Positions 1 through 64,000 of a stretch of DNA of 64,000 bases are shown here, piece by piece. A program made the position numbers and the translations under genes. The stretch covers positions 199,152-263,151 of the forward strand of contig NZ_LMSL01000039.1 of NCBI RefSeq assembly GCF_001428405.1, in the 5' to 3' direction. Within the stretch, counting starts at the first letter, position 1. Each line of letters opens with the position of its first letter. This DNA is from Frateuria sp. Soil773. GTDB lineage: Bacteria > Pseudomonadota > Gammaproteobacteria > Xanthomonadales > Rhodanobacteraceae. The notes beneath the pieces are model-generated. The model was not told the origin of the DNA and did no database searches. It saw only the letters and a list, made by a program, of their open reading frames with translations.

Positions 1-414
1 AAGAGCTTGCTCAAAGCCGCCCAGGCATTCCCTACGAAGCGTCATCCCAGCGAAGGCTGGGATCCAGCGCCTCCAGGTTTCTGGGGAAGGGGAAAGTGGC
101 TGGATGACCGGCCCTTCGGCTGTTGAAAAGCACCTCCTGCTTGACCAGTCCCGCCGCTGTTGAAAAGCGCCTCGCAAGAATGACGAGCGGGAAGCGTCGG
201 GGATTCCAGTCCGATAGGGAGACGGAGGCTTTGAACAGGCTCCAAGGGTGAGGTTTCCACTGTCCCCGCCCGATGTCGAACGCATCACCGGCGCTCCAAG
301 GGCACGGTACACAGCCCTGCGACGACCGCCCCTGCCGAAGGAACAACTCCGGCCGCGACGGCCGATGAACATCGGGACGTCGCGGCCGGGAACTGCTTCC
401 CGAGGCCGGTGCGG
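1..414. other. Intergenic region without a recognised gene
   Basis: No open frame here has protein-like composition or a ribosome binding site. The stretch is made of intergenic repeat-like pieces: a palindrome at 44-63 and two similar segments around 119-172 beginning CTGTTGAAAAGC. It lies downstream of sugE (minus strand) and probably contains its transcription end, but I see no clear stem followed by a T run. Confidence 0.5.
44..63. repeat. REP-like palindrome
   Basis: The arms ATCCCAGC and GCTGGGAT are perfect inverted repeats around a GAAG loop. Palindromes of this form, embedded in GTCATCCCAGCGAAGGCTGG, are common dispersed intergenic repeats in Xanthomonadales genomes. The element class is inferred from memory of such repeats; only one copy is visible in the window. 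Confidence 0.5.
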
Positions 415-732
415 CTAATGCGCCGTGAGCTTGAGCCCGATGATGCCGGCAAGGATCAGCGCCACGCACAGCAGCCGCGCCGGCGTCGCCGGATCGCCGA
501 ACAGCGCGATGCCGAGGACCACCGCGCCGACCGCGCCGATGCCCGTCCAGATCGCGTAAGCCGTACCGATCGGCAGCGACTTCACCGCCAGTGCCAGCAA
601 CACAATGCTGACCAGCATCGCCGACACCGTGCCCACGCTCGGCCACAGGCGGGTGAAGCCCTCGCTGTATTTCAGGCCGATCGCCCAGCCGATCTCGAAC
701 AGGCCGGCCAACACCAGATAGATCCACGGCAT
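415..732 (-). CDS. sugE: SugE/Gdx small multidrug resistance family guanidinium exporter
   Basis: This 105-residue protein has four membrane segments and the SMR fold. It starts [17 protein letters not shown] and carries the essential membrane glutamate at residue 13, followed by the SugE-type sequence [14 protein letters not shown]. SugE/Gdx proteins work as antiparallel dimers that export guanidinium in exchange for protons. The start at 732 is chosen because AGGAGA lies just upstream; a longer open frame to 873 would run through the riboswitch. The guanidine-II riboswitch at 757-806 makes the Gdx assignment strong and predicts induction by guanidine. Confidence 0.93.
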
Positions 733-756
733 GACAGTCTCCTCTGTCTGCACAGA

Positions 757-806
757 GCAGGGTCGTCCCCGCGAGTGGATGATGCGCGACGTGGTCGTCC
801 ACGCGC
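757..806 (-). promoter_or_regulatory. Guanidine-II (mini-ykkC) riboswitch
   Basis: On the minus strand two short hairpins each present an ACGA loop: CGTGG-ACGA-CCACG (about 790-803) and GGG-ACGA-CCC (760-769). They are separated by about 20 bases and lie about 28 bases before the sugE start codon. This is the signature of the guanidine-II riboswitch, in which paired ACGR loops bind guanidinium. The second hairpin is close to the AGGAGA ribosome binding site, so control of translation initiation is the likely mode. Confidence 0.92.
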
Positions 807-927
807 GTCGACGCTTGCTGGCCGTCGCTGCCGTCTTGCCACGACAGGATAGCGCCTGCGGCCACCATCGCAAGGCGGCCGCAGCCTGCGGGTCAGCTGC
901 GGGTTACGCAGCCGGCCATCCGCCGCC

Positions 928-1221
928 TCACCAGGGCGCGATCTTGCGCCCGGCCTCGCGCGCCTCGCGGCGCGCGCGCGAAGAATGCACGATGCCGAAC
1001 ACGCCGATCACGATCCATGCCAGCTGCATCAGGAAGGCCGGCCAGTTGATCGGCCCCTGCCCGAAGGAGAGCGACAGGATCACCCCGATCGCGCCCAGCA
1101 CGTTCATCAACTGGTAGACCAGCCCGTTGCCGCGCAGCTTGTGCGCCTGCAGCAGCAGGAAGGCCAGCAGCACCAGGGCCACGCCGAGGTAGCCCGCCCA
1201 ATCGTGCCAGTAGAAAGTCAT
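928..1221 (-). CDS. CBU_0592-like small membrane protein
   Basis: The 97-residue product has three hydrophobic segments (about residues 8-25, 36-53 and 59-77) and a basic C-terminal tail. The pattern YLGVALVLLAFLLLQ ... NGLVYQLMNVLGA matches the CBU_0592 family of small inner-membrane proteins, whose function is not known. Its ATG overlaps the rlmB stop codon by four bases (ATGA), so it is probably co-translated as the last gene of rnr-rlmB-this gene. Confidence 0.75.
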   Translation of the reverse strand: MTFYWHDWAGYLGVALVLLAFLLLQAHKLRGNGLVYQLMNVLGAIGVILSLSFGQGPINWPAFLMQLAWIVIGVFGIVHSSRARREAREAGRKIAPW

Positions 1222-1964
1222 CGCTTCGCGCTCCGTTGCCGCAAGGCTTCGAACAGCACCACGCCGGTGGCGACGGAGACGTTGAGGCTCTCCATCGCGC
1301 CCGGCATCGGGATCTTCGCCACGAAATCGCACAGCTCGCGGGTCAGCCGGCGCATGCCCTCGCCTTCGCTGCCCAGCACCAGCGCCACCGGCCCCTTGAA
1401 ATCGATGCCGTAGACCGAGCTGTCGGTATCGCCGGCCAGGCCGGTGATCCACACGCCGGCATCCTTCAGTTCGCGCAGCGTGCGGGCCAGGTTGGTCACC
1501 GCGATCAGTGGCACCCGGTCGGCGCCACCGGCCGAGGCGCGCCGCACTACCGGCGTGAGCCCCACCGCGCGGTCCTTCGGCACGATCACCGCGGTGACCT
1601 TGGCCGCCGCCGCGCTGCGCAGGCAGGCGCCGAGGTTGTGCGGGTCGGTGACACCGTCGAGCACCAGCACCAGGGTATCGGCGCCGTCGCGTTCGAGCAG
1701 GCCGGCCAGGTCGTTCTCGTGCGCCAGCGGCGGCGCCTCGTACAGCGCCGCCACGCCCTGGTGGCGCGCCTCGCCGGCGAGCTTGTCCAGTTGCTCGCGC
1801 GGGCGGTGGTGCACCGGGATCTTCAGCGCCTTCGCCCGCTCGGCCAGCTCGTGCACGCGCGCGTTGCGCTGGCCGGCCTCGACCAGCAACTCGCGGATGC
1901 GCGCGGCATCGTTGCTCAACGCACCTTCGACCGGGTTGATCCCGACGATCCAGCTCTCGCTCAT
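1218..1964 (-). CDS. rlmB: 23S rRNA (guanosine-2'-O)-methyltransferase RlmB
   Basis: RlmB 2'-O-methylates G2251 in the peptidyl-transferase loop of 23S rRNA using S-adenosylmethionine. The 248 residues fit the family. An N-terminal substrate-binding domain is followed by a SPOUT (trefoil-knot) catalytic domain with the three motifs visible: NLGACLRSAAA, LVLGSEGEGMRRL and SLNVSVATGVVLFEAL. The ATG overlaps the end of rnr by four bases, matching the rnr-rlmB pairing common in gammaproteobacteria. Confidence 0.95.
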   Translation of the reverse strand: MSESWIVGINPVEGALSNDAARIRELLVEAGQRNARVHELAERAKALKIPVHHRPREQLDKLAGEARHQGVAALYEAPPLAHENDLAGLLERDGADTLVLVLDGVTDPHNLGACLRSAAAAKVTAVIVPKDRAVGLTPVVRRASAGGADRVPLIAVTNLARTLRELKDAGVWITGLAGDTDSSVYGIDFKGPVALVLGSEGEGMRRLTRELCDFVAKIPMPGAMESLNVSVATGVVLFEALRQRSAKR

Positions 1965-4687
1965 CGCTTGCCTTTCGGTTTCTGCGGCTGCTTGCCGCCC
2001 TTCCTGCCGGCGGCGGAGGCCGTCGGCGACTTGCCCAGCTTGTCCGGACCCGGCTTGTTCGAGCTCGACTTGCCTGGGCTCGACTTGCCGGAACCCGGCC
2101 TGCTCCGCCCCGGCTTCGGGGCGGCCGGGGCGTCGCCGCGGCGCGGGCGACCCTCGCCCGCCGACGGCGCCGGCGCGTACGAACGCGGGGGCGGATTATC
2201 GCTCACCGCGGGCGCGGCGGCGACGCGGTCGTCGCGGCGCCCGAACGCGCGGCCGATCGCCTTGGCCGCCCTGCCGAACATGCCTTGCGGCTTGGCTGGC
2301 GCCGCGGCGCGCTTGGGCAGCGAATAGCGCTCGCCGCTGGCGCCGTAGTCGTACGCCTTGCCGCTGCGCGGCGGCGGCGCGGCGGTGCGCGACGGCACCA
2401 GCCGGAAGTCGATCTTGCGGTCCTCCAGGCTGGCGCGCAGCACCTGCACGCGCACGTGGTCGCCCAGGCGGAACTGGTCGCCCGTGCGCTCCCCCTTGAG
2501 CAGCTTGCGGATCGGATCGAAGTGGTAATAGTCGTTGGCGAGCTGGCTGATGTGCACAAGGCCGGACACCTTCGACTCGTCCATCTCCACGAACAGCCCG
2601 AACGAAGTGACGCCGGTGACCACGCCGTCGAACTCGCTGCCGACGTGCTTGGACATCCAGGCGCATTTGAAGCGCTCATCCACGTCGCGCTCGGCCTCCT
2701 CGGCGCGGCGCTCGCGCTGCGAGCAGTGCACCGCCATCGCCGCCATCTCGGTCGGCGTATAGGCGTAGTCCTTCGGCTTGCCGCCGGTCAGCGCGTAGCG
2801 GATCGCTCGGTGCACCAGCAGGTCCGGATAGCGGCGGATCGGCGAGGTGAAGTGCGCATACGCCTGCAGCGCCAGGCCGAAGTGGCCGCGGTTGTCCGGC
2901 TGGTAGGCCGCCATGCTCTGCGAGCGCAGCAGCACCGACTGGATCAGCTCGCGCTCGGGACGGTCGTGCACCAGCGCCAGGATGTCGGCGAAATCGGCCG
3001 GCGTGACCTCCTCCACCGGCGGCATGCGCAGCTTGAACTCGCGCAGGAACTGCTGCAGGTCTTCGTACTTCTCCGCCGGCGGCGGCTCGTGCGCGCGGAA
3101 CAGCGCCGGGATCTTCTTCTTTTCCAGGAACAGCGCCGCCTGCACGTTGGCGGCGATCATGCACTCCTCGATCAGCTTGTGCGCGTCGTTGCGCTCGGTG
3201 GCGCCCATCGACTCCACCTCGCCGCGCTGGTCGAGGCGGAACTTCACCTCGGGCGTCTCGAAATCGATCGCGCCGCGACGCTTGCGCTGCGCCGCCATCG
3301 CCTTGTACAGCGCATGCAGGTGGCGAAGCTGCGGCAGCACGTCGGCCACCTCCTGCTTCGCATCGGCGTCGTCCAGGCCGACCGCCTGCCACACCTTGTC
3401 GTAGGTGAGCCGCGCGTGCGACAGCATCACGGCGTCGTAGAACTTCGACTTGACCACCTCGCCGTCGGCATCGACCTGCATGTCGCAGACCATGCACAGC
3501 CGCTCCACCTTCGGGTTGAGCGAGCAGATGCCGTTGGACAGCGTCTCCGGCAGCATCGGCACCACGAAGCCGGGGAAATAGGTGGAGGTGCTGCGTTCGT
3601 ACGCCTCCTTGTCCAGCGCGCTGCCGATGCGCACGTAGTGCGACACGTCGGCGATCGCCACGATGAGGCGCCAGCCGCCGCCGCGCTTCGGCTCGGCGTA
3701 GACCGCGTCGTCGAAGTCGCGCGCGTCGGCGCCGTCGATGGTCACCAGCGGCAGCTTGCGCAGGTCGACCCGGCCCTCGCGCTCGGCGGCGGTGACCTGC
3801 GGCTCTACCTGGGCGGCGTCGCGCAGCACCTGGGGCGGCCATTCGTTGGGCAGGTCGTGGCTGGCGATCGCCATCTCCACCAGCAGCGAGGGCTCCAGGC
3901 GCTCGCCCAGCACCGCGCGGATCGCGCCGAGCGGACCGCGGTGCGGGGTCGGCGGATCGGTGATCTCGGCCACCACGATCTGCCCCGAGCGCGCCCCTTG
4001 CTCCTGTCCCGGCGCGATCATGATGTCCTGGTGCAGGCGGCGGTCGTCCGGCGCCACCAGGGTCACCCCGTTCTCGATCACCACCCGGCCGACCAGCCGC
4101 GGCGAGCGCCGCTGCAGCACCTCGACGATCGCACCCTGCCGGCGGCCGCGGCGGTCCACGCCGACCACGCTGGCCAGCACGCGGTCGCCGTGCATCACGC
4201 TGCGCATCTGCTGGGGCGACAGGTAGAGGTCCTCGCCGCCCTCGTCCGGGCGCAGGAAGCCGTAGCCCTCGACGTTGGCCAGCACCACGCCGGGGATCAG
4301 GTCGAGCTTCTGCGCCGGCGCGTAGCCGCCGCGGCGGCCCTGCAGCAGTTGGCCGTCGCGCACCATCGCGCCGAGCCGCTTGCGCAGGGCGTTGATCCCG
4401 TACTCGTCGTCGATCTGCAGGGCGTCGGCGATCGCCGCCTCGGTAAGCATCTCGCCGCGCGCGTCGAGCAGGGCCAGGATCGCCTCGCGGCTGGGGATCG
4501 GTCGTTCGTAGCGCTTCGCTTCGCGCTCGGCGTGCGGGTCGTGGACGGCGCCGGCGGGCTTGCGCGCCTTCGCGCCGGTCTCGCCGCTGGCGCCCGTCTT
4601 GTTGCCGGCGACCTTGCCGGTACGGCGGGACGACGGTTTGGACATCGTGCGTTTATCGCTGTCTTGCTGCTTGTTTTTTCTGGTCAC
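1961..4687 (-). CDS. rnr: Ribonuclease R
   Basis: RNase R is a processive 3'-5' exoribonuclease that degrades structured RNA and takes part in rRNA and tmRNA quality control. The protein has an N-terminal winged-helix region (IPSREAILALLD), cold-shock OB domains, an RNB domain with the catalytic aspartate motif DGADARDFDDAVY near residue 320, an S1 domain near residues 690-770 (FDGVVTGVTSFGLFVEM) and a long basic C-terminal tail rich in Lys, Pro and Ser. At 908 residues it is slightly longer than the Escherichia coli enzyme because of both basic tails. The start shown is a GTG; an ATG at 4645 is the main alternative. Confidence 0.95.
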   Translation of the reverse strand: MTRKNKQQDSDKRTMSKPSSRRTGKVAGNKTGASGETGAKARKPAGAVHDPHAEREAKRYERPIPSREAILALLDARGEMLTEAAIADALQIDDEYGINALRKRLGAMVRDGQLLQGRRGGYAPAQKLDLIPGVVLANVEGYGFLRPDEGGEDLYLSPQQMRSVMHGDRVLASVVGVDRRGRRQGAIVEVLQRRSPRLVGRVVIENGVTLVAPDDRRLHQDIMIAPGQEQGARSGQIVVAEITDPPTPHRGPLGAIRAVLGERLEPSLLVEMAIASHDLPNEWPPQVLRDAAQVEPQVTAAEREGRVDLRKLPLVTIDGADARDFDDAVYAEPKRGGGWRLIVAIADVSHYVRIGSALDKEAYERSTSTYFPGFVVPMLPETLSNGICSLNPKVERLCMVCDMQVDADGEVVKSKFYDAVMLSHARLTYDKVWQAVGLDDADAKQEVADVLPQLRHLHALYKAMAAQRKRRGAIDFETPEVKFRLDQRGEVESMGATERNDAHKLIEECMIAANVQAALFLEKKKIPALFRAHEPPPAEKYEDLQQFLREFKLRMPPVEEVTPADFADILALVHDRPERELIQSVLLRSQSMAAYQPDNRGHFGLALQAYAHFTSPIRRYPDLLVHRAIRYALTGGKPKDYAYTPTEMAAMAVHCSQRERRAEEAERDVDERFKCAWMSKHVGSEFDGVVTGVTSFGLFVEMDESKVSGLVHISQLANDYYHFDPIRKLLKGERTGDQFRLGDHVRVQVLRASLEDRKIDFRLVPSRTAAPPPRSGKAYDYGASGERYSLPKRAAAPAKPQGMFGRAAKAIGRAFGRRDDRVAAAPAVSDNPPPRSYAPAPSAGEGRPRRGDAPAAPKPGRSRPGSGKSSPGKSSSNKPGPDKLGKSPTASAAGRKGGKQPQKPKGKR

Positions 4688-4821
4688 TTAGGGGCCTTGA
4701 TGTATTCATCGTGCCCGGCGGGCACGATGCGATGAAAAGGGGTGAAGGGAGTGTTGACAAGATACCGGACGATGTCTAATCTACGCGGCTCACGCAGCCC
4801 GCAAAGCTTCGTGAACCACCT

Positions 4822-4906
<85 letters not shown>

Positions 4907-4954
4907 ATCAGACAATCCGAGGATAGCCGATGGCGTCCGAGGAAGTCCAAGAAA

Positions 4955-4976
4955 CCCCGCTCCGGCGGGGTTTTTT
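4955..4976 (+). terminator. Rho-independent terminator after tRNA-Leu
   Basis: CCCCGC (4955-4960), loop TCCG, GCGGGG (4965-4970) and six Ts form a compact intrinsic terminator. It ends tRNA-Leu transcription and insulates the integrase gene from it. Confidence 0.88.
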
Positions 4977-5033
4977 GTTGGTTTTTGCGTCCGATGCGGT
5001 CCGACCCGGATCGCTTGCAGCTCAACTCATACA

Positions 5034-5057
5034 TGGGTACATTCCTGGGTACATTCC
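5034..5057 (+). repeat. Tandem 12-base repeat upstream of the integrase
   Basis: TGGGTACATTCC occurs twice in perfect head-to-tail order, 22 bases before the integrase ATG and 127 bases from the tRNA end. Tandem repeats in this position of an ICE are typical integrase arm-binding or excisionase-binding sites. That role is inference. Confidence 0.5.
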
Positions 5058-5079
5058 GGAAGCCGAACCTCGCCCTGCG

Positions 5080-6462
5080 ATGCTCACGGAAATCGCCATC
5101 AAGTCGCTGAAACCGAAGGCGAAAGTCTATCGCGTTCCGGACACGGCGGGCTTGTGCCTCGAAGTGCATCCGAACGGGCGCAAGCATTGGCGTTTCCGCT
5201 ATCACTACGCCCGCAAGGAACAGATGATGGCGCTGGGACCTTGGCCGGTGCTGTCCCTCGCCCTCGCCCGCCGCAAGCGCGACGACGCGCGGCGGTTGCT
5301 CTACGACGGCATCGACCCGGTTCGGCACAAGCGTGAGCAGGCCGAGGCTCGCCTGCGCGAACGCGACGGGCTGTTCCCGATCGTCGCCAAGGCATGGCTC
5401 GCGTTCAAGGAAGGCACGGTCGGCAGCGAGACCTACCGCAAGATGACGTTGGTGATCGATGGTGATCTGATCCCCGCCCTGCGGCGTCACTCGGTCACCA
5501 CGCTCACGACCAAGGATTGTACACCGGTACTGCGCGACATCGCCGCACGCGCGCCCAATCTGGCGACCAAGGCTCGGCAGTACCTCAACGGCATCGTCGA
5601 CTACGCCATCAAGGAAGGCTTGCGCGAGGACGGCAAGGTGCTGGCACTGCGCGGCACCATTCCGGCCTACGAGAAGCACCACATCGCGGCGATCACCCGT
5701 CCCGACGAACTCGGTCCGTTGCTTCGCGCCATCGACGGCTACGGCTCGCCGACGACGCGCGATGCATTGCTGTACGCCTCCTGGACGGCGCTGCGCCCCG
5801 CCCTCGTCGCCTCGGCGCAATGGCAGCACATCGACCTCGACGCCGCCGAATGGCACATCCCTGGCGCGTTGATGAAAATGGGACACGACCACATCGTGCC
5901 GCTGCCGCGCCAGGCGATCGCCATGCTGCGCGCTCGCCGCGCCGCGCTCCCCGCACGGCAGGCCTACGTGTTCCCGTCGCCCGCTCGGCAGACGACGCCG
6001 CACCTGCACAGAGATGCCCTGAGCAAGGCGCTGCGGGACATGGGGTTCCAGGGCAAGCACGCCACGCACGGCTTCCGCGGCACCTTGCGTACGATGGCGC
6101 GGGAACGCCTGGGCGTGGACATCGACGTGCTCGAAGCGCAGCTCGCCCACGCCAAGCGGGGCGAGGTGCAGAAGGCCTACGACCGCACCACCTTCGACGA
6201 TCAGCGCCGCGAGGTCATGCAGACCTGGGCGGACTATCTCGACCAGCGCCGCGCACAGGTGACAACGTCCACGCACGGCACGGCTACCGCCCGTCCAGCA
6301 GCCGACGAATATCCTCCGCACGCCACGCGGTTATCCGCTCGCCAAGGACGTGCGTCGGCGGCGGGTAGCGGCCGGACTTCACGCCCGCCCACCAAGTCGA
6401 GCGCGAGACGGGAATCAGCGGCGGGATCGCCGGTCGACCGCGGTGCGCGGGCCGGCCGATGA
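5080..6462 (+). CDS. int: Tyrosine recombinase, ICE integrase
   Basis: The integrase catalyses site-specific insertion and excision of the element at tRNA-Leu. The 460-residue protein has an N-terminal arm-binding domain of the P4-integrase type (IAIKSLKPKAKVYRVPD ... GLCLEVHPNGRKHW) and a catalytic domain with Arg239 (WTALRP), His330 and Arg333 (HGFR), His357 (LAH) and nucleophile Tyr367 (KAYDR). I chose the ATG at 5080 because the longer frame (from 4930) would translate through the terminator and the tandem repeats. The C-terminal 60 residues are low-complexity and lie opposite the AlpA gene. Confidence 0.93.
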   Translation: MLTEIAIKSLKPKAKVYRVPDTAGLCLEVHPNGRKHWRFRYHYARKEQMMALGPWPVLSLALARRKRDDARRLLYDGIDPVRHKREQAEARLRERDGLFPIVAKAWLAFKEGTVGSETYRKMTLVIDGDLIPALRRHSVTTLTTKDCTPVLRDIAARAPNLATKARQYLNGIVDYAIKEGLREDGKVLALRGTIPAYEKHHIAAITRPDELGPLLRAIDGYGSPTTRDALLYASWTALRPALVASAQWQHIDLDAAEWHIPGALMKMGHDHIVPLPRQAIAMLRARRAALPARQAYVFPSPARQTTPHLHRDALSKALRDMGFQGKHATHGFRGTLRTMARERLGVDIDVLEAQLAHAKRGEVQKAYDRTTFDDQRREVMQTWADYLDQRRAQVTTSTHGTATARPAADEYPPHATRLSARQGRASAAGSGRTSRPPTKSSARRESAAGSPVDRGARAGR

Positions 6463-6562
6463 TCTGGTGCAGCCGCAGGTAGCCGACGGTCGGCAGCGGT
6501 GCGGGCACGTCGCTCGGATGAACTTCCGGAGACGATGGCTCAACCGTCGCGTTGCGGACCAT
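6284..6562 (-). CDS. AlpA-family regulator/excisionase-like protein
   Basis: This 92-residue protein contains an AlpA/MerR-like winged helix: LRLHQIIG, then PPLIPVSRSTWWAGVKSGRYPPP and ITAWRAEDIRRLL. AlpA-type proteins sit beside ICE integrases and act as excisionase or activator of excision. GGAGGAGG lies 7 bases before the ATG. The gene converges on and overlaps the last 179 bases of int, and its start overlaps the end of the DUF2274 gene. Confidence 0.82.
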   Translation of the reverse strand: MVRNATVEPSSPEVHPSDVPAPLPTVGYLRLHQIIGRPAHRGRPAIPPLIPVSRSTWWAGVKSGRYPPPTHVLGERITAWRAEDIRRLLDGR

Positions 6563-6785
6563 GGGATGCCCTCCTCCGCCGGAATCCCCGATCGCCCGCC
6601 ATGAACGCGTCGAGCATGAGCGGGATCAACGTCGCCGCATCGACCGCCTCGCCGTAGGTCTGCGCGTGCAGCGCGGCATAGTGGTCGAGATCCGCCTTGA
6701 GCCGCGCCGGACACGCGAAGGTCAGCTTGACGGTCTGCAGGTCGGGCAGCGGCCCCAGCCGCAGCCTTTTCGTGGATGCGTTCAT
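6540..6785 (-). CDS. DUF2274 domain-containing protein
   Basis: An 81-residue protein beginning MNASTKRLRLGPLPDLQTVK, with the core LTFACPARLKADLDHYAALH and LIPLMLDAFMAGDRGF. This is the DUF2274 family, small proteins encoded directly after trbI in Tn4371-like and related ICEs. The sequence resembles ribbon-helix-helix proteins, but its role is unknown. The ATG overlaps the trbI stop by four bases, so it is the last gene of the trb operon. Confidence 0.85.
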   Translation of the reverse strand: MNASTKRLRLGPLPDLQTVKLTFACPARLKADLDHYAALHAQTYGEAVDAATLIPLMLDAFMAGDRGFRRRRASHGPQRDG

Positions 6786-8074
6786 GGCATGGGTCCTCGC
6801 TGGATGAAAAGCGGCTGGTACGGCCGCAGCACCAGGTCCTTGTTCACCATCACGTCGACCTGGAATCCGGGACGCACCGTCAACGTCGGCTGGATGCTGA
6901 GGTTGCGGCGGGTGATCTCCTGGCCGACCTGGTTGGCGGTGTCCTGCGCGCTGTCGCGCAGCGCGACGACCGCATTGCCGTGGATGTCGCCCTCGTTCGA
7001 CACGGCCAGCTCGGAGCTGACGCCGAGCAGCGTGGACAGCGCGGCACCCGACAGGATGCGGCCCCAGTGCCAGTCCACCGCATCCTCCAGGCCGGCATAG
7101 CCTGCCGGATCGATGCCGGGCAGCTTGTCCAGGGCGATCGATGAGGTATCCGGTAGCACCAGGCGCAGCCAGACCAACAGGATGCGCCGCTGCCCGAACG
7201 CCACCTGGCTGTCGTAGCGACCAATCAGGCGCGAACCCTGCGGGATCAGTAGATAGTGACCGGTCGCGGTGTCGTACACCGGTTGCGTCACCTCGGCGAT
7301 GACCTGCCCCGGCAGGTCGGAATTGATGCCCGTCACCAGCGCCGCCGGGATGAGGGTGCCGGCCATCACCGTGTACGGCGAGGCCGGCGCCTGCAGGACG
7401 CCCGCGTTGTTCGTGGCGGCATCGTTCCCCTTGGCCAGGAATGCTTCCTTGTGGTTCTGCCGGTTCTGAAGGGTCGTCGGATCGTTGGGCTGCGTCGCCG
7501 TGGAGGTCGGTCCGGCCCTCATGGGGTTGAACGCGCTGGTGGTGCTGGCCGCCGGCAGCGTGTTCACCCCCGTCGAAGCGGTGTCGGGCGTCCCGGTGGT
7601 GTTGGTCGTACGGAAGAACACTGACGAGCGCGCGACTTCCTCGGCTTGGCGCTGCCGGTCGATGCTTTCGGGCGCCGGTCCCGGATTCGCGGCGCCGCTC
7701 GGTAGCGGCGTCATGGCCGACGCCGCGCCCCAGTCGCCCGGCAGCGGCGGGCCGAGCGGCGGCACGCTGGCCGCCGGTGCAGGGACCGGCTTCGACGACA
7801 GCTTCGAGTAGTCGGCCGGCAACCGGTCCAGGTCGTCGGCCTTGGCGATCCGATCGACGTTGACCAGGTTGGCCTGGTCGGCCGAGCCGCGCCGGCCCTT
7901 CGATTGCAGCGCCCACATCGAGGCCCCGGCAACCGCGAGGGCCAGTACCGTGGCGGACACGGCCAACATGCGGCGGTTGAGCCGCGTCACCGGACGCGGG
8001 GCGGCGCGCAGCGCGACGTCCTCGGGCGATACCTTTGGCCCGGGTGGCGGTGCATCGCGGTCAGTCGTGTCCAT
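6782..8074 (-). CDS. trbI: Conjugal transfer protein TrbI (VirB10-like)
   Basis: TrbI is the VirB10-type channel component that spans the periplasm and links the inner-membrane ATPases to the outer-membrane pore. The 430-residue protein has one N-terminal membrane helix (RMLAVSATVLALAVAGASMW), a proline-rich stretch and a C-terminal TrbI domain (AGTLIPAALVTGINSDLPGQ, LIPQGSRLIGRYDSQV). I chose the ATG at 8074 because the sequence upstream of it has no protein character; this start overlaps the end of trbG by 14 bases. Confidence 0.93.
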   Translation of the reverse strand: MDTTDRDAPPPGPKVSPEDVALRAAPRPVTRLNRRMLAVSATVLALAVAGASMWALQSKGRRGSADQANLVNVDRIAKADDLDRLPADYSKLSSKPVPAPAASVPPLGPPLPGDWGAASAMTPLPSGAANPGPAPESIDRQRQAEEVARSSVFFRTTNTTGTPDTASTGVNTLPAASTTSAFNPMRAGPTSTATQPNDPTTLQNRQNHKEAFLAKGNDAATNNAGVLQAPASPYTVMAGTLIPAALVTGINSDLPGQVIAEVTQPVYDTATGHYLLIPQGSRLIGRYDSQVAFGQRRILLVWLRLVLPDTSSIALDKLPGIDPAGYAGLEDAVDWHWGRILSGAALSTLLGVSSELAVSNEGDIHGNAVVALRDSAQDTANQVGQEITRRNLSIQPTLTVRPGFQVDVMVNKDLVLRPYQPLFIQRGPMP

Positions 8075-9230
8075 GGCCGCTCCCCGCGACGAAGCCATCG
8101 GTGCGTTCGATGCGCACCACGGCCGCCTTGTCGCCGCCCAGACGCAGCTCGGCCGCACCGAACAGGCGGTCCACGATGTCGTAGGGCGCATGGAACCGGT
8201 AGTTCACCAGCTCGCCCTTGCCATCCGGTCCGACCACGAACAGCGGCGGCAGCTCGCCTTGCGCGATACCAGCCGGAAACTGGATATAGACACGCTGGCC
8301 GTCGTCGAAGGCCCGCACCGGCTTCCACGGCGGGCTGTCGCCCGTGATCGCATAGCGGAAATGCAACTGGTCCAGCGACAGCCCTTCGGCTACCGGCGCT
8401 TGCGCATCGGCGGCCTGCGCCTGGGCCTGCAGGGCCAACATCTGGTCCTTCGGGTAGTCCCACGACACCGACGCCATCCAGGCTTTCGGCGTGGACGTGA
8501 GTTCCAGCAGATAGGTGCGCCGGTTCGTGGTGATGACCAGATTGGTCTTGATCCCCGCACGCACCGGCTTGACCATCACGGCCACGCGCGGGCTCGCGCC
8601 GCTGCCGCTGGCCGTGTCGCCCACGATCCATTGCACCGTGTCGCCGGCCGCGACCGTCACCAGTGCCTCGCCTGGCTGCAGGTCGATGACCGTCACCCGG
8701 CCGGGGCTCGTATAGACCTGGTACAGCGCGCCCTCGGTGAACGGCCAGACCTGGATCGCGTTGATGTAGCCCTCGCGCGCGGGCGCCACGCTGGCCTCGG
8801 CATTGGCCTGCTCGACGCGCATCTTCGCATCGGCCGGCTCCGGGGCCGGCTTCGCATCATCCGCTGGCAGCCGCTTCATCTGGTCCGGCAACGGCAAGGG
8901 CTTCGGCATCTCCACCACCGCGACCGGCTTGGGCGGTTCGGGCAGCGGCTCGGCCTTCACGGGTGTGTCCAGCGGGATGGCCGGCGGCGGCTTGCCGGTG
9001 GTGGCGCAGCCGCTCATCGCGGCCAGGAACGTCAGCAAGCTCACCATGCGAAGCGTGTGCGACTCCAGCGCAAGAGGCTGCGAGAACAATGGGAAGACCT
9101 GCACCAGCAGGTCGCTGAGGCGACGCCGATACGCCTGAAGCATGGCCTGATGACGCGCGCCGACTGCGCGCGAACCGTGGGTGGCGCGGCTCCGTCGCCG
9201 CGACGAAACAGGAAGCGATGAGGCATTCAT
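8061..9230 (-). CDS. trbG: Conjugal transfer protein TrbG (VirB9-like)
   Basis: TrbG is the VirB9-type component of the outer-membrane core complex of the mating channel. The C-terminal half carries the VirB9/TrbG/CagX domain (AWMASVSWDYPKDQMLAL ... GKGELVNYRFHAPYDIVDRL). The ATG at 9230 overlaps the trbF stop as ATGA and has AGGAA upstream. A second candidate ATG at 9047 begins MVSLLTFLAAMSGCATT, which looks like a lipoprotein signal and would give a more usual family length, so the start is uncertain. Confidence 0.88.
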   Translation of the reverse strand: MNASSLPVSSRRRSRATHGSRAVGARHQAMLQAYRRRLSDLLVQVFPLFSQPLALESHTLRMVSLLTFLAAMSGCATTGKPPPAIPLDTPVKAEPLPEPPKPVAVVEMPKPLPLPDQMKRLPADDAKPAPEPADAKMRVEQANAEASVAPAREGYINAIQVWPFTEGALYQVYTSPGRVTVIDLQPGEALVTVAAGDTVQWIVGDTASGSGASPRVAVMVKPVRAGIKTNLVITTNRRTYLLELTSTPKAWMASVSWDYPKDQMLALQAQAQAADAQAPVAEGLSLDQLHFRYAITGDSPPWKPVRAFDDGQRVYIQFPAGIAQGELPPLFVVGPDGKGELVNYRFHAPYDIVDRLFGAAELRLGGDKAAVVRIERTDGFVAGSGHGHD

Positions 9231-9931
9231 GGTGTCGTTCCTTCCGATGCGTTGAGGTCGCGGCTCCAGGACAAGCCGTTGATATAGATGCCAAGGGGAT
9301 TGCGGCGTACCTGCAGTTCGGTGCGCGGCGTCTGCATGACCAACGTGAGCATCGCGGTCCAGTGCTCGACGTCGATGGGTGTGCCCTCGTGGTAGCGCTG
9401 CTCGGTCCAGCGCACCTGGAACGAGGCATCGCTGACGCGCACGACGCTGGTCACGTCCACCGCCACGGAGTCCTGGCCGACGTGGGCGAACGGATCGTGG
9501 GTGCGGGCGTAATCGTTCAAGGTCGCCGCGCCCTTATCGGTCGTGTAGCCGTAGGCTTCGAGCCAGTTCTGCCGCACTACCACCGGGTCGATTGACAGCG
9601 AGCGCACGTCGGTGATGAAGCGCGCCAGGTGGTAGGCGATCTGTGCGTCGGTGGGCTTGTACGGCGTGACAGCAGATCCCACCGCGCGCACCTGCCCGGC
9701 GTGATCGACCTCGACCACATAGGGCGTGACACGCGATTGGCCGGACTGCCAAACGAGCCCGGCCGCCATCAACAGCGCGAGTCCAAGACAGCCGAACGCC
9801 ATCAGCCGCCAGTTCTTCGCCTGCACGCGAGCGCTGCCGAGGCGTTCATCCCAGACCTGCGCGGCGGCCTGGTAAGGGGTCGCGGGTATGGGAGTGTCGC
9901 TGTACCGCACGCCGGGTCGTTTGAAGCGCAT
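9227..9931 (-). CDS. trbF: Conjugal transfer protein TrbF (VirB8-like)
   Basis: TrbF is the VirB8-type inner-membrane assembly factor of the transfer apparatus. The 234-residue protein has a short cytoplasmic N terminus, one membrane helix (RLMAFGCLGLALLMAAGLVW) and a periplasmic NTF2-like VirB8 domain (YHLARFITDVRSLSIDPVVV, QVRWTEQRYHEG). It follows trbL by 12 bases in the trb operon. Confidence 0.93.
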   Translation of the reverse strand: MRFKRPGVRYSDTPIPATPYQAAAQVWDERLGSARVQAKNWRLMAFGCLGLALLMAAGLVWQSGQSRVTPYVVEVDHAGQVRAVGSAVTPYKPTDAQIAYHLARFITDVRSLSIDPVVVRQNWLEAYGYTTDKGAATLNDYARTHDPFAHVGQDSVAVDVTSVVRVSDASFQVRWTEQRYHEGTPIDVEHWTAMLTLVMQTPRTELQVRRNPLGIYINGLSWSRDLNASEGTTP

Positions 9932-9943
9932 GATTCGCCTCCC

Positions 9944-11290
9944 CTACTCGTTCGAGGGATCGCGCAGCGAGGGGCCTGCCCCGCCGCCGCCGTGATCTGC
10001 GGAACGCATGACGTGCGCGGCGGTCGAGGCGCCATGCACGACGTGTTGGCGGCGTTGCAGCCGCCGCGCCCAGTCGGGCGCCTTGTCGTGAGCCGAGGGG
10101 ACATCGCCGGTCGTTGCCGGTGATGCAGAGGCTTCGCCGGTCGCTTCGCGCGAGGCGGACGGTGCGCCCACACCGACTGCCGACACCACGCGATCGCGCA
10201 CGGTGCGAGCACCGGCCGCGACCCGTGCACCGGCGGCCTGCGCACCGCTGCGTGCGACGTTGGCCATACCCGCGCCAAAAGCCCGCGCACCGGTCGCGCC
10301 TGAGGCCGCCGCGCCCGCGCGATAAGCCGACGCGGCAGCACTCGTCGCGCGTGCGGTGCCGACCGCGCCACGGGCCGCCAGGCGCGTTCCAGCGGCGACC
10401 ACGGCACCCCCGGTCGCCACGGCCGCACCGCCAGCGACACCGAGGCCCGCCGCCCCCAGCGCCGTACCGGCGGCCGCGCCGGCGCCGAGCTGCGGCGCCC
10501 CCGCGACCAGGCCGGTGGCGATGCCCGGTCCGAATAGCCCCAGGCCCAGCATCGTGAGCGAGGCCAGCATGATGGCGAGCGCGTGGTTCAGCGAGGGATC
10601 GGCACCGGTCGGCGCCTGGAACTGCCCGAAGATCGTCGAGCCGATGCCGACGATCACGGCCAGCACCAGCACCTTGACGCCGGACGACACCACGTTGCCC
10701 AGCACCTTTTCGGCCAGGAACGATGTCTTGTTCCAGAGCGCGAACGGCACCAGCACGAAGCCGGCCAGCGTGGTCAACTTGAACTCCACCAATGTCACGA
10801 ACAGCTGCACGGCCAGGATGAAGAAACTGATGACCACGACGATCCAAGCCAGCAGCAGCACGACGATCATGTCGAGGTTGCTGAAGACCGCCGTGATGCC
10901 GTGGGACATCGTGCCGGCCTGTTGCAGGATCGGCTGGCCGGCCTGGACGCCGATCGCGGCCAGGCGTCCGGGTTGCAGGAAATCGCCGATGCTGACCGAT
11001 GAACCGGACGCGAGCAGGCCGAGGCCCACGAACGAACGGAATACGATGCCGGCGAGCGTGTTGAAGTTGCCGATGATGTAGGCGAACGCGCCGATGTAGA
11101 GCGTCTTGCGGATCAGCTTCGCCAACACGTCCTCGCCGCCCATCGCCCAGAACAGGCCCGCCAGCGTCATGTCGATGACGATCAGCGTGGCCGACAGATA
11201 CGCGACCTCGCCGTGCAGCAGCCCGAAGCCGGAGTCGATGTACCGGGAGAAGACGGCCAGGAACTGGTCGATGACGGAAAGATCGTTCAT
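9944..11290 (-). CDS. trbL: Conjugal transfer protein TrbL (VirB6-like)
   Basis: TrbL is the polytopic VirB6-type inner-membrane protein of the mating channel. The 448-residue product has at least six hydrophobic segments in its first 270 residues (for example IVVLLLAWIVVVISFFILAV) and an Ala/Gly-rich, charged C-terminal region typical of TrbL. The ATG overlaps the trbK stop by four bases. Confidence 0.93.
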   Translation of the reverse strand: MNDLSVIDQFLAVFSRYIDSGFGLLHGEVAYLSATLIVIDMTLAGLFWAMGGEDVLAKLIRKTLYIGAFAYIIGNFNTLAGIVFRSFVGLGLLASGSSVSIGDFLQPGRLAAIGVQAGQPILQQAGTMSHGITAVFSNLDMIVVLLLAWIVVVISFFILAVQLFVTLVEFKLTTLAGFVLVPFALWNKTSFLAEKVLGNVVSSGVKVLVLAVIVGIGSTIFGQFQAPTGADPSLNHALAIMLASLTMLGLGLFGPGIATGLVAGAPQLGAGAAAGTALGAAGLGVAGGAAVATGGAVVAAGTRLAARGAVGTARATSAAASAYRAGAAASGATGARAFGAGMANVARSGAQAAGARVAAGARTVRDRVVSAVGVGAPSASREATGEASASPATTGDVPSAHDKAPDWARRLQRRQHVVHGASTAAHVMRSADHGGGGAGPSLRDPSNE

Positions 11291-11586
11291 GGCTGTGCCC
11301 CGTCATCGTCGGCCTCGAAGCTTGCCGGCATCGGCGGCAACGACGTCAGCGTCTGGTATTCCCCGGGACCGCCGAGGCCGAGGAAGAAGCGCCGGGCATA
11401 CGCCGCGTCCGCGAGCCGACAGGCGGCCTCGCCGGCCCGCATCCGCTCGGCCGCACAGCGATGGCGCAATGCATAGAGGTGCTGTGGGTCATGCGCGAGC
11501 GCATCGACTGTCCATGCCGGTTCGTGCCGGCTGCACGTGGCCAGCACCACGACGATGGACAGGACGAGTGCGCGGCCCATCGCCAT
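11287..11586 (-). CDS. trbK: Putative entry-exclusion protein TrbK-alt
   Basis: A 99-residue protein with a signal-like segment (ALVLSIVVVLATCSRH) and the conserved cysteines of the TrbK-alt family (LRHRCAAERMRAGEAACRLAD). Its place between trbJ and trbL is the usual one. TrbK proteins prevent redundant uptake of the same element by the donor cell. The start codon overlaps the last base of the trbJ stop (TGATG), indicating coupled translation. Confidence 0.8.
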   Translation of the reverse strand: MAMGRALVLSIVVVLATCSRHEPAWTVDALAHDPQHLYALRHRCAAERMRAGEAACRLADAAYARRFFLGLGGPGEYQTLTSLPPMPASFEADDDGAQP

Positions 11587-12314
11587 CAGTTCCCGTAGAA
11601 GCCCACCGGCTGCGGCGTGTACTGCAGGCCACGGCCGATGAAGCGGGCGCGCACCTGCGCCGCCTGCGCCTCGTCGGCCGCCGCGCGCGCCTGGTCCAGT
11701 GCCATCGCGCGGTCCTGCGACACGGCGAGCTGCTGGGCCTGGATCGCCTGGCGGGCGATCAGCGCCAGCAACTGGTTGGTGGCCTGGCTGGCCTGCAAGG
11801 CGCCGACCGCCCCCTGGCTCCGCGTGACCAGGCCGCTCAGCACGCTCTGGTCCGACAGCAGGTTCTGCGCGGCCTGTGACTGCATCTGCGTCGCGGTCTG
11901 CAGTGCTTGCACCGAGGTTTGCCAACGCGTTTGCGCGTCCTGCACCATCTGCGCGCGGGACGTGCCGGCACCGTAGGACGACGGATAGAGCCGGTTGAAC
12001 GCCGCCTGCGACTGCGCCACGTTGAAAGACAGCCCCTGCGCCTGGGCGATCAGCTGGTTCGTGCTCGCCAGCGTGGCCTGCAGCCGCGACAGCGCGCTGT
12101 AGTCGAGGCCGGTCAGGTTGCGGCCCTGATTGACCAGCATCTGCGCCTGGTTCTGCAGCTGCTGGATCTGGTTGTCGATCTGTTGCAGCTCGCGCGCGGC
12201 GGTCAGCAGGTTCTGCGAGAAGTTCGCCGCGTCGAACACCGCCCATTGCGCGAAGCTCGCCGACGAGCACGTAAGGAAGACGGCGGCGGCGGCAGCCAGC
12301 CAGGTCTTTTTCAT
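11586..12314 (-). CDS. trbJ: Conjugal transfer protein TrbJ (VirB5-like)
   Basis: TrbJ is the VirB5-type secreted minor component of the conjugative pilus. The 242-residue protein starts with a cleavable signal peptide (MKKTWLAAAAAVFLTCSSAS-FAQ), then long coiled-coil helices rich in Gln and Leu (ELQQIDNQIQQLQNQAQ) and ends VGFYGN. The ATG at 12314 overlaps the trbE stop by four bases. Confidence 0.93.
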   Translation of the reverse strand: MKKTWLAAAAAVFLTCSSASFAQWAVFDAANFSQNLLTAARELQQIDNQIQQLQNQAQMLVNQGRNLTGLDYSALSRLQATLASTNQLIAQAQGLSFNVAQSQAAFNRLYPSSYGAGTSRAQMVQDAQTRWQTSVQALQTATQMQSQAAQNLLSDQSVLSGLVTRSQGAVGALQASQATNQLLALIARQAIQAQQLAVSQDRAMALDQARAAADEAQAAQVRARFIGRGLQYTPQPVGFYGN

Positions 12315-14737
12315 GGCCGAATCTCCGGTGACGTGGGGAACGAGGGGATGAGGTCGGCGGCCCAGTCGAGGTCGCGGTGGCGCAGCCAGGCGCCGGCAAA
12401 ACCGGGCGTGCCGGCATCCAGCAGCACGCGGTCGATGTCGCGCTGGTCCTGTGGTGTGGACGCGCCGGCGAACGCCAGCGCGATCGGCCCCAGATCGAGG
12501 TCGAACAAGCGGTTGCCGAGACGCGACTGGTAGTAGTAGTCGCGCTTGGGTTCGGCGGTGGCGACGATCTCGATCTGCCGGTCGGTGAGGCCGAAGCTCT
12601 CGTAGATCGTGCGAATCTGCGGCTCGAACGCCTGTGGGTTGGCCAGGAAGATGCGGCTCGCGCAGCTCTCGATGATCGCGGGCGCGATGGCCGAGTCCTT
12701 GATGTCGGCCAGCGATTGCGTGGCGAAGATGACGCTGACGTTCTTCTTGCGAAGCACTTTCAGCCACTGGCGGATGCGTGCCGCGAACACCGGGTCATCA
12801 AGGAACAGCCAGGACTCATCAAGGATCAGCGCCGTCGGCGAGCCGTCGAACCGTTCGCCAAAGCGCGCAAAGAGATAGCCCAGCACCGCCTGCACGGCCG
12901 CATGGCTGGCCATCAGTTCCTCCATCTCGAAGCCTTGCACGTCGGCCACACCGAGCCGGTCGTGGTCGGCATCGAGCAGGCGACCGTGCGCGCCGCCGAG
13001 CACGTAGGGTGCGAGCGCCTGGCGCAACGCATTCGACTGGAGCAGCACCGACAGGCCGGTCAGCGTGCGTTGTTCGACGGGCACCCCGGCGAGGCTGCCG
13101 AGGGCCGACCAGAGGGCGGCCTTCTCGTCGGGTCCGATGACGATGCCCTCGTGCCGGAGGCGCCCTTCGACCCATTCGGCGGCCCACGTGCGATAGCCGG
13201 CCTGGTCGATCCGGGCGAGCGGCTGGAAGGCGATGGCCCCGTCCGCGCCCAGGTCGTAATGCTCGCCGCCTAACCCCAAGATCGTGGCGCGCATCGAGCG
13301 GCCCATGTCGAAGGCGAAGATGCGCGAATGCCGATAGCGGCGGAACTGCATCGCCAGCACGGCCAGCAGGACCGACTTGCCCATGCCGGTGGGACCGACC
13401 ACCAGCATGTGCCCGACATCGCCGATGTGCGACACCAGCCGGAACGGCGTGGCGCCGTCGGTGCGCGTGATGATCAGCGGCGGACCGTCCAGGTGCGTGT
13501 CGCGCTCCTGCCCTGCCCACACGGCCGACACCGGGATCAGGTGCGCGAGGTTCAACGTGGAAATGATCGGCTGGCGCACGTTGGCGTAGGCATGACCCGG
13601 CAACGACGACAGCCACGCCTCCACGGCATTGAGGGTCTCGGGGACCGTGACGAAACCGCGGCCCTGGATCACCCGCTCCACCTGGCGCAGCTTCTCGTCC
13701 GCCGCCGTGGCGTCCGCATCCATCACCGTGACGGTGGCCGTCACGTAGCCAAAGGCCACCTGGTCGCTGCCGAGTTCCTGCAAGGCGGCATCCGCGTCGG
13801 CGGCCTTGTTGCCGGCGTCGGTATCGACCAGCGGCGACTCCTGCTGGAAGAGGGTCTCGCGCAAGAGCGACACTACGTTCTTGCGCTTGGCGAACCACTG
13901 CCGGCGCAGGCGCGTCAGCTCTTTTTCCGCCTCGGCCTTGTCCATGCAGAGGAAGCGTGTGCTCCAGCGGTAGGCGAAGCCCAGGCGGTTGAGATCGTCG
14001 AGCAGGCCCGGCCAGGTCGAGGTCGGGAAACCTCGCACCGTCACCACGCGTAGGTGCTGGTCGTCCAGCATGGGCGCGAGACCGCCGGCGAGCGGCGCGT
14101 CGGCGAGCAACGCATCCAGGTGGAACGGCACTTCGGGCACCGCGATGCGGTAGCGCCGCGGGGAAAGGCAGCCGTGCAGGTAGGTCAGCGTCTCGCCGTC
14201 GTCCAGCCAGGCGATCTCCGGCATCACGCCGTCGAGCAGGTCGAACACGCGGTCGGTCTCGGCGATGAACGCCGTGAGCCGTTCGTGCCAGTCCACGCCG
14301 GCTGTCGACGTGTTCTCGTACAGGAGCCTCGCGGCCCGCGCCTTCGATTCCTCCGGCGGCAGGTACGTCAGCGTCAGGTGGTAGCGGCTCTCGTAGTGGC
14401 GGCCGACCGCCTCGAACGCGGCACGCCGTTCCTCGTCCACCAGCCAGGACAGCGGCTCGGGGAAAGCCGAGTACGGATAGTCCGCCGTCGGCCGGCGTTT
14501 GGCCTCGACAAATAGCGCCCAGCCCGAACCGAGCCGACGCAGCGCGTTGTTCAGGCGCGCGGTGGTGGCGACCAGCTCGCCGGGCGTCGCGCTGTACAGG
14601 TCCGGCCCGCGGAAACGGGCGGTGCGCTGGAAGGAGCCGTCCTTGTTCAGCACCACGCCAGGCGCGACCAAGCCCGCCCACGGCAACCAATCGGCCAGTC
14701 GGGCGGGACGCGGGCGGTATTCGGCGAGGTTCCACAC
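12311..14737 (-). CDS. trbE: Conjugal transfer ATPase TrbE (VirB4-like)
   Basis: TrbE is the VirB4 ATPase that powers assembly of the transfer channel and pilus. The 808-residue protein has the CagE/TrbE N-terminal domain, a Walker A motif GPTGMGKS at residues 448-455 and a Walker B motif LILDESWLFLDD near 640, followed by an ATQSLADI sensor segment. Translation starts at a GTG, 10 bases after trbD. Confidence 0.96.
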   Translation of the reverse strand: MWNLAEYRPRPARLADWLPWAGLVAPGVVLNKDGSFQRTARFRGPDLYSATPGELVATTARLNNALRRLGSGWALFVEAKRRPTADYPYSAFPEPLSWLVDEERRAAFEAVGRHYESRYHLTLTYLPPEESKARAARLLYENTSTAGVDWHERLTAFIAETDRVFDLLDGVMPEIAWLDDGETLTYLHGCLSPRRYRIAVPEVPFHLDALLADAPLAGGLAPMLDDQHLRVVTVRGFPTSTWPGLLDDLNRLGFAYRWSTRFLCMDKAEAEKELTRLRRQWFAKRKNVVSLLRETLFQQESPLVDTDAGNKAADADAALQELGSDQVAFGYVTATVTVMDADATAADEKLRQVERVIQGRGFVTVPETLNAVEAWLSSLPGHAYANVRQPIISTLNLAHLIPVSAVWAGQERDTHLDGPPLIITRTDGATPFRLVSHIGDVGHMLVVGPTGMGKSVLLAVLAMQFRRYRHSRIFAFDMGRSMRATILGLGGEHYDLGADGAIAFQPLARIDQAGYRTWAAEWVEGRLRHEGIVIGPDEKAALWSALGSLAGVPVEQRTLTGLSVLLQSNALRQALAPYVLGGAHGRLLDADHDRLGVADVQGFEMEELMASHAAVQAVLGYLFARFGERFDGSPTALILDESWLFLDDPVFAARIRQWLKVLRKKNVSVIFATQSLADIKDSAIAPAIIESCASRIFLANPQAFEPQIRTIYESFGLTDRQIEIVATAEPKRDYYYQSRLGNRLFDLDLGPIALAFAGASTPQDQRDIDRVLLDAGTPGFAGAWLRHRDLDWAADLIPSFPTSPEIRP

Positions 14738-14747
14738 GGCGTCGGCC

Positions 14748-15017
14748 TCACACGTCCAGTAGCGGCCGGTGCTTCAGGTGTCGCGCGAACACCGGCATGA
14801 ACTGCGGATCGACACGGGCGCCCCACACCGCCAGCGAATGGCCGATCAGCCACAACGCGATGCCGGGCAGCCACAACTGCAGCCCGAGCCCGATGGCGGC
14901 GGCGAGCGTACCGTTCGCGATCGCCACCGTGCGCGGTGCACCGCCCAGCAGGATCGGCTCGGTGAGCGAGCGATGCAGGGGCGCCTCGAAACCGGCGATG
15001 AAGGCGGCCTCGCTCAT
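14748..15017 (-). CDS. trbD: Conjugal transfer protein TrbD (VirB3-like)
   Basis: TrbD is the small VirB3-type inner-membrane protein that works with TrbE. The 89-residue protein begins MSEAAFIAGFEAPLHRSLTE and has two membrane segments (VAIANGTLAAAIGLGLQL, LPGIALWLIGHSLAVWGA). Its ATG overlaps the trbC stop by four bases. Confidence 0.92.
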   Translation of the reverse strand: MSEAAFIAGFEAPLHRSLTEPILLGGAPRTVAIANGTLAAAIGLGLQLWLPGIALWLIGHSLAVWGARVDPQFMPVFARHLKHRPLLDV

Positions 15018-15355
15018 GCGACCACCGCACCGCCGGAGAAGCTGAAGAAGCTCAGGAAGAAGCTCGATGCGGCGAACGCGATCGACAACCCGAACACGAT
15101 CTGGATCAGCCGCCGGAAGCCGCCGCTGGTATCGCCGAAGGCGAGCGTCAGACCCGTCACGATGATGATGATGACGGCGACGATCTTGGCGACCGGTCCC
15201 TGGATCGAGTCGAGAATGGACTGCAGCGGGGCTTCCCACGGCATGTTGGAGCCGGCCGCGCGCGCAGCCGTCGCTGCCAGGCACGACAGCAGCACGGCCA
15301 CCCACGGCCCGACGCTACTGAAAGGCGGATCGTCGCAAAGACGGATGCGTGTCAT
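15014..15355 (-). CDS. trbC: Conjugal transfer pilin TrbC (VirB2-like)
   Basis: TrbC is the prepilin of the conjugative pilus. The 113-residue precursor has a long signal region ending ATAARAAG, then two hydrophobic helices of the mature pilin (AKIVAVIIIIVTGLTLAFG and LIQIVFGLSIAFAASSFFLS). Its ATG overlaps the trbB stop by four bases. Maturation probably involves the TraF peptidase encoded at 42326. Confidence 0.92.
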   Translation of the reverse strand: MTRIRLCDDPPFSSVGPWVAVLLSCLAATAARAAGSNMPWEAPLQSILDSIQGPVAKIVAVIIIIVTGLTLAFGDTSGGFRRLIQIVFGLSIAFAASSFFLSFFSFSGGAVVA

Positions 15356-16362
15356 GACGGGACTCCGGGAAGGAGGGATGAGAGAGGCGGCGCGCCCGAC
15401 ACGGGATCGAGCCGATAGCCACGTGTGTCGAAACCGACGACACGGGCGATGTCCTGGACGCGCCGGGCGCGGCCGCGTCCGGCGATGAAGACGACGACAT
15501 TGACGGCCTCGGCAATCAGTGCGCGCGGCGGATTTACCGCGACTTCCAGGATCAGTTGCTCCAGGCGCAGCAGCGCACCGTGCGCCGAACCGGCGTGGAC
15601 GGTGGCCAGGCCACCCGGATGGCCGGTGCCCCATACCTTGATGAGATCGAGGGCTTCGCCGCCGCGCACCTCGCCGACGATCACGCGGTCGGGGCGCAAG
15701 CGCATCGTGGCGCGCACCAGCTCGGTCATCGACACGGCGCCGGGCAGCGTGTGCAGCGGCACGTGGTCGCGAGCCGCGCATTGCAGCTCCACCGTGTCTT
15801 CGAGGACCAGCACGCGGTCGCCGGTGGCCGCGATCTCCACGAGCAGCGCGTTGGCGAGCGTGGTCTTGCCGCTGCTGGTGCCGCCGGCAATCAGGATGTT
15901 CTGTCGCTCGCGCACGGCGCGGCGCAGGAACGCGGCTTGGTCTTCCGCGAGAACGCCATCGGCGATGTAGCGGTCCAGGTCGATGACACCCACGGCGCGC
16001 TTGCGCAGCGCGAAGGCCGGACCCGGTGCCGCAGGCGGCAGCACACCCTCGAAGCGCTCGCCCGTCTCGGGCAGCTCCGCGGACAGAAGTGGCTTGCCGG
16101 CGTGGACTTCGGCGCGCACATGAGAAGCGACCAGCCGAATGATGCGTTCGCCATCGGCCGCAGTCAGCGACGCGCCCGTCGGCGCACGCCCCGATGAAAG
16201 CCGGTCGATCCAGAGCCTGCCATCCGGATTCAGCAAAACCTCCACCACGTCCGGATCATCCAGCGCGGCGGAGATCAGCGGGCCCATGGCCGTGCGCAGC
16301 ATACGCACGCGCCGGTCGAGGGAGCGCGCCGCGGGGCTTAGATCGAGCGGCCGCATGCTCAT
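15352..16362 (-). CDS. trbB: Conjugal transfer ATPase TrbB (VirB11-like)
   Basis: TrbB is the hexameric VirB11-type traffic ATPase of the transfer machine. The 336-residue protein carries Walker [10 protein letters not shown] (160-168), an Asp box [10 protein letters not shown] (186-195) and Walker B-like RVIVGEVRG (226-234) followed by His-box residues [15 protein letters not shown]. The ATG overlaps the preceding copG stop by four bases. Confidence 0.95.
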
Positions 16363-16829
16363 GGCGTTTCTCCGTCGACCTGCATCTCCGATGCGGCGGC
16401 ATCGGATTCGCGACGCGCGGTGTCCGGCTGGATCTCCTCCGTCAGGTCGCGCAGCAGGCCACGACCGCGCAAGAGGTGCCGGCCGAGCTGTTCGACAAAC
16501 TGCGCGAAACGCGCCTTGCCCTGGGCGCGCACGGCGTCCTGGTGCGCTTCCGGTACGGGTGTCGTGACCGATAGGTAGTAGCGCACGTACAGCGCGACGG
16601 TCTCGATCAGGATGGCCTGGTCGCGCTCCAAGCGTTCGTACTGGCGCGTGAGCCGATCCAGTCGGCGGGCGATGATCGCCTCGCGTTGGTCACCTGCGTT
16701 GGGCGACAGCCAGGATGCGAGCGCCGCCGCAACGATGGACGACTTGGACACGCCCTTCTTGGCGGCCAGCTCGTCGAGCCGCCGTGCATGTTCGGGCGGG
16801 ATGAACAGATTGAGGCGGTACCGGCTCAT
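16359..16829 (-). CDS. CopG/ribbon-helix-helix protein of the tra-trb operon
   Basis: The 156-residue protein starts MSRYRLNLFIPPEHARRLDE and continues AAKKGVSKSSIVAAALASWL, a ribbon-helix-helix DNA-binding fold, then a helical region. A CopG-type gene between traG and trbB is a constant feature of these ICEs, and it may control the trb operon. The start overlaps the traG stop by four bases. Confidence 0.85.
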   Translation of the reverse strand: MSRYRLNLFIPPEHARRLDELAAKKGVSKSSIVAAALASWLSPNAGDQREAIIARRLDRLTRQYERLERDQAILIETVALYVRYYLSVTTPVPEAHQDAVRAQGKARFAQFVEQLGRHLLRGRGLLRDLTEEIQPDTARRESDAAASEMQVDGETP

Positions 16830-18817
16830 AGCGACATCCCATCCGCCGGATCGAGGGAGGCCAGCCGCGCCGCACGTTGCAGGCCCGGATCGATTGACGC
16901 GGGCATGGGTAGCGGCAGGTCGTCGTCGTCGAGCAACGCCAGGTCGCTGGCCTGCGTGCCGAGTTCCGCGGCATGGCCAGCCACCTCGGCCAACTCGGGT
17001 TGGCGACGCGGGCCTCCGTCGCCGGTCATGCCCTGGTCGCCACCGACCGATGTCTGCACCGGCGTAGCGGGAATCGCCAGGCCACTCCAATCGTCGGTAC
17101 GTGCAGGTGGCACGTCGCCATAGCGTTCGGTCGACAGGCCGGGCGGCGGCAGCACGCGGCGCTTGAAATTGGCGTCGGTGTAGTAACGCAGCTTCTTCGC
17201 CTTGATCGGCGCCACGCTGGAAACCATCACCACGGCCTCGTCAGACGGAAGCTGCATCACCTCGCCCGGCGTGAGCAACGGGCGCGCCGTCTCCTGGCGC
17301 GAGACCATCAGGTGGCCGAGCCACGGTGCAAGCCGATGGCCGGCGTAGTTGCGCATGGCGCGCAGTTCGGTCGCGGTGCCCAGCGTCTCGGAGATGCGCT
17401 TGGCGGTGCGCTCGTCGTTGGTGGCGAACGTCACGCGCACGTGGCAGTTGTCGAGGATCGAATGGTTCTGTCCATAGGCTTTGTCGATCTGGTTGAGCGA
17501 CTGCGCGATAAGGAAGCTGCGGATGCCGTAGCCGGCCATGAAAGCGAGCGCGCTTTCGAAGAAGTCGAGACGACCGAGGGCGGGGAACTCGTCCAACATC
17601 AGCAGCAGCTTGTGCCGCCGCACGATGCCGTCGGAGCCGTCGAGCGATTCGGTCAACCGGCGGCCGATCTGGTTGAGGATCAGCCGGATCAGCGGTTTGG
17701 TGCGGCTGATGTCCGACGGCGGCACCACTAGGTAGAGCGATACCGGATGGTCGGATGCGATCAGGTCCGCGATGCGCCAGTCGCAGCGCGAGGTCACTTC
17801 GGCCACCGTGGGGTCGCGGTACAAGCCGAGGAACGACATGGCGGTGGAGAGCACGCCCGAACGCTCGTTTTCCGACTTGTTCAACACTTCGCGTGCGGCC
17901 GAGGCGACGACGGGATGCGGGGCGTCGCCCAGGTGCTTCGTCGTCATCATCCGGTGCAGCGTCACCTCGAACGGGCATGCCGGATCGGAGAGAAAATTGG
18001 CGACGCCGCGCAGCGTCTTGTCCTCACCGGCATAGAGCACGTGCAGGATTGCCCCTACCAGGAGCGCATGCGAGGTCTTCTCCCAATGGTTCCTGCGTTC
18101 GAGCGCCCCTTCGGGATCGACGAGGATGTCCGCGATGTTCTGCACGTCGCGTACTTCGTCCGTGCCGCGCCGGACTTCCAGCAGCGGGTTGTACGCCGCC
18201 GACTTTGGATCGGTCGGGTTGAACAGCAGGCAGTGCGAGAAGCGTGCACGCCAGCCGGCGGTGGTCTGCCAGTTCTCGCCCTTGATGTCATGGATGACGG
18301 CCGAAGCCGGCCAGGTCAGCAGAGTGGGAATGACCAACCCCACGCCCTTGCCCGAGCGGGTGGGGGCAAAGGTCAGGACGTGTTCGGGACCGTCGTGGCG
18401 CAGGTACTGACCGTCATACAGGCCCAGGAAAACGCCGGCTGGCTTGTCCAGCCCCGCCTTGCGGATGTCGCGGGCGTTGGCCCAGCGCGCCGAGCCGTAG
18501 GTAGTGACGAGGTGCGATTGCCGCGCACGCCATACCGACATGCCGATGGCGACCGTGGCGGCGGTGATACCGCTCGTCGCGGCGATGGCGCCGCCTTTGA
18601 TAAACAAGCGCGGCGCATAGGCGTCGTACCAGTACCACCACTGGAACAGTTGCCATGGGCGGTAGATGGGCACGCCCAGGCAGTCGAACCAAGGCGTGCC
18701 GAGGCGTAGCTGGTAGCCCAGGTGCGCGGCGGTCCATTGGGTCGCAACCCAAGTTCCTGCGACCACGATACCGACCACCGCCAGCATCTGGCCGAACAGC
18801 ACACTGGTACCGTTCAC
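16826..18817 (-). CDS. traG: Type IV coupling protein TraG (VirD4-like)
   Basis: TraG is the coupling ATPase that brings the relaxase-DNA complex to the mating channel. The 663-residue protein has two N-terminal membrane helices (about 8-28 and 72-94), Walker A APTRSGKG at 151-158 and Walker B LLLMLDEFPALG near residue 405, followed by the family segment IRSFLIAQSLNQIDKAYG. Translation begins at a GTG with GGAGG seven bases upstream. It is the first gene of the traG-trb operon. Confidence 0.95.
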   Translation of the reverse strand: MNGTSVLFGQMLAVVGIVVAGTWVATQWTAAHLGYQLRLGTPWFDCLGVPIYRPWQLFQWWYWYDAYAPRLFIKGGAIAATSGITAATVAIGMSVWRARQSHLVTTYGSARWANARDIRKAGLDKPAGVFLGLYDGQYLRHDGPEHVLTFAPTRSGKGVGLVIPTLLTWPASAVIHDIKGENWQTTAGWRARFSHCLLFNPTDPKSAAYNPLLEVRRGTDEVRDVQNIADILVDPEGALERRNHWEKTSHALLVGAILHVLYAGEDKTLRGVANFLSDPACPFEVTLHRMMTTKHLGDAPHPVVASAAREVLNKSENERSGVLSTAMSFLGLYRDPTVAEVTSRCDWRIADLIASDHPVSLYLVVPPSDISRTKPLIRLILNQIGRRLTESLDGSDGIVRRHKLLLMLDEFPALGRLDFFESALAFMAGYGIRSFLIAQSLNQIDKAYGQNHSILDNCHVRVTFATNDERTAKRISETLGTATELRAMRNYAGHRLAPWLGHLMVSRQETARPLLTPGEVMQLPSDEAVVMVSSVAPIKAKKLRYYTDANFKRRVLPPPGLSTERYGDVPPARTDDWSGLAIPATPVQTSVGGDQGMTGDGGPRRQPELAEVAGHAAELGTQASDLALLDDDDLPLPMPASIDPGLQRAARLASLDPADGMSL

Positions 18818-19077
18818 GCCGGCCTCCGACCTTCTCTTGCTCTACGCGACGGGGACGTGTCGCATGGCGAGGAGAATCGGTGCCGCTGTCAGCCTCGGTC
18901 AAAGGCTGTTTTGGCCGTAAAAATGGCTATAAATGTCGTAATTCCAGTTGCATCGGGCACTGGAGAGAAGCAGCTTGCCAAGGCGTATTCTGGCGCTCAG
19001 ATCGACTTGAGTAGAGTCTGCGCCTAGCACCGCATAGCGGCGGGATTATTTGCCGAAGGCCCGGCGGCAATCTCGTT

Positions 19078-19656
19078 TCACATTGAATCAAGAACCAGTT
19101 CGCGCTCGCTGCGCCGATAGCGGAGGCCGTCGCCTATGGGAAGAAACACGTTACAGCGCGACATTTCTCCTTCATAAATATGCACACTGATTGCGATGTC
19201 TTTCTCACTGGGATTGCGAATAGCATGGTACTCATGCGGTGGAATGAGGCTGCCGGCAGAACCATGTCCGGCCTGTATCGATCCTACCGGTTGAAAGTGG
19301 TGCAGACCTGCCGATTCCCCCACCGGCTCGTATTGCACCACTTCAAGTGCACCGTGCCAGACGCCTTCGACACACCACATGCCGGAATGATCATGGATCG
19401 GCGTCCCCTGCCCCGGCCCCCACGTCATGGCAACGACGCAGTAGCCGTGTGCTTCGCTCAAATGGAGCAGGCGACGGGCGTAGCGTCCCTCCACCGGCGA
19501 CATCACGCAGGTTGGCAGCGTAACCTCGTGATCACGCATCATCCTACACAGGCTGTGGCGGAGCTGGTCGGTGATCGCGGGCGTGGAGGTCAGCCGAACC
19601 GCAGCATCGATGGCCTCGGTCAGTTTGTCGCTCCCGGTGAATGCCAGGTTAGTCAT
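19078..19656 (-). CDS. Cysteine dioxygenase-like cupin
   Basis: The 192-residue protein is a single cupin domain of the cysteine/thiol dioxygenase type. Metal-ligand histidines appear in GQGTPIHDHSGMWCVEGV and in the later PPHEYHAIRNPS. Family members oxidise the thiol of cysteine or 3-mercaptopropionate to the sulfinate with non-haem iron; which substrate is used here cannot be told. AAGG lies six bases before the ATG. It closes the minus-strand cargo, 260 bases before traG, and fits a cysteine-disposal role beside the PLP enzyme and Dsb genes. Confidence 0.8.
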   Translation of the reverse strand: MTNLAFTGSDKLTEAIDAAVRLTSTPAITDQLRHSLCRMMRDHEVTLPTCVMSPVEGRYARRLLHLSEAHGYCVVAMTWGPGQGTPIHDHSGMWCVEGVWHGALEVVQYEPVGESAGLHHFQPVGSIQAGHGSAGSLIPPHEYHAIRNPSEKDIAISVHIYEGEMSRCNVFLPIGDGLRYRRSERELVLDSM

Positions 19657-19789
19657 GGTGAACCTTGTCCTGTGAATGGTGGTGCGTCAGCCGATGACAT
19701 GGGGTTTGAAGAGCCGGCCTAACGGCTTATGCACCTTCGAAGTCGCCAACTGCGCCATCGCGGGCCGTGACGCATGTCCGAACAGTGCG

Positions 19790-20155
19790 TCATGGTTCTT
19801 TGGTGTTTCGCTTGTCGAGAAGATCCGCGACAGCGCGAAGGATCTGCGCCGCCGTTGCGCCGTTCAGCACCTCGACGGAATCGGCGAACTGCTCAATCGC
19901 CGAAAGGGCGTGACTCATTTCGGCTGTCTTGGACGTTGAGACGAAAGTGTGAAGTTTCCTCAGACATCGGGTCTCCCGTGCCGGCTCCGCACTCAACGCG
20001 CGTGAAATGCTCGACTTGGAAAATCCGATCAGCGTGGCAACGTCGCCTTGGTCGAGCCCGCCTTGGTCCATAAACTCGCGAATCTCCTCGCGCTTGCGGC
20101 GGACCTCCGCAGCGATCACATGATTTGGACGACGTCCGGGTGGTAGCGGCTGCAT
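19790..20155 (-). CDS. Small helix-turn-helix regulator
   Basis: A protein of about 121 residues with one clear HTH (GLDQGDVATLIGFSKSSISR) inside a charged helical domain (AEVRRKREEIREFMDQ). I do not recognise a named family. The start at 20155 (MQPLPPGRRPNHVI) has GAGG upstream; in-frame starts at 20170 and 20209 are possible. It lies between trxB and the cupin gene and may regulate one of them, or be a cargo remnant. Confidence 0.6.
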   Translation of the reverse strand: MQPLPPGRRPNHVIAAEVRRKREEIREFMDQGGLDQGDVATLIGFSKSSISRALSAEPARETRCLRKLHTFVSTSKTAEMSHALSAIEQFADSVEVLNGATAAQILRAVADLLDKRNTKEP

Positions 20156-20216
20156 GATCAATGGCCTCATCTCGAAGCTTCGATTCAGAAGCTGGCGCGA
20201 ACGCCTCAAAGCAGTG

Positions 20217-21221
<1,005 letters not shown>

Positions 21222-21411
21222 TCACGCTCACTCTTGATTATCTGTGGCATGGCAGCGCCACCGCTGTTTGGATCGTTCGGACCCGGTCTAGAAACTAATT
21301 GCGTCGTGTTACGCCGAGCGAGTCACGCCGGGCGTGGTCGCTCAACAAAGCGCATCGATGGGAACGACGCCGGTTGGAACCCGTATATTGATCCCGAGAA
21401 AAGGCGGACCC

Positions 21412-21936
21412 TTATTTGCCGTCACGGCGCGAATTTGCGGCAAACGGCGTGGCAAGCGCCAATAGCGCCAAGGCGACGAAGGCAAACAAAGTCCACTCGG
21501 GCATAGCAATACCAAGCCATTGCCCATCGATCCTGGCGCAACTTCCATCCCCTTTGAGCACAAACGCGATCACGCGCCGCAAGGGCATGATCGCCATCAG
21601 GTAGTCAAGCGAAGGACCACAGGCTGGCACTCGATCAGCGGGAAGCGATTGCAACCAGACCTGACGGCCGGAGAGGCTGGCTCCCAACAGTGCGAAGAGT
21701 ATCGTCAGCAATGCGCAAAGCCAGCGCATCCCACGCCGGCCTGGTGCGCAGACGGCGCCAAGCAGAAACGAAAGGCCGCAAGCGATCATGGCCAATCGTT
21801 GAAATATGCATAAGGGGCAAGGCTCAAGCCCTTTGACGTGCTGCAAGTACAGGGCGAAGACAATCCCAGCCGCGCACGCCACGGAGCCAAGCAGAGATAG
21901 CCCACGAAAGTTGCACATAGCCAAAAGCTTACTCAT
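21412..21936 (-). CDS. dsbB: Disulfide bond formation protein DsbB
   Basis: DsbB reoxidises periplasmic DsbA and passes electrons to quinones. The 174-residue protein has four membrane helices, the first redox pair CPLC (residues 40-43 in EPCPLCIFQR) and the second pair as separate cysteines in VPACGPSLDY and GDGSCARIDG. The last helix ends LALLALATPFAANSRR. It is 74 bases downstream of the PLP enzyme gene on the same strand. No dsbA is present in the cargo. Confidence 0.93.
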   Translation of the reverse strand: MSKLLAMCNFRGLSLLGSVACAAGIVFALYLQHVKGLEPCPLCIFQRLAMIACGLSFLLGAVCAPGRRGMRWLCALLTILFALLGASLSGRQVWLQSLPADRVPACGPSLDYLMAIMPLRRVIAFVLKGDGSCARIDGQWLGIAMPEWTLFAFVALALLALATPFAANSRRDGK

Positions 21937-22010
21937 GGTGGTGCCTTACATCGCAGTAGAAAAAAGCCGGAGGCCACTGCCGACCGGCATGGGGAAACCT
22001 TTTGAGGCCG

Positions 22011-23138
22011 CTAGTGCATTCCGACCGCCGGCAAATCGCTCGGCCGTTCACCACACAGCATGCGCGCCCACTGCGCTTCAGCCGACTCGATGTCGATGCC
22101 GTGGCGTACGTACCACTGGGGCTCGTAGTAACTATGCGCGTAACGGTCGCCGCTATCGCAGAGAATGGTTACGACCGAGCCCGCTCGACCCTCCTCGTGC
22201 ATTCGCTGGACAGCTAGCAGCACGCCGACGAACTGGGTACCGGTGGAACCGCCGACCCGGCGGCCAAGCGAACCGCTGACATAGCGCATGGCTGCCAGCG
22301 ACAACGCGTCAGGCACCTTGACCATCGCATCCACGCAACCGGCGATGAAGCTCGGCTCGACACGCGGTCGGCCGATTCCCTCGATGCGTGATCCTTCCTC
22401 CAACACCATTGTCGAATCGGGAGCGCCTGCGAGTTCGCTACGGTAGTAATCGAATAGCACCGAGATCTCCGGATCCGCGCACAAGATCCGGGTCGGGTAA
22501 CCGCAATAGCGGACGTAGCGCCCCAGTGTGGTCGCGGTGCCTCCGGTGCCGGGACTGCATACGATCCACTCCGGGACCGGATGCGGCTCCAGCGCCATCT
22601 GCCGGAAGATCGACTCGGCGATGTTGTTGTTGGCACGCCAGTCGGTAGCTCGTTCGGCATAGGTAAACTGGTCCATGAAGTGGCCGCCCGTATCCCGGGC
22701 CAACTGTTGCGAGGCGCCGTACAGATCGCGGGCGCGCCCGATCAGATGGCAACGGCCGCCCTGGAATTCGATGGCGGCGATCTTCTCCGGCGAGGTGGTG
22801 GACGGCATCACCGCGATGAAGGGCAGTCCTAGCAAACGCGCAAAATAGGCTTCCGACACCGCCGTCGAGCCGCTGGAAGCTTCAATAATCGGCGCGCCTT
22901 CGCGCAGCCAGCCGTTGGCCAGCGCGTACAAGAACAGTGACCGCGCCAGCCGGTGTTTGAGACTGCCCGTCGGGTGGCTGGACTCGTCCTTGAAATAGAC
23001 GTCGATGTCCGGATAGCCCGGCAGCGCCAGCGGGATCAGGTGCGTATCGGCCGAACGATTGAAGTCGGCCTTGATCTTTGCGATCGCGGCCGTCTCCCAC
23101 TCGCGTTGTTGGAAAGTAGAGACACCCATTTGCATCAT
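22011..23138 (-). CDS. PLP-dependent cysteine synthase/desulfhydrase family enzyme
   Basis: The 375-residue enzyme has the fold-type II PLP pattern: the Schiff-base lysine in [14 protein letters not shown], the substrate loop [13 protein letters not shown] and the phosphate-binding loop [15 protein letters not shown]. It resembles the branch that includes bacterial L-cysteine desulfhydrases (Cds1-like) more than the biosynthetic CysK, because of the KDE-S-HPTGS variant. Expected chemistry is elimination or replacement at the beta carbon of cysteine, giving sulfide and pyruvate if a desulfhydrase. AGGG lies before the first ATG of MMQMGV. Confidence 0.8.
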
Positions 23139-23268
23139 GCCACCCTGCACTCGTCGCCTTCGATGATCGTCGCCGCTATCCCGGAAAAATCTCCCGGTGA
23201 CCATGACTCCCCGCACCCACTTTGGGAAATGTCGGGTTGGGAAGCTTTCGCATCGCCTTCCCCGCGAA

Positions 23269-23517
23269 TCAGAACTTGGGCGGCTCCTTGGATGGCGTAT
23301 AAACCGGCTTGCCGTTACCCATGAACAGGCGATGCCTCGCTTCGGAAGCAGCATTGCACTCCGCAGCACCCATCTTGGCGTGATCGCTGTCGCACTGCCG
23401 CTCGACCTCCCGTAATCGGTCGGGGTGGGCGACGAGAAAATCCACCGAGTCACTTGACTGTGAAGGACTGCAGCCGGACAACAGCGCCAAACCGATCAAC
23501 ATCGTCATCTGCTTCAT
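23269..23517 (-). CDS. EexN-like lipoprotein
   Basis: An 82-residue lipoprotein: signal [16 protein letters not shown], then a short mature domain with [17 protein letters not shown] and [13 protein letters not shown]. The HP-x-R-x3-E...C...C-x-A-A/S pattern matches EexN-type entry-exclusion lipoproteins. Its ATG overlaps the LysR stop by four bases, so it is translated with that regulator. Its position inside the cargo rather than in the trb operon is unusual. Confidence 0.68.
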
Positions 23518-24458
23518 GGCTCGATTCCCTCAGAAGAGCCAGGCGGCGTGGTACAAGTGGCGGAATCTGGCGACTCAAGGGTATTCACCCGTTCGACAAA
23601 TCGTTTGAGGCTCTCCGATGGTTCGGCGTCCTGTCGCAGCAGATAGGTAATCAGCCTCAACGAGCTTTCCTTCAGCGGACGTGCCACGACGCCGGGCTCT
23701 CGGCTCGCTGCGATATGCGAGGCGCTGGCCAGTGCCAGCGCGAAACCGGAAGCGACCATCACCATCATGAGATCAAAGGACTTGACCCGTTCGACGACCA
23801 TGGGCTCCTGATCCACACCGCGGAGGATATGATCGATATGACGGCAGTAGCCCTCGCAAAAGTGCGAGTCGCCCATCACCAGCGGATAGCGCAATACCTC
23901 GGCAAGCGGAATGCGCTCATACGCCAGCAGCGGATGTCGGGCCGGTACTGCAACATGCACCGCGTCGCTCCACGCCGGCGTGGCCAGGATGCCATCGCCC
24001 ACATCGGCCGACTGCGCGAATCCCGCGTCGTATAAGCCCTCGTGCAGCCCTTTGATCTGTTGCGACAATGGGACTTCAGAGAGACGAATGGTGACATCCG
24101 GGGCTTCCTGCCGGGACAAGGCCATAAGCGAGGCCAAGCGCGACGGCGTGATGCCGTCGGACAACGCGATGCAAAGTTGACCACGAAAGCCCGCCGCAAC
24201 AGCCTGCACGCTGGTACGCGCTTGATCCAGCGCGGCGAACACACGCGGAGCGTGCTCCAAAAACACCTTGCCGGCTCTCGTCAACCGTGTACTGCGCGTG
24301 TTGCGAACGAATAGCAACGCGCCAAGGTCCTCTTCCAGCTCCTTGATCGTGCGCGACAACGGCGACTGGTCGATGTGCAGTCGGTCGGCGGCACGGGCGA
24401 AGTGCAACTCCTCTGCTAGGACGAGGAAGCAACGCAAATGACGAAGATCCGTACGCAT
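23514..24458 (-). CDS. LysR-family transcriptional regulator
   Basis: The 314-residue protein has an N-terminal winged HTH (LRHLRCFLVLAEELHFARAA, then QSPLSRTIKELEEDLG) and a type 2 periplasmic-binding-like effector domain (GFRGQLCIALSDGITPSRLA). It lies 16 bases downstream of dsbD and is fused by a four-base overlap to the EexN-like gene. It probably controls the redox genes, possibly itself included; the co-inducer is unknown. Confidence 0.92.
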   Translation of the reverse strand: MRTDLRHLRCFLVLAEELHFARAADRLHIDQSPLSRTIKELEEDLGALLFVRNTRSTRLTRAGKVFLEHAPRVFAALDQARTSVQAVAAGFRGQLCIALSDGITPSRLASLMALSRQEAPDVTIRLSEVPLSQQIKGLHEGLYDAGFAQSADVGDGILATPAWSDAVHVAVPARHPLLAYERIPLAEVLRYPLVMGDSHFCEGYCRHIDHILRGVDQEPMVVERVKSFDLMMVMVASGFALALASASHIAASREPGVVARPLKESSLRLITYLLRQDAEPSESLKRFVERVNTLESPDSATCTTPPGSSEGIEP

Positions 24459-24474
24459 TCGTGGGTGCCATCGG

Positions 24475-26250
24475 TCAGGACGCCGCCTCTAGAGCCTTCT
24501 GCAGCAGCGTGATGGTCAACACGCTCGGCAAGACCTTGCCGTCACCGTCGCCCTTGGGAAAGACCACGTACAACGGCACTCCCGGCGAGTGGTATTGCTG
24601 CAGAAAGGTACCGATCACGGGATTCACATCCGTCCAGTCGCCCACCATGTAGACGGTGCCCGTACGCTTGAGCAGATCACGAAATGCTGGCGTATCGAGC
24701 ACGGCATGTTCATTCGCCTTGCAGGTGATGCACCAGTCGGCGGTCATGTCCACAAATACCGGCGTTCCGGCCTTGCGCAGCTCAGCGAGCTTCTCCGGTG
24801 AAAAAGGCACCGTACCCTGGTCACTCGGGCTCGCGACAGACGTCGGCTGTAGATGACCAAGACTGTACAGGGGCACCACAGCAAGCAACGCTATTAAAGC
24901 GACGAGCACCCGTGCCGGTGCGCCACGATGCCGGCTGCGCTCAAACCACCACAGCGCCATCGCAAACAGCACCGCTGCGGTAAGCACTAGGCCTACCGCG
25001 TCGGCGCCGCGTTGATGCGCAAGCACCCAAACCAGCCAGACCGCGGTGAGATACATTGGAAACGCCAACACCTGCTTCAAGGTTTCCATCCATGCGCCCG
25101 GGCGTGGCAGCATGCGTCCCAGCGCCGGGACGAAGCCGATCAGAAGAAACGGCAAGGCGAGTCCCAGACCAAGCACCAAAAAGACTGCCAGCGCCGCAAA
25201 CATCGGTGCCACGAAGGCATAGGCCAGTGCGGTGCCCATGAACGGTGCGACGCAAGGGCTGGCGACCACCACCGCGAGCACACCGGTGAAGAAATCGCCG
25301 GTCCACCCCGACCGCGATGCAAGGCCATGACCCACATTGCCGAACGAAGCGCCGAAATTGACCACGCCGGACATGGACAAACCCACCGCGGCCATCACAC
25401 AGACCAGCACGCCCACGACCAGCGGCTGCTGCAGTTGAGCACCCCAGCCCATGGCATGCCCGGTCGAGCGCAACGCCAGGATCGTAAGACCGATGACGGC
25501 AAACGAACACAGCACCCCCGTCGTGTACATGAGAGCATGGCGCCGCCTTCTCGCCGGGTTTTCACCGCTCTCGATCAACCCCACGGCCTTGATCGAGAGC
25601 ACCGGCAATACGCACGGCATGAGATTCAAGATCAGACCGCCGGCAAAGGCGAGCAGTAATGCGCCCAGCAAACCGGTACTGAACGAGGCCGCATTCGCCC
25701 CGGCAGATCCCGTCTCTACCGTGGATGCAGATGCCTCCGAGTGTCCACCCGCTGCAGGCCCCACCCCATTCGCACCGCCACCACCCGCGGCCTCGCTGCC
25801 CGGTACCGGGAGATCGAACTCCTTGGTATGCGGCGGATAGCAGATCTTCGGATCGACTTCGTGGCAACCCTGGTACTTCACCGAGAACTTGATGCGCTGC
25901 GTTCCTGGTGCAAGCATGTACGGAATGCTCGCATCGATGCTGTTGTGGTAGGTCTCGACGTCGCCCAGGTACTGGTCGTGATACTTCTTGCCGTCCGGGA
26001 GTTTCGCCTGGCCCAGTGTCACACCTTCCCCGCCGACGAACTTCATCTGCCCGCGATACAGGTAGTAATCCGGCGCGATCGTCCAGTGCAGCTTGATCAC
26101 GCCTGGCGAGTCGACCTGTGCGGTGAGCTTATACGCCTCGTCGATCGGGAGCAGCCCCGCTATGTCCTGGGCCCATGCCATACTTCCTGCTGCAAGCATG
26201 GCGACCAGCCAGCACGCCCACGCGCAAAGCTTCATTGTCTTGCTTATCAT
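24475..26250 (-). CDS. dsbD: Thiol:disulfide interchange protein DsbD
   Basis: DsbD carries reducing equivalents from cytoplasmic thioredoxin to periplasmic thiol proteins. The 591-residue protein has a signal peptide, an N-terminal alpha domain with paired cysteines near residues 127-135 (GCHEVDPKICYPP), a membrane beta domain with transport cysteines in NLMPCVLP (about 211) and SPCVAPFMG (about 333), and a C-terminal thioredoxin domain with WCITCK (about 506). The start at 26250 follows GAGGAG. Downstream in the same operon are the LysR and EexN-like genes. Confidence 0.94.
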   Translation of the reverse strand: MISKTMKLCAWACWLVAMLAAGSMAWAQDIAGLLPIDEAYKLTAQVDSPGVIKLHWTIAPDYYLYRGQMKFVGGEGVTLGQAKLPDGKKYHDQYLGDVETYHNSIDASIPYMLAPGTQRIKFSVKYQGCHEVDPKICYPPHTKEFDLPVPGSEAAGGGGANGVGPAAGGHSEASASTVETGSAGANAASFSTGLLGALLLAFAGGLILNLMPCVLPVLSIKAVGLIESGENPARRRRHALMYTTGVLCSFAVIGLTILALRSTGHAMGWGAQLQQPLVVGVLVCVMAAVGLSMSGVVNFGASFGNVGHGLASRSGWTGDFFTGVLAVVVASPCVAPFMGTALAYAFVAPMFAALAVFLVLGLGLALPFLLIGFVPALGRMLPRPGAWMETLKQVLAFPMYLTAVWLVWVLAHQRGADAVGLVLTAAVLFAMALWWFERSRHRGAPARVLVALIALLAVVPLYSLGHLQPTSVASPSDQGTVPFSPEKLAELRKAGTPVFVDMTADWCITCKANEHAVLDTPAFRDLLKRTGTVYMVGDWTDVNPVIGTFLQQYHSPGVPLYVVFPKGDGDGKVLPSVLTITLLQKALEAAS

Positions 26251-26284
26251 CACTGCATACTCCTCGGCGCTGACCGATGCCCGG

Positions 26285-29005
26285 TCAGTGCTGCTTCGGC
26301 ACTGGACCTTGCACCACCTGTACCAGGTGTGCGGGCTTGACGTACTTCGCGAAAGCGTCCCGGACCTGTTGCGCGGTGAGAGCGAGGTAATGCTCAGCGG
26401 CAACCATCGGCTCGTTCAGCGGTTCGCCCTGGTAGCTCCACTTCAGCAGCGACTTCGCAATGCCATCGACACTTGAGACATCAAGGGGAATCGAGCGAAT
26501 ACGCGCCTGCTTGGCGTTGGTCAGCTCGTCGGGCTTGAGCAAGGAACTCTGCATCAGCATGAGATTCTCCTTGACCAGCTTGTCGACCGGCGCCACCTTG
26601 CTCGGATCGCTGCCGTATCCCACGTAGAAGGTCGAACGTGAGCGGTCGAACTCCATGGACGAATACGCGCCATAGGCGTAGCCGTGCTTGACGCGGATCT
26701 CCAACATCAGCCGCGAGGAAAAAGCGCCGCCGCCGCCCAGCACGTCATTGCCGAGCTCCAGTGCGTAGCGATCGGGATCGTGGAGGTCGAGGTCCAACAT
26801 CTGACCCAGCAGCACATCGTCCTGCGATGCGTAGTCGTTCGGCACCGCGGTGTAGCTCGACGGATTCACCGGCACGGGCTTCGGAATTACATCCGGCTTT
26901 GTACCGACCGCCTTCCAAGCGCCGAAGTATTCCTCGACGACGGCCTTGGCCTGCTGTGGTGCAACATCGCCCACCACCACGATGGTGGTCATGTCGGGGC
27001 GATAGACCCGTGCGAAATAGTCCCTCACGTCCTTCAGCGTCAGCGCGTTTACCGTTCCCGGGGTGGCTTCGCGCAACGCCGGATCGCCTGCTGGATACAA
27101 GCCCTTGTCCAGCGCGCGCATCATTTTGTACTGCGGTGATTGCAGCTCGCCGGCGCGCGTGTCTGCAAGGGTCTTCTGCTGTACGTCGAACGCGGATTGG
27201 GGGAACGCCGGATGCAATTCGTTGTCGGCCAGCAGCTTCATGCCCTGGTCGAAATTCTCGCTGGGAACGGCGAGCTTGAAATCGCCGCCGGCGGACTCGG
27301 TCGCCGCGATTACATCGAGTGCCTTGTGGAAGGCGCCGCGATCCAGTGTGGTGGTGCCGTAGTCGAACAGCGAACCCATCAGCTTGCCGACGCCCTCCTG
27401 GCCTTTCGGTTCCTGCAAGGCGTCGTTGTGATCCACATGGCCCATCACGGTAACGGTCTTGCTGACGGTCTCAGGCTGCACGATCAGCGTGATGCCGTTC
27501 GACAGCTTCATCTGCGTGGGGCTGAGCGTCCAGCGCGGCATTTCCAGCTTGGCGAGCTGCGCCGTCGCCCATTCCGGCAGAGGCGTGTCCAGCTTGTCGT
27601 CACTTGCGAACTGCTCGCTTCCGCCGAAGCCCTGGCTGTCCGGCGGACGCTTGCCGTCGGGGTTCGGTGTAAGCACCACGGTGAGGCGCTGCTCGGGCTT
27701 CAAGTATTCGCGCGCGACGCGGTTCACATCGTCAACGTTGACCTGCTCGATCCGATCGAGCATCTCCTGAGGAGACTGCAACCCCTGCCACGCCAGCGCC
27801 TCTGACCACGCCCCGGCCAGACTCGTAGCACTGTTTTTCCTGAACTCGAACCGCGCTCTTTCCTGGCGCTTGGCAGCTTCGACAAGGTCGGAAGGCAAGC
27901 CGCCCTTTAACATTTCGGCGACGACGCCATCGAGCTGGGCCTCAGCCTGCTTGCTATCGCCCCCTTTCGGAAAACCGACTTCGACGAGGCCGATACCACC
28001 GTGTGCGAACGGCTGCATATCGGTATCGGCGCTAATCACCTTGCCCTGCGCGGCCAGTTGGGACAGATTGCTGCGGGCGTTGCCCAGCACGTCCAACAGC
28101 ACCTTCATCGCAGCGTAGTCTTTCGACTGCTGGCCAGGCATCCGGAAGACGAACTGCACCGATCCGGTCGCACCCGGCGTGGACCTGGCAATGGTCTGGG
28201 GCTTGAACGGTTTCAGATTGACCGGTGCACGTGCTGGCACGTTGCCTTTCGCGATGGGGCCGAACAATTGCTTGACCCTGGCCAGCGCCGCCTGCGGATC
28301 GACATCGCCCACAATCACCAGGATGGCGTTGTTGGGCACATACCAACGATCGTAGAACTTCTGCAGAATCGCACCGTTGGTCTTGTCGAAGCTGGGCCGC
28401 GAGCCCAGTGCGTCTTCGGCATAGCCGGTGCCGGCATACAAGATCCGCTCGGCCTGCGCGTAGGCCAGATAACTGGGATCGGAAATATCCCCCGAGACCT
28501 CTTGTTCGATGGCGCCCTTTTCGAGATCCCAGTCCCTGTCGGTCAAACGAGCGCCGCGCATCCGGATCGCCTCGATGCGCAGCAGCATGTCGAGGTATTG
28601 CACCGGTGCGGCGAAGTAAAACTGGGTGGCGTCGTTGGTGGTGAATGCGTTGTTGCCGGCGCCCATCTTGCCGGTCAGCTCGTTCAGTTGCGCGCCGGTG
28701 AGCCCTTTCGAGTCACGGAACATCATGTGCTCCAGCGCGTGGGCGGTGCCCGGGAAGCCCTTCGGCGCTTCGTAGCTGCCGGCAAGGTAGGTAATCTGCG
28801 TGGTCACCACCGGCGCCAGCCTGTCGCGCACGATCACCACGCGCAGACCGTTGTCCAGCGTTGCGCGGGTGACGTCGTCGGCTGTTGCCTGGGCTGCCGT
28901 GGCGTGCGCGTCGGCGGCGAACGCGGATCGTACGGCGCCGCCAACAAGGCCGAGGCCCAGCAGAATGCCGAGCGAAAGTGGAGCGAGCCTGCCATGATCT
29001 TTCAT
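26285..29005 (-). CDS. M16-family zinc metallopeptidase (periplasmic)
   Basis: The protein of 906 residues has a signal peptide (LGILLGLGLVGGAVRSAFA-AD) and two tandem M16 modules. The first holds the inverted zinc motif HALEH at residues 89-93 with the third ligand Glu near 167-169 (EKGAIEQEV). The second module (SNGITLIVQPETVSKTV) lacks the motif, as in pitrilysin-type clamshell enzymes. Such enzymes cut short peptides inside a closed chamber. The start at 29005 has AAGG upstream; 34 bases separate its stop from dsbD. Confidence 0.92.
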   Translation of the reverse strand: MKDHGRLAPLSLGILLGLGLVGGAVRSAFAADAHATAAQATADDVTRATLDNGLRVVIVRDRLAPVVTTQITYLAGSYEAPKGFPGTAHALEHMMFRDSKGLTGAQLNELTGKMGAGNNAFTTNDATQFYFAAPVQYLDMLLRIEAIRMRGARLTDRDWDLEKGAIEQEVSGDISDPSYLAYAQAERILYAGTGYAEDALGSRPSFDKTNGAILQKFYDRWYVPNNAILVIVGDVDPQAALARVKQLFGPIAKGNVPARAPVNLKPFKPQTIARSTPGATGSVQFVFRMPGQQSKDYAAMKVLLDVLGNARSNLSQLAAQGKVISADTDMQPFAHGGIGLVEVGFPKGGDSKQAEAQLDGVVAEMLKGGLPSDLVEAAKRQERARFEFRKNSATSLAGAWSEALAWQGLQSPQEMLDRIEQVNVDDVNRVAREYLKPEQRLTVVLTPNPDGKRPPDSQGFGGSEQFASDDKLDTPLPEWATAQLAKLEMPRWTLSPTQMKLSNGITLIVQPETVSKTVTVMGHVDHNDALQEPKGQEGVGKLMGSLFDYGTTTLDRGAFHKALDVIAATESAGGDFKLAVPSENFDQGMKLLADNELHPAFPQSAFDVQQKTLADTRAGELQSPQYKMMRALDKGLYPAGDPALREATPGTVNALTLKDVRDYFARVYRPDMTTIVVVGDVAPQQAKAVVEEYFGAWKAVGTKPDVIPKPVPVNPSSYTAVPNDYASQDDVLLGQMLDLDLHDPDRYALELGNDVLGGGGAFSSRLMLEIRVKHGYAYGAYSSMEFDRSRSTFYVGYGSDPSKVAPVDKLVKENLMLMQSSLLKPDELTNAKQARIRSIPLDVSSVDGIAKSLLKWSYQGEPLNEPMVAAEHYLALTAQQVRDAFAKYVKPAHLVQVVQGPVPKQH

Positions 29006-29183
29006 CGTGAGCACCTTACATAGGCGTGGAAATGGTGGCCGCATGAAGCACGAGAGCCCGACAGCGGCTTTGAACTGACGAGTGGCCAACTGCAAAGCTG
29101 ATCAGTTGCGAATGATGCGATGCTGGAACAAGCGCACCGCTGGCGAGGCGCACAGCCCCCAGGCTTGGCACGCCACGGGATAT

Positions 29184-30554
29184 TCACAGGACGCCACCGT
29201 GATGTTTCCAATGCGTCACGGCGTCTTTGGTAGCCTTTGGAAACTGTTTCTCGGCGGTATGCAGCGCCGCATAGAACAGCTTCTCCGCTTCGGGACGGCG
29301 ATTGAGCGCAATCAGGGCCTTGGCCAGCGAATGGGTGATGTCGAGCTTGTCCGCGGCGCTGGCATTGGCCGATGCGCGTTGCAGATAGGGCAGCGCTTCC
29401 GTCGCATGGCCTTGCTTGAGCAGGCTTTCGCCGTACTGGGATTGATAGATGAAATTATCGGGAAACGCCTCGGCCATCGCCTTTCGCAAAGCGATGTCAT
29501 CGACCTGGGAACCATGCATGCTCAGGAATTCGTCGAGCACGTCGGCCATGGCTTGATCGCGCTTGACGTCGAAACCGCCGCGCCCGTCATCCAGCGCCTT
29601 GCGACCGATGGCAATCGCTCGTTCGTAAGTGGCCTTCTCGGCGGCGGCATCTCCCACGGCTTTGTAGTAGCCCGCCAGCGTGTAGGTCGCATCGCGCAAG
29701 TCACCCGATTCCGCAGTAGGCATCTTGGTCTCGTAGAGCGACTCCAGCGCCGGCAACTGCGCAGCGGCCAACGCTTTGCGCTTCGCAGGCGACAGGTCAT
29801 CAGCGCAATCGATCAGCATGCCCGCCATGCTGAAGCGGTCATCCATCCCGAGTGGACCGCGCAGTGCCTGCTGGGCGTGCGTCCGACATTCCTCCGCAAG
29901 ACGCGCGCGCTGCGCCCGCGACTGCTTCGGCCGGCGGAGTTGACCCGACTCGGCATCCGTCTGCACGATGGCAAGCCTCGCTGCGGCCTTGTCATCGCCC
30001 TGAACCGCTTTGCGCGTGGCTGCCGGCAACGTTGCAAACCAGTCCAGCCCGTCCTGTGGCCGGTTGCGGTCGTCATAAGCTCGCAGCACGGCAACCACGG
30101 CCTCGACCGAACCGCGCGCGGCATCGGCCTTCAAAGTATCGAACGTGCGCGTGTTATTCAGGAGGCCGTCGAGATCTCGATAAAACCTGGCGCTCTCCAT
30201 TTCACCCGTCAGTTGCCCCCGCTCTTTACCGTTAGGGTCGAGCACGACATAAGTCGGCAGGAAGGCCACATGGAGCTTGTTCATCCATGCGTGGCCCTCG
30301 ACCGAATCGGCGTCGCTGCGCACCAGTACGAATCGACGCCGCATCACCTCCCATTCCGGACCGTTCAATACCTTGGCCTCCATGGCATGGCAGGAGTGAC
30401 ACCAGGCCGCCGAGAAATCGACGAACACCGGAAGTTGCTTGGCTTGGGCGACCCGGAGCGCGTCATCGACGCTGGTCAGCACGGCCTCCGCACGCGCTGC
30501 GCCATGGAATGCGATGCCTGCGAGCAACAAGGCAAGGAAGGTGGACGGTCTCAT
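29184..30554 (-). CDS. Secreted thioredoxin-fold protein with helical repeats (copy 1)
   Basis: The 456-residue protein has a signal peptide (MRPSTFLALLLAGIAFHGAA), a thioredoxin-like domain with WCHSCH near residue 51 and cis-proline FLPTYVVLDPNGKERG, then about 300 residues of TPR-like helices (LADVLDEFLSMHG ..., NFIYQSQYGESLLKQGHATEA). It resembles DsbD-gamma/thiol-disulfide proteins acting in the periplasm and is a natural electron acceptor for DsbD. It is paralogous over its whole length to the next gene; 57 bases separate them. Confidence 0.82.
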   Translation of the reverse strand: MRPSTFLALLLAGIAFHGAARAEAVLTSVDDALRVAQAKQLPVFVDFSAAWCHSCHAMEAKVLNGPEWEVMRRRFVLVRSDADSVEGHAWMNKLHVAFLPTYVVLDPNGKERGQLTGEMESARFYRDLDGLLNNTRTFDTLKADAARGSVEAVVAVLRAYDDRNRPQDGLDWFATLPAATRKAVQGDDKAAARLAIVQTDAESGQLRRPKQSRAQRARLAEECRTHAQQALRGPLGMDDRFSMAGMLIDCADDLSPAKRKALAAAQLPALESLYETKMPTAESGDLRDATYTLAGYYKAVGDAAAEKATYERAIAIGRKALDDGRGGFDVKRDQAMADVLDEFLSMHGSQVDDIALRKAMAEAFPDNFIYQSQYGESLLKQGHATEALPYLQRASANASAADKLDITHSLAKALIALNRRPEAEKLFYAALHTAEKQFPKATKDAVTHWKHHGGVL

Positions 30555-30611
30555 GGCAATGCGTTCTCGAATGTGGACATAGGCAGCGATGGAATAGGTA
30601 AAACCGGCTGA

Positions 30612-31985
30612 TCAATGTGCGGGGTCCGGTGGCAGCTTCATGCGCTTCTCCTCCTGCTCGGTGAAATCCGGAAATTCCGCCTTGGATTGCTGCAACGCCG
30701 CGTCGTACAACTTGACAGCCTCGGGACGACGATGCAGCGCGATCAGCGCCTTGGCGCGCGCGTAGGTAATGCCGAGCTTGTCTTCGTCATTGGCATTGGC
30801 CGATGCGCGTTCCAGATACGGCAACGACTCGGCTGCCTTGCCGTGCTTGAGTAGATAGTTGCCGTATTCGGACTGGTAGTAGAAGCTGTCCGAATAAGCT
30901 TCGGCCAAATCCTTCAGAAGCTCGATGCGCCTGGCCTTGTGTCCTCGCCACTCCAGGAGTTCGTTCAGAACATCAGCCATGCCCCGATCGCGCTTGACGT
31001 CGAAACCGCCATGGCCGTCGTCCAACGCCTTGCTGGCTATCACGATGGCGTGTTCGTAGGTGGCGTTCTCTGCAGAGCGGTCGCCCAGCGTCTTGTAGTA
31101 GAACGCCAACGTGTCGGTGGCTTCGCGTAAGACTCCCGAGTCGCTGGCAGGTACACCTTTGTCGTAAAGCTTCCTTAATGTCGGCAGCTGCGCCGTGGCG
31201 AGCGCTTTGCGCTGAGGCGCCGGCAAATCCATGGCGCATGAAAGCAGCGTATCGGCAGTCTCGAAATGCTCGTCGAGTTCGAGCGGGCCGCTCAGCGCCT
31301 GCTGGGCATGAGCCAGGCACTCCTTCGCAAAAGCTTGCTTCTCCTTCGAACTCTTCGCCCGGTACAGTTGGTGCAATTCGGCATTTGCCTGCACAACGGC
31401 AAGCTGCGCAGCGGCCTTGGCATCCCTCTGAACGGCATCGCGCGTGGTGGCGGGCAGAGTGTCAAACCAGTGCAGTCCACTCTCTTGTTGCTGATCACGC
31501 GCCGCATAGGCATGTAATACCTTGGTGACGGCCTCGATCGAACCACCTGCGGCATTCTTCTTGAGCCTGATGAGCGCTTCCTGACCATCCAGGATGCGGT
31601 CAAGCGCCCGATAAAACTCCGCACGCTGCATTTCCCCGGTCAGGCGGCCGCGCTCGCTGCCGTCCGGGTTGAGCACGATGTAAGTCGGCAATCCTCCGAT
31701 GTGCAATTTTTCCCTCCAGGCACCGCCGTTCACCGAATCCGCATCGCTGCGCACCAGCACGAAGCGGCTCTGGCGTTCGTCCCATTCGCGGCCGGTCAAT
31801 ACCTTGGCGTCCATGGCACGGCAGGGGTGGCACCAGGTCGCCCAAAAATCGACGAACACCGGCTCCTGTTTGGCCTGCGCGACCTTGAGGGCTTGATCGA
31901 TATTCGTAATCGTCGTGCGCGCATGTGCCGCACCACAGAGCATCATGCCGGAGACAAGCACGGTACGAATGAAGCTACGTGTCAT
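30612..31985 (-). CDS. Secreted thioredoxin-fold protein with helical repeats (copy 2)
   Basis: A 457-residue paralogue of the preceding protein with the same layout: signal peptide (MTRSFIRTVLVSGMMLCGAAHA), thioredoxin domain with WCHPCR (copy 1 has WCHSCH), cis-proline GLPTYIVLNPDGSERG, then TPR-like helices. The different dipeptide between the redox cysteines implies a different redox potential or partner. It is the first gene after the TonB receptor on the minus strand, 35 bases downstream of it. Confidence 0.82.
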   Translation of the reverse strand: MTRSFIRTVLVSGMMLCGAAHARTTITNIDQALKVAQAKQEPVFVDFWATWCHPCRAMDAKVLTGREWDERQSRFVLVRSDADSVNGGAWREKLHIGGLPTYIVLNPDGSERGRLTGEMQRAEFYRALDRILDGQEALIRLKKNAAGGSIEAVTKVLHAYAARDQQQESGLHWFDTLPATTRDAVQRDAKAAAQLAVVQANAELHQLYRAKSSKEKQAFAKECLAHAQQALSGPLELDEHFETADTLLSCAMDLPAPQRKALATAQLPTLRKLYDKGVPASDSGVLREATDTLAFYYKTLGDRSAENATYEHAIVIASKALDDGHGGFDVKRDRGMADVLNELLEWRGHKARRIELLKDLAEAYSDSFYYQSEYGNYLLKHGKAAESLPYLERASANANDEDKLGITYARAKALIALHRRPEAVKLYDAALQQSKAEFPDFTEQEEKRMKLPPDPAH

Positions 31986-32020
31986 AAGAACTCTCGCCCA
32001 ATTGGATGGGAAACAAGCGA

Positions 32021-35000
32021 TCAGCGGTCACCGCCGATGCCGAACCGGTAACGCGCCTCGACAAAGAGTTCGCGACCGAACGGGTTGTAGTTGCCGGCAT
32101 TGAACGGTTGATTGGTATACCCGGGCTGGGTAACGTCGACCGGCGGCATGGAGTTCTTGATGTTGTTGGCACGCAACGAAAGCTGCCAAGTCGGCGTCGG
32201 CGAATAATTGATGCTGAGGTTGTAGATGCGCCACGCCGTGAGTTTGCCGGCATAGGGCACGTCGTAACTGTTGCTGTTCGCGGCGGCAAAATTCGGCGTC
32301 GGCCCGAAGTAGGTGCCGTAAAGCGTGACGTCCCATTTGCGCCTGCTCCAGGTCAACGACGCATTCGCCTTCGTCCCGAACTCCGTCCTGAAGAATCCCG
32401 GGCTGTTGAGGAAATCGATCTCCTCGTCGCCCGGAAATTGCTGCTGGCGGTGGGTCAGGACGCGCGTATAGGCCAGATGCAGCCCGAACCGGCCATAAGC
32501 TCCCGCGTCAAGACGATAGTCGAGACCCGCGATGACGGAGTTGTTCAGTTCGTGCGCGATGTTGATCTTGGTGGCGGCCACGGAGCGGATGCGCCCCAGC
32601 AACGGCGAACCGGGTGGAACGGGGTCACGCGTGATCTGTTCGTTGGCGGCCTTGCATGTCGGCGAGGACGGCTCCAGCGTGCCGTTTTCGCAATCCAACT
32701 GGGTCTGCAGAAGATAATCCGCATATTCTTGCAACACCTCGTTGCGGATGGAGGTGTGCTGATAGTCCAGGTTCATCGACAAGCTTGTCGTGGGCGACCA
32801 GACCACGCCATAGGACCAGCTTTTGGCCGTCATCGGCTGCAGATGCGGATTGCTCGTCTGCATCAGAGTGATGGGCTCGTCCGCGTACTGATACGGACAA
32901 TTCCCGATATTGGCTCCCGTAAACCCCAGACGGGAGCAATTGACCCAGTCCGTCGCAAAACTCTGGCTCGTGCTGCCGCCTTCGAATTCGTCGGTCAGCG
33001 ACGGTGCCTTGAACGACGTGGCATACCGGCCGCGCAACAGCAGACTGTCGAACGGACGAAACTCCAGCCCCAGGCTGTAAGTCGGTTTGCTGAAACGCGC
33101 GCCCTCCGCATCATAGGCGTCGTAACGGCCCGACAGATCGGCGGTGAGCATCTTGAACAGCGGCAGATTCAGTTCCGCCGCGGTCGCATAGCGGTTGCGG
33201 TGGCCCTCGCTTGGATTGAAGGCGAAGGCGACGCCGTACAGTTCACCCGATGTGAACGCCGGGGAAGGCAGATACTTCCACGTCTCATAGCCTTTCTCGA
33301 CCACGAGTGCCAGCCCTGCATCGCCGCCGGGCAGTGTGAACAGCGAGCTCTGCGTCAACTGCGCGCGCAGTTGATCGTTGCGATCGGTGCTCCTGTTCGA
33401 CCCGGCGCCCAGATACCCCGCGAATTGCTCAGGTGTGAGCGGCGTGGCCAGCAGGCTGTAATTCGGCGAATAGATGGGGGAACCATCGGCGCTTGTACCT
33501 AGCTGCGGACCAAGCACCGTATTGCCGTACGAACCGGGGATACCGGTTGCCAGCATCTCGCTCGAACGCTCGTCGGAGCGTTCATAGGCGCGGGTGAAGC
33601 CGACATCCAGGTCCCAGCCCGCGCCGAAATCAACCTTACCGCCGATCGTGGCGGTGTAGGTGTTCTCGTAGTTCCTTTGCGTCAACAGGCCATCGAGGCT
33701 ATGGGATATTTCCTCGGGTGCGAATTGACGCCAGATGATCACATCATCGTCGAGGTTCGGGTCGTAGATTATCGGAGCGAAGAGCTTGTCCAACGCGTGC
33801 GCCTGCTCTTCGTAGTTGTAGAGCAGGTCGGCATACAGATTCACGTCGTCATTGACGGCATAATCGGCGTGTACGCTCAGGCTTGCGTTCCGGTCCTTGT
33901 TGAGCAAAGTGTTGTACGCCTCGGTTTTCACCGAACCGCAATAAGGGCCATAAACTGGATCCAGGTAATAACGTTCACTGCCTCCCCACAACCCGGTCAG
34001 CTTGCCGCAATCGCTCGGCTGCGTCGGCAAATATGTGGCTCCGGAATATCCAAGGGCATAGATATTCGTTGTCGCCTGCTGTGGGCTGATGCCGCCTGCA
34101 TAGTTCTGTGCGGTGACCTTACGCTGGAAATCCCACATCGGCTGCTGATCATTCACCTGCGCGCCGACCATCAGACTCAGTTTGCCGATCTCGAAGCTGT
34201 CGGACGCGCTCACCATCCGTTCGCGCCCACCGCCGTCCGAATACCAGCCGTAGCGCGCATCGAGCGTACCGAACTGGACGTGCTTCTTGAGCACGATGTT
34301 GATGACGCCGGCGATCGCATCGGACCCGTACAACGATGACTGCGCACCAGGCAGGACTTCGATGCGCTCGACCATGTCGATCGGGATGCCGCTCAGATTG
34401 TTGTACAACTCGTCTGAGTTATTGCTCTCCGCGATCTGCGAAGAAGTCGGCATCGGCCGCCCGTTGATCAGGAATTTGGTGTAGCTCGGGTCAAGGCCGA
34501 ACAAGCTGACGGTCTTCGTAGCCCAAGGCTTCGATTGACCGGTAGTACCGGCATTGAGGCCGTTATTGCTGCTGGCGCCGGTATTGAAGGAGAGGTTTTG
34601 CAATGCGTCTGCCACGCTCGAAAAGCCGTGGTTCTTGATGTCTTCCGCGGAAATCACGACCAACGGGCTCGCCGTTTCGATGCGTGTACGCGGGAGCAGC
34701 GAACCGAGCACCGTTATGGACTGGAGTGTCGTCGGCTTGGATGCAGGCGGCGGACTCGGTACGGCGCGAGGACCGTCCCCCGATGAACGGGGCGCCGTCC
34801 GCGGGTGGTGTGGCCCCGACTTTCGGATGGCGACCAGATTTTGGCCGACCACGCTGTATTCGAGCCCGTTGCCCGCCAGCAGTCTGTCCAGCGCCTCTCG
34901 CCATGTCATGTGCCCGCTGATGGCGGGCGCCGTCTTGCCCTGCACCAGTTCGGGCGCGTAGGAGATCTGCATCTGGCTCTGGGCGGCCAATTGATTGAGC

Positions 35001-35182
35001 GCATCGCCCAGCTCCCCTGCCGCGATGCTGTACTGCTGCGGCGCGATATCCACGGCGCGTGCTTGTTGTGCCTGCACCGGGAAATCTACGGCCAATGCAG
35101 CCAATGCGGCGAATAGACCTACGTACAACCGATGTCGCGGAAAGCCACGCATCGTACGAACGTTCTTTGAATCAGCCTTCAT
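32021..35182 (-). CDS. TonB-dependent outer-membrane receptor with STN domain
   Basis: The 1053-residue receptor has a signal peptide, an N-terminal secretin/TonB STN signalling domain (APQQYSIAAGELGDALNQLA ... SGHMTWREALDRLLAGNGLE), a plug domain (LGSLLPRTRIETASPLVVIS) and a large beta-barrel ending FVEARYRFGIGGDR. The STN domain normally contacts a FecR anti-sigma factor; such a gene and an ECF sigma gene lie upstream. The barrel resembles the large Xanthomonadales receptors (plug VLPGAQSSLYGSDAIAGVIN). The substrate cannot be read from sequence, but adjoining peptidases suggest a peptide. Confidence 0.92.
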   Translation of the reverse strand: MKADSKNVRTMRGFPRHRLYVGLFAALAALAVDFPVQAQQARAVDIAPQQYSIAAGELGDALNQLAAQSQMQISYAPELVQGKTAPAISGHMTWREALDRLLAGNGLEYSVVGQNLVAIRKSGPHHPRTAPRSSGDGPRAVPSPPPASKPTTLQSITVLGSLLPRTRIETASPLVVISAEDIKNHGFSSVADALQNLSFNTGASSNNGLNAGTTGQSKPWATKTVSLFGLDPSYTKFLINGRPMPTSSQIAESNNSDELYNNLSGIPIDMVERIEVLPGAQSSLYGSDAIAGVINIVLKKHVQFGTLDARYGWYSDGGGRERMVSASDSFEIGKLSLMVGAQVNDQQPMWDFQRKVTAQNYAGGISPQQATTNIYALGYSGATYLPTQPSDCGKLTGLWGGSERYYLDPVYGPYCGSVKTEAYNTLLNKDRNASLSVHADYAVNDDVNLYADLLYNYEEQAHALDKLFAPIIYDPNLDDDVIIWRQFAPEEISHSLDGLLTQRNYENTYTATIGGKVDFGAGWDLDVGFTRAYERSDERSSEMLATGIPGSYGNTVLGPQLGTSADGSPIYSPNYSLLATPLTPEQFAGYLGAGSNRSTDRNDQLRAQLTQSSLFTLPGGDAGLALVVEKGYETWKYLPSPAFTSGELYGVAFAFNPSEGHRNRYATAAELNLPLFKMLTADLSGRYDAYDAEGARFSKPTYSLGLEFRPFDSLLLRGRYATSFKAPSLTDEFEGGSTSQSFATDWVNCSRLGFTGANIGNCPYQYADEPITLMQTSNPHLQPMTAKSWSYGVVWSPTTSLSMNLDYQHTSIRNEVLQEYADYLLQTQLDCENGTLEPSSPTCKAANEQITRDPVPPGSPLLGRIRSVAATKINIAHELNNSVIAGLDYRLDAGAYGRFGLHLAYTRVLTHRQQQFPGDEEIDFLNSPGFFRTEFGTKANASLTWSRRKWDVTLYGTYFGPTPNFAAANSNSYDVPYAGKLTAWRIYNLSINYSPTPTWQLSLRANNIKNSMPPVDVTQPGYTNQPFNAGNYNPFGRELFVEARYRFGIGGDR

Positions 35183-35382
35183 GTCCCCTCCCCCACGGAT
35201 AGGTTGCTGGCCGCCAATATCATCCTTAGCGCAACGAACATCGGTCCGTCACGATCCTGTAATGCATGGGAGGGGAGGAGACCCTACCGCGCGGGAGAAA
35301 ATTCTTGGCCGGCCCTGGGTTGGTTCATCAGGGCAGCGTCCCCCTGCCGGGGACATCGCCGCCGACCGGTGGTCATAGCGGC

Positions 35383-37977
35383 TTACTTCACGCCATAAGT
35401 CCTGCGGATGTTCACCGTCCGGTCCAGCTCGTCCAGCGCCTGCAGGACCTTCAGCTTCAGGTTGGCGTCCATCCCCTTGGATTGCAGGTAGGCATGCACC
35501 TGCCGGTCGATCTCAGGCGACTCCTGGTTGCCAAGGAAGGCATCGACCCAATCCATCAGGAAGAAAATCTTTCGCTGCTGCTTGATTTGCGGCAGGGCAT
35601 CCAGGGCCGACTTGACGAATGGCTCGGTCAGATCCGGTTGGTTCCAGTAGTTGAACGTGTCCAGGCTCAGCGTGATCCAGTCTTCCGAGCGTTTCGGATT
35701 GTTCAGGTAATCGTGAAAGTAGAATTGCTTGTTGGCCTTGTCGGGCTTGGCAGCTCGCGCGACGTAGGCGTATTTTGGGCCATCGTCCGCACCGCTACGT
35801 TGCTGTTCGGACGTCAGCAGGGCCTCGCTCTCCGGGTCGTTGTAAGCGATCAAGGCGGTGACCAGCCTCCAGCGGTCCTGCACCCGCAGTTGCACGCCTT
35901 GAATGCTCAACTTGCCCCGCAACAGCGATTTCATCGCCGACCGGCCAGGTTCCACCTCGGCCAATCCGGGCAGTGCATGGAACCAGGTGATGCGCAAATC
36001 CTGATCGGGGTCGCTGCTCATGCGCCCGATGGCCATACGCGACAGGGATGCCCCCACCTCGCGCCGCCGCGCCACGCCTACATAGTGGTGCAGCGCGGTC
36101 TGCTCATGCGCCAACAGGCGCTCCACAAGCGGCGTGTCCCTTTCATCGGGCAGATTGTGCAGCACCAATTCGGCATAGCGGGCCGGATCGTATTGCGCCA
36201 TCCGCACGCTTTGCCACAGCGAACCCCATAGCATCGAACGCAGGAAGGGCTCGGCGATGCCGCCCCTGGCGGCGTCGAGATGCGCCGCGACGTAGGCGAG
36301 GCTTTGCTTGTCCAGCAGGAACAAGCCGTAGCCTTCGTCCTGCGCATTGGCGAAAACGTAGGCGGGGCATGCTTGCCCAGCCGCACCGGGTACCGCCGCG
36401 CTTTGCTTGTTCCAGCGCGCATCCAACAAGGTCTGCGTGCCATCCGCATGCCCCAGCAATACCTTGGATGCGATCGGCCACAATGTGTTCGTGCCCAACA
36501 CATCGTGTTGCGTCAGCACGAGGTGATCGAGCCTGCCCTCCCGGCACGACCAGTCTGCCTGCACCATGGGCATGCCGCGACGGCGTATCCATGCCTCTGC
36601 CCACTGGTCCAGCGGTTGCCCGCTGGCCGCTTCGAAGGCGTGGATCAGGTCGTTCCACGCCGCGTTGCCGTAGGGGTGACCGGCCAGATAGCGGACCAAC
36701 CCTTCGCGGAAATGCTTCGGTCCCAGCACATAGGCAAGCTGCTTCAATACGGCGGGCGCCTTGCTGTAGACGATGGCCCCGTATGCCGACTTCGCATCCG
36801 TCAGGTTGGAGATGTCCTGGTAGATCGGCGTGGTGCCCTGCGTTTGGTCGATGTCATAGGCACCCGGCTTGATCAGCTCGTAGAAACGCTTCCAGACATG
36901 GTCTTGCGGCTTGAGCGTATCCAGGGCTTGGAAGGCCATGTATTCCGCGAATCCTTCCTTCAGCCACAGATCGTCGAACCAGCGCATGGTGGTGAAATCG
37001 CCGAACCATTGATGCGTGAGTTCGTGCAGGACGACGATGTCGCGGTTGAGTAGATCGGTCTGCGTGGGCGCCGTGCGGAACAGCACCGATTCCTCGCGCA
37101 GGAAGGTGGCACCCGCATGCTCCATGCCACCGAAGGCGAAGCCGGGGATCAGCACCATGTCGTACTTAGGAAAGGGGAAGGGCTGCCGGAAGTAGCCGGA
37201 CAGGTAGCGCATGCCGTCGGCGGCCATCCGCTGCACTTCCGGCGCTTCCTTCTCGGCCGTTGCGGCTTTCGACCTGCGCACGTACAGGCCCGGCAGCCCT
37301 TCTTCATCATGCACCTTCACAAATGGACCAGCTGCGAAGGCAAACAGATAGGTGCTGATGGGCTTGGTTTCTTCGAACGCCACCTGCTGCTGGGAGCTGC
37401 TCGCTTCACGACGGGCCATTGCCGTGTTGGAAAGCAGCGTCCAAGCGACCGGCGCGTCCAAAGTCAGTTGAAACCTACCCTTCAAGTCTGGCTGGTCGAA
37501 GCACGGGAAAGCCATGCTCGCGTCCATGGGTACGAACAGCGTGTAGAGGTATTCGGCACCGTCGACCGGATCGTCGAAGCGGGTGATGGCCTTTTCCGCC
37601 GTGGCCACATGGGAGGCGAAGCTCGCCGCGACCACGTTCTTGCCAACGTGCAGATCGCCGACAGGCAACACGATATGGCCGTTGCTCAGCGTCGGCGCGA
37701 TTGCGTGTCCGTTGATCGTGAGTGATTTCAGCCGGCCATCACGGTAATCGAGCAGCAGCGGCTGGCCCGCATCGCTGAGCGTAAATTCCAACGTCTCGCT
37801 GGCCTCGGTCGTCGCCGCATGCGACACGAGCGAGAAATGCAATGCGTAATGGATGTCGGAAACGCGTGCGGCACGTTCCTGCGCGAGCGTCCTGGGTATG
37901 CCCTCCGGCACTTCGGCATGCAGGGTGAACGAAAATGCCGAAGCCACGATCAGGAACAAAAGGGAGGCGCGCTGCAA
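35383..37977 (-). CDS. M1-family aminopeptidase (secreted)
   Basis: The 864-residue protein begins with a signal peptide (LLFLIVASAFSFTLHAEV) and carries the gluzincin motif HELTHQWFG with the third ligand Glu in LWLKEGFAEY, near residues 313-338. The exopeptidase motif reads GGMEH instead of the usual GAMEN. M1 enzymes remove N-terminal residues from peptides, here probably in the periplasm. The start appears to be TTG. It lies between the fecR and TonB receptor genes on the same strand, which suggests processing of imported peptide. Confidence 0.9.
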   Translation of the reverse strand: MQRASLLFLIVASAFSFTLHAEVPEGIPRTLAQERAARVSDIHYALHFSLVSHAATTEASETLEFTLSDAGQPLLLDYRDGRLKSLTINGHAIAPTLSNGHIVLPVGDLHVGKNVVAASFASHVATAEKAITRFDDPVDGAEYLYTLFVPMDASMAFPCFDQPDLKGRFQLTLDAPVAWTLLSNTAMARREASSSQQQVAFEETKPISTYLFAFAAGPFVKVHDEEGLPGLYVRRSKAATAEKEAPEVQRMAADGMRYLSGYFRQPFPFPKYDMVLIPGFAFGGMEHAGATFLREESVLFRTAPTQTDLLNRDIVVLHELTHQWFGDFTTMRWFDDLWLKEGFAEYMAFQALDTLKPQDHVWKRFYELIKPGAYDIDQTQGTTPIYQDISNLTDAKSAYGAIVYSKAPAVLKQLAYVLGPKHFREGLVRYLAGHPYGNAAWNDLIHAFEAASGQPLDQWAEAWIRRRGMPMVQADWSCREGRLDHLVLTQHDVLGTNTLWPIASKVLLGHADGTQTLLDARWNKQSAAVPGAAGQACPAYVFANAQDEGYGLFLLDKQSLAYVAAHLDAARGGIAEPFLRSMLWGSLWQSVRMAQYDPARYAELVLHNLPDERDTPLVERLLAHEQTALHHYVGVARRREVGASLSRMAIGRMSSDPDQDLRITWFHALPGLAEVEPGRSAMKSLLRGKLSIQGVQLRVQDRWRLVTALIAYNDPESEALLTSEQQRSGADDGPKYAYVARAAKPDKANKQFYFHDYLNNPKRSEDWITLSLDTFNYWNQPDLTEPFVKSALDALPQIKQQRKIFFLMDWVDAFLGNQESPEIDRQVHAYLQSKGMDANLKLKVLQALDELDRTVNIRRTYGVK

Positions 37978-38038
37978 GGGAATTTCTCGCGTCGGAAAGA
38001 GTAAGGGAAGCGAGCGATAACACCCGCCAATGGTCGGC

Positions 38039-39115
38039 CTATCGCCGGGTCAGCACGATCTCGTTGTCGGCGGACCGCAGATCGGCATGAATCGCCCATC
38101 CGTACTCCAAGGCCATGGCAAACGATTTCTGATCGCCAGCCTTGAATACGCCACTGATTGACGTGCTACCCAGGCTCGGATCGCCCAGGCGCAGCTTGGT
38201 ACTGGAATAGCGATTCATTTCCGCGAGTACCGCCGTCAACGGCCATCCCTTGACGACCAAGTTCCCTTGAGTCCAGCCGCGCAAGCTGCTCAATTCCGCG
38301 TCTGAAACCGCGTGGGATGCACCGAGCCGGCCGGACGGTTCCAGAATGATGCTTTCGCTCGGCGTCAATATGACCGACTTGGCAGCATCGTTCGTGGCGA
38401 CCTTTACCCCGCCCTGCAGCAACGTCACCGTACTCTTGTCGTCCTGCACACGGACCTGGAACCGAGTGCCGGTGGCAGTGACCGATCCCTCGGCGGTGTG
38501 AACGACGAACGGCCACTGGGCATCGTGCTGCACGGTGAAGTCCGCCCGACCGTGCTTCAAGGTGAGATCGCGCTCTCGGTGGCCGAAGCGCACCAGCAAT
38601 TCCGTATTCGTATCCAGGACGACCCGCGAGCCATCTTCCAGCGCCACCGTACGCTGCTCGCCGAGTGCGGTGACATAGCGGACCGCCGACGCGTTCCCCA
38701 GCCAGAACCACCACGATGCCGTCGCCACCACCAGAATCACCGCTGCCGCCGCGGCCAGTGACAGCCACTTGTGGCTCGATATGGGGTAGTACCACTTGGC
38801 GGGCTGCAGCGCTTCCGCCAGGGCCATGGCGATGGCGGGATCCTCCCGCATCCGGGCGCTGCGCGTCCAGATGTCCTCGACCTGGCGATAGGCCGCATCG
38901 TGCGCCGGATCGGCCGTACGCCAGCGAACGAACGCGGCACGTTCGGACTCGCTGCAATCGGACGCCAACAGCCGCGCAAACCACCGCTGCGCGGTGGCGC
39001 GGACTTCAGCACTGGTAGGCTGCACCGCCATGCTATTTCGATACCCCTGGACTAAGTGCAGGCGTACCCGGGCCGTCTGTGGTCGCCTGGTGATCGGTGG
39101 CAGACGCCTGTTCAT
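38039..39115 (-). CDS. FecR-family anti-sigma factor
   Basis: The 358-residue protein has an N-terminal cytoplasmic FecR/DUF4880 segment (QRWFARLLASDCSESERAAF), one membrane helix (LSLAAAAAVILVVATASWWF) and a periplasmic FecR domain (ALEDGSRVVLDTNTELLV, GSVTATGTRFQVRVQD) with an STN-like C terminus. FecR proteins relay receptor occupancy to an ECF sigma factor. It starts six bases after the sigma stop; an ATG at 39031 is an alternative start. Confidence 0.9.
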   Translation of the reverse strand: MNRRLPPITRRPQTARVRLHLVQGYRNSMAVQPTSAEVRATAQRWFARLLASDCSESERAAFVRWRTADPAHDAAYRQVEDIWTRSARMREDPAIAMALAEALQPAKWYYPISSHKWLSLAAAAAVILVVATASWWFWLGNASAVRYVTALGEQRTVALEDGSRVVLDTNTELLVRFGHRERDLTLKHGRADFTVQHDAQWPFVVHTAEGSVTATGTRFQVRVQDDKSTVTLLQGGVKVATNDAAKSVILTPSESIILEPSGRLGASHAVSDAELSSLRGWTQGNLVVKGWPLTAVLAEMNRYSSTKLRLGDPSLGSTSISGVFKAGDQKSFAMALEYGWAIHADLRSADNEIVLTRR

Positions 39116-39120
39116 GTTCC

Positions 39121-39696
39121 CTAAGATGCATCAGCGGCTCCTGACCCCACCCTGTCGCACAACGCGGCCAGAGCGTTCGTCATGTGTTTCTCGACGGTTT
39201 TCACAGAAATGCCGCAATGGGTGGCAATCTCGGCATACGTCATGCCTCCCATCCGGCTCAGCAAATAGACCTGCCGCCACCGCGGTGGCAGCGATAGAAG
39301 CGCCTTACGCAGCAAGGCTTCCTGTTGTGCATGCGTTACCAGCTCCTCCTGGGTCGGCTCATCGGAAACCAGCTCCAAGTCGTCGATCGGCACGTGGTGG
39401 GTGCTCTGGCGCGCGCTGCCGCGGCGGTATTGTTCGCCTACTACGTTGATGGCAATGCGGTAGAGCAGCGGCTTCCAGGCCACTTCAGGCTCGGTGTCGC
39501 GGTAACGCATCAGCCGCATCATGCTTTCTTGAGCGGCATCCCGGGCGTCCTCTTCGTTGGCTGTGCGACGGCGCAAGAAGCTCAACAGCCCTCCGTACTG
39601 CAGGCGCGAGAACGCTGCGAAGCCGTGCGTTCGCATATCGCCATTCGCGGGAACCTCCCGTGCCATCTCTAGAAGATCGTCGTAGCGATGAGCCAT
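39121..39696 (-). CDS. ECF sigma factor (FecI-like)
   Basis: The 191-residue protein shows region 2 (DARDAAQESMMRLMRYRD, then WKPLLYRIAINVVGEQYRR) and region 4 HTH (LSLPPRWRQVYLLSRMGGMT YAEIATHCGISVKTVEKHM, read without the gap). The order sigma-fecR-(M1)-receptor is the FecI/FecR surface-signalling arrangement. The ATG at 39696 is chosen over an upstream GTG at 39711. It is the promoter-proximal gene of the cargo. Confidence 0.9.
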   Translation of the reverse strand: MAHRYDDLLEMAREVPANGDMRTHGFAAFSRLQYGGLLSFLRRRTANEEDARDAAQESMMRLMRYRDTEPEVAWKPLLYRIAINVVGEQYRRGSARQSTHHVPIDDLELVSDEPTQEELVTHAQQEALLRKALLSLPPRWRQVYLLSRMGGMTYAEIATHCGISVKTVEKHMTNALAALCDRVGSGAADAS

Positions 39697-39930
39697 GTCG
39701 GATGCCGCCACACGTGGTTTTCGGGCACATCATCGACCCACCGACATGCACGATGCAACGTAAGGAGAGACGGCATAAAAGGTAGATTTTTATAGGCCAT
39801 TTTTGTTAAATGCAGCAGCATGCCATCCACCCTACCCGCCCCTAAAACATGCTGACGCCGTAGGATGCGTAGCGGGCCCTCTCGAGTGGAACGCCGGGCT
39901 GCCCGGACCCCTGATAGGTGAGCCCCCGCA

Positions 39931-41889
39931 TCACGTGATTGACATGCCCCTCTGCCGTCCGATGTCCCAAGACACGCCGCCGCTGCGTACGGTTGCGGCA
40001 AGCTGCTGCCCCAGCCGCTGTTCGATCACCGGCTTCCACGGCACCAAGCTGAATCCCATGCCGTCATCGAGCATGGCGTAGCGTCCGCTGGCGAGCAGGA
40101 CGCTACGCCGGTAGATGCCCGCCACGCGCTGCCCGTCGGCCACCGGCCGATGCTCCAGGCCGGTTTCGCTGGCGATGTCCTGCGAAGCTTTCGCCAGTTC
40201 GCGCCCTCGTAACGTCGCCAGCAGGTTGCGCGTGAGGACGACGCGCTGCCCGCGCCGCTCGGCTAGCCCCTGTTCGACCAGGAAGTCGGCACGCTGGTGT
40301 AGCGCGTCCTTTACCTCGACCCCAAAGCCCAGGTTGCCCAGCCCCTGGCCGCCGCCGATCAACTGCTGGTCGAGCCAGGTGGCGCCGATAACGCGGGTCT
40401 GCCGCTCGATCGGCAAGTGCGATTTCAGCTCTGCCGCTACACCGCCGCCGAGCCGCTGCGCGTCGTACTGGCGACCTCGCTCCTCCAAATCGTCGGGCAC
40501 ACGCCAGACGCCTTCGGCCTCGCGCTCTACGATACCGGCGCGGCGAAGGGCTTCGAGCCGGCGCACGTGGGTCGCCACCACCTCGCGCGGATCACGATCG
40601 GGCGTGGCCTGCCCTTGCGCCATGGCCACGTGATGGTCGGTGCGGTACACGCCATCGACGGCTAGTCCGGCGATATTCCGGTCCGCCGCACGCATATCGG
40701 CCGAACCCTTCACTTCCACCACGGCGCCAGTCGGGTACTGCTCCGGCTCCGACCGTGGCGGCAGCGCAACGTAGTGCGCTTTGCCATCCGTGCCATCAAG
40801 GATCAGATAGTCCTTGTCGTGCAGCTCGTCGGCCAACCCTTTGCCGACGACACGGCCCACAAGGACGCGCCCCTCTTCCCCGGCCTGGAATACGGTCAAC
40901 TCGCGCTGCCGGCCACGCATGGCTCGCTGCATCGTACGGATGATGTCACCGCGCTCGCCCATGGCCCGCAGGGTCGGCTCGGCGTCGGCGTGGATCGCCC
41001 AGGTGCCGGGCGGCCGCTCGGTCGCCAGGCCCATCTGCTGCAAGCGTTGCAGGCGTCCAAGCAGCAGTTGTCGTTGTCGTTGCAGCTTGGGGGCAGCCAA
41101 GGTTTCCGGCCGCAGCAAGCCGTCCAGGGCCTCGCGCTGCAAGGTACGGTCCAGACCCGTCCAGCGCTCCTGATCGACTTCGCGCCGCATGGCGTGCCGC
41201 ATCTCCAGTTCGGTACGCGGCCCCAGCCATTCGGTCGCCAGTTCCGACGCCCGCCGGCGCATTCCCTTGGCAATGTAGTCGCGGGCGATAATGAGATCCT
41301 TGCCGGTGTCATCCTTGCCGCGCAGGACGATGTGCGTGTGCGGGTTGTCGGTGTTCCAGTGATCGACTGCCACCCATTCCAGCCGGGTGCCCAGGTCGGC
41401 TTCCACGCGCGCCATCAGGTGGCGCGTGTAGGTGCGCAGGTCATCGATGTGTTCGGCATCCTCCGGCGAGACGATGAAGCGGAACTGGTGGCGGTCATCG
41501 GCGCCGCGTTCCTTGAACGCGTCGAGGTCGGCGGCATCGGTCGTCGACCCGTAGGCGTGGCCCGGCCCGCCCTGGCGGTCGACGCCTTCGCGCTCGATGT
41601 AGCGCAGGTGCGCAGCGGTCGAGCGTCGGCCGGCTTGTTTCAGGTTGACCAGCCGCACCTTGACAGTAACGCGCCGGGCGTTCGGCCCAAGGCCCCGGCC
41701 CGCAAAGCGCGCCGCGACGTGGCCGCGCCCAAGTCGAGCACCGGGACGTTGGCCGGCTTTGCGGATCGTCTTGCCGGCCCGCGCGCCGGCCTTGCTGGTC
41801 TGCCGCAGCACTTGGTTGATGAAGGCGTCGCCGCGATGTCTGGGCGCCCCTGGCCGGATACGGAAACGGTCGTCGTCGTGGCGGCTCAT
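39931..41889 (-). CDS. MOBP-type relaxase with DUF3363 domain
   Basis: The relaxase nicks oriT and leads the transferred strand. The 652-residue protein has a candidate catalytic tyrosine in AHLRYIEREG (Tyr97), the metal-binding histidines His177, His184 and His186 in HWNTDNPHTHIVLRG, and a long DUF3363 C-terminal region (RERGDIIRTMQRAMRGRQREL-like helices; VVEVKGSADMRAADRNI). GGAGGGAG precedes the ATG at 41889. It is separated from traG by the 20-kb cargo. Confidence 0.93.
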   Translation of the reverse strand: MSRHDDDRFRIRPGAPRHRGDAFINQVLRQTSKAGARAGKTIRKAGQRPGARLGRGHVAARFAGRGLGPNARRVTVKVRLVNLKQAGRRSTAAHLRYIEREGVDRQGGPGHAYGSTTDAADLDAFKERGADDRHQFRFIVSPEDAEHIDDLRTYTRHLMARVEADLGTRLEWVAVDHWNTDNPHTHIVLRGKDDTGKDLIIARDYIAKGMRRRASELATEWLGPRTELEMRHAMRREVDQERWTGLDRTLQREALDGLLRPETLAAPKLQRQRQLLLGRLQRLQQMGLATERPPGTWAIHADAEPTLRAMGERGDIIRTMQRAMRGRQRELTVFQAGEEGRVLVGRVVGKGLADELHDKDYLILDGTDGKAHYVALPPRSEPEQYPTGAVVEVKGSADMRAADRNIAGLAVDGVYRTDHHVAMAQGQATPDRDPREVVATHVRRLEALRRAGIVEREAEGVWRVPDDLEERGRQYDAQRLGGGVAAELKSHLPIERQTRVIGATWLDQQLIGGGQGLGNLGFGVEVKDALHQRADFLVEQGLAERRGQRVVLTRNLLATLRGRELAKASQDIASETGLEHRPVADGQRVAGIYRRSVLLASGRYAMLDDGMGFSLVPWKPVIEQRLGQQLAATVRSGGVSWDIGRQRGMSIT

Positions 41890-42325
41890 GCGACGGCTCC
41901 CTCCCTGTCCAACGCCGCCCCGCGCGCGAAGCACGCGCCTTCACACCTGCCAGCGCTGCGCTGCGCACGCTCGCGGCACGCTGCCGACCCTTGGCGCGTG
42001 CCGCGCCACCCCCATGTGCAGACGGCTCTTTCGCGCCACGGAGTGCTGCGACCCTTTATCTTGCCCTGCGCCTTTGACTTGCGCCGTCGCTCCAATCTGC
42101 AGCGCGCTGGCGGTGCAGCACCTCGTACAGCGTGACCGTGGGCGCGCGTCCGCCATGCCACCGGCATGGTGCGCTCGGGGTAAGCCATCTGCACGGGGCG
42201 AGACCTCGCCGGATGTCGCGCGACGTGCGGTGCGAAGGCACCCGCACGACCCGCGCGACGACACGGAGGGAACCACCGCAACGACAGGCCGATGGACACG
42301 GCGAAGCGTAGCGAGTCGGCGGCCA
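41890..42325 (-). other. Candidate oriT region
   Basis: This 436-base gap between traF and the relaxase gene has no convincing gene. It contains TATCTTG/CCC at 42057-42066, close to the IncP/MOBP nick consensus YATCCTG/Y, with the predicted nick between 42063 and 42064 on the plus strand. It also holds a large stem-loop at 42215-42259 (arms GTCGCGCG/CGCGCGAC, then CGTGCGG/CCGCACG) and a second inverted repeat GGCGAG-AC-CTCGCC at 42197-42210. Location next to the relaxase supports an origin of transfer. Confidence 0.55.
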
Positions 42326-42901
42326 TCATCGGCGTGTCTCCAGCCACACCGGATGCGCGATGCCGAGCACGGCAAATGCGCTTACTGGGCCGAAGTAGCG
42401 ACTGTCAAACGACGCCGGATTCGTCGTGCCGAGCAGGAACAGTTCGCCAGGACGAAGGCGCCGGCACTGCGGCCAGAATGGCAGCGGCCGGCCCATACCA
42501 TCCCTGCGCAGTACGATGGCCACCAGCACGCCGCCGATGCGCACGCGACCGTCGGTTACGCACACTCGTTGCGGCGCGACCGCAGCGACCGGCTTGAGCA
42601 GCGGAACACCCCTCGGCAGGTAGCCGCGTCGCGCGGCCAGCGCCGCGGCAGCGGCCGGCAGCGGTACCAGCACGAGGCTCCCGACGTGCGGCGCCGATAC
42701 GCCGGGTTTGGGCGGATCGACGCGATACCAGCCGACCGCCACGCTGTCGGACGGGTTGTAGACGAAGCGCGGCAGCGGCGACACGAAAAATGCCCAGGCC
42801 AGCGCAGCGAGGCCGCATGCCGAAAGGCTCGCCAGTACGAGGCGAGCGCGACGGCGCGAGCGAGGACATGCAGGCCTGTCGAGTGCCGAGGACGTCGTCA
42901 T
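42326..42901 (-). CDS. traF: Conjugative transfer signal peptidase TraF (S26)
   Basis: TraF is the S26-type peptidase that matures and cyclises the TrbC pilin in IncP-type systems. The 191-residue protein has an N-terminal membrane anchor (ARLVLASLSACGLAALAWAF), the active-site serine segment VYNPSDSVAVGWYRV, the region PLLKPVAAVAPQRVCV that supplies the catalytic lysine, and LFLLGTTNPASFDSRYFGPV. The start overlaps the DUF2840 stop. Confidence 0.9.
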   Translation of the reverse strand: MTTSSALDRPACPRSRRRARLVLASLSACGLAALAWAFFVSPLPRFVYNPSDSVAVGWYRVDPPKPGVSAPHVGSLVLVPLPAAAAALAARRGYLPRGVPLLKPVAAVAPQRVCVTDGRVRIGGVLVAIVLRRDGMGRPLPFWPQCRRLRPGELFLLGTTNPASFDSRYFGPVSAFAVLGIAHPVWLETRR

Positions 42902-43422
42902 TGCAGCACCCTCCCGGCAAGCCAGGCGGCATGCCGCGCAGCGGTGTAGTCCGGCAGCGGCTGGTGGGCCGCCAGGCGGTTGCCCAGCGTGCGCCAGTAC
43001 GCGGGCGACACGTCGGTGGCGGCCGTGCCCTGCGCCTCAATGGCGTCGATGCGTTCCAGCGCGGCCCGCACCTGGCATTCGCTCTCGGCATGCAGCAGCA
43101 GACGCGCACCGGGTTGCACGCCGGGGATGCGCTGCATGGCGTCCAACGGTGTGCAGGCTTGCATCACCATGAGCTGCCAGCGCGTTGTGCTGTAGTCGTT
43201 GGCTTCCCAGCGGATGCGACAGAAGATCGACGCCGGCACGAACACGGCGACGCGTCGCCAGCGATCCCACGCCATGACACGCACCGGCGCGCCGAAGCGC
43301 AGGTAGAGATTCAGGCGTCGCGCGACGAAGGCCAGCGAGACGCGCGTCAGCGCCGCCTGGCCGGCGAGCGCGGGTAACGGCTGCGGCGACGCGTTCGCGG
43401 CCGCCTGCGTGGCAACATTCAT
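42898..43422 (-). CDS. DUF2840 domain-containing protein
   Basis: A 174-residue protein with LTRVSLAFVARRLNLYLRFG and RRVAVFVPASIFCRIRWEAN, the pattern of DUF2840 proteins found directly upstream of traF in Tn4371-like ICEs. No catalytic motif is visible and the role in transfer is unknown. It overlaps both neighbours by four bases. Confidence 0.85.
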   Translation of the reverse strand: MNVATQAAANASPQPLPALAGQAALTRVSLAFVARRLNLYLRFGAPVRVMAWDRWRRVAVFVPASIFCRIRWEANDYSTTRWQLMVMQACTPLDAMQRIPGVQPGARLLLHAESECQVRAALERIDAIEAQGTAATDVSPAYWRTLGNRLAAHQPLPDYTAARHAAWLAGRVLQ

Positions 43423-43670
43423 GGCGTGTACTCCGGGAACTCGCGCTCCAGCAGTACGCGCAACAGCTCGGCGACGGTCACGCCCTGCGTGAACGCCGAG
43501 ACCTTGATGCGCGCACGTAGCGCAGGGGTGACGTCCAGCGTCAGACGCGCGGTGTAGAGATCGCCTTTCTGGAGCGCTTCGCCATCGCCCTGGCGAACCC
43601 ACGCTTCGGCGTGCGGGTCCGCCGGCGGACGCGCGCCGATGGCGATGCGCTTGCCGCTGGTCGCGTTCAT
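43419..43670 (-). CDS. Small conserved protein paired with ParA, ribbon-helix-helix-like
   Basis: An 83-residue protein (MNATSGKRIAIGARPPADPH ...) whose second half, ARLTLDVTPALRARIKVSAF followed by GVTVAELLRVLLEREFP, has the strand-helix-helix pattern of ribbon-helix-helix DNA-binding proteins. It overlaps parA by four bases, the position of a ParB-like or regulatory partner; an ATG at 43679 would add three residues. The partner role is inference. Confidence 0.7.
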   Translation of the reverse strand: MNATSGKRIAIGARPPADPHAEAWVRQGDGEALQKGDLYTARLTLDVTPALRARIKVSAFTQGVTVAELLRVLLEREFPEYTP

Positions 43671-44305
43671 GATGACCATCGCAACAGTTCATCGGCGAGG
43701 GCGGCGATCTCGCGTGCGGCGATGCTGCCGGGCACCGTCTCGCGGGCGAGACGCCCTGCGGCCGCGCTGTCAGCGAACACGATGCGCTGATGCACCTCGG
43801 CGCGCAGCGCCGGGAAGGGTTGCTCCGCGAGCGCGCCGCGTGCCTCGCGGCCGATGATCGTCGTGCTGACGCGCCGGTTGATGACGAAGGACGCGCGCAA
43901 CGCCGGACGGAACATCTGTGCCTCGCGGATCAGCGCCACCATCTCTGCCGACGCCCACAGGTCGTAGGGGCTGGGCTGCACCGGGATCAGCACGCGCTCG
44001 GCCGCCAGCAGCGCCGAGCGCGCCAGCGCGGCGATGCGCGGCGGGCCGTCGATGACGACATGATCGGCGCGACGGGCCAGCTCCGGCGCTTCCTGGTGCA
44101 GCGTCTCGCGGGCAAGGCCCACGGCGCTGAACAGCCGTGGCAAGCCCTGCTGGGCGCGTCGCTGCGTCCAGTCCAGTGCCGATCCCTGCGGGTCGGCATC
44201 GAGCAGGATGACCTGATGGCCACGCATCGCCAACTCGCCGGCGACGTGCGTGGCGAGCGTGGTCTTGCCGACGCCACCTTTCTGGTTGAGGAAGGCGACG
44301 ATCAT
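43667..44305 (-). CDS. parA: ParA-family partition ATPase
   Basis: The 212-residue protein has the deviant Walker A motif NQKGGVGKTT (residues 7-16), LLDADPQGSALDW and VIDGPPRIAAL. ParA ATPases position plasmids or excised ICEs on the nucleoid. The ATG at 44305 is preceded by GGGAGG. It lies immediately downstream of repA and the iterons, which supports replication and segregation of the excised circle. Confidence 0.93.
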   Translation of the reverse strand: MIVAFLNQKGGVGKTTLATHVAGELAMRGHQVILLDADPQGSALDWTQRRAQQGLPRLFSAVGLARETLHQEAPELARRADHVVIDGPPRIAALARSALLAAERVLIPVQPSPYDLWASAEMVALIREAQMFRPALRASFVINRRVSTTIIGREARGALAEQPFPALRAEVHQRIVFADSAAAGRLARETVPGSIAAREIAALADELLRWSS

Positions 44306-44481
44306 GATGCCGACCTCCCTGGGGGAAAGCCGGCCGTTCCCTGCCGCGCGCAAATCGGTGGCTTTGGTCCACCAGCGTTTGTGCACCGTAACGATGGGGC
44401 GCTGCTACCCGTTAATGCTTTTAAGTTAGAGAAGTTAGGGGACGCGCGACCCCGCGCCATTGTTGGGTCTGCGGCAGATGC

Positions 44482-44547
44482 GTACTCCTGATAGCACGAG
44501 TGCCGTACTCCCGATAGCACGAGTCTCGGTACGCCTGATAGCACGAG
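44482..44547. repeat. Three iterons, probable replication origin
   Basis: A 19-base unit GTACKCCYGATAGCACGAG occurs at 44482-44500, 44505-44523 and 44529-44547. The 23-24-base spacing is about two helical turns. It is followed by TTATCCCCG at 44571-adjacent DNA, similar to but not matching a DnaA box. Iterons directly beside a RepA gene are the normal binding sites of theta-type initiators. The match to an origin is inference from spacing and position. Confidence 0.7.
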
Positions 44548-44570
44548 GCTATTCACCGTTTGTCCCCGTG

Positions 44571-45398
44571 TTATCCCCGTGCCGTGAATGGCACGGGCCG
44601 AAACGTCAGCCATTCCACTCCATCCACCGACAGCCGTTCGATGCTCAGCACATAGCCGGGCAGCGACTGCTGCGCCACCAAGGCGCGCAGGTCGTAGGCA
44701 AAGTCCGAGTAGCGCGCGGCGCTCCCGGACTTGCGGTGCAGGTGTCGAAAATCGAATTGCCAGCCACTGTGCTGGCGTCCGCCGTGCTTGCGCGCCAAGC
44801 GGTATAGCCAGCGTTCGATGCCGCCCGTGATCCGGAAGTACGCCGGGTCGATGGTCAGCACCAGCGCGGCGTCGAGCACGCCCGCGTAGAACCAGTCCGG
44901 CAGGATCAGCTCGATGCCCAGCGGCGTGCCGCGCGCATCGGCACGCTCCTTCCACTCGTTGATCCACGAGAAGCGATGCAGGCGCCGGCCGGTCGTCTCG
45001 CGGATGGATGTGGCTACGGTGGTCGATTGCAGCCGATCCAGCGCGGCCTTGAGGCGCCGGTAGTCGCGCAGCGACGTGCCCCGGCCGATGAAGCGCAGGA
45101 TCTCGTAGGGCGTGGCCTGCATCAGCCGCGAGGTCGGAATGCCCGCATCGCGGGCTTCGACGATTTGGCTGGCGGCCCAGATCAAGATGTCCGCATCCCA
45201 GATGGTGGCGATGCCGTGCTCGGCCGTCCCTTCCACGCGAATGGTCACGCCGCCAGCCTGGAAGTCGATCGGCGTCGTGCGCCGCGACTTCGCCAGCGAG
45301 AAGAACGGAAAGGCCATCAGATCCTGGCTGTCGCGCGGAGCCATGTCGCCCGGCAGCGCACGGAACGGTACAAGCGGTTCGCATGCGGGCCGGGACAT
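44571..45398 (-). CDS. repA: Replication initiator protein A (RepA)
   Basis: The 275-residue protein (MSRPACEPLVPFRALPGDMA ...) matches RPA-type initiators: FFSLAKSRRTTPIDFQAGGV, ILIWAASQIVEARDAG, FIGRGTSLRDYRRLKAALDR and FDFRHLHRKSGSAARYSDFA. These fold as winged-helix domains that bind iterons. Its stop lies 23 bases from the iteron cluster. A later ATG (MAFPFFSLAKS) is possible. The open frame upstream of 45398 is not protein-like. Confidence 0.88.
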   Translation of the reverse strand: MSRPACEPLVPFRALPGDMAPRDSQDLMAFPFFSLAKSRRTTPIDFQAGGVTIRVEGTAEHGIATIWDADILIWAASQIVEARDAGIPTSRLMQATPYEILRFIGRGTSLRDYRRLKAALDRLQSTTVATSIRETTGRRLHRFSWINEWKERADARGTPLGIELILPDWFYAGVLDAALVLTIDPAYFRITGGIERWLYRLARKHGGRQHSGWQFDFRHLHRKSGSAARYSDFAYDLRALVAQQSLPGYVLSIERLSVDGVEWLTFRPVPFTARG

Positions 45399-45424
45399 GG
45401 CGATGGCCGCCGGCACGCGGCCGG

Positions 45425-45721
45425 TCAGCGCGCACGGCTGTCCGCCGCGTGGCACTCGGCGTACTCGGGATCGGATGTGGCCTCGAAGCTCCGCTGGTCG
45501 GCCCAGGCGTCGAGATCGGCGACGGCGTACATGACCCGCCGGCCAAACTTGCGGAAGCGCGGTCCGCCACCCAGCACACGCTGCTTTTCCAGCGTGCGCG
45601 GCGACAACCGCAGGTAGCCGGCCGCTTCGTCGTTGGTCAGGTAGCGCGGCGGTTGCGTGGTTGCGGCCGGTGGCAGCGCAGCAGTATGGGCGGCATAGGG
45701 CCGCACGGGAGCGGGTCGCAT
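45425..45721 (-). CDS. Helix-turn-helix (AlpA/excisionase-like) protein upstream of repA
   Basis: The 98-residue product has the MerR-like HTH_17 pattern RYLTNDEAAGYLRLSPRTLE, then GGGPRFRKFGRRVMYAVADL. GGAGG lies eight bases before the ATG at 45721. Such proteins usually precede repA in these elements and may regulate it; excisionase function is an alternative. Confidence 0.85.
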   Translation of the reverse strand: MRPAPVRPYAAHTAALPPAATTQPPRYLTNDEAAGYLRLSPRTLEKQRVLGGGPRFRKFGRRVMYAVADLDAWADQRSFEATSDPEYAECHAADSRAR

Positions 45722-45804
45722 GAGGGGAGCCTCCATCGGTTGAGGGCGCCAGCGGCCGCAGCACGGCCGGATGGGGGCAGTCTCGGGAAGGAACGGCGGT
45801 TTGC

Positions 45805-46563
45805 TCAGGGACGTTCTGCAGGCCCATGCAAACGTCCCTGTACGGCCGGCGCATGCTGCAGTAGGCGGCGGTAGCCGCCACGCATCAGCACTGCGCCGCG
45901 TTGCGCGAGGCGTCGCACATGGGCACGCAGTGCGCTGTCGGCATGCCAGTCGGCCGCAACCCGAACCGGCCCGTACAGCACTTCAGCCACCTCGCGTAGC
46001 GTCGCGCCCGCCAATGCGGCATCCAGCGCCTGCAAGGTGTGCGTCTCCAGCAGCGCGCCACGGCTGGGCCGTGCCCGGCTGCGAGACCACGGCACCGGGT
46101 CGCTGGCGAGGGGCGGCAACGCGGGATCGCCGCCGTGAACGGCCTGGACATAGGGCATACCTTGTTCCAGCGCCAAGGCGAGCGCGAAGCGCTGCCAGTG
46201 CCCCGGCGACCAGACGGTCAATGCCAGGTGCCGGCCATCGTGGAACAGCCGCTTGTGGCCGGCGACGCTCCAGAAGTCGAACCGCATGGCATCCGCGGCG
46301 GGCGCCAGATCGGGATGCAGCTGCACCACGCCCGCCGGTTCGGGATACCAGACCGGATGCGCATCGCGCGCATCCAGGTTGGGGTTTTCCAGCATGTGCA
46401 ATCCCCATCGTGCCACCGCGCCGGTACGGCCGTGATGGCGCCAGTCGCGGCGGTAGTCGGGATGGCGACGCAGGTATTCCCAGGCTAGTGCTGGGCCATC
46501 GAGATGCAGCACGTAGAGATAGGCGGCACTGGCGTGCCAGGCATAGGGGGCAGGACCGGTCAT
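45805..46563 (-). CDS. DUF2285 domain-containing protein
   Basis: The 252-residue protein starts MTGPAPYAWHASAAYLYVLH and has an N-terminal transcription-regulator-like segment (ALAWEYLRRHPDYRRDW) and a C-terminal DUF2285 domain (LDAALAGATLREVAEVLYGP ... RRLAQRGAVLMRGGYRRLLQ). DUF2285 proteins open the regulatory-replication operon in ICEs of this group; their function is unknown. The promoter should be in the region with palindromes at 46775-46815. Confidence 0.85.
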   Translation of the reverse strand: MTGPAPYAWHASAAYLYVLHLDGPALAWEYLRRHPDYRRDWRHHGRTGAVARWGLHMLENPNLDARDAHPVWYPEPAGVVQLHPDLAPAADAMRFDFWSVAGHKRLFHDGRHLALTVWSPGHWQRFALALALEQGMPYVQAVHGGDPALPPLASDPVPWSRSRARPSRGALLETHTLQALDAALAGATLREVAEVLYGPVRVAADWHADSALRAHVRRLAQRGAVLMRGGYRRLLQHAPAVQGRLHGPAERP

Positions 46564-46884
46564 GGCGCACCTCGATGGCAACGCAAGGCGTCGCGGCGGA
46601 CGCCGCGAACCGCGTGCGATCGTCAAAACGTCATGGCGACCGGGCTGGCTAGACGATGACCGTTTGGTTCCGGTCTACGGCGCGGCGCGTCCGGGTGCGG
46701 CGGTCGCGGGCGCTGTGTTCCGCGCTTCACCGGCCAGAGTGCATCGGACCGCGCTTTCGATATCGGCCGTTTACGTCAGGCACCTGACCTCTGGCGCAAC
46801 AATCGCGATTGTTGCCGTGTCGGTCTCGCGCAAGACCGAAAATGAGACAATGCACCGCACTTGCCTGCGCTGTGCCACTACCGA
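46564..46884. promoter_or_regulatory. Operator-rich intergenic region with perfect palindrome
   Basis: This 321-base gap upstream of the DUF2285-HTH-repA-parA operon contains a perfect 20-base palindrome at 46796-46815 (GCAACAATCG/CGATTGTTGC), a GTCAGG-CA-CCTGAC inverted repeat at 46775-46788 and a CGGTCT/AGACCG repeat just beyond. These are candidate operators for a KorA/KorB- or XRE-like regulator, or a centromere site. No gene is apparent. Confidence 0.6.
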
Positions 46885-47247
46885 TCAGTCGGGAATCGAG
46901 CCGTTAGCTCGGGCCAGCCGCGCGTACTCCGACAACCGCCGGGCCGGGCAGAAATACCGATCGCGCAACACCGGCCGATCCCGCGGGCCGACAATGGACG
47001 CCAAGGACGACAACCGCACGGTATCCAGTTCGGGCATGCCGATGCCGACATCGCAAAGCCCCCAAGCCGTGTCCCCATCGGCGGGATCGAGCGCGGCCAG
47101 CAACCAGGTAGCGTGCGCGTCCGGCGTGAACAGCTTGACGACCGGCATCGGATCGAAATCCCCTGCCGCAGCGCGAGCCTCGCCGTTCGCCAACAGCTGT
47201 GCACGCTCCTCGTCGGTCACGAGGGAATTCACGGTCACCGTCCCCAC
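46885..47247 (-). CDS. DUF2958 domain-containing protein
   Basis: A 120-residue protein: VNSLVTDEERAQLLANGEA, PVVKLFTPDAHATWLLAALD, DTAWGLCDVGIGMPELDTV, DRYFCPARRLSEYARLA. This is the DUF2958 family, frequent on conjugative elements, function unknown. I take the GTG at 47247 as start because GGGAGG lies eight bases upstream; the longer frame to 47319 has no binding site. Confidence 0.85.
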   Translation of the reverse strand: MGTVTVNSLVTDEERAQLLANGEARAAAGDFDPMPVVKLFTPDAHATWLLAALDPADGDTAWGLCDVGIGMPELDTVRLSSLASIVGPRDRPVLRDRYFCPARRLSEYARLARANGSIPD

Positions 47248-47604
47248 AAGATTGCCTCCCCCCGAGTATCGACCCCACCTATGCCGCTGCCGGTACCGCA
47301 CGGATACGCCACCGCGCATTCGTGCTTATGGACGGATGCACACATCCCCCACTCCGGCTCCGTGCTTTTGCGTGAAAGCACGGATGCACCTGCCTATGTA
47401 TCCGCGAAAGCGCACATGTGCGAAACCGCCTTGGTGGATTTCCGTAGAAGCACGCACGCGATTCCTCGGATGGGAAGGCATCCCCACAAGCGGATCGGCG
47501 CAAAGGCGCGGATACGGGAAATCAGCCTTGGCTAATGAACACTATAGATTGTAGCCCTATAGGACTCAATCGGCTGTCATCTTGATTTTTAGGGGAAACC
47601 CCAG
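47248..47604. other. Intergenic region between DUF2958 and the XRE gene
   Basis: No gene is seen. A perfect 8-base-arm hairpin CGTGCTTT/AAAGCACG lies at 47361-47382. Nearer the XRE start, CTATAG (47542-47547) and the palindrome CCTATAGG (47556-47563) are spaced by about one helical turn and a half, suitable as an autoregulatory operator of the divergent or downstream regulator. Confidence 0.45.
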
Positions 47605-47907
47605 GTGGCGGCCAAGCTCGGACTCGCGGCGGCATTGAAGACGGTCAGGAAAGCGCGTGGCTTGAGCCAGGAAGCGTTTTCCGACGTGTCCAGCCGCACG
47701 TATCTGAGCACGCTGGAGCGCGACCTGAAAAGTCCCACTCTGCACAAGCTGGCCGCGCTATGCGAGGTCATGGGCATCCACCCGCTCACGCTGCTGACGC
47801 TGGCCTATGCCGGCGCAAACGACCGCAAGACCGAGCAACTGTTGGAGCAGGTACGTCGGGAACTGCAAGAGATGGTCATAGCAGCGCGGACCACCGCGCA
47901 CCATTGA
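47605..47907 (+). CDS. XRE-family transcriptional regulator
   Basis: The 100-residue protein is a single HTH_3 domain: LGLAAALKTVRKARGLSQEA, VSSRTYLSTLERDLKSPTLH, KLAALCEVMGIHPLTLLTLA. A GTG start follows AGGGG. It is the first plus-strand gene after the replication block and is oriented towards the TIR gene. It may bind the CTATAG/CCTATAGG sites upstream. Confidence 0.88.
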   Translation: MAAKLGLAAALKTVRKARGLSQEAFSDVSSRTYLSTLERDLKSPTLHKLAALCEVMGIHPLTLLTLAYAGANDRKTEQLLEQVRRELQEMVIAARTTAHH

Positions 47908-48043
47908 TTCCGGGTCAATTGAACCCGATGGACCCAACGGGGCCACACGCTGTTCACGCGCCAAGGCAGTCCCTCTTTGATCGATACGCAAGGCCACGCT
48001 TTGGCGCTCTGCGTGCCACGGTTTCATGTTGAATAGGACGCCC

Positions 48044-49156
48044 ATGAAAAGAGTGCTCACTGTTGGTCTGAAATATTCCGGCACCGCGATCGATGGCGTT
48101 GAATTCGACAACCTCGGGTTGTGCCAACCGTCCGTTGATCAGGAACGCGCAGCGTTCGCCCTGTACGAATACGATGTCATCGTCATTCATCCAAAGAGCT
48201 ATTCGCACTTCCTGTTCGGAGAGGAAGGCGAGTTCTCCAACTCTCCCAACGAGCTCGGTGATCTGAAGAGGAAGAAGGACCAGTACGACCTCGATACGGT
48301 ATTCGACAGTACGGATAGGGAGAAAGAGCTTGAGGCCGCCATCGCCGCTGGTGCGACGGTCGTCTGGTGCCTCGCCGAGCCCAAGCGAATGAATTTCTTC
48401 GGCTATCGGGAAACCTCATACGGTTACGCCGCGCCTGCAGTAGCAAAACTGGTCAAGCGCGGCGATCTCCAGCTCAAGAAAGGTCGACGGATGGGTGCTA
48501 TTGACCACGAAAGTCCGTTTGCGCGGTACTTTGCTTCCTTGGCTACAGCTGGATGGAGCCTTTGTCTGGCCGATGATGACCATGAGGGCTACGTCTCCAT
48601 CGCGTCCACACCCGAGGGCTACAGTCTGGGCGGACGCGTTGCCATCGGCTCGACAGCCGGCTGGCTCGTCACTCCGCCCTCCTCCGAAGCCGCCACCAAC
48701 AGGCTTATTCTCGATGCCGTCGAGTTGGTGAAAGCAGATCCCCATCAGGAAAAGTATCACGGGATTTTTCTGAGCCACACCAGTGCGGACAAACCATTCG
48801 TCCGGCAGCTTCGCAAGGATCTTCTCGAACACGGGGTACCTCAAGTGTGGGTGGATGAAGCCGAGATCGATGTCGGCGATTCGCTCACGGCAAAGATCGA
48901 AGAAGGTATGAAAGAGACCCGCTACATCGGGGTCGTATTATCCGCGAAATCCATTGATGCGCCGTGGGTCAAGAAGGAACTCGATATTGCGATCAACCGT
49001 GAAATCGCCAGCGGTGAAGTCGTCGTGCTTCCATTGCTGTATGAGAAATGCCAGCTCCCCGCCTTTCTGCAGGGCAAGCTCTACGCGGACTTCACCAGCT
49101 CAGAGGAATATGCCATCGGGTTGGCCAAACTATTGAGGCGACTGCGGATCAAGTAG
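48044..49156 (+). CDS. TIR-domain protein, probable defence effector
   Basis: The 370-residue protein has an N-terminal region of about 235 residues that I do not recognise and a C-terminal TIR domain from about residue 238 (GIFLSHTSADKPFVRQLRKD, VWVDEAEIDVGDSL). The catalytic glutamate of TIR NADases aligns with Glu312 in APWVKKELDIAI (W-x3-E). Bacterial TIR proteins deplete NAD or make cyclic signals on phage infection. The ATG at 48044 follows AGGA; base use is less GC-rich than the neighbouring backbone. The N-terminal part probably senses the trigger. Confidence 0.85.
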   Translation: MKRVLTVGLKYSGTAIDGVEFDNLGLCQPSVDQERAAFALYEYDVIVIHPKSYSHFLFGEEGEFSNSPNELGDLKRKKDQYDLDTVFDSTDREKELEAAIAAGATVVWCLAEPKRMNFFGYRETSYGYAAPAVAKLVKRGDLQLKKGRRMGAIDHESPFARYFASLATAGWSLCLADDDHEGYVSIASTPEGYSLGGRVAIGSTAGWLVTPPSSEAATNRLILDAVELVKADPHQEKYHGIFLSHTSADKPFVRQLRKDLLEHGVPQVWVDEAEIDVGDSLTAKIEEGMKETRYIGVVLSAKSIDAPWVKKELDIAINREIASGEVVVLPLLYEKCQLPAFLQGKLYADFTSSEEYAIGLAKLLRRLRIK

Positions 49157-49217
49157 CGGCAAGCCATGCCGGCATCAAGACTGCTATCCCTTATGGTATG
49201 GCAAGTGCAGCGCGCAG

Positions 49218-49310
49218 GCGTCAGCGATGAAAGCCCGAACGGGGCGAGACGCCACTGGCGGCTCGATGCGTAGCACGCCAACGCGCCCCGGCATCGCCGG
49301 GAGACGCACG
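49218..49310 (+). ncRNA. Structured leader RNA candidate, copy 1
   Basis: Two hairpins are separated by a conserved linker. Hairpin 1 is CGAG-a-CGCC-act-GGCG-g-CTCG (49245-49265); hairpin 2 is CCCGGC-atc-GCCGGG (49287-49301) inside GCG/CGC. The linker reads GATGCGTAGCACGCCA and the element ends GACGCACG. The same architecture with different but still paired stem bases occurs at 58298-58416, each time just before a paralogous gene. It could be a member of the radC RNA motif class, which is known from integrative elements. Confidence 0.7.
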
Positions 49311-49338
49311 CATGCATGACACGCTCTACGATGATGGT

Positions 49339-50004
49339 ATGGAGAAAGAAAACCCGAATCCGGATGATCCGCTGGAACGTATGCTCCATCGCTCCGGCGA
49401 ACTGCACGAGAAGCTGCTGTCATTGCTTGATGGTGCGGAGTTCGATGGTTCGCTCCGCGGCGAAGCTGCTTTCGGCATGTGTTTCGTCGCGCTGGAGCAC
49501 GGAGCCGCACTGCGGGCGTTGATGGCATTCGGGCTTCCCAACTCGGCCGTCAGCCTGATGCGTCTGCAGTTTGAGGCGCTCACCCGTGCCATGTGGCTGA
49601 TCTATGCGGCCAGCGACCAAGCCATCGCCAAGCTGCTGGCTCCGCTCACACTGGAGAGCGAACAGGCGGCGAAAAACCTGCCAGGCGCCAGCGAAATGAT
49701 CAACCAGATCGGCAAGCGGGTCGGCCAAGGCGTCCCGGTCGCTGCGCATCAGATGCTAGTGCGCTTCAAGAACGTATCGTGGCATGCGATGAACTCGTTC
49801 GTGCATGGCGGCATCCACCCACTACGTCGCAGTGCGGAGGGCTTCCCGGTTCATCTTGCCCTGCAGGTCCTACGCAACGGCAACGGCCTGACGACAATGA
49901 CCGGCATGGCGCTCGCGATCCTGACTGGCGATGAGGCCATCGCCAAGCCAATGACCAAGATCCAGCCCGAATTCGCGGACTGCCTACCCGATCTGCTGGA
50001 GTAG
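49339..50004 (+). CDS. Conserved helical protein of unknown function (paralogue 1)
   Basis: A 221-residue, mainly helical protein: DPLERMLHRSGELHEKLLSL, LMRLQFEALTRAMWLIYAAS, WHAMNSFVHGGIHPLRR. The pattern is that of proteins annotated DUF6988/DUF5677, function unknown (assignment unverified). The start at 49339 is set by alignment with the paralogue at 58436; an ATG at 49312 would sit two bases after the RNA element. No Shine-Dalgarno sequence is visible, which suggests that the leader element governs translation. Confidence 0.75.
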   Translation: MEKENPNPDDPLERMLHRSGELHEKLLSLLDGAEFDGSLRGEAAFGMCFVALEHGAALRALMAFGLPNSAVSLMRLQFEALTRAMWLIYAASDQAIAKLLAPLTLESEQAAKNLPGASEMINQIGKRVGQGVPVAAHQMLVRFKNVSWHAMNSFVHGGIHPLRRSAEGFPVHLALQVLRNGNGLTTMTGMALAILTGDEAIAKPMTKIQPEFADCLPDLLE

Positions 50005-50027
50005 ATGGGGCAGACCAAATAGAAGTT

Positions 50028-50052
50028 GCGCCCCGCCACGAGGGCGGGGCGC
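50028..50052. terminator. GC-rich stem-loop between convergent genes
   Basis: CGCCCCGCC (50029-50037) pairs perfectly with GGCGGGGCG (50043-50051) around a five-base loop. It lies between the convergent ends of the helical-protein gene and the DUF736 gene and could terminate both, though no strong T run follows. Confidence 0.5.
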
Positions 50053-50064
50053 GTGAGACGGCCG

Positions 50065-50379
50065 TCAGGCCGCCTGCGGTTTGCTGCGCGACCAGATCAG
50101 GCGGTGCACGCCGCCCTCGTCCTCGATCAGGCGGGCGTAGATCGGTGCCGGGAACGAAGGATCGTCGAGGGTCACGGACAGGTAGTCCCGCCCGGCCTCG
50201 CTGGTCTTCTTCCACGCCGCGCCGATGTCGTGACCGGCCGCCTGCAGGCGGAAGTCGGGGGCGTTCTCGCTGTCGCCCTTGTCGTTGGGAACCAACTTGG
50301 CCTTGGCGTTGAGCGTCAGGGTGCGGAGCGTGCCGGTGAAGCCATCTTTCTCTGCGGTGAAGTTGCCGATGTTTGCCAT
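50065..50379 (-). CDS. DUF736 domain-containing protein
   Basis: A 104-residue protein beginning [20 protein letters not shown] with [19 protein letters not shown] and [19 protein letters not shown], the DUF736 signature. DUF736 proteins are abundant single-domain proteins of plasmids and ICEs with unknown role. GGAGAA lies upstream of the ATG at 50379. Confidence 0.9.
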
Positions 50380-51123
50380 GATGTTTTCTCCTTTCGGGTT
50401 GAACAAGGTCGCGCCCATCGCGTCCTTGTTGTGAACCGGCCGGCGAGGGATGGGCTGGCCGCACCGCGCAGCGGGCGCAACACCGTGGAGCACCTGGAAG
50501 CGAAAGGAATTTGCTGCGCGAGGAAGCCGCGCAGCGGCGGGGAAATTGCTTTCGCTGGAAGGTTGCGGCCATGAAGCCCAAGGCGCAGCCGCGCCCTCGC
50601 CAGGATTCACAACGAGACAAGGACGCAGGGGCCGCCCGCTCCCGAGAGGAGATAGGGCCGACTCAGCTTCTCCACGCGACGGCTTCACCGGCTCGCGCCC
50701 TGACGCGGGCAAGGCCGACCCTCCAACGGCGAGGGCGACAGCGAGAGCGCCCCGCACCGCAGCTTGCGGCGACGTGCTTGAGGCGTGGCGTGGAAGCTCC
50801 ATGAAACAAGGCCGGGTGGCATGTCGGTGAACCGTCCTTCGTGACGATTAGGCAACCAGCCGGCAGCGTCGGGGACGGCATGCTCAGGCACAACCTGCTG
50901 CAGCAAGCGGGGACGTAGCGCTACAAGCCCGCCCATGGCGGTGGAGCGCATGGATCCCCGGCAAGCGGAGCGCGCAGTGCCGCAGGCGCGAAGGCGTGAG
51001 GGATCGAAGCCGGATGGCCGTGACGGCACTGCCGGCACGGGGCGCAGCCCGAGAGCCCGGCGGCGCGCAAGCGCCGCCACGCCCTGTACCCGCACACGGA
51101 CCGACTACGCCGAAGCGAACTCG
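50380..51123. other. Long intergenic region upstream of DUF736
   Basis: Several open frames cross this 744-base, very GC-rich stretch, but all have arginine/alanine-rich shadow composition and no ribosome binding sites. I see no RNA gene or clear repeat. It probably holds the DUF736 promoter and leader. Confidence 0.45.
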
Positions 51124-51693
51124 CTACAGGATGAAGCTGCCCTGGTCGGCATAACCGTGCGGCTCGATCACCACCGCGGCCACGCGCGCCTGCACGGCGC
51201 GTTTGCATGAAAAGTCCTCGCCGCCATCCTGTATCCACGCGCCGAGCCGGCGTTCCAGCCAGCCATGAGCGACCGCTGCACCGTCCTTGATGCCACCGCA
51301 ATTGTCGGCCTCGATTTGCGCATGGCGCGGGTGGAGCAACACATGGATCGACAGCTCATCACCGCTAACGGCGGCCACAGCTGCAGTCGCCGGCAGACCG
51401 CCGTCGAAAGCAAAGCGGTACAAACCGCGCACGCCGCCGCTGTTCTTCGGATCAGCGCCCGGCCACCAGTCTTCGCTCGGCGAAAGCCCGAACAGGTGCT
51501 GTTCCAGGTCGGCGTTGATCGCCGCGATCATCAGGTTACGCCAGCCAAACCAGCGCACCCCACGCTGCTTGCGCAACGGATAGGTCTTGAACGGTGACCA
51601 GGAGCGATCCAGCTCGGGCAACAGATGCAGATCTGCCGGCGCGTTGTAACCTAGTTGCCTTACAAGTACCCAAGCGCTGTCGCCGGCGCTGAC
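51124..51693 (-). pseudogene. 5'-truncated conserved ICE gene, product unknown
   Basis: The frame reads as convincing protein (WVLVRQLGYNAPADLHLLPE, FKTYPLRKQRGVRWFGWRNL, GVRGLYRFAFDGGLPATAAV, VAAVVIEPHGYADQGSFIL) but has no ATG or GTG start before an in-frame stop at 51694-51696; only TTG/CTG codons are available (for example 51621). The N-terminal part appears lost where the antiporter segment begins. I do not recognise the family. Confidence 0.6.
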
Positions 51694-51730
51694 CTATTGC
51701 AGAATTGGCCTCTCTGTCAGGCGGACTACC

Positions 51731-52978
51731 ATGGCTCACACGCCCCTGCTGCTCCAACTCGTCATCATCCTCACCACAGCCCGGCTCTGCGGCTTGCTGC
51801 TGCGCTACGTCGGCCAACCGCCCGTGATCGGCGAGATGGTGGCGGGACTGCTGCTCGGCCCTATCGTCTTAGGTACATGGTTTCCCGGGTTCCACGCGCA
51901 ATTGTTCGCGAAAGAAGCACTGCCGCCACTGACGTCGCTATCGACGCTGGGCCTTGTGCTCTTCATGTTCATCGTCGGCGTAGAACTGCGTGCGCCAAAC
52001 GGCGTCCGCGCACAGTTTCGCGAAGCCGGAGCGGTGGGCATCATGAGCGTCCTGATGCCGATCGCACTGGGCCTCGGTGTCGCGCCGTTGGTTTACCCAC
52101 TGGCGCCGAAGGGCGTGGCGTTCTGGCCGTTCGCACTGTTCATGGCGGCAGCGATGTCGATCACGGCCTTCCCGGTGCTCGCGCGCATCCTGAAAGACCG
52201 CGACCTTACGCAAACGCGCATCGGCCGCCTCGCGCTGGCGAGCGCCGCGATCACCGACGTATTTGCATGGATCCTGCTCGCCCTCGTTGTCGCACTGCTC
52301 GGCTCGCATACCGGCTTAAACGGCTTTCTGAAGACCACGATCGGCATGGTGGCGATGTGTGTCGTCGTCTTCGGAGTCTTGCGCCCCGTCTACGCTTGGT
52401 TACTCGCGCGTTACGCTGGCGACGGTAGGCCAACGCTGATGCTGCTGACGACACTGATGGTTGGCCTGTTCGGCTGCGCGGCGGCCACCCAGTGGCTCGG
52501 CCTGCACGAGGTTTTCGGTGCGTTCCTGTTTGGCGCTTGTTTGCCGCGTGACGATCGATTGCTCAAGTACCTGATGGAACGCGTCGAGTACGTCGCCATC
52601 GTCGTGCTGATGCCGATCTTCTTTGCGCTTGCCGGGCTCAACACCACGCGCGACGCATTCGTCGGCGCGGGTTTAGGGGCAATGACCGTCATCGTGGGTG
52701 CGGCGATCCTCGGGAAGGTGCTCGGCGGTGCGGCGGGCGCGCGCATCGCCCGTCACTCCTGGCGTGACAGCTTCGCGATCGGGTCATTGATGAACGCACG
52801 CGGCCTGATGGAGCTGATCGTGATGAAGATCGGCCTCGACGCCGGCGTCATCGGGCCCGCACTGTTCACGATGCTGCTCGTGATGGCGTTGACTACCACG
52901 ATCGCGACGTCACCGCTGGTCATGTTGTTCGCTGGCAAACGTGCCGATGAACCATATGGCCCTGTTAACAGAGTCTGA
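51731..52978 (+). CDS. CPA2-family cation:proton antiporter (Kef-type membrane domain)
   Basis: The 415-residue protein has about 12 membrane segments and the CPA2 antiporter pattern: YVGQPPVIGEMVAGLLLGP, LFMFIVGVELR, MSITAFPVLARILKDRDL, SAAITDVFAW with the transport aspartate, and MNARGLMELIV. It lacks the C-terminal TrkA-N domain of KefB/C, so it is probably a Na+/H+ or K+/H+ exchanger. It sits alone in plus orientation between a truncated gene and the MerR gene. Confidence 0.88.
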   Translation: MAHTPLLLQLVIILTTARLCGLLLRYVGQPPVIGEMVAGLLLGPIVLGTWFPGFHAQLFAKEALPPLTSLSTLGLVLFMFIVGVELRAPNGVRAQFREAGAVGIMSVLMPIALGLGVAPLVYPLAPKGVAFWPFALFMAAAMSITAFPVLARILKDRDLTQTRIGRLALASAAITDVFAWILLALVVALLGSHTGLNGFLKTTIGMVAMCVVVFGVLRPVYAWLLARYAGDGRPTLMLLTTLMVGLFGCAAATQWLGLHEVFGAFLFGACLPRDDRLLKYLMERVEYVAIVVLMPIFFALAGLNTTRDAFVGAGLGAMTVIVGAAILGKVLGGAAGARIARHSWRDSFAIGSLMNARGLMELIVMKIGLDAGVIGPALFTMLLVMALTTTIATSPLVMLFAGKRADEPYGPVNRV

Positions 52979-53217
52979 GTTCGCCTTGCTACGGCCAACT
53001 GGTCAAGCCGCCTTATGGCCAGTCTTGGTGTCTGGATCTTCGGGCTGCATGGCAACCTCGATCTAATTCGACCCGCATGGACCCCTGCTGTTGAGCCAAG
53101 CCCGCCCATTACGGTGAGCGCTGCGCGGTACGGCAAGTGAGGTCACCGCACCACAATCGCGGAAGGCGCTATGAAAGCGACCGCGGGTTCGCCATCTGCA
53201 TTTCGCTTTATGAAAAT

Positions 53218-53619
53218 TCAGATCCTCGGTGTCAGTGCATCAATGATTCTGCATTCTGCGATCCGGCCACCTTTGCACGACACGAGCAGGTCGGAAAGCT
53301 CCTTGCGCAGCCGCATCAGGTCGGCAACTTTCCGATCGATCTCGGCAAGATGCGTCGCGGCAAGCGCGTCGACCGAGGCGCAGTCGGCATCACGTTGTTC
53401 GGCAAGACCGAGAAGCCCGCGCACCTGATCGAGCGAGAACCCAAGGTTGCGTGCGCGGCGAATGAAGCTCAGCCGGGCTAGCGCAGCGGGCGCATAGAGG
53501 CGGTAATTCCCGGCAGTACGCGATACCGCTGGCATCAGCCCTTGCTTCTCATACCAGCGAATCGTTTCGACCTTGGTATCGGTAGCGCGCGCCAGATCGC
53601 CGATGCGGTAGTGATCCAT
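53218..53619 (-). CDS. MerR-family metal sensor (CadR/PbrR/ZntR-like)
   Basis: The 133-residue regulator has the MerR HTH (YRIGDLARATDTKVETIRWY EKQGL) and helices ending in a metal-binding end. Candidate ligands are Cys in DADCASVDAL, in LVSCKGGR and in AECRIID, the spacing of Cd/Pb/Zn sensors. The gene diverges from the CDF transporter gene, and the operator between them is a textbook MerR-type promoter. Confidence 0.88.
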   Translation of the reverse strand: MDHYRIGDLARATDTKVETIRWYEKQGLMPAVSRTAGNYRLYAPAALARLSFIRRARNLGFSLDQVRGLLGLAEQRDADCASVDALAATHLAEIDRKVADLMRLRKELSDLLVSCKGGRIAECRIIDALTPRI

Positions 53620-53621
53620 GA

Positions 53622-53653
53622 CTTGACCCTATAGTGACTACAGGCTTTATACA
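53622..53653 (+). promoter_or_regulatory. MerR-type promoter/operator for the CDF operon
   Basis: TTGACC (-35, 53623-53628) and TATACA (-10, 53648-53653) are separated by 19 bases, an overlong spacer filled by the dyad CCTATAGT-GA-CTACAGG. This matches cadmium/lead/zinc MerR-family operators, where the regulator twists DNA to realign the two elements on metal binding. Confidence 0.85.
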
Positions 53654-53676
53654 TCCATCCTCGCACTGAATCGAGG

Positions 53677-54321
53677 ATGCGAATGGACGGCTGCTGCTCC
53701 GGCAAGGCCGAAACCCTGAATGCCCTGGCACGACGAAGCCAGCGGCGGGTTCTGGTGATCGTCATGGTCATCAACGCGGTGCTGTTCGCCGCGGAACTGG
53801 CGCTCGGTCTCGTCGCGCGATCGAGCGCGATGGTGGCGGACTCCGTGGACATGCTCGGCGACGCCCTCGTCTACGCACTCAGTCTGTACGCACTCACGCG
53901 AGGAGAGCGCTGGCAAGCAGGCGCGGCGCTCGCGAAAGCCGGGCTGATTCTCGCCTTCGGTGTTGCAATCGTCATCGACACGACGTTCAAGATCGTCGAA
54001 GGGAGCGTGCCGTCGAGCACCGTCATGGTGACGATGACGGCGATCGCACTGGCCGGAAATCTGGCGTGTCTGATTCTTTTCGCTCGTTTCTGCGCTCTAA
54101 ACGTGAATATGGCCAGTACTTTCGAGTGCTCCCGCAATGACATGATCGCAAATGCTGGCGTACTGATAGCGGGTGGTCTGGTGGCATGGCTGCACAGCGG
54201 CTGGCCGGATATCGTGGCTGGCCTCATCATCGCCGCCCTGTTCGTGCGCTCCGCTGCGCGCGTATTCCGTGTGGCCTGGCCTCTCTGGCACAGACGGCCT
54301 GACATGAAGTGGGCATCATGA
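53677..54321 (+). CDS. Cation diffusion facilitator-like metal transporter
   Basis: The 214-residue protein starts MRMDGCCSGKAETLNALARR and has five to six hydrophobic segments. The CDF signature appears as VADSVDMLGDALVYALSLYA, with Asp pairs at the usual metal site, and a second half NDMIANAGVLIAGGLVAWLH. It lacks the long C-terminal cytoplasmic domain of full CDF exporters. The Cys pair at the N terminus may collect metal. Divergent from the MerR gene and translationally coupled to the next gene. Confidence 0.85.
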   Translation: MRMDGCCSGKAETLNALARRSQRRVLVIVMVINAVLFAAELALGLVARSSAMVADSVDMLGDALVYALSLYALTRGERWQAGAALAKAGLILAFGVAIVIDTTFKIVEGSVPSSTVMVTMTAIALAGNLACLILFARFCALNVNMASTFECSRNDMIANAGVLIAGGLVAWLHSGWPDIVAGLIIAALFVRSAARVFRVAWPLWHRRPDMKWAS

Positions 54322-54827
54322 GAATCCTCGCTGCGATGTGCGCCGCGATCATGACGATCTCTACCGTCAGCGCCGACGCTCAGGAGGCAGAGAAGGAGCC
54401 GGCAGCCATCGTGGAGATCGGCTCGGCCGGCGAATGGACGATCAATGGCAACGGCGCCGGCCATGGACCTTCATTCGCCGTGGAAACCACACCGATCGAG
54501 CATTGGCTGGAGATTGAAGGCGGTGTGACGCCCCTGTTCAGCCGAGGCCGGATCGAGTGGGATATGGATTTGCTCTTTAAGAAGCCATTCACGCTGTCTC
54601 CAACGGTCGAATTCATGATCGGCGCGGGCCCAAGCTGGAGCCACACGGTTGCACACGGGCGGAGCTACAACACGCTGGGCGCCGAGGTTGCTCTAGATTT
54701 CATGTTCTGGCCGTGGCAAGGACGCAAGATCGGCTGGTATCTCGAACCGAGCTACGGATACAGCTTCAGCGCCAGCCACGAACGAACGCTGGGTGCCAGT
54801 GCCGGGATTTTGATCCCTATCCACTGA
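54318..54827 (+). CDS. Putative outer-membrane beta-barrel protein of the metal operon
   Basis: The 169-residue protein has a signal peptide (MRILAAMCAAIMTISTVSADA) and alternating short strands typical of a small barrel (IEHWLEIEGGVTPLFSRGR, VEFMIGAGPSWSHTVAHG, LEPSYGYSFSASHERTLG), ending AGILIPIH. The ATG overlaps the CDF stop as ATGA. It probably lets metal or a metal complex pass the outer membrane, but this is inferred from neighbours. Confidence 0.72.
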   Translation: MRILAAMCAAIMTISTVSADAQEAEKEPAAIVEIGSAGEWTINGNGAGHGPSFAVETTPIEHWLEIEGGVTPLFSRGRIEWDMDLLFKKPFTLSPTVEFMIGAGPSWSHTVAHGRSYNTLGAEVALDFMFWPWQGRKIGWYLEPSYGYSFSASHERTLGASAGILIPIH

Positions 54828-54966
54828 CAGGTGCCGATGAACGTCGGTGCAGGGTCGAAGAAGGTGTCGAGACAATTTTTTGGTAGACGTTGAAACCGGC
54901 CAGCAAACTTGCCGCGCCCGGTTCGGGAGAAGCCCCGGCGCAGCGCGCCGGGGCCATGCTGCGGCA

Positions 54967-55512
54967 TCACGCGGCCAGTGCGTGGGCTTCCACCTCGTCG
55001 GCGGCATCTTCCGCCGCGTCGCCTTCGCTCGTCAGCTCCGGGTCGCCTTCCGGCTCCGTGTGGTGCTCGGTCTGGAACACGGCAGGCATCCAGCCCGTGC
55101 CTTCAGCCAGCCGTTCGGCTTCGCTGGCAATGTCGCCCTTCTTGAGCTTCGACAGGCGGGTGACGTGCTCCGGGGCGTACTCCCCGACGGCTTCCAGAAT
55201 CGCGGCCTTCGGTACGTGCTGGAAATAGCCCTCTGCGGTCGGCTTCCACCATGCGGCCATGTCGAGGCTCACGGCCCATGCCAGTTCCTCGCCGGGTTGG
55301 TGCGGTGTGGCGCGCGGCGTCACCACGTCAACCGTGGCCGCGACGCACACGGCCAGCAGCCGCACCAGCTCGTCTTGCGGCTTCGCCAGCAGCACCGCGA
55401 ACAGCTCAGCGCTGTCCTGCGGCAACGCTTCCCCGGCGACCTGTTGCAGTTCGCGCAGCGCCACGGCAGCGGGCGATTCCGGCCAGTCCGGGGCCATGCC
55501 TTCCAGCCGTTC
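54967..55512 (-). pseudogene. C-terminal part of ParB, cut off by an in-frame stop
   Basis: After the TAA at 55513-55515 the same reading frame continues with ERLEGMAPDWPESPAAVALR and runs 181 codons to 54967, ending DEVEAHALAA. It has no ribosome binding site of its own at the first ATG (55497). This is the remaining C-terminal domain of the ParB protein, now separated by a nonsense codon. Read-through would give a 681-residue protein, the usual length for these ICE ParBs. Confidence 0.8.
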
Positions 55513-57012
55513 TTACACCGTGAGGCGCACGCCGAGCGGCAGGCCATCGTCGTAGGCGTCGGGCTGCAAGACGGTCTGCACCATGCCATGCACCAGCGCG
55601 GCCAGCGCGACGTGCGGATGCCGGGCGACTTCGATTTGCAGCGCGGCGGTGCGATGCGCACTCAACCTCTGCGCCAGCCGGTCGGACAGGCTCGTGGCCT
55701 TCGCCGACTCCGTGCCTTCGCCGTCACCATCGTTCGCGGCTTCGCCGCCCGTGAAGCCCTGCCGCAGCCGTTCCAGCGTGCGCAGCGCCTTGGCCTCGGC
55801 CTCGCGCAGCAGGCTGCGATGGATGACGGCGTCACCCTCACGGCCGATGGTGACGACGGCACCGGCCACGGCGCGCACGTCCGGCGCGTAGTCCTGCAAG
55901 GCGTCCTCGATGGCTTGCAGTTCACCAGCCACCTGCTCGCGCCGTTCTTCCAGCGTCCCCACCTTGTCCTCGTCCTCGGCTTCGTAGGCTTCTTCCAGCG
56001 TCGTGTCGATCTTGTCGAGACGGCCTTGCAGCGAAGCGATGCGACGGGCTTCGCGTGCGCTCGGCTCGCGGCGCTGGCGCGGCGCGTTCTGGAACGTCTG
56101 CCGTTCCGCGTGGCTGATGTGCGGCACGGCCTCCACCCATGCCCAACCCTCGGCGCGCACGTCCTCGGCCTGCGCGTCGAGCTTGCCGCGCACCAGCGTT
56201 TCCAGCAGTGCGGCGTCGGTCAGATAGGTTCCGGCATCACCTTCCGCGAACAGGTCGCGGCGGATGCCGCCGCCTGCTGCCGTGTAGGCGTCCAGCCCGA
56301 CGAAACGCACCAGCGAATCACTGGCGCTGATTTCGCGCTCGGTCAGGCGCTCGCGTAGCGCGGACGCGCTGCGCTGCCATTCCGGTGCGCCGTAGAACGC
56401 GGCTTCCTGCGCGGCGTGGTCGTCGGTGATGGTCAAGGCCATCAACTGTTCCAGCGTGACGCCACCGGCGCGGTAGTCGGTCAGCAGGCGCGGCGAGACG
56501 TTGGCGAGCTTCAAGCGGCGCTGCACCACCAGCGGGGAAACGCCGAAGTCGGCGGCAATGTCCTCGATGGGGCGGCCTTCCTTGACCAGCGCGGCGAACG
56601 CCTCGAACTGGTCGGCGGGGTGCATCTGCTCGCGCAACAGGTTCTCGGCGAGGCTGACGGTACGCGCCGAAGCGTCGGGCACCAGCAGGCACGGCACTTC
56701 GTAGTCGGCGGGGATGCGCTTCTTCTTCGCCAACAGCTTCAACGCGGTCAGGCGGCGGTCGCCGGCAACGACTTCGTACTGCTCGCCGTCGGCGGCGAGG
56801 ATGACAACGAGGTTTTGCAGCAGGCCGACGCGGAAAATGCTCGCGGCCAGCTCGGGGATGGACAGGCGCGGCGTCGTGCGTGCGTTGCGCTTGGAGCGGC
56901 GTGGCAGCAACTGCGAGAGCGGAACCAAGATCAGGTTCTTGGTCGGGTCGGCCGCTTCCAGCGGCGCGGCGGTTTCGATGACGATGGCTTCGTTTTTGAG
57001 TACGGCGTTCAT
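55513..57012 (-). CDS. parB: ParB/RepB-family partition protein, prematurely terminated
   Basis: The 499-residue product has the ParB N-terminal domain (LILVPLSQLLPRR, IPELAASIFRVGLLQNLVV, VVAGDRRLTALKLL), the second box AENLLREQMHPADQFEAF and the DNA-binding HTH IEDIAADFGVSPLVVQRRLK, followed by a long charged region. It lacks the C-terminal 180 residues because of a TAA. Since CTPase and HTH regions are intact it may still bind DNA, but dimerisation may be lost. Confidence 0.88.
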   Translation of the reverse strand: MNAVLKNEAIVIETAAPLEAADPTKNLILVPLSQLLPRRSKRNARTTPRLSIPELAASIFRVGLLQNLVVILAADGEQYEVVAGDRRLTALKLLAKKKRIPADYEVPCLLVPDASARTVSLAENLLREQMHPADQFEAFAALVKEGRPIEDIAADFGVSPLVVQRRLKLANVSPRLLTDYRAGGVTLEQLMALTITDDHAAQEAAFYGAPEWQRSASALRERLTEREISASDSLVRFVGLDAYTAAGGGIRRDLFAEGDAGTYLTDAALLETLVRGKLDAQAEDVRAEGWAWVEAVPHISHAERQTFQNAPRQRREPSAREARRIASLQGRLDKIDTTLEEAYEAEDEDKVGTLEERREQVAGELQAIEDALQDYAPDVRAVAGAVVTIGREGDAVIHRSLLREAEAKALRTLERLRQGFTGGEAANDGDGEGTESAKATSLSDRLAQRLSAHRTAALQIEVARHPHVALAALVHGMVQTVLQPDAYDDGLPLGVRLTV

Positions 57013-57090
57013 GGTGATAACTCCTAGCGGTTGGGATGCAGCAGCGAGAGAAGCGGCAAGGGCTGCTGCCCGCCCCTGCCGCTGTGGGGT

Positions 57091-57918
57091 TCAGGCTTTC
57101 AACTGGCGCAGGCCATCGGCCAGCAGCCACAGCGCACGGTTCAGGCGCAGGTCTTGGTCGATGCCCTGCACGGGGCGGGTGGTCTGGCGGCGACCATTGG
57201 CGCTGCGACTGTGCAAGCCGCCGCGCAAGAGGTTTTCCTGCGTGCGGTTGAACACGCTCCACAGGTCGCGGCGGTCGTCGTCGAGACGGCGTGGCGCGAG
57301 CACCTGCATTTCGGTGATGGGCGCGGGCTTGTCGGGGGCGTCGTACTTCAACGCCAGCGCGGCACGCGCGAACACTTCGGCCTCGCCGCTGTCCAGCGTG
57401 ATGGCCTGCATGGCATCGCGGGATGCCTGCGCGCGGTCGAAGCCGTGCAGGACTTCGTAAGCGCCTTCGATGACGTGCCCGGCCACATTGCCCTTGTGCG
57501 GCACGCGCACGTCGGCGACGGTGTCGCCGCACACCAATCCGTTCTGGCACACGAACCGGAACATGCCGGCGAGCATCTGATAGCTGCTCGTCCCGTCATG
57601 GGAGTTCAGCAGGATGATTTCGTTGGCCTCGCGGCCGTTGATCTGGCTGGCGTGGCGTAGCCGGATCATATGCTTGGTATGGTCGCGGCGGTCGTCGGCG
57701 CGCACGCGGGTCTGGCACACCATGAACGGCTCGAAGCCTTCCCCGCGCAGTTCGCGCAGCACGGTGGCGGTGGGGATGTAGCTGTACCGCTGCGAGCGGC
57801 TTTCGTGGGGGGCGTCCGCGAAGATGGAAGGGGCTACCGCGCGGATTTGGTCATCCGACAAGGGATGTTCCGAGCGCAGCACCGGGGAGCGGGACGCGAA
57901 GCGGGAAGCAAGTTGCAT
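57091..57918 (-). CDS. DUF932 domain-containing protein
   Basis: A 275-residue DUF932 protein: MQLASRFASRSPVLRSEHPL, SQRYSYIPTATVLRELRGEG, HMIRLRHASQINGREANEI, QNGLVCGDTVADVRVPHKG. DUF932 proteins are common beside parB on ICEs and phage-plasmids; no activity is established. The gene is 78 bases upstream of parB on the same strand. Confidence 0.9.
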   Translation of the reverse strand: MQLASRFASRSPVLRSEHPLSDDQIRAVAPSIFADAPHESRSQRYSYIPTATVLRELRGEGFEPFMVCQTRVRADDRRDHTKHMIRLRHASQINGREANEIILLNSHDGTSSYQMLAGMFRFVCQNGLVCGDTVADVRVPHKGNVAGHVIEGAYEVLHGFDRAQASRDAMQAITLDSGEAEVFARAALALKYDAPDKPAPITEMQVLAPRRLDDDRRDLWSVFNRTQENLLRGGLHSRSANGRRQTTRPVQGIDQDLRLNRALWLLADGLRQLKA

Positions 57919-58297
57919 GGTCGTTCTCCTGACAAGGGTTGCTGTCGAAAAACCACCACCGGATTCCTAGATTCGGAGCCCGCCTTTCGGCTTCTCCGGT
58001 GGGGTCGGCGCGGAGACCTGGGCCGGCCTCGTTGCCACCGTCTTTCCTGAGTTCATCGCCCGCGACGGTCAGGAGCGCGCGGACGGGGGCCGTCAAGGAG
58101 GCAAGCGCAGGGTTGGTGCGGCCCGCAGGCGCAGCCGAGGACACGGCCCTGCGCGCCTTGACGGCACACGGCCGCGGGCTACAGTCGCGGACAAGGTGAT
58201 GAAGTCAGGAAAGGCGGATCGACAGGCAACGGCCGGCGTCGACGCCGGCCCCACGCAAGCGAAGCGCGCAGGCCCGGATCGGCAAGCCGGGCCGTAG
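57919..58297. other. Intergenic region upstream of DUF932
   Basis: This 379-base GC-rich region holds no convincing gene. Short inverted repeats occur, for example GGCCGGCGTCGACGCCGGCC at 58230-58249, a perfect 20-base palindrome. It should contain the DUF932-parB promoter and the start of transcription for the leader element at 58298. Confidence 0.5.
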
Positions 58298-58416
58298 GCG
58301 TCAGCCGAGCGAAGCGAGGGAACGATGGGAGCCCGTCAGGGGCGAGACTCGCACCGCGAGGCTCGATGCGCAGCACGACAGCGCGACCGGCCGTGTTTCA
58401 TGGCCGGGGACGCACG
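58298..58416 (+). ncRNA. Structured leader RNA candidate, copy 2
   Basis: Same architecture as the element at 49218. Hairpin 1 is CGAG-a-CTCGC-acc-GCGAG-g-CTCG (58343-58365) and hairpin 2 is CCGGCC-gtgtttcat-GGCCGG (58387-58407), with the linker GATGCGCAGCACGACAGCGCG and the end GACGCACG. Stem bases differ from copy 1 yet remain paired, while linker and flanks are conserved. It ends 19 bases before the start of the paralogous gene. Confidence 0.7.
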
Positions 58417-58435
58417 ACTGCCCTATCGTCTCTCC

Positions 58436-59104
58436 ATGGAGGAAACCATCATCAACAACGACGACCCTTTGCAGCACATGCTCCATCGCTCCGATGCCCT
58501 GCACGAACGGCTGGATGAACTTCTGGGCGATGCCGAGTTCGATGGATCACCCCGCGGCGAGTCAGCTCTCGGCATGTGCTTGGTCGCCGTAGAACATGCA
58601 ACGGCAATTCGAGCCTTAATGGCGCTGCGACTGCCCACGTCCGCCGTCGGCCTCATGCGCTTGCAATTCGAGGCCCTGACGCGGGCGATGTGGCTACTCT
58701 ACGCAGCCAGCGATACGGCAATCGACAAACTGCTGGCGCCGTTGACGCTGCAGAGCGAGCAGGCGGCTAGGAGTTTGCCCGGCGCCACCGAAATGATTGA
58801 GCAGATCGGCAAGCGAGTCGGACAAGGTGCGCCGGTAGCCGCGCACCAGATGCTGTCGCACTTCAAGGAAGTGACTTGGCACGCCATGAACTCGTTCGTG
58901 CATGGCGGCATCCATCCGCTGAGGCGTAGTGCCGAGGGTTTTCCGGTTGATCTTGCTTTACAGGTACTGCGCAGTTCGAACGGTCTGACGACCATGACCG
59001 GCATGACGATGGCGGTCCTCACCGGCGACGAGGCCGTGGCGAAGCGGGTAAGCAAGATCCAGCCGGTATTCGCCGACTGCCTGCCGGATTTGCTCAGACC
59101 ATGA
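58436..59104 (+). CDS. Conserved helical protein of unknown function (paralogue 2)
   Basis: A 222-residue paralogue of the 49339 gene, collinear over the whole length: DPLQHMLHRSDALHERLDEL, LMRLQFEALTRAMWLLYAAS, WHAMNSFVHGGIHPLRR, FADCLPDLLRP. No catalytic motif is evident. It begins 19 bases after the RNA-like element and lacks a Shine-Dalgarno sequence. Duplication together with its leader suggests a functional gene-leader unit. Confidence 0.75.
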   Translation: MEETIINNDDPLQHMLHRSDALHERLDELLGDAEFDGSPRGESALGMCLVAVEHATAIRALMALRLPTSAVGLMRLQFEALTRAMWLLYAASDTAIDKLLAPLTLQSEQAARSLPGATEMIEQIGKRVGQGAPVAAHQMLSHFKEVTWHAMNSFVHGGIHPLRRSAEGFPVDLALQVLRSSNGLTTMTGMTMAVLTGDEAVAKRVSKIQPVFADCLPDLLRP

Positions 59105-59153
59105 AGGGAGTGTCTTGCGATACCCCATGCCGCGTCCCTTGCGGGCGCGAAGG

Positions 59154-59516
59154 CTAGGGCTTGTTCAGTGCGGCGACCAGGAAAGGTTCCAGACGCGGCC
59201 ACAGAATGGCAAGGCCAAGCGCCAAGGTCGCGCCCGCCATCCACCAAAGTGTGGCCGGTGCGGTTTTGGCTTTTGATCTGGCAGCCTGGAGTCCAACCCA
59301 AAGCCAGCCCACCGCAACCGCCGCAGCCGCTATCCAGGTCATCCAAGCGTGGATGCTGCCAAACCACGCTATTGCGGCGCCGGCACTGGTCAGAGCGATT
59401 GCAGGTATGGCGAGCGGCAGCACGCAGCACACCCCACAAGCAACCGCAGCAGTAGCGGCTGTTGCGGCAATAGCTCTCACCGTTCTCCCTTCCTTCTTCG
59501 AGGCTGCGGCAACCAT
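59154..59516 (-). CDS. MerT-like metal transport membrane protein
   Basis: The 120-residue protein has three hydrophobic segments and a Cys pair at the first helix (CGVCCVLPLAIPAIALTSAG), the MerT-type arrangement for Hg(II) uptake. It directly abuts the Cys-rich gene upstream and both are divergent from a MerR gene. No merA or merP is present in the window, so the substrate could be another soft metal. Confidence 0.7.
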   Translation of the reverse strand: MVAAASKKEGRTVRAIAATAATAAVACGVCCVLPLAIPAIALTSAGAAIAWFGSIHAWMTWIAAAAVAVGWLWVGLQAARSKAKTAPATLWWMAGATLALGLAILWPRLEPFLVAALNKP

Positions 59517-59882
59517 TTAGCACGCCCCGCAGCAGGAAGATTCAGACTGGGCGGCAGTCCCATCGAATGGTGCCAGGAGTTCGTCCGCACGCTCTGCCTG
59601 GTCAGCAGGGACGGCAATCGTAAGCACTACGCCTGCCGTTCCTTCCTGGGTGCTGAAATCGAGGAAGCCGCAGCAATCTCCCTCTTGGGCTACCAAGTCA
59701 GCGACTTCGGCGGCGTTGCCCGGGGCGTAGGTCAGAACAAGGGTATTGGCGGTGCGCTCCTGCGTCTGCAAGGCGCGGGCGTTGAACTCCGCAATTGCTT
59801 TCACGCGATCCTGGAAGGCACGGACATCCAGGGAGCAAGTCGGGCCTATGGCAGGAGGCAGGTTCACGGGGTTCTCCAACAT
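59517..59882 (-). CDS. Cys-rich protein of the MerR-controlled operon
   Basis: A 121-residue soluble protein with cysteine pairs in EGDCCGFLDFS and at the C terminus (SESSCCGAC), plus a strand-rich middle (TLVLTYAPGNAAEVADLV, VVLTIAVPADQAERADEL). It probably binds or relays thiophilic metal to the MerT-like permease encoded next. I do not know a named family; no MerB active-site pattern is present. Confidence 0.6.
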   Translation of the reverse strand: MLENPVNLPPAIGPTCSLDVRAFQDRVKAIAEFNARALQTQERTANTLVLTYAPGNAAEVADLVAQEGDCCGFLDFSTQEGTAGVVLTIAVPADQAERADELLAPFDGTAAQSESSCCGAC

Positions 59883-59895
59883 TGGGATCAGCGGC

Positions 59896-59930
59896 TATCC
59901 TAAATCCTCAAGTAACTTGAAGTTCAAGGG
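59896..59930 (-). promoter_or_regulatory. MerR-type promoter/operator of the mer-like operon
   Basis: On the minus strand TTGAAC (-35, 59922-59927) and TAGGAT (-10, 59897-59902) are 19 bases apart, with the dyad CTTCAAG-TTA-CTTGAGG (59906-59922) in the spacer. The 19-base spacer is diagnostic of MerR-activated promoters. It drives the Cys-rich and MerT-like genes and overlaps the start region of merR. Confidence 0.8.
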
Positions 59931-59937
59931 GTTTGTA

Positions 59938-60408
59938 ATGCCCATCGGAATGAAGATCGGAACGCTGGCTAAAGTGACCGGAACCAGTGCTCCCACCATC
60001 CGCTATTACGAGGAAATCGGGCTCTTGCCTCGGCCGGCGCGGCAGGCCGGTAGCCAGCGCGTCTACGGAGACGAGGACATCCGCCGATTGATCTTTATCC
60101 GACGCTGCCGGGATTTCGGCTTTGCGATCGAACAGACGCGCATCCTTGTCTCGCTTGTTCAAGATCGGGAGCGTTCTTGCACCGAGGCACGAGACTTGGC
60201 GCAAGCGCACTTGGACGTGGTCCGGGAAAAGCTGGACGAGCTGCGGGCTTTGGAGAAAAGCATCGCGGCCTTCGTTCGTAGCTGCGATGCGTCCTGCGCA
60301 GGCGGGCCAGGCGCAGATTGCGTCATCTTGGAGGAGTTGGCAAACGCTTCCAGAGCCGCCGGAACCATGTGTCCTTCATGCCTACCGGCGACAGGACCCA
60401 GGCAATGA
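59938..60408 (+). CDS. merR: MerR-family regulator (Hg/soft-metal type)
   Basis: The 156-residue protein has the MerR HTH (KIGTLAKVTGTSAPTIRYYE EIGLLPRPARQ) and metal ligands placed as in MerR: Cys in RERSCTEARDL, in VRSCDASCAGG and in GADCVILEEL. It ends with another Cys pair (TMCPSCLP). It is divergent from the MerT-like operon and would activate it on binding a thiophilic metal. Start M5 (59950) is an alternative. Confidence 0.82.
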   Translation: MPIGMKIGTLAKVTGTSAPTIRYYEEIGLLPRPARQAGSQRVYGDEDIRRLIFIRRCRDFGFAIEQTRILVSLVQDRERSCTEARDLAQAHLDVVREKLDELRALEKSIAAFVRSCDASCAGGPGADCVILEELANASRAAGTMCPSCLPATGPRQ

Positions 60409-60428
60409 AAGCGGATTGCGCAGATCCG

Positions 60429-60475
60429 GATCAGCACGACAGCGTGACCGACCACCTCGGGGCCGGGGACGCGCG
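60429..60475 (+). ncRNA. Partial third copy of the leader RNA element
   Basis: GATCAGCACGACAGCGTGAC, a short stem region and GGGGACGCGCG repeat the 3' half of the elements at 49218 and 58298. The first hairpin is missing. The ATG that follows (60477) opens only a few codons before TAG, so this is either a decayed copy or a scar of a lost gene-leader unit. Confidence 0.5.
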
Positions 60476-60643
60476 TATGCGATGCCGTTAGTGCGGCATG
60501 CACCGAATTGGACGAACCGGTTGGCGTGAGCGTTCGCGCCGGCGCATCGTCATCGGGTTCGGCAGGAAAAAACGCAAGATGCCCCGCAGGAAAGCGCACC
60601 GGTTCGTCCAGATACGATCGGCACGTCGGGTAAGTGCATGCAG

Positions 60644-61618
60644 CTACTTTCGCGCCGCAGTCGAACCCAAGCGCGACAACAGCTTCACGTAGACCAGTTC
60701 GCTGACGAGTTCCACCAGCGTCTGTGCGACGATCACCGCCGGTATCAACGGCACGGCGTCGGGAATGGCCAGCCCGAGCGGCAGTACCACCAACGAATTG
60801 CGGGTGGCGCTGCTGAACGCGACGGCCCGACCCTGTTCCGTGGGCAGTCGCCAACCGCGCCCTGCGGCCCAACCCAGCAGCGGGGCGACGATGGCAAAGA
60901 CCACATAGATCGGCACGACGGCCCGCACTGCATCCAAGGCCAATCCAAGCTGTGGCGCCACCGCCGCCACCACGACGAACAGCACCGCCGCCGTCGCCGG
61001 CACGGGCAGCAGGCCCAAGATGCGAACGGCCATCTCGCCGGCAAGCGCGCGTGCCGCCCACGCCTGGCAAACGGCGGCCAGCGCCAGCGGCACCGCGATC
61101 AGCCAGACGAAGGCATGCAGGAACGGTCCCCATTGCACGAGACGGGCAGCGGCATCGCCAAGAAACAGCCCAAGGAAGACCGGCAGGAGCAACATCTGCG
61201 CGACCAGCAGCATCGGCGTGGAAGCAAGCAGCGACCGAGCATCGGCACGCCCGAGGTGCGCGAACGTCACCACGTAGTCGATGCACGGCGATAGCAATAC
61301 CAGCAAGGCGCCGGTGCGCAGCAAGGGCGCGTCCGGCAGCCACGGCAACAGGACGGCCACCAGAATCGGCACCATGACGAAGTTGGCCGTCAGGACTGCA
61401 CCGAGGAAGCGCACGTTCGCCAACGCCTGGCGCAGTTCGATCAAGGGTACCTGCAAGAAGGTCACGAACAGCATGAATCCCAACAACGGGTCGATCGCCG
61501 GCGCCAGCGCCTCCGTGCCCGGCACGCGCCATGCCAGGATCGCGGCCAGCCCGACCACCGAAAAATAAATGGCGACTTGCCGGGATTCGAGAAAATCACG
61601 CAGTCTGGCGACGGACAC
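60644..61618 (-). CDS. ACR3/bile acid:sodium symporter-like permease
   Basis: The 324-residue membrane protein has about ten helices. LLSPCIDYVVTFAHLGRADA carries the membrane cysteine characteristic of ACR3-type arsenite exporters, and FSSATRNSLVVLPLGLAIPD is the second signature region. It lacks neighbouring arsC/arsR genes, so arsenic export is likely but not certain. It follows the third leader copy and converges on the MerR gene. Confidence 0.78.
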   Translation of the reverse strand: MSVARLRDFLESRQVAIYFSVVGLAAILAWRVPGTEALAPAIDPLLGFMLFVTFLQVPLIELRQALANVRFLGAVLTANFVMVPILVAVLLPWLPDAPLLRTGALLVLLSPCIDYVVTFAHLGRADARSLLASTPMLLVAQMLLLPVFLGLFLGDAAARLVQWGPFLHAFVWLIAVPLALAAVCQAWAARALAGEMAVRILGLLPVPATAAVLFVVVAAVAPQLGLALDAVRAVVPIYVVFAIVAPLLGWAAGRGWRLPTEQGRAVAFSSATRNSLVVLPLGLAIPDAVPLIPAVIVAQTLVELVSELVYVKLLSRLGSTAARK

Positions 61619-61672
61619 GGAATGAAAGTTCTTTATGGAGTCGTACTGAGGTTTCGTTTACGGCAGGCAACG

Positions 61673-63625
61673 CTACGGATGTACCGCGGCCTTGCGCCGG
61701 TTCCACCAGAAGCCTAGCCCCAGGGCCGCAATCATGCACCCCTGCATCAGGACGGTCTGCACGGTTGGGAAAAGGCCGATGAGGGAGACGCGCGGCACGA
61801 GTGACAAGGGGGTGATGTTCACGATGCCGGCTTCCTGCAATGCCGAAATCCCCTTGCCGGCGAGCACGATGGTCAGGATGGCCATCAGCCAGGAGCTGTA
61901 ATTGAAGAACTTGCCGATGGGCAACGTGCGGCTGTAGCGCAACATGGCCCACGCGATGATCGCCAGAGCAACGCAGGCGCTCGCCGCACCGACGAGCATG
62001 GCGCCGCTGTTACCCTGAGCCCAGAGTGCGGCATAGAACAGGATCGTCTCGAACACTTCGCGGTACACAACCACGAACGCGAGGCCGCCCAGCAGCCAGG
62101 CGGAACGACCCGTCAAGGCCCTGGCCATCTTCTCGCGGATGTAGCGTTGCCACTGCCCCGCCTGGGCCTTGCCGTGCATCCAGATACCGACCGATAACAG
62201 GACGATCGCGGCGAAAACCGAGCCGAACCCTTCGGTCAGCTCCCGGCTCGCGCCACTGATGCCGATGACCCAAGTCGCCACGACCCAGGTCAGCATTCCG
62301 GCCATCAGCGCACCGACCCAACCCGCGTGGACGTAAGGCAGGACCTCCAGGCGCTCGGCCTTGCGCAGGAAGGCGATCATCGCCACCACGATCAGCAATG
62401 CCTCCAAGCCCTCACGCAGCAAGATCGTGGCCGCGCCGAGGAAGGTCGATAGGCCACTCGCCGCACCCGGCGAGAGCGCCGCCTCGGCATCGTCGAACAG
62501 GCTATTCAGCACCTGCACGCGTTGCGCGAGCACTTCGGCATCCTCGCCGCGCTGGATCGCCGCGCGGTATTCGCCCATCGCGCCTTCGATGTGCGCCAAT
62601 AGCGTCGCATCGCGCGAGCCAAGGACCGGTTCGACCGGCTCGAATCCATCGAGGTAAGCCGACAGCGCCAGTGTTCCCGCCTGCTGGCGATGGCCCGAAC
62701 GATAGGCGGTGAGGCTTTCCGCCAGCCGGCTACGCACCAGCGACAGCGGCGATCCCGGTGATGCCTGCGTCATCACCGCCTCGGGATGTTGCCGCAGATA
62801 GGCCATGAGCGCATCGGCCCTTGCCAAGCCGATCCGGCCTTCCAACGTGGCCGGGGTCGTGCTGGTCAGGGTCTTGAGATCCGGGATCAGGCCATGGAGC
62901 GACGGGTCGGACTTCCAGAGACGCTCCCCCTCTGCAACTTGGGGGAACGCGAAATGACTCGTGAAAAAGGCGAGTGCCCAGCGATCGTCGGTGGGCAGCG
63001 AGGCGAAGCCTTGCATCGGTGTGCCGTCCAGGCCCTGGGTGATGACCTGGTAAAGGGCGAAGACGCTGCGCTGGCGGGCACGGTCGATGTCGGTGAAGGC
63101 AATGGGTGGAGTGGGTAGTGCCGCCGCCGCGGGGCCATGGCCATCGCCCGTCGCCCCATGGCAGGCGGCGCAGTGCTGGCTGAACAGCGTCGCCCCTCGG
63201 GCCAGATCGGGAGTCGTGTTCGGCGCCAGGGGTACCGGATACGCGGCGAGCAGCGATGCGGCGAGACGGTGCGCGATGTCGGCCACCTCGGCGGGGTCGG
63301 CCTTATCCGCGATGGCCTGCCGTAGGTGCTCGGCACCCGTCACCAACGCCGGCTTCTCGGGGTTGGAAGGCAGCCCCGCAATCTTGGTGGCGACCGTAGC
63401 GGCGAACTCGCCCTGCTCGGCGTATTCGGTTGGACTGGAGACCTCCCGGTGCGAGACTGCACCCGCGTAATCGACGGCGACATAATCGAGCAACCGCCAC
63501 GTCGTCTGCACATCATCCGCCTGGGTCTGTGCGACCACAGGCATGATCGGGACAAGTGACAGCAGAAGTATCAGCAGGAAAAGCGTCGTTCGCAGCAGAT
63601 GAGGCCCCGTGGCACGATCGGTCAT
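61673..63625 (-). CDS. Cytochrome c-FTR1 fusion, high-affinity iron permease
   Basis: The 650-residue protein combines a signal peptide, a periplasmic c-type cytochrome domain with CAACH near residue 152 (methionine ligand candidate in GTPMQGFASL) and a seven-helix FTR1 permease with the iron-binding motifs REGLE (near 402) and REVFE (near 520). FTR1 proteins import Fe(III) after oxidation of Fe(II); a fused cytochrome could supply the electron path. ATG at 63625 is taken as start; a Fur-like sequence lies just upstream. Confidence 0.88.
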   Translation of the reverse strand: MTDRATGPHLLRTTLFLLILLLSLVPIMPVVAQTQADDVQTTWRLLDYVAVDYAGAVSHREVSSPTEYAEQGEFAATVATKIAGLPSNPEKPALVTGAEHLRQAIADKADPAEVADIAHRLAASLLAAYPVPLAPNTTPDLARGATLFSQHCAACHGATGDGHGPAAAALPTPPIAFTDIDRARQRSVFALYQVITQGLDGTPMQGFASLPTDDRWALAFFTSHFAFPQVAEGERLWKSDPSLHGLIPDLKTLTSTTPATLEGRIGLARADALMAYLRQHPEAVMTQASPGSPLSLVRSRLAESLTAYRSGHRQQAGTLALSAYLDGFEPVEPVLGSRDATLLAHIEGAMGEYRAAIQRGEDAEVLAQRVQVLNSLFDDAEAALSPGAASGLSTFLGAATILLREGLEALLIVVAMIAFLRKAERLEVLPYVHAGWVGALMAGMLTWVVATWVIGISGASRELTEGFGSVFAAIVLLSVGIWMHGKAQAGQWQRYIREKMARALTGRSAWLLGGLAFVVVYREVFETILFYAALWAQGNSGAMLVGAASACVALAIIAWAMLRYSRTLPIGKFFNYSSWLMAILTIVLAGKGISALQEAGIVNITPLSLVPRVSLIGLFPTVQTVLMQGCMIAALGLGFWWNRRKAAVHP

Positions 63626-63628
63626 GTT

Positions 63629-63650
63629 TAATTGCGTCTCATTCTTATCA
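63629..63650 (-). promoter_or_regulatory. Possible Fur box upstream of the FTR1 gene
   Basis: On the minus strand TGATAAGAATGAGACGCAAT partly matches the Fur consensus (GATAATGATAATCATTATC). It ends three bases before the FTR1 start codon, so binding would block translation start or an overlapping promoter. The match is imperfect. Confidence 0.4.
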
Positions 63651-63725
63651 AACCGAGTAAGCGTACCACCGCATCGAGTTTCGATGCTGGAGTCAGCGGG
63701 CATAAGGGGGCCGAAGCCCCTCGCA

Positions 63726-64000
63726 TTACAGCAGCCCCCTTTCAGCCATCGACACCGCATCGTTGCCGGCGACGACGAAGTGATCCAACACGCGCACCCC
63801 GATCAACGCCAGTGCCTCCCGAAGCTCGCGCGTGATCATCTTGTCGGCTTGGCTCGGCTGGGAATTCCCGCTCGGATGCGGATGCGCCAGGATCACCGCC
63901 GCCGCATTGAGCCGCAGCGCTTCCTTGACGACTTCGCGCGGATACACCGGGGCGCCGTCGAGGGTGCCGCGGAACATCTCCACGTACTCGATCAGCCGAT
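63726..64000 (-). CDS. radC: RadC-family JAMM-domain protein (partial at window edge)
   Basis: Only the C-terminal 90 residues are inside the window; the frame stays open to 64000 ([15 protein letters not shown]). The JAMM zinc motif is [14 protein letters not shown] (H-x-H-x10-D), followed by [20 protein letters not shown]. RadC homologues on ICEs have no established repair role. It is a backbone gene of this element class and not part of the metal cargo. Confidence 0.88.

Follow-up and report, generated by a model that had tools for sequence, protein, structure and literature searches.

Gene organisation around the traF-relaxase gap

The stretch of DNA that was analysed (the window, 64 kb in total, from Frateuria sp. 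Soil773; all positions refer to it) carries a tight run of overlapping genes in the order parA, small protein, DUF2840, traF, linker frame and relaxase (Table 1). It further encodes TrbI, TrbG, TrbF, TrbL, TrbE and TrbB-type proteins and a TraG-type coupling protein, where some of the trb letters are presumptive, as they were assigned from Pfam names. The core genes of the Tn4371 family (int, repA, parA, traF, relaxase, traG and those trb genes that were assigned) are present, and the relaxase gene, traF, the linker frame, traG and the examined trb genes are all open. The gap between traF and the relaxase gene occupies the position of the oriT in Tn4371-family ICEs. The host element is a conjugative element of the Tn4371/RlxS type. 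A tRNA-Leu followed by a tyrosine integrase (4822-6462) adjoins the transfer cluster on its trbI side. Integration of the element into this tRNA gene was considered; a search of the own assembly with the 24-nt end of the tRNA-Leu returned a single other match, with 3 mismatches and on a different contig, and no clear repeat.

Table 1. Features of the traF-relaxase region and its neighbours
Feature	Position in the window	Strand	Basis or remark
RlxS-like MOBP relaxase with C-terminal DUF3363, 652 aa	39931-41889	-	PF11843, 5.4e-148
Linker ORF, 147 codons	41886-42329	-	ATGA overlaps with traF and the relaxase gene; the whole oriT region lies inside
10-nt perfect inverted repeat CGCGGCACGC / GCGTGCCGCG	41972-42005	+	Repeat search
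GTGCAGAC box	42016-42023	+	41-48 bases before the nick; 92/95 rows in place, 93/95 nearby
Imperfect inverted repeat TCGCGCCAC GGA GTGCTGCGA	42031-42051	+	Directly 5' of the nick core, relaxase side
Putative oriT core CCCTTTATCTTG/CCC	42052-42066	+	Conservation in relatives; proposed nick 42063/42064 on the + strand
45-base stem-loop of the original prediction	42215-42259		traF side; conserved in part
traF, S26 pilin-processing peptidase	42326-42901	-	PF10502, 4e-26; TIGR02771, 8.5e-22, under cut-off
83-aa conserved protein	43419-43670	-	Ribbon-helix-helix weakly predicted
ParA-family ATPase	43667-44305	-	NF041546, 8.7e-78; weak VirC1 match, 5.3e-5, under cut-off

The relaxase also matches the RlxS model NF041267 (9.2e-198, 659 bits, under the cut-off of 850). 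Residues Y97, H177, H184 and H186 are invariant in 23 aligned relaxase sequences, and we take this tyrosine and the three histidines to be the catalytic residues. For a structure model of the relaxase domain (mean pLDDT 64.6) the best fold match was the MobA relaxase 2ns6 with an E value of 1.6e-3, and no match reached 0.001 or below.

Comparison of the 83-aa protein with PDB folds gave no match at E ≤ 0.001 and only weak ribbon-helix-helix matches. It was also considered as a VirC2-like accessory protein; a PDB profile search returned unrelated chains only, and the idea is kept as a lead. The protein, which is strongly conserved, is a possible accessory of the relaxosome, and together with ParA (43419-44305, - strand) it possibly forms a helper pair like VirC1/VirC2.

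Other parts of the window and of the genome carry further features. A gene with a C-terminal TIR domain (48026-49156, + strand; PF13676, 1.6e-25) lies beside a small helix-turn-helix gene and is possibly anti-phage defence cargo. The cargo between traG and the relaxase gene (19000-39711) encodes redox and PLP-dependent enzymes and a LysR regulator (23514-24458), and by eye includes frames resembling a TonB receptor, peptidases and an anti-sigma and a sigma factor. On contig C40 of the same genome the remnant of a second DUF3363 relaxase gene (L002) was seen, which has two TAG stops and 58% identity over 60 residues.

The proposed nick core and its conservation

The original prediction had placed an IncP-like nick sequence, TATCTTG/CCC (a slash outside brackets marks the nick), upstream of the relaxase gene. 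This sequence, TATCTTGCCC, is indeed found at 42057-42066 on the + strand, and the predicted spacing of 174 bases to the relaxase gene holds when the ATG at 41889 is taken as gene start (a longer frame begins with the GTG at 41934). The MOBP motif (C/T)ATCCTG(C/T), as quoted in the consulted part of PMC3772185, is not matched exactly: the window has TATCTTGC, which differs by one base, as predicted, and falls in the broader ATC(C/T)TG form that includes IncM. On its own the 8-mer YATCYTGY is at chance level, since it occurs 15 times in the 64-kb window versus 12.25 expected, and 25 of 100 shuffled sequences contain it at least 15 times. The match is significant because of its position and its conservation, not because of the 8-mer count.

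To assess conservation, relaxase starts in relatives were placed by alignment to the protein of the window. Thirteen of 111 loci were excluded for lack of a resolved relaxase start, mostly fragments plus the divergent full-length relaxases L100 and L101, and L001 was excluded as a copy of the window. The traF-relaxase gap was aligned across the relatives, as the original prediction had suggested. Among 98 loci, made up of the window and 97 relatives (82 distinct segments), 95 have the core ahead of the relaxase gene. The three others have different DNA upstream (L016), a run of N (L064) or a contig end (L079). These locus counts are inflated by relatedness, and several loci represent one genome in two collections; distinct sequences were used against duplicate genomes where so stated.

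Most cores have the form CCTTTT(A/G)TCTTG/CC or CCTTCAATCTTG/CC. Among the 95 rows, CCTTTTATCTTG/CC occurs 56 times, CCTTTTGTCTTG/CC 24 times, CCTTCAATCTTG/CC 12 times and CCTTTTGTCTCG/CC twice, and CCCTTTATCTTG/CC is found once, in the window only. The distance between core and relaxase gene is identical in 79 of the 95 and deviates by at most 12 bases in the remainder. Positions -12 to +2 around the nick have a mean information content of 1.86 bits, and 11 of these 14 columns reach at least 95%, while the traF side (+60 to +200) has 0.85 bits and none of 140 columns at this level (83 distinct sequences, ungapped). When the three core types are mapped onto a quick tree of 94 relaxase rows, they require 3 changes versus a mean of 32.8 after shuffling: the oriT subtype tracks the relaxase tree.

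For a more distant set, 398 genomes of the phylum were searched for DUF3363; 46 gave a match, and 30 loci were retrieved. L143-L148 (near relatives or the window) lie outside the set, and L159 and L168 were dropped, which left 22 loci that have a readable start and relaxase identities of 36-58%. The pattern GCA(A/G)GATAAA(A/G), which is TTTATC(T/C)TG/C on the other strand, is present in 14 of these 22, versus 0.01 expected from mononucleotide shuffles, and absent from the other 8. Two of the 14 core-bearing loci (L169, L171) carry the IncP form ATCCTG/C.

In 233 genomes of the family, all 15 sites matching the A/G-type pattern adjoin a relaxase gene (the CCTTCAA type falls outside this pattern). 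A class-wide sample of 369 genomes gave four matches, the window, L120, L122 and L121; the sites in L120 and L122 are upstream of a DUF3363 relaxase gene, and the match in L121 was taken for chance. A plasmid search found 146 places in 107 records, some records having two. The five plasmid sites examined from these 107 records all adjoin a DUF3363 relaxase gene, and the MOB-suite types of these five plasmids include MOBP. Records of large Enterobacterales and Pseudomonas plasmids were seen to carry the oriT region. As for second or solitary oriT copies, two longer patterns found the site of the window and no other in the own genome. L112 matches a 13-base pattern exactly and was rejected as an oriT copy, as the flanking context is lacking.

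Repeats, hairpins and a conserved box

The imperfect inverted repeat directly 5' of the core would by its position be the counterpart of REPT1 of the relative ICEKKS102Tn4677. In relatives the 22-base segment at this place has a mean hairpin z score of -1.8, with 25 of 44 distinct segments below -1, versus 0 to +0.6 for control segments at four other places. In the 14 distant core-bearing relatives, 13 segments beside the core have z scores below -1 (mean -3.0, mononucleotide shuffles). The segment of the window itself, with a z score of +0.21, is no stronger than shuffled sequences. Pair counting in 43 of 58 distinct relatives and the window revealed 14 cells that changed on both sides versus 4.0 after shuffling, and a covariation score of 0.085 versus 0.036 for shuffled alignments, one slid control being higher (0.102). 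In our reading the repeat occupies more than one register among the relatives.

Further towards the relaxase gene lies the GTGCAGAC box, which is possibly a site for an accessory protein. The 10-nt perfect inverted repeat is a possible counterpart of REPT2, to which it was matched by position only.

The original prediction had also pointed to a large stem-loop on the traF side of the core. This structure of 45 bases exists as described, with perfect 8-nt outer arms and 7-nt inner arms, the latter read off the sequence at 42224-42230 and 42242-42248. In relatives, 499 of 614 pair cells are kept in the outer arms and 469 of 541 in the inner arms; at least 7 of 8 outer pairs are found in 39 of 83 sequences, and at least 6 of 7 inner pairs in 59 of 83. 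As it is conserved in part only and lies on the side that is dispensable in ICEKKS102Tn4677 according to the consulted text of PMC11448139, we rejected it as an oriT hairpin. Five relatives (L010, L017, L025, L030, L056) have a 12-nt insertion in the loop, a length that is a multiple of three, and by eye this insertion appears to be self-pairing.

An open reading frame spans the gap

The linker frame starts in the stop codon of traF and finishes in the start codon of the relaxase gene, with ATGA at both ends. The traF-relaxase gap is thus not intergenic, and the oriT sits inside an open frame. We followed this frame in 94 loci including the window (L057, which has no traF, was excluded). In 90 of them no stop codon interrupts the frame between the traF stop and the relaxase ATGA at which it ends. 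The start ATG is found in 83 at position -4, counted from the end of the traF stop. In 91 loci the length from the traF stop to the core equals 2 mod 3; among distinct lengths this holds for 18 of 21 (p = 1e-6). Of the 90 linked loci, 85 read the core in one and the same frame and 5 in another. With the core omitted, the linker frame is fully open in 78 of 83 distinct gaps, as compared to 13-47 for the other five frames and 5.8% expected from mononucleotide shuffles; outside the core it has five stops in 4 alignment columns, versus 27-39 columns with stops in the other frames. Four loci lack the standard link. In L051 the frame stops 17 nt beyond the relaxase start, in L096 it extends 412 nt into the relaxase gene, and in L099 it ends 2 nt short of the start. 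The fourth is L014, where a one-base change in length was seen to turn linker and relaxase gene into a single long frame.

Little in the frame speaks for constraint on the encoded amino acids. We determined pN/pS in the 86 loci whose frame is intact, using 75 distinct sequences. The ratio on the traF side is 0.72 (other two frames: 0.92 and 0.98), over core and box 0.65 (0.89 and 0.77), and on the relaxase side 1.05, above both other frames (0.88 and 0.89). G+C content by codon position is flat (0.68, 0.71, 0.74), which sets the frame apart from its neighbours (traF: 0.73, 0.59, 0.76), and a Pfam search with the linker frame matched no family. A hypothetical protein is annotated on the frame in three plasmid records (L140, L141, L142), with 4-nt overlaps on either side; no gene is listed there in L138 and L139, for which the gene table is incomplete (a locus tag is apparently skipped in L138). 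The amino acids are barely constrained, and with the flat G+C and the pN/pS values of 0.72 on the traF side and 1.05 on the relaxase side, a protein function of the linker is unsupported.

Among the 14 distant relatives with a core, the linking frame is kept in one (L163). Since the other 13 have the core without this frame, the core is conserved as DNA. The open frame, the weak amino-acid constraint, the lack of a Pfam family and these 13 relatives lead us to read the sequence as a linker for translational coupling, which would be kept open for this purpose and would carry the oriT.

Comparison with known oriT systems

The closest parallel is ICEKKS102Tn4677 of the Tn4371 family, for which the gap between traF and traI was demonstrated to be the oriT by mobilisation in 2024 (PMC11448139, consulted in part, as for all statements on this element). 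The remark of the original prediction that elements of this class usually have no annotated oriT therefore needs an update. According to this source, 58 bp retain oriT activity with the element in trans, and these comprise a 20-bp block that is conserved, together with a relaxase-side inverted repeat. Removal of the traF side is tolerated up to position 261, and loss of 261-298 abolishes transfer. The authors report that oriTfinder missed the site; in the text consulted the gap is called intergenic and the nick is left unmapped. Compared on the basis of the published text, element and window share the traF-relaxase gap and a conserved block; on the relaxase side of the block the window has an imperfect, weaker repeat as the putative counterpart of the inverted repeat. 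The 463-bp gap of the element belongs to the length class (1 mod 3) that a linker frame requires, and 463 is among the linked lengths in our data. Counting 174 bases back from the traI side, by arithmetic from the text, would place the nick near 289, within 261-298.

The motif CAAAAGG, proposed as a TraR half-site in ICEKKS102Tn4677, corresponds on the complementary strand to CCTTTTG, the core of the G-type that 26 of our 95 rows have. The window has CCCTTTA (complement TAAAGGG) instead and lacks this half-site. As CAAAAGG occurs in 26 of 95 rows and not in the window, a general contact with TraR is unsupported and the half-site does not define the group, but such a contact may hold for the G-type clade.

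Similarities extend to other systems, again taken from the parts of the sources consulted. Like the window, ICEMlSym(R7A) has an RlxS relaxase typed as MOBP1 with the oriT just upstream, and it mobilises a plasmid with its cloned oriT (PMC11963761, PMC8627217). By description its gene order differs: rdfS, traF-msi107, then oriT and rlxS. RP4 (IncP), Agrobacterium VirD2 and H. pylori tfs4 share with the window a 5' inverted repeat and a MOBP/VirD2-like relaxase downstream of a motif of the type (C/T)ATCCTG(C/T) (PMC3772185); their nick regions have ATCCTG, whereas the window has ATCTTG. In the oriT of the IncM plasmid pCTX-M3, which was predicted from the IncI1 plasmid R64 and belongs to a plasmid of another group than the element of the window, the nick region is ACATCTTGT, and altering it results in a non-functional oriT (PMC7440800). 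ATCTTG is thus already a known nick form.

Discussion

Our data suggest that the region is very probably the cut site (oriT) for the transfer of a mobile bacterial element. The oriT and the position of the nick are well supported because the core is conserved in relatives and because the homologous gap of ICEKKS102Tn4677 was mobilised (PMC11448139, in the part consulted). In this respect the original prediction stands; its inclusion of the traF-side stem-loop in the oriT does not, as the pairs are kept only in part and this side is dispensable in the relative. Our joint reading is a Tn4371/RlxS-type oriT with the proposed nick, located inside a linker frame that would couple traF to the relaxase, to which we assign a probability of roughly 0.78.

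On this reading, the relaxase encoded by the adjacent gene would recognise the core together with the inverted repeat directly 5' of it, cut the + strand at TTTATCTTG/CCC (42063/42064, position and strand being deduced) and remain attached to the new 5' end. traF, parA and repA would then probably be the first to enter the recipient, and the relaxase gene the last. Ribosomes leaving traF may read through the oriT part of the mRNA, which would couple relaxase synthesis to that of traF, and selection at the DNA level would maintain the oriT core within the frame. A tentative extension, to which we give slightly less than an even chance, is that the relaxosome bound to an oriT in a translated coupling frame blocks transcription of its own relaxase gene, resulting in feedback, with the frame kept for its openness and not for a protein.

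That the gap is nothing but an oriT, and its open frame an untranslated by-product of G+C richness and close overlap of the neighbours, seems somewhat unlikely to us. The flat G+C by codon position, a pN/pS near 1 on the relaxase side and the lack of a Pfam match fit this explanation, as does the lack of a gene in the incomplete tables of L138 and L139. It does not account for a frame that is open far more often than the other five and than expected, for gap lengths that vary by multiples of three, or for the five linked loci that read the core in another frame and still reach the relaxase ATGA without a stop. These five loci also speak against a real transfer protein whose sequence (GKIKGRGT, VCTWGW) would explain part of the core conservation. 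We regard such a protein as highly improbable, although the open frame with its ATGA overlaps, the pN/pS values on the traF side and over core and box, which are below those of the other two frames, and the annotation of a hypothetical protein in three records would agree with it. The pN/pS on the relaxase side, the survival of the core in distant relatives without the linking frame, and the activity of 58 bp of DNA with the element in trans (PMC11448139, as consulted) argue against it.

That the conserved block serves the relaxase gene as a promoter or operator instead of being an oriT is scarcely credible. Its near-constant distance upstream of this gene would suit such a role, but the homologous gap renders a plasmid mobilisable in the relative (same source, in part), and the core comes within one base of the MOBP nick motif, with the exact ATCCTG/C in L169 and L171. 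A last question is whether the oriT of the window is a decayed copy that no longer works, which we consider improbable. The C that replaces T at -10 is unique among the 95 rows, and with the weak inverted repeat (z +0.21) it could mean that this copy is weakened; the T in GTGCTGCG points in the same direction. This T is also present in L042, however, several distant relatives (e.g., L150, L153) have CTTTATCTTG, and the linker frame and all the transfer genes examined are open.

With these alternatives weighed, we return to the oriT within a coupling linker. The oriT of ICEBs1 is located close to or in nicK, so that an oriT in a gene is not unheard of. A small search in one literature library found no paper that treats oriT together with DUF3363 and no description of an oriT inside a coding frame. 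The consulted part of PMC3772185 mentions copies of the motif in two coding sequences, yet places the oriT in an intergenic region, and the phrase 'oriT located within' in the part of PMC6863613 consulted was discarded as it refers to the transfer region and not to a coding frame. The oriT thus belongs to a published family; the surrounding linker frame looks new, as no description was found in this search.

Our analysis extends the published case and adds a proposed nick position where the 2024 paper left the nick unmapped. The motif TTTATC(T/C)TG/C, combined with the 5' inverted repeat and the GTGCAGAC box, could find oriTs that a standard predictor missed. If the linker is translated, the oriT belongs to a coding operon, deletion constructs would need rereading, and feedback control of relaxase synthesis is suggested.
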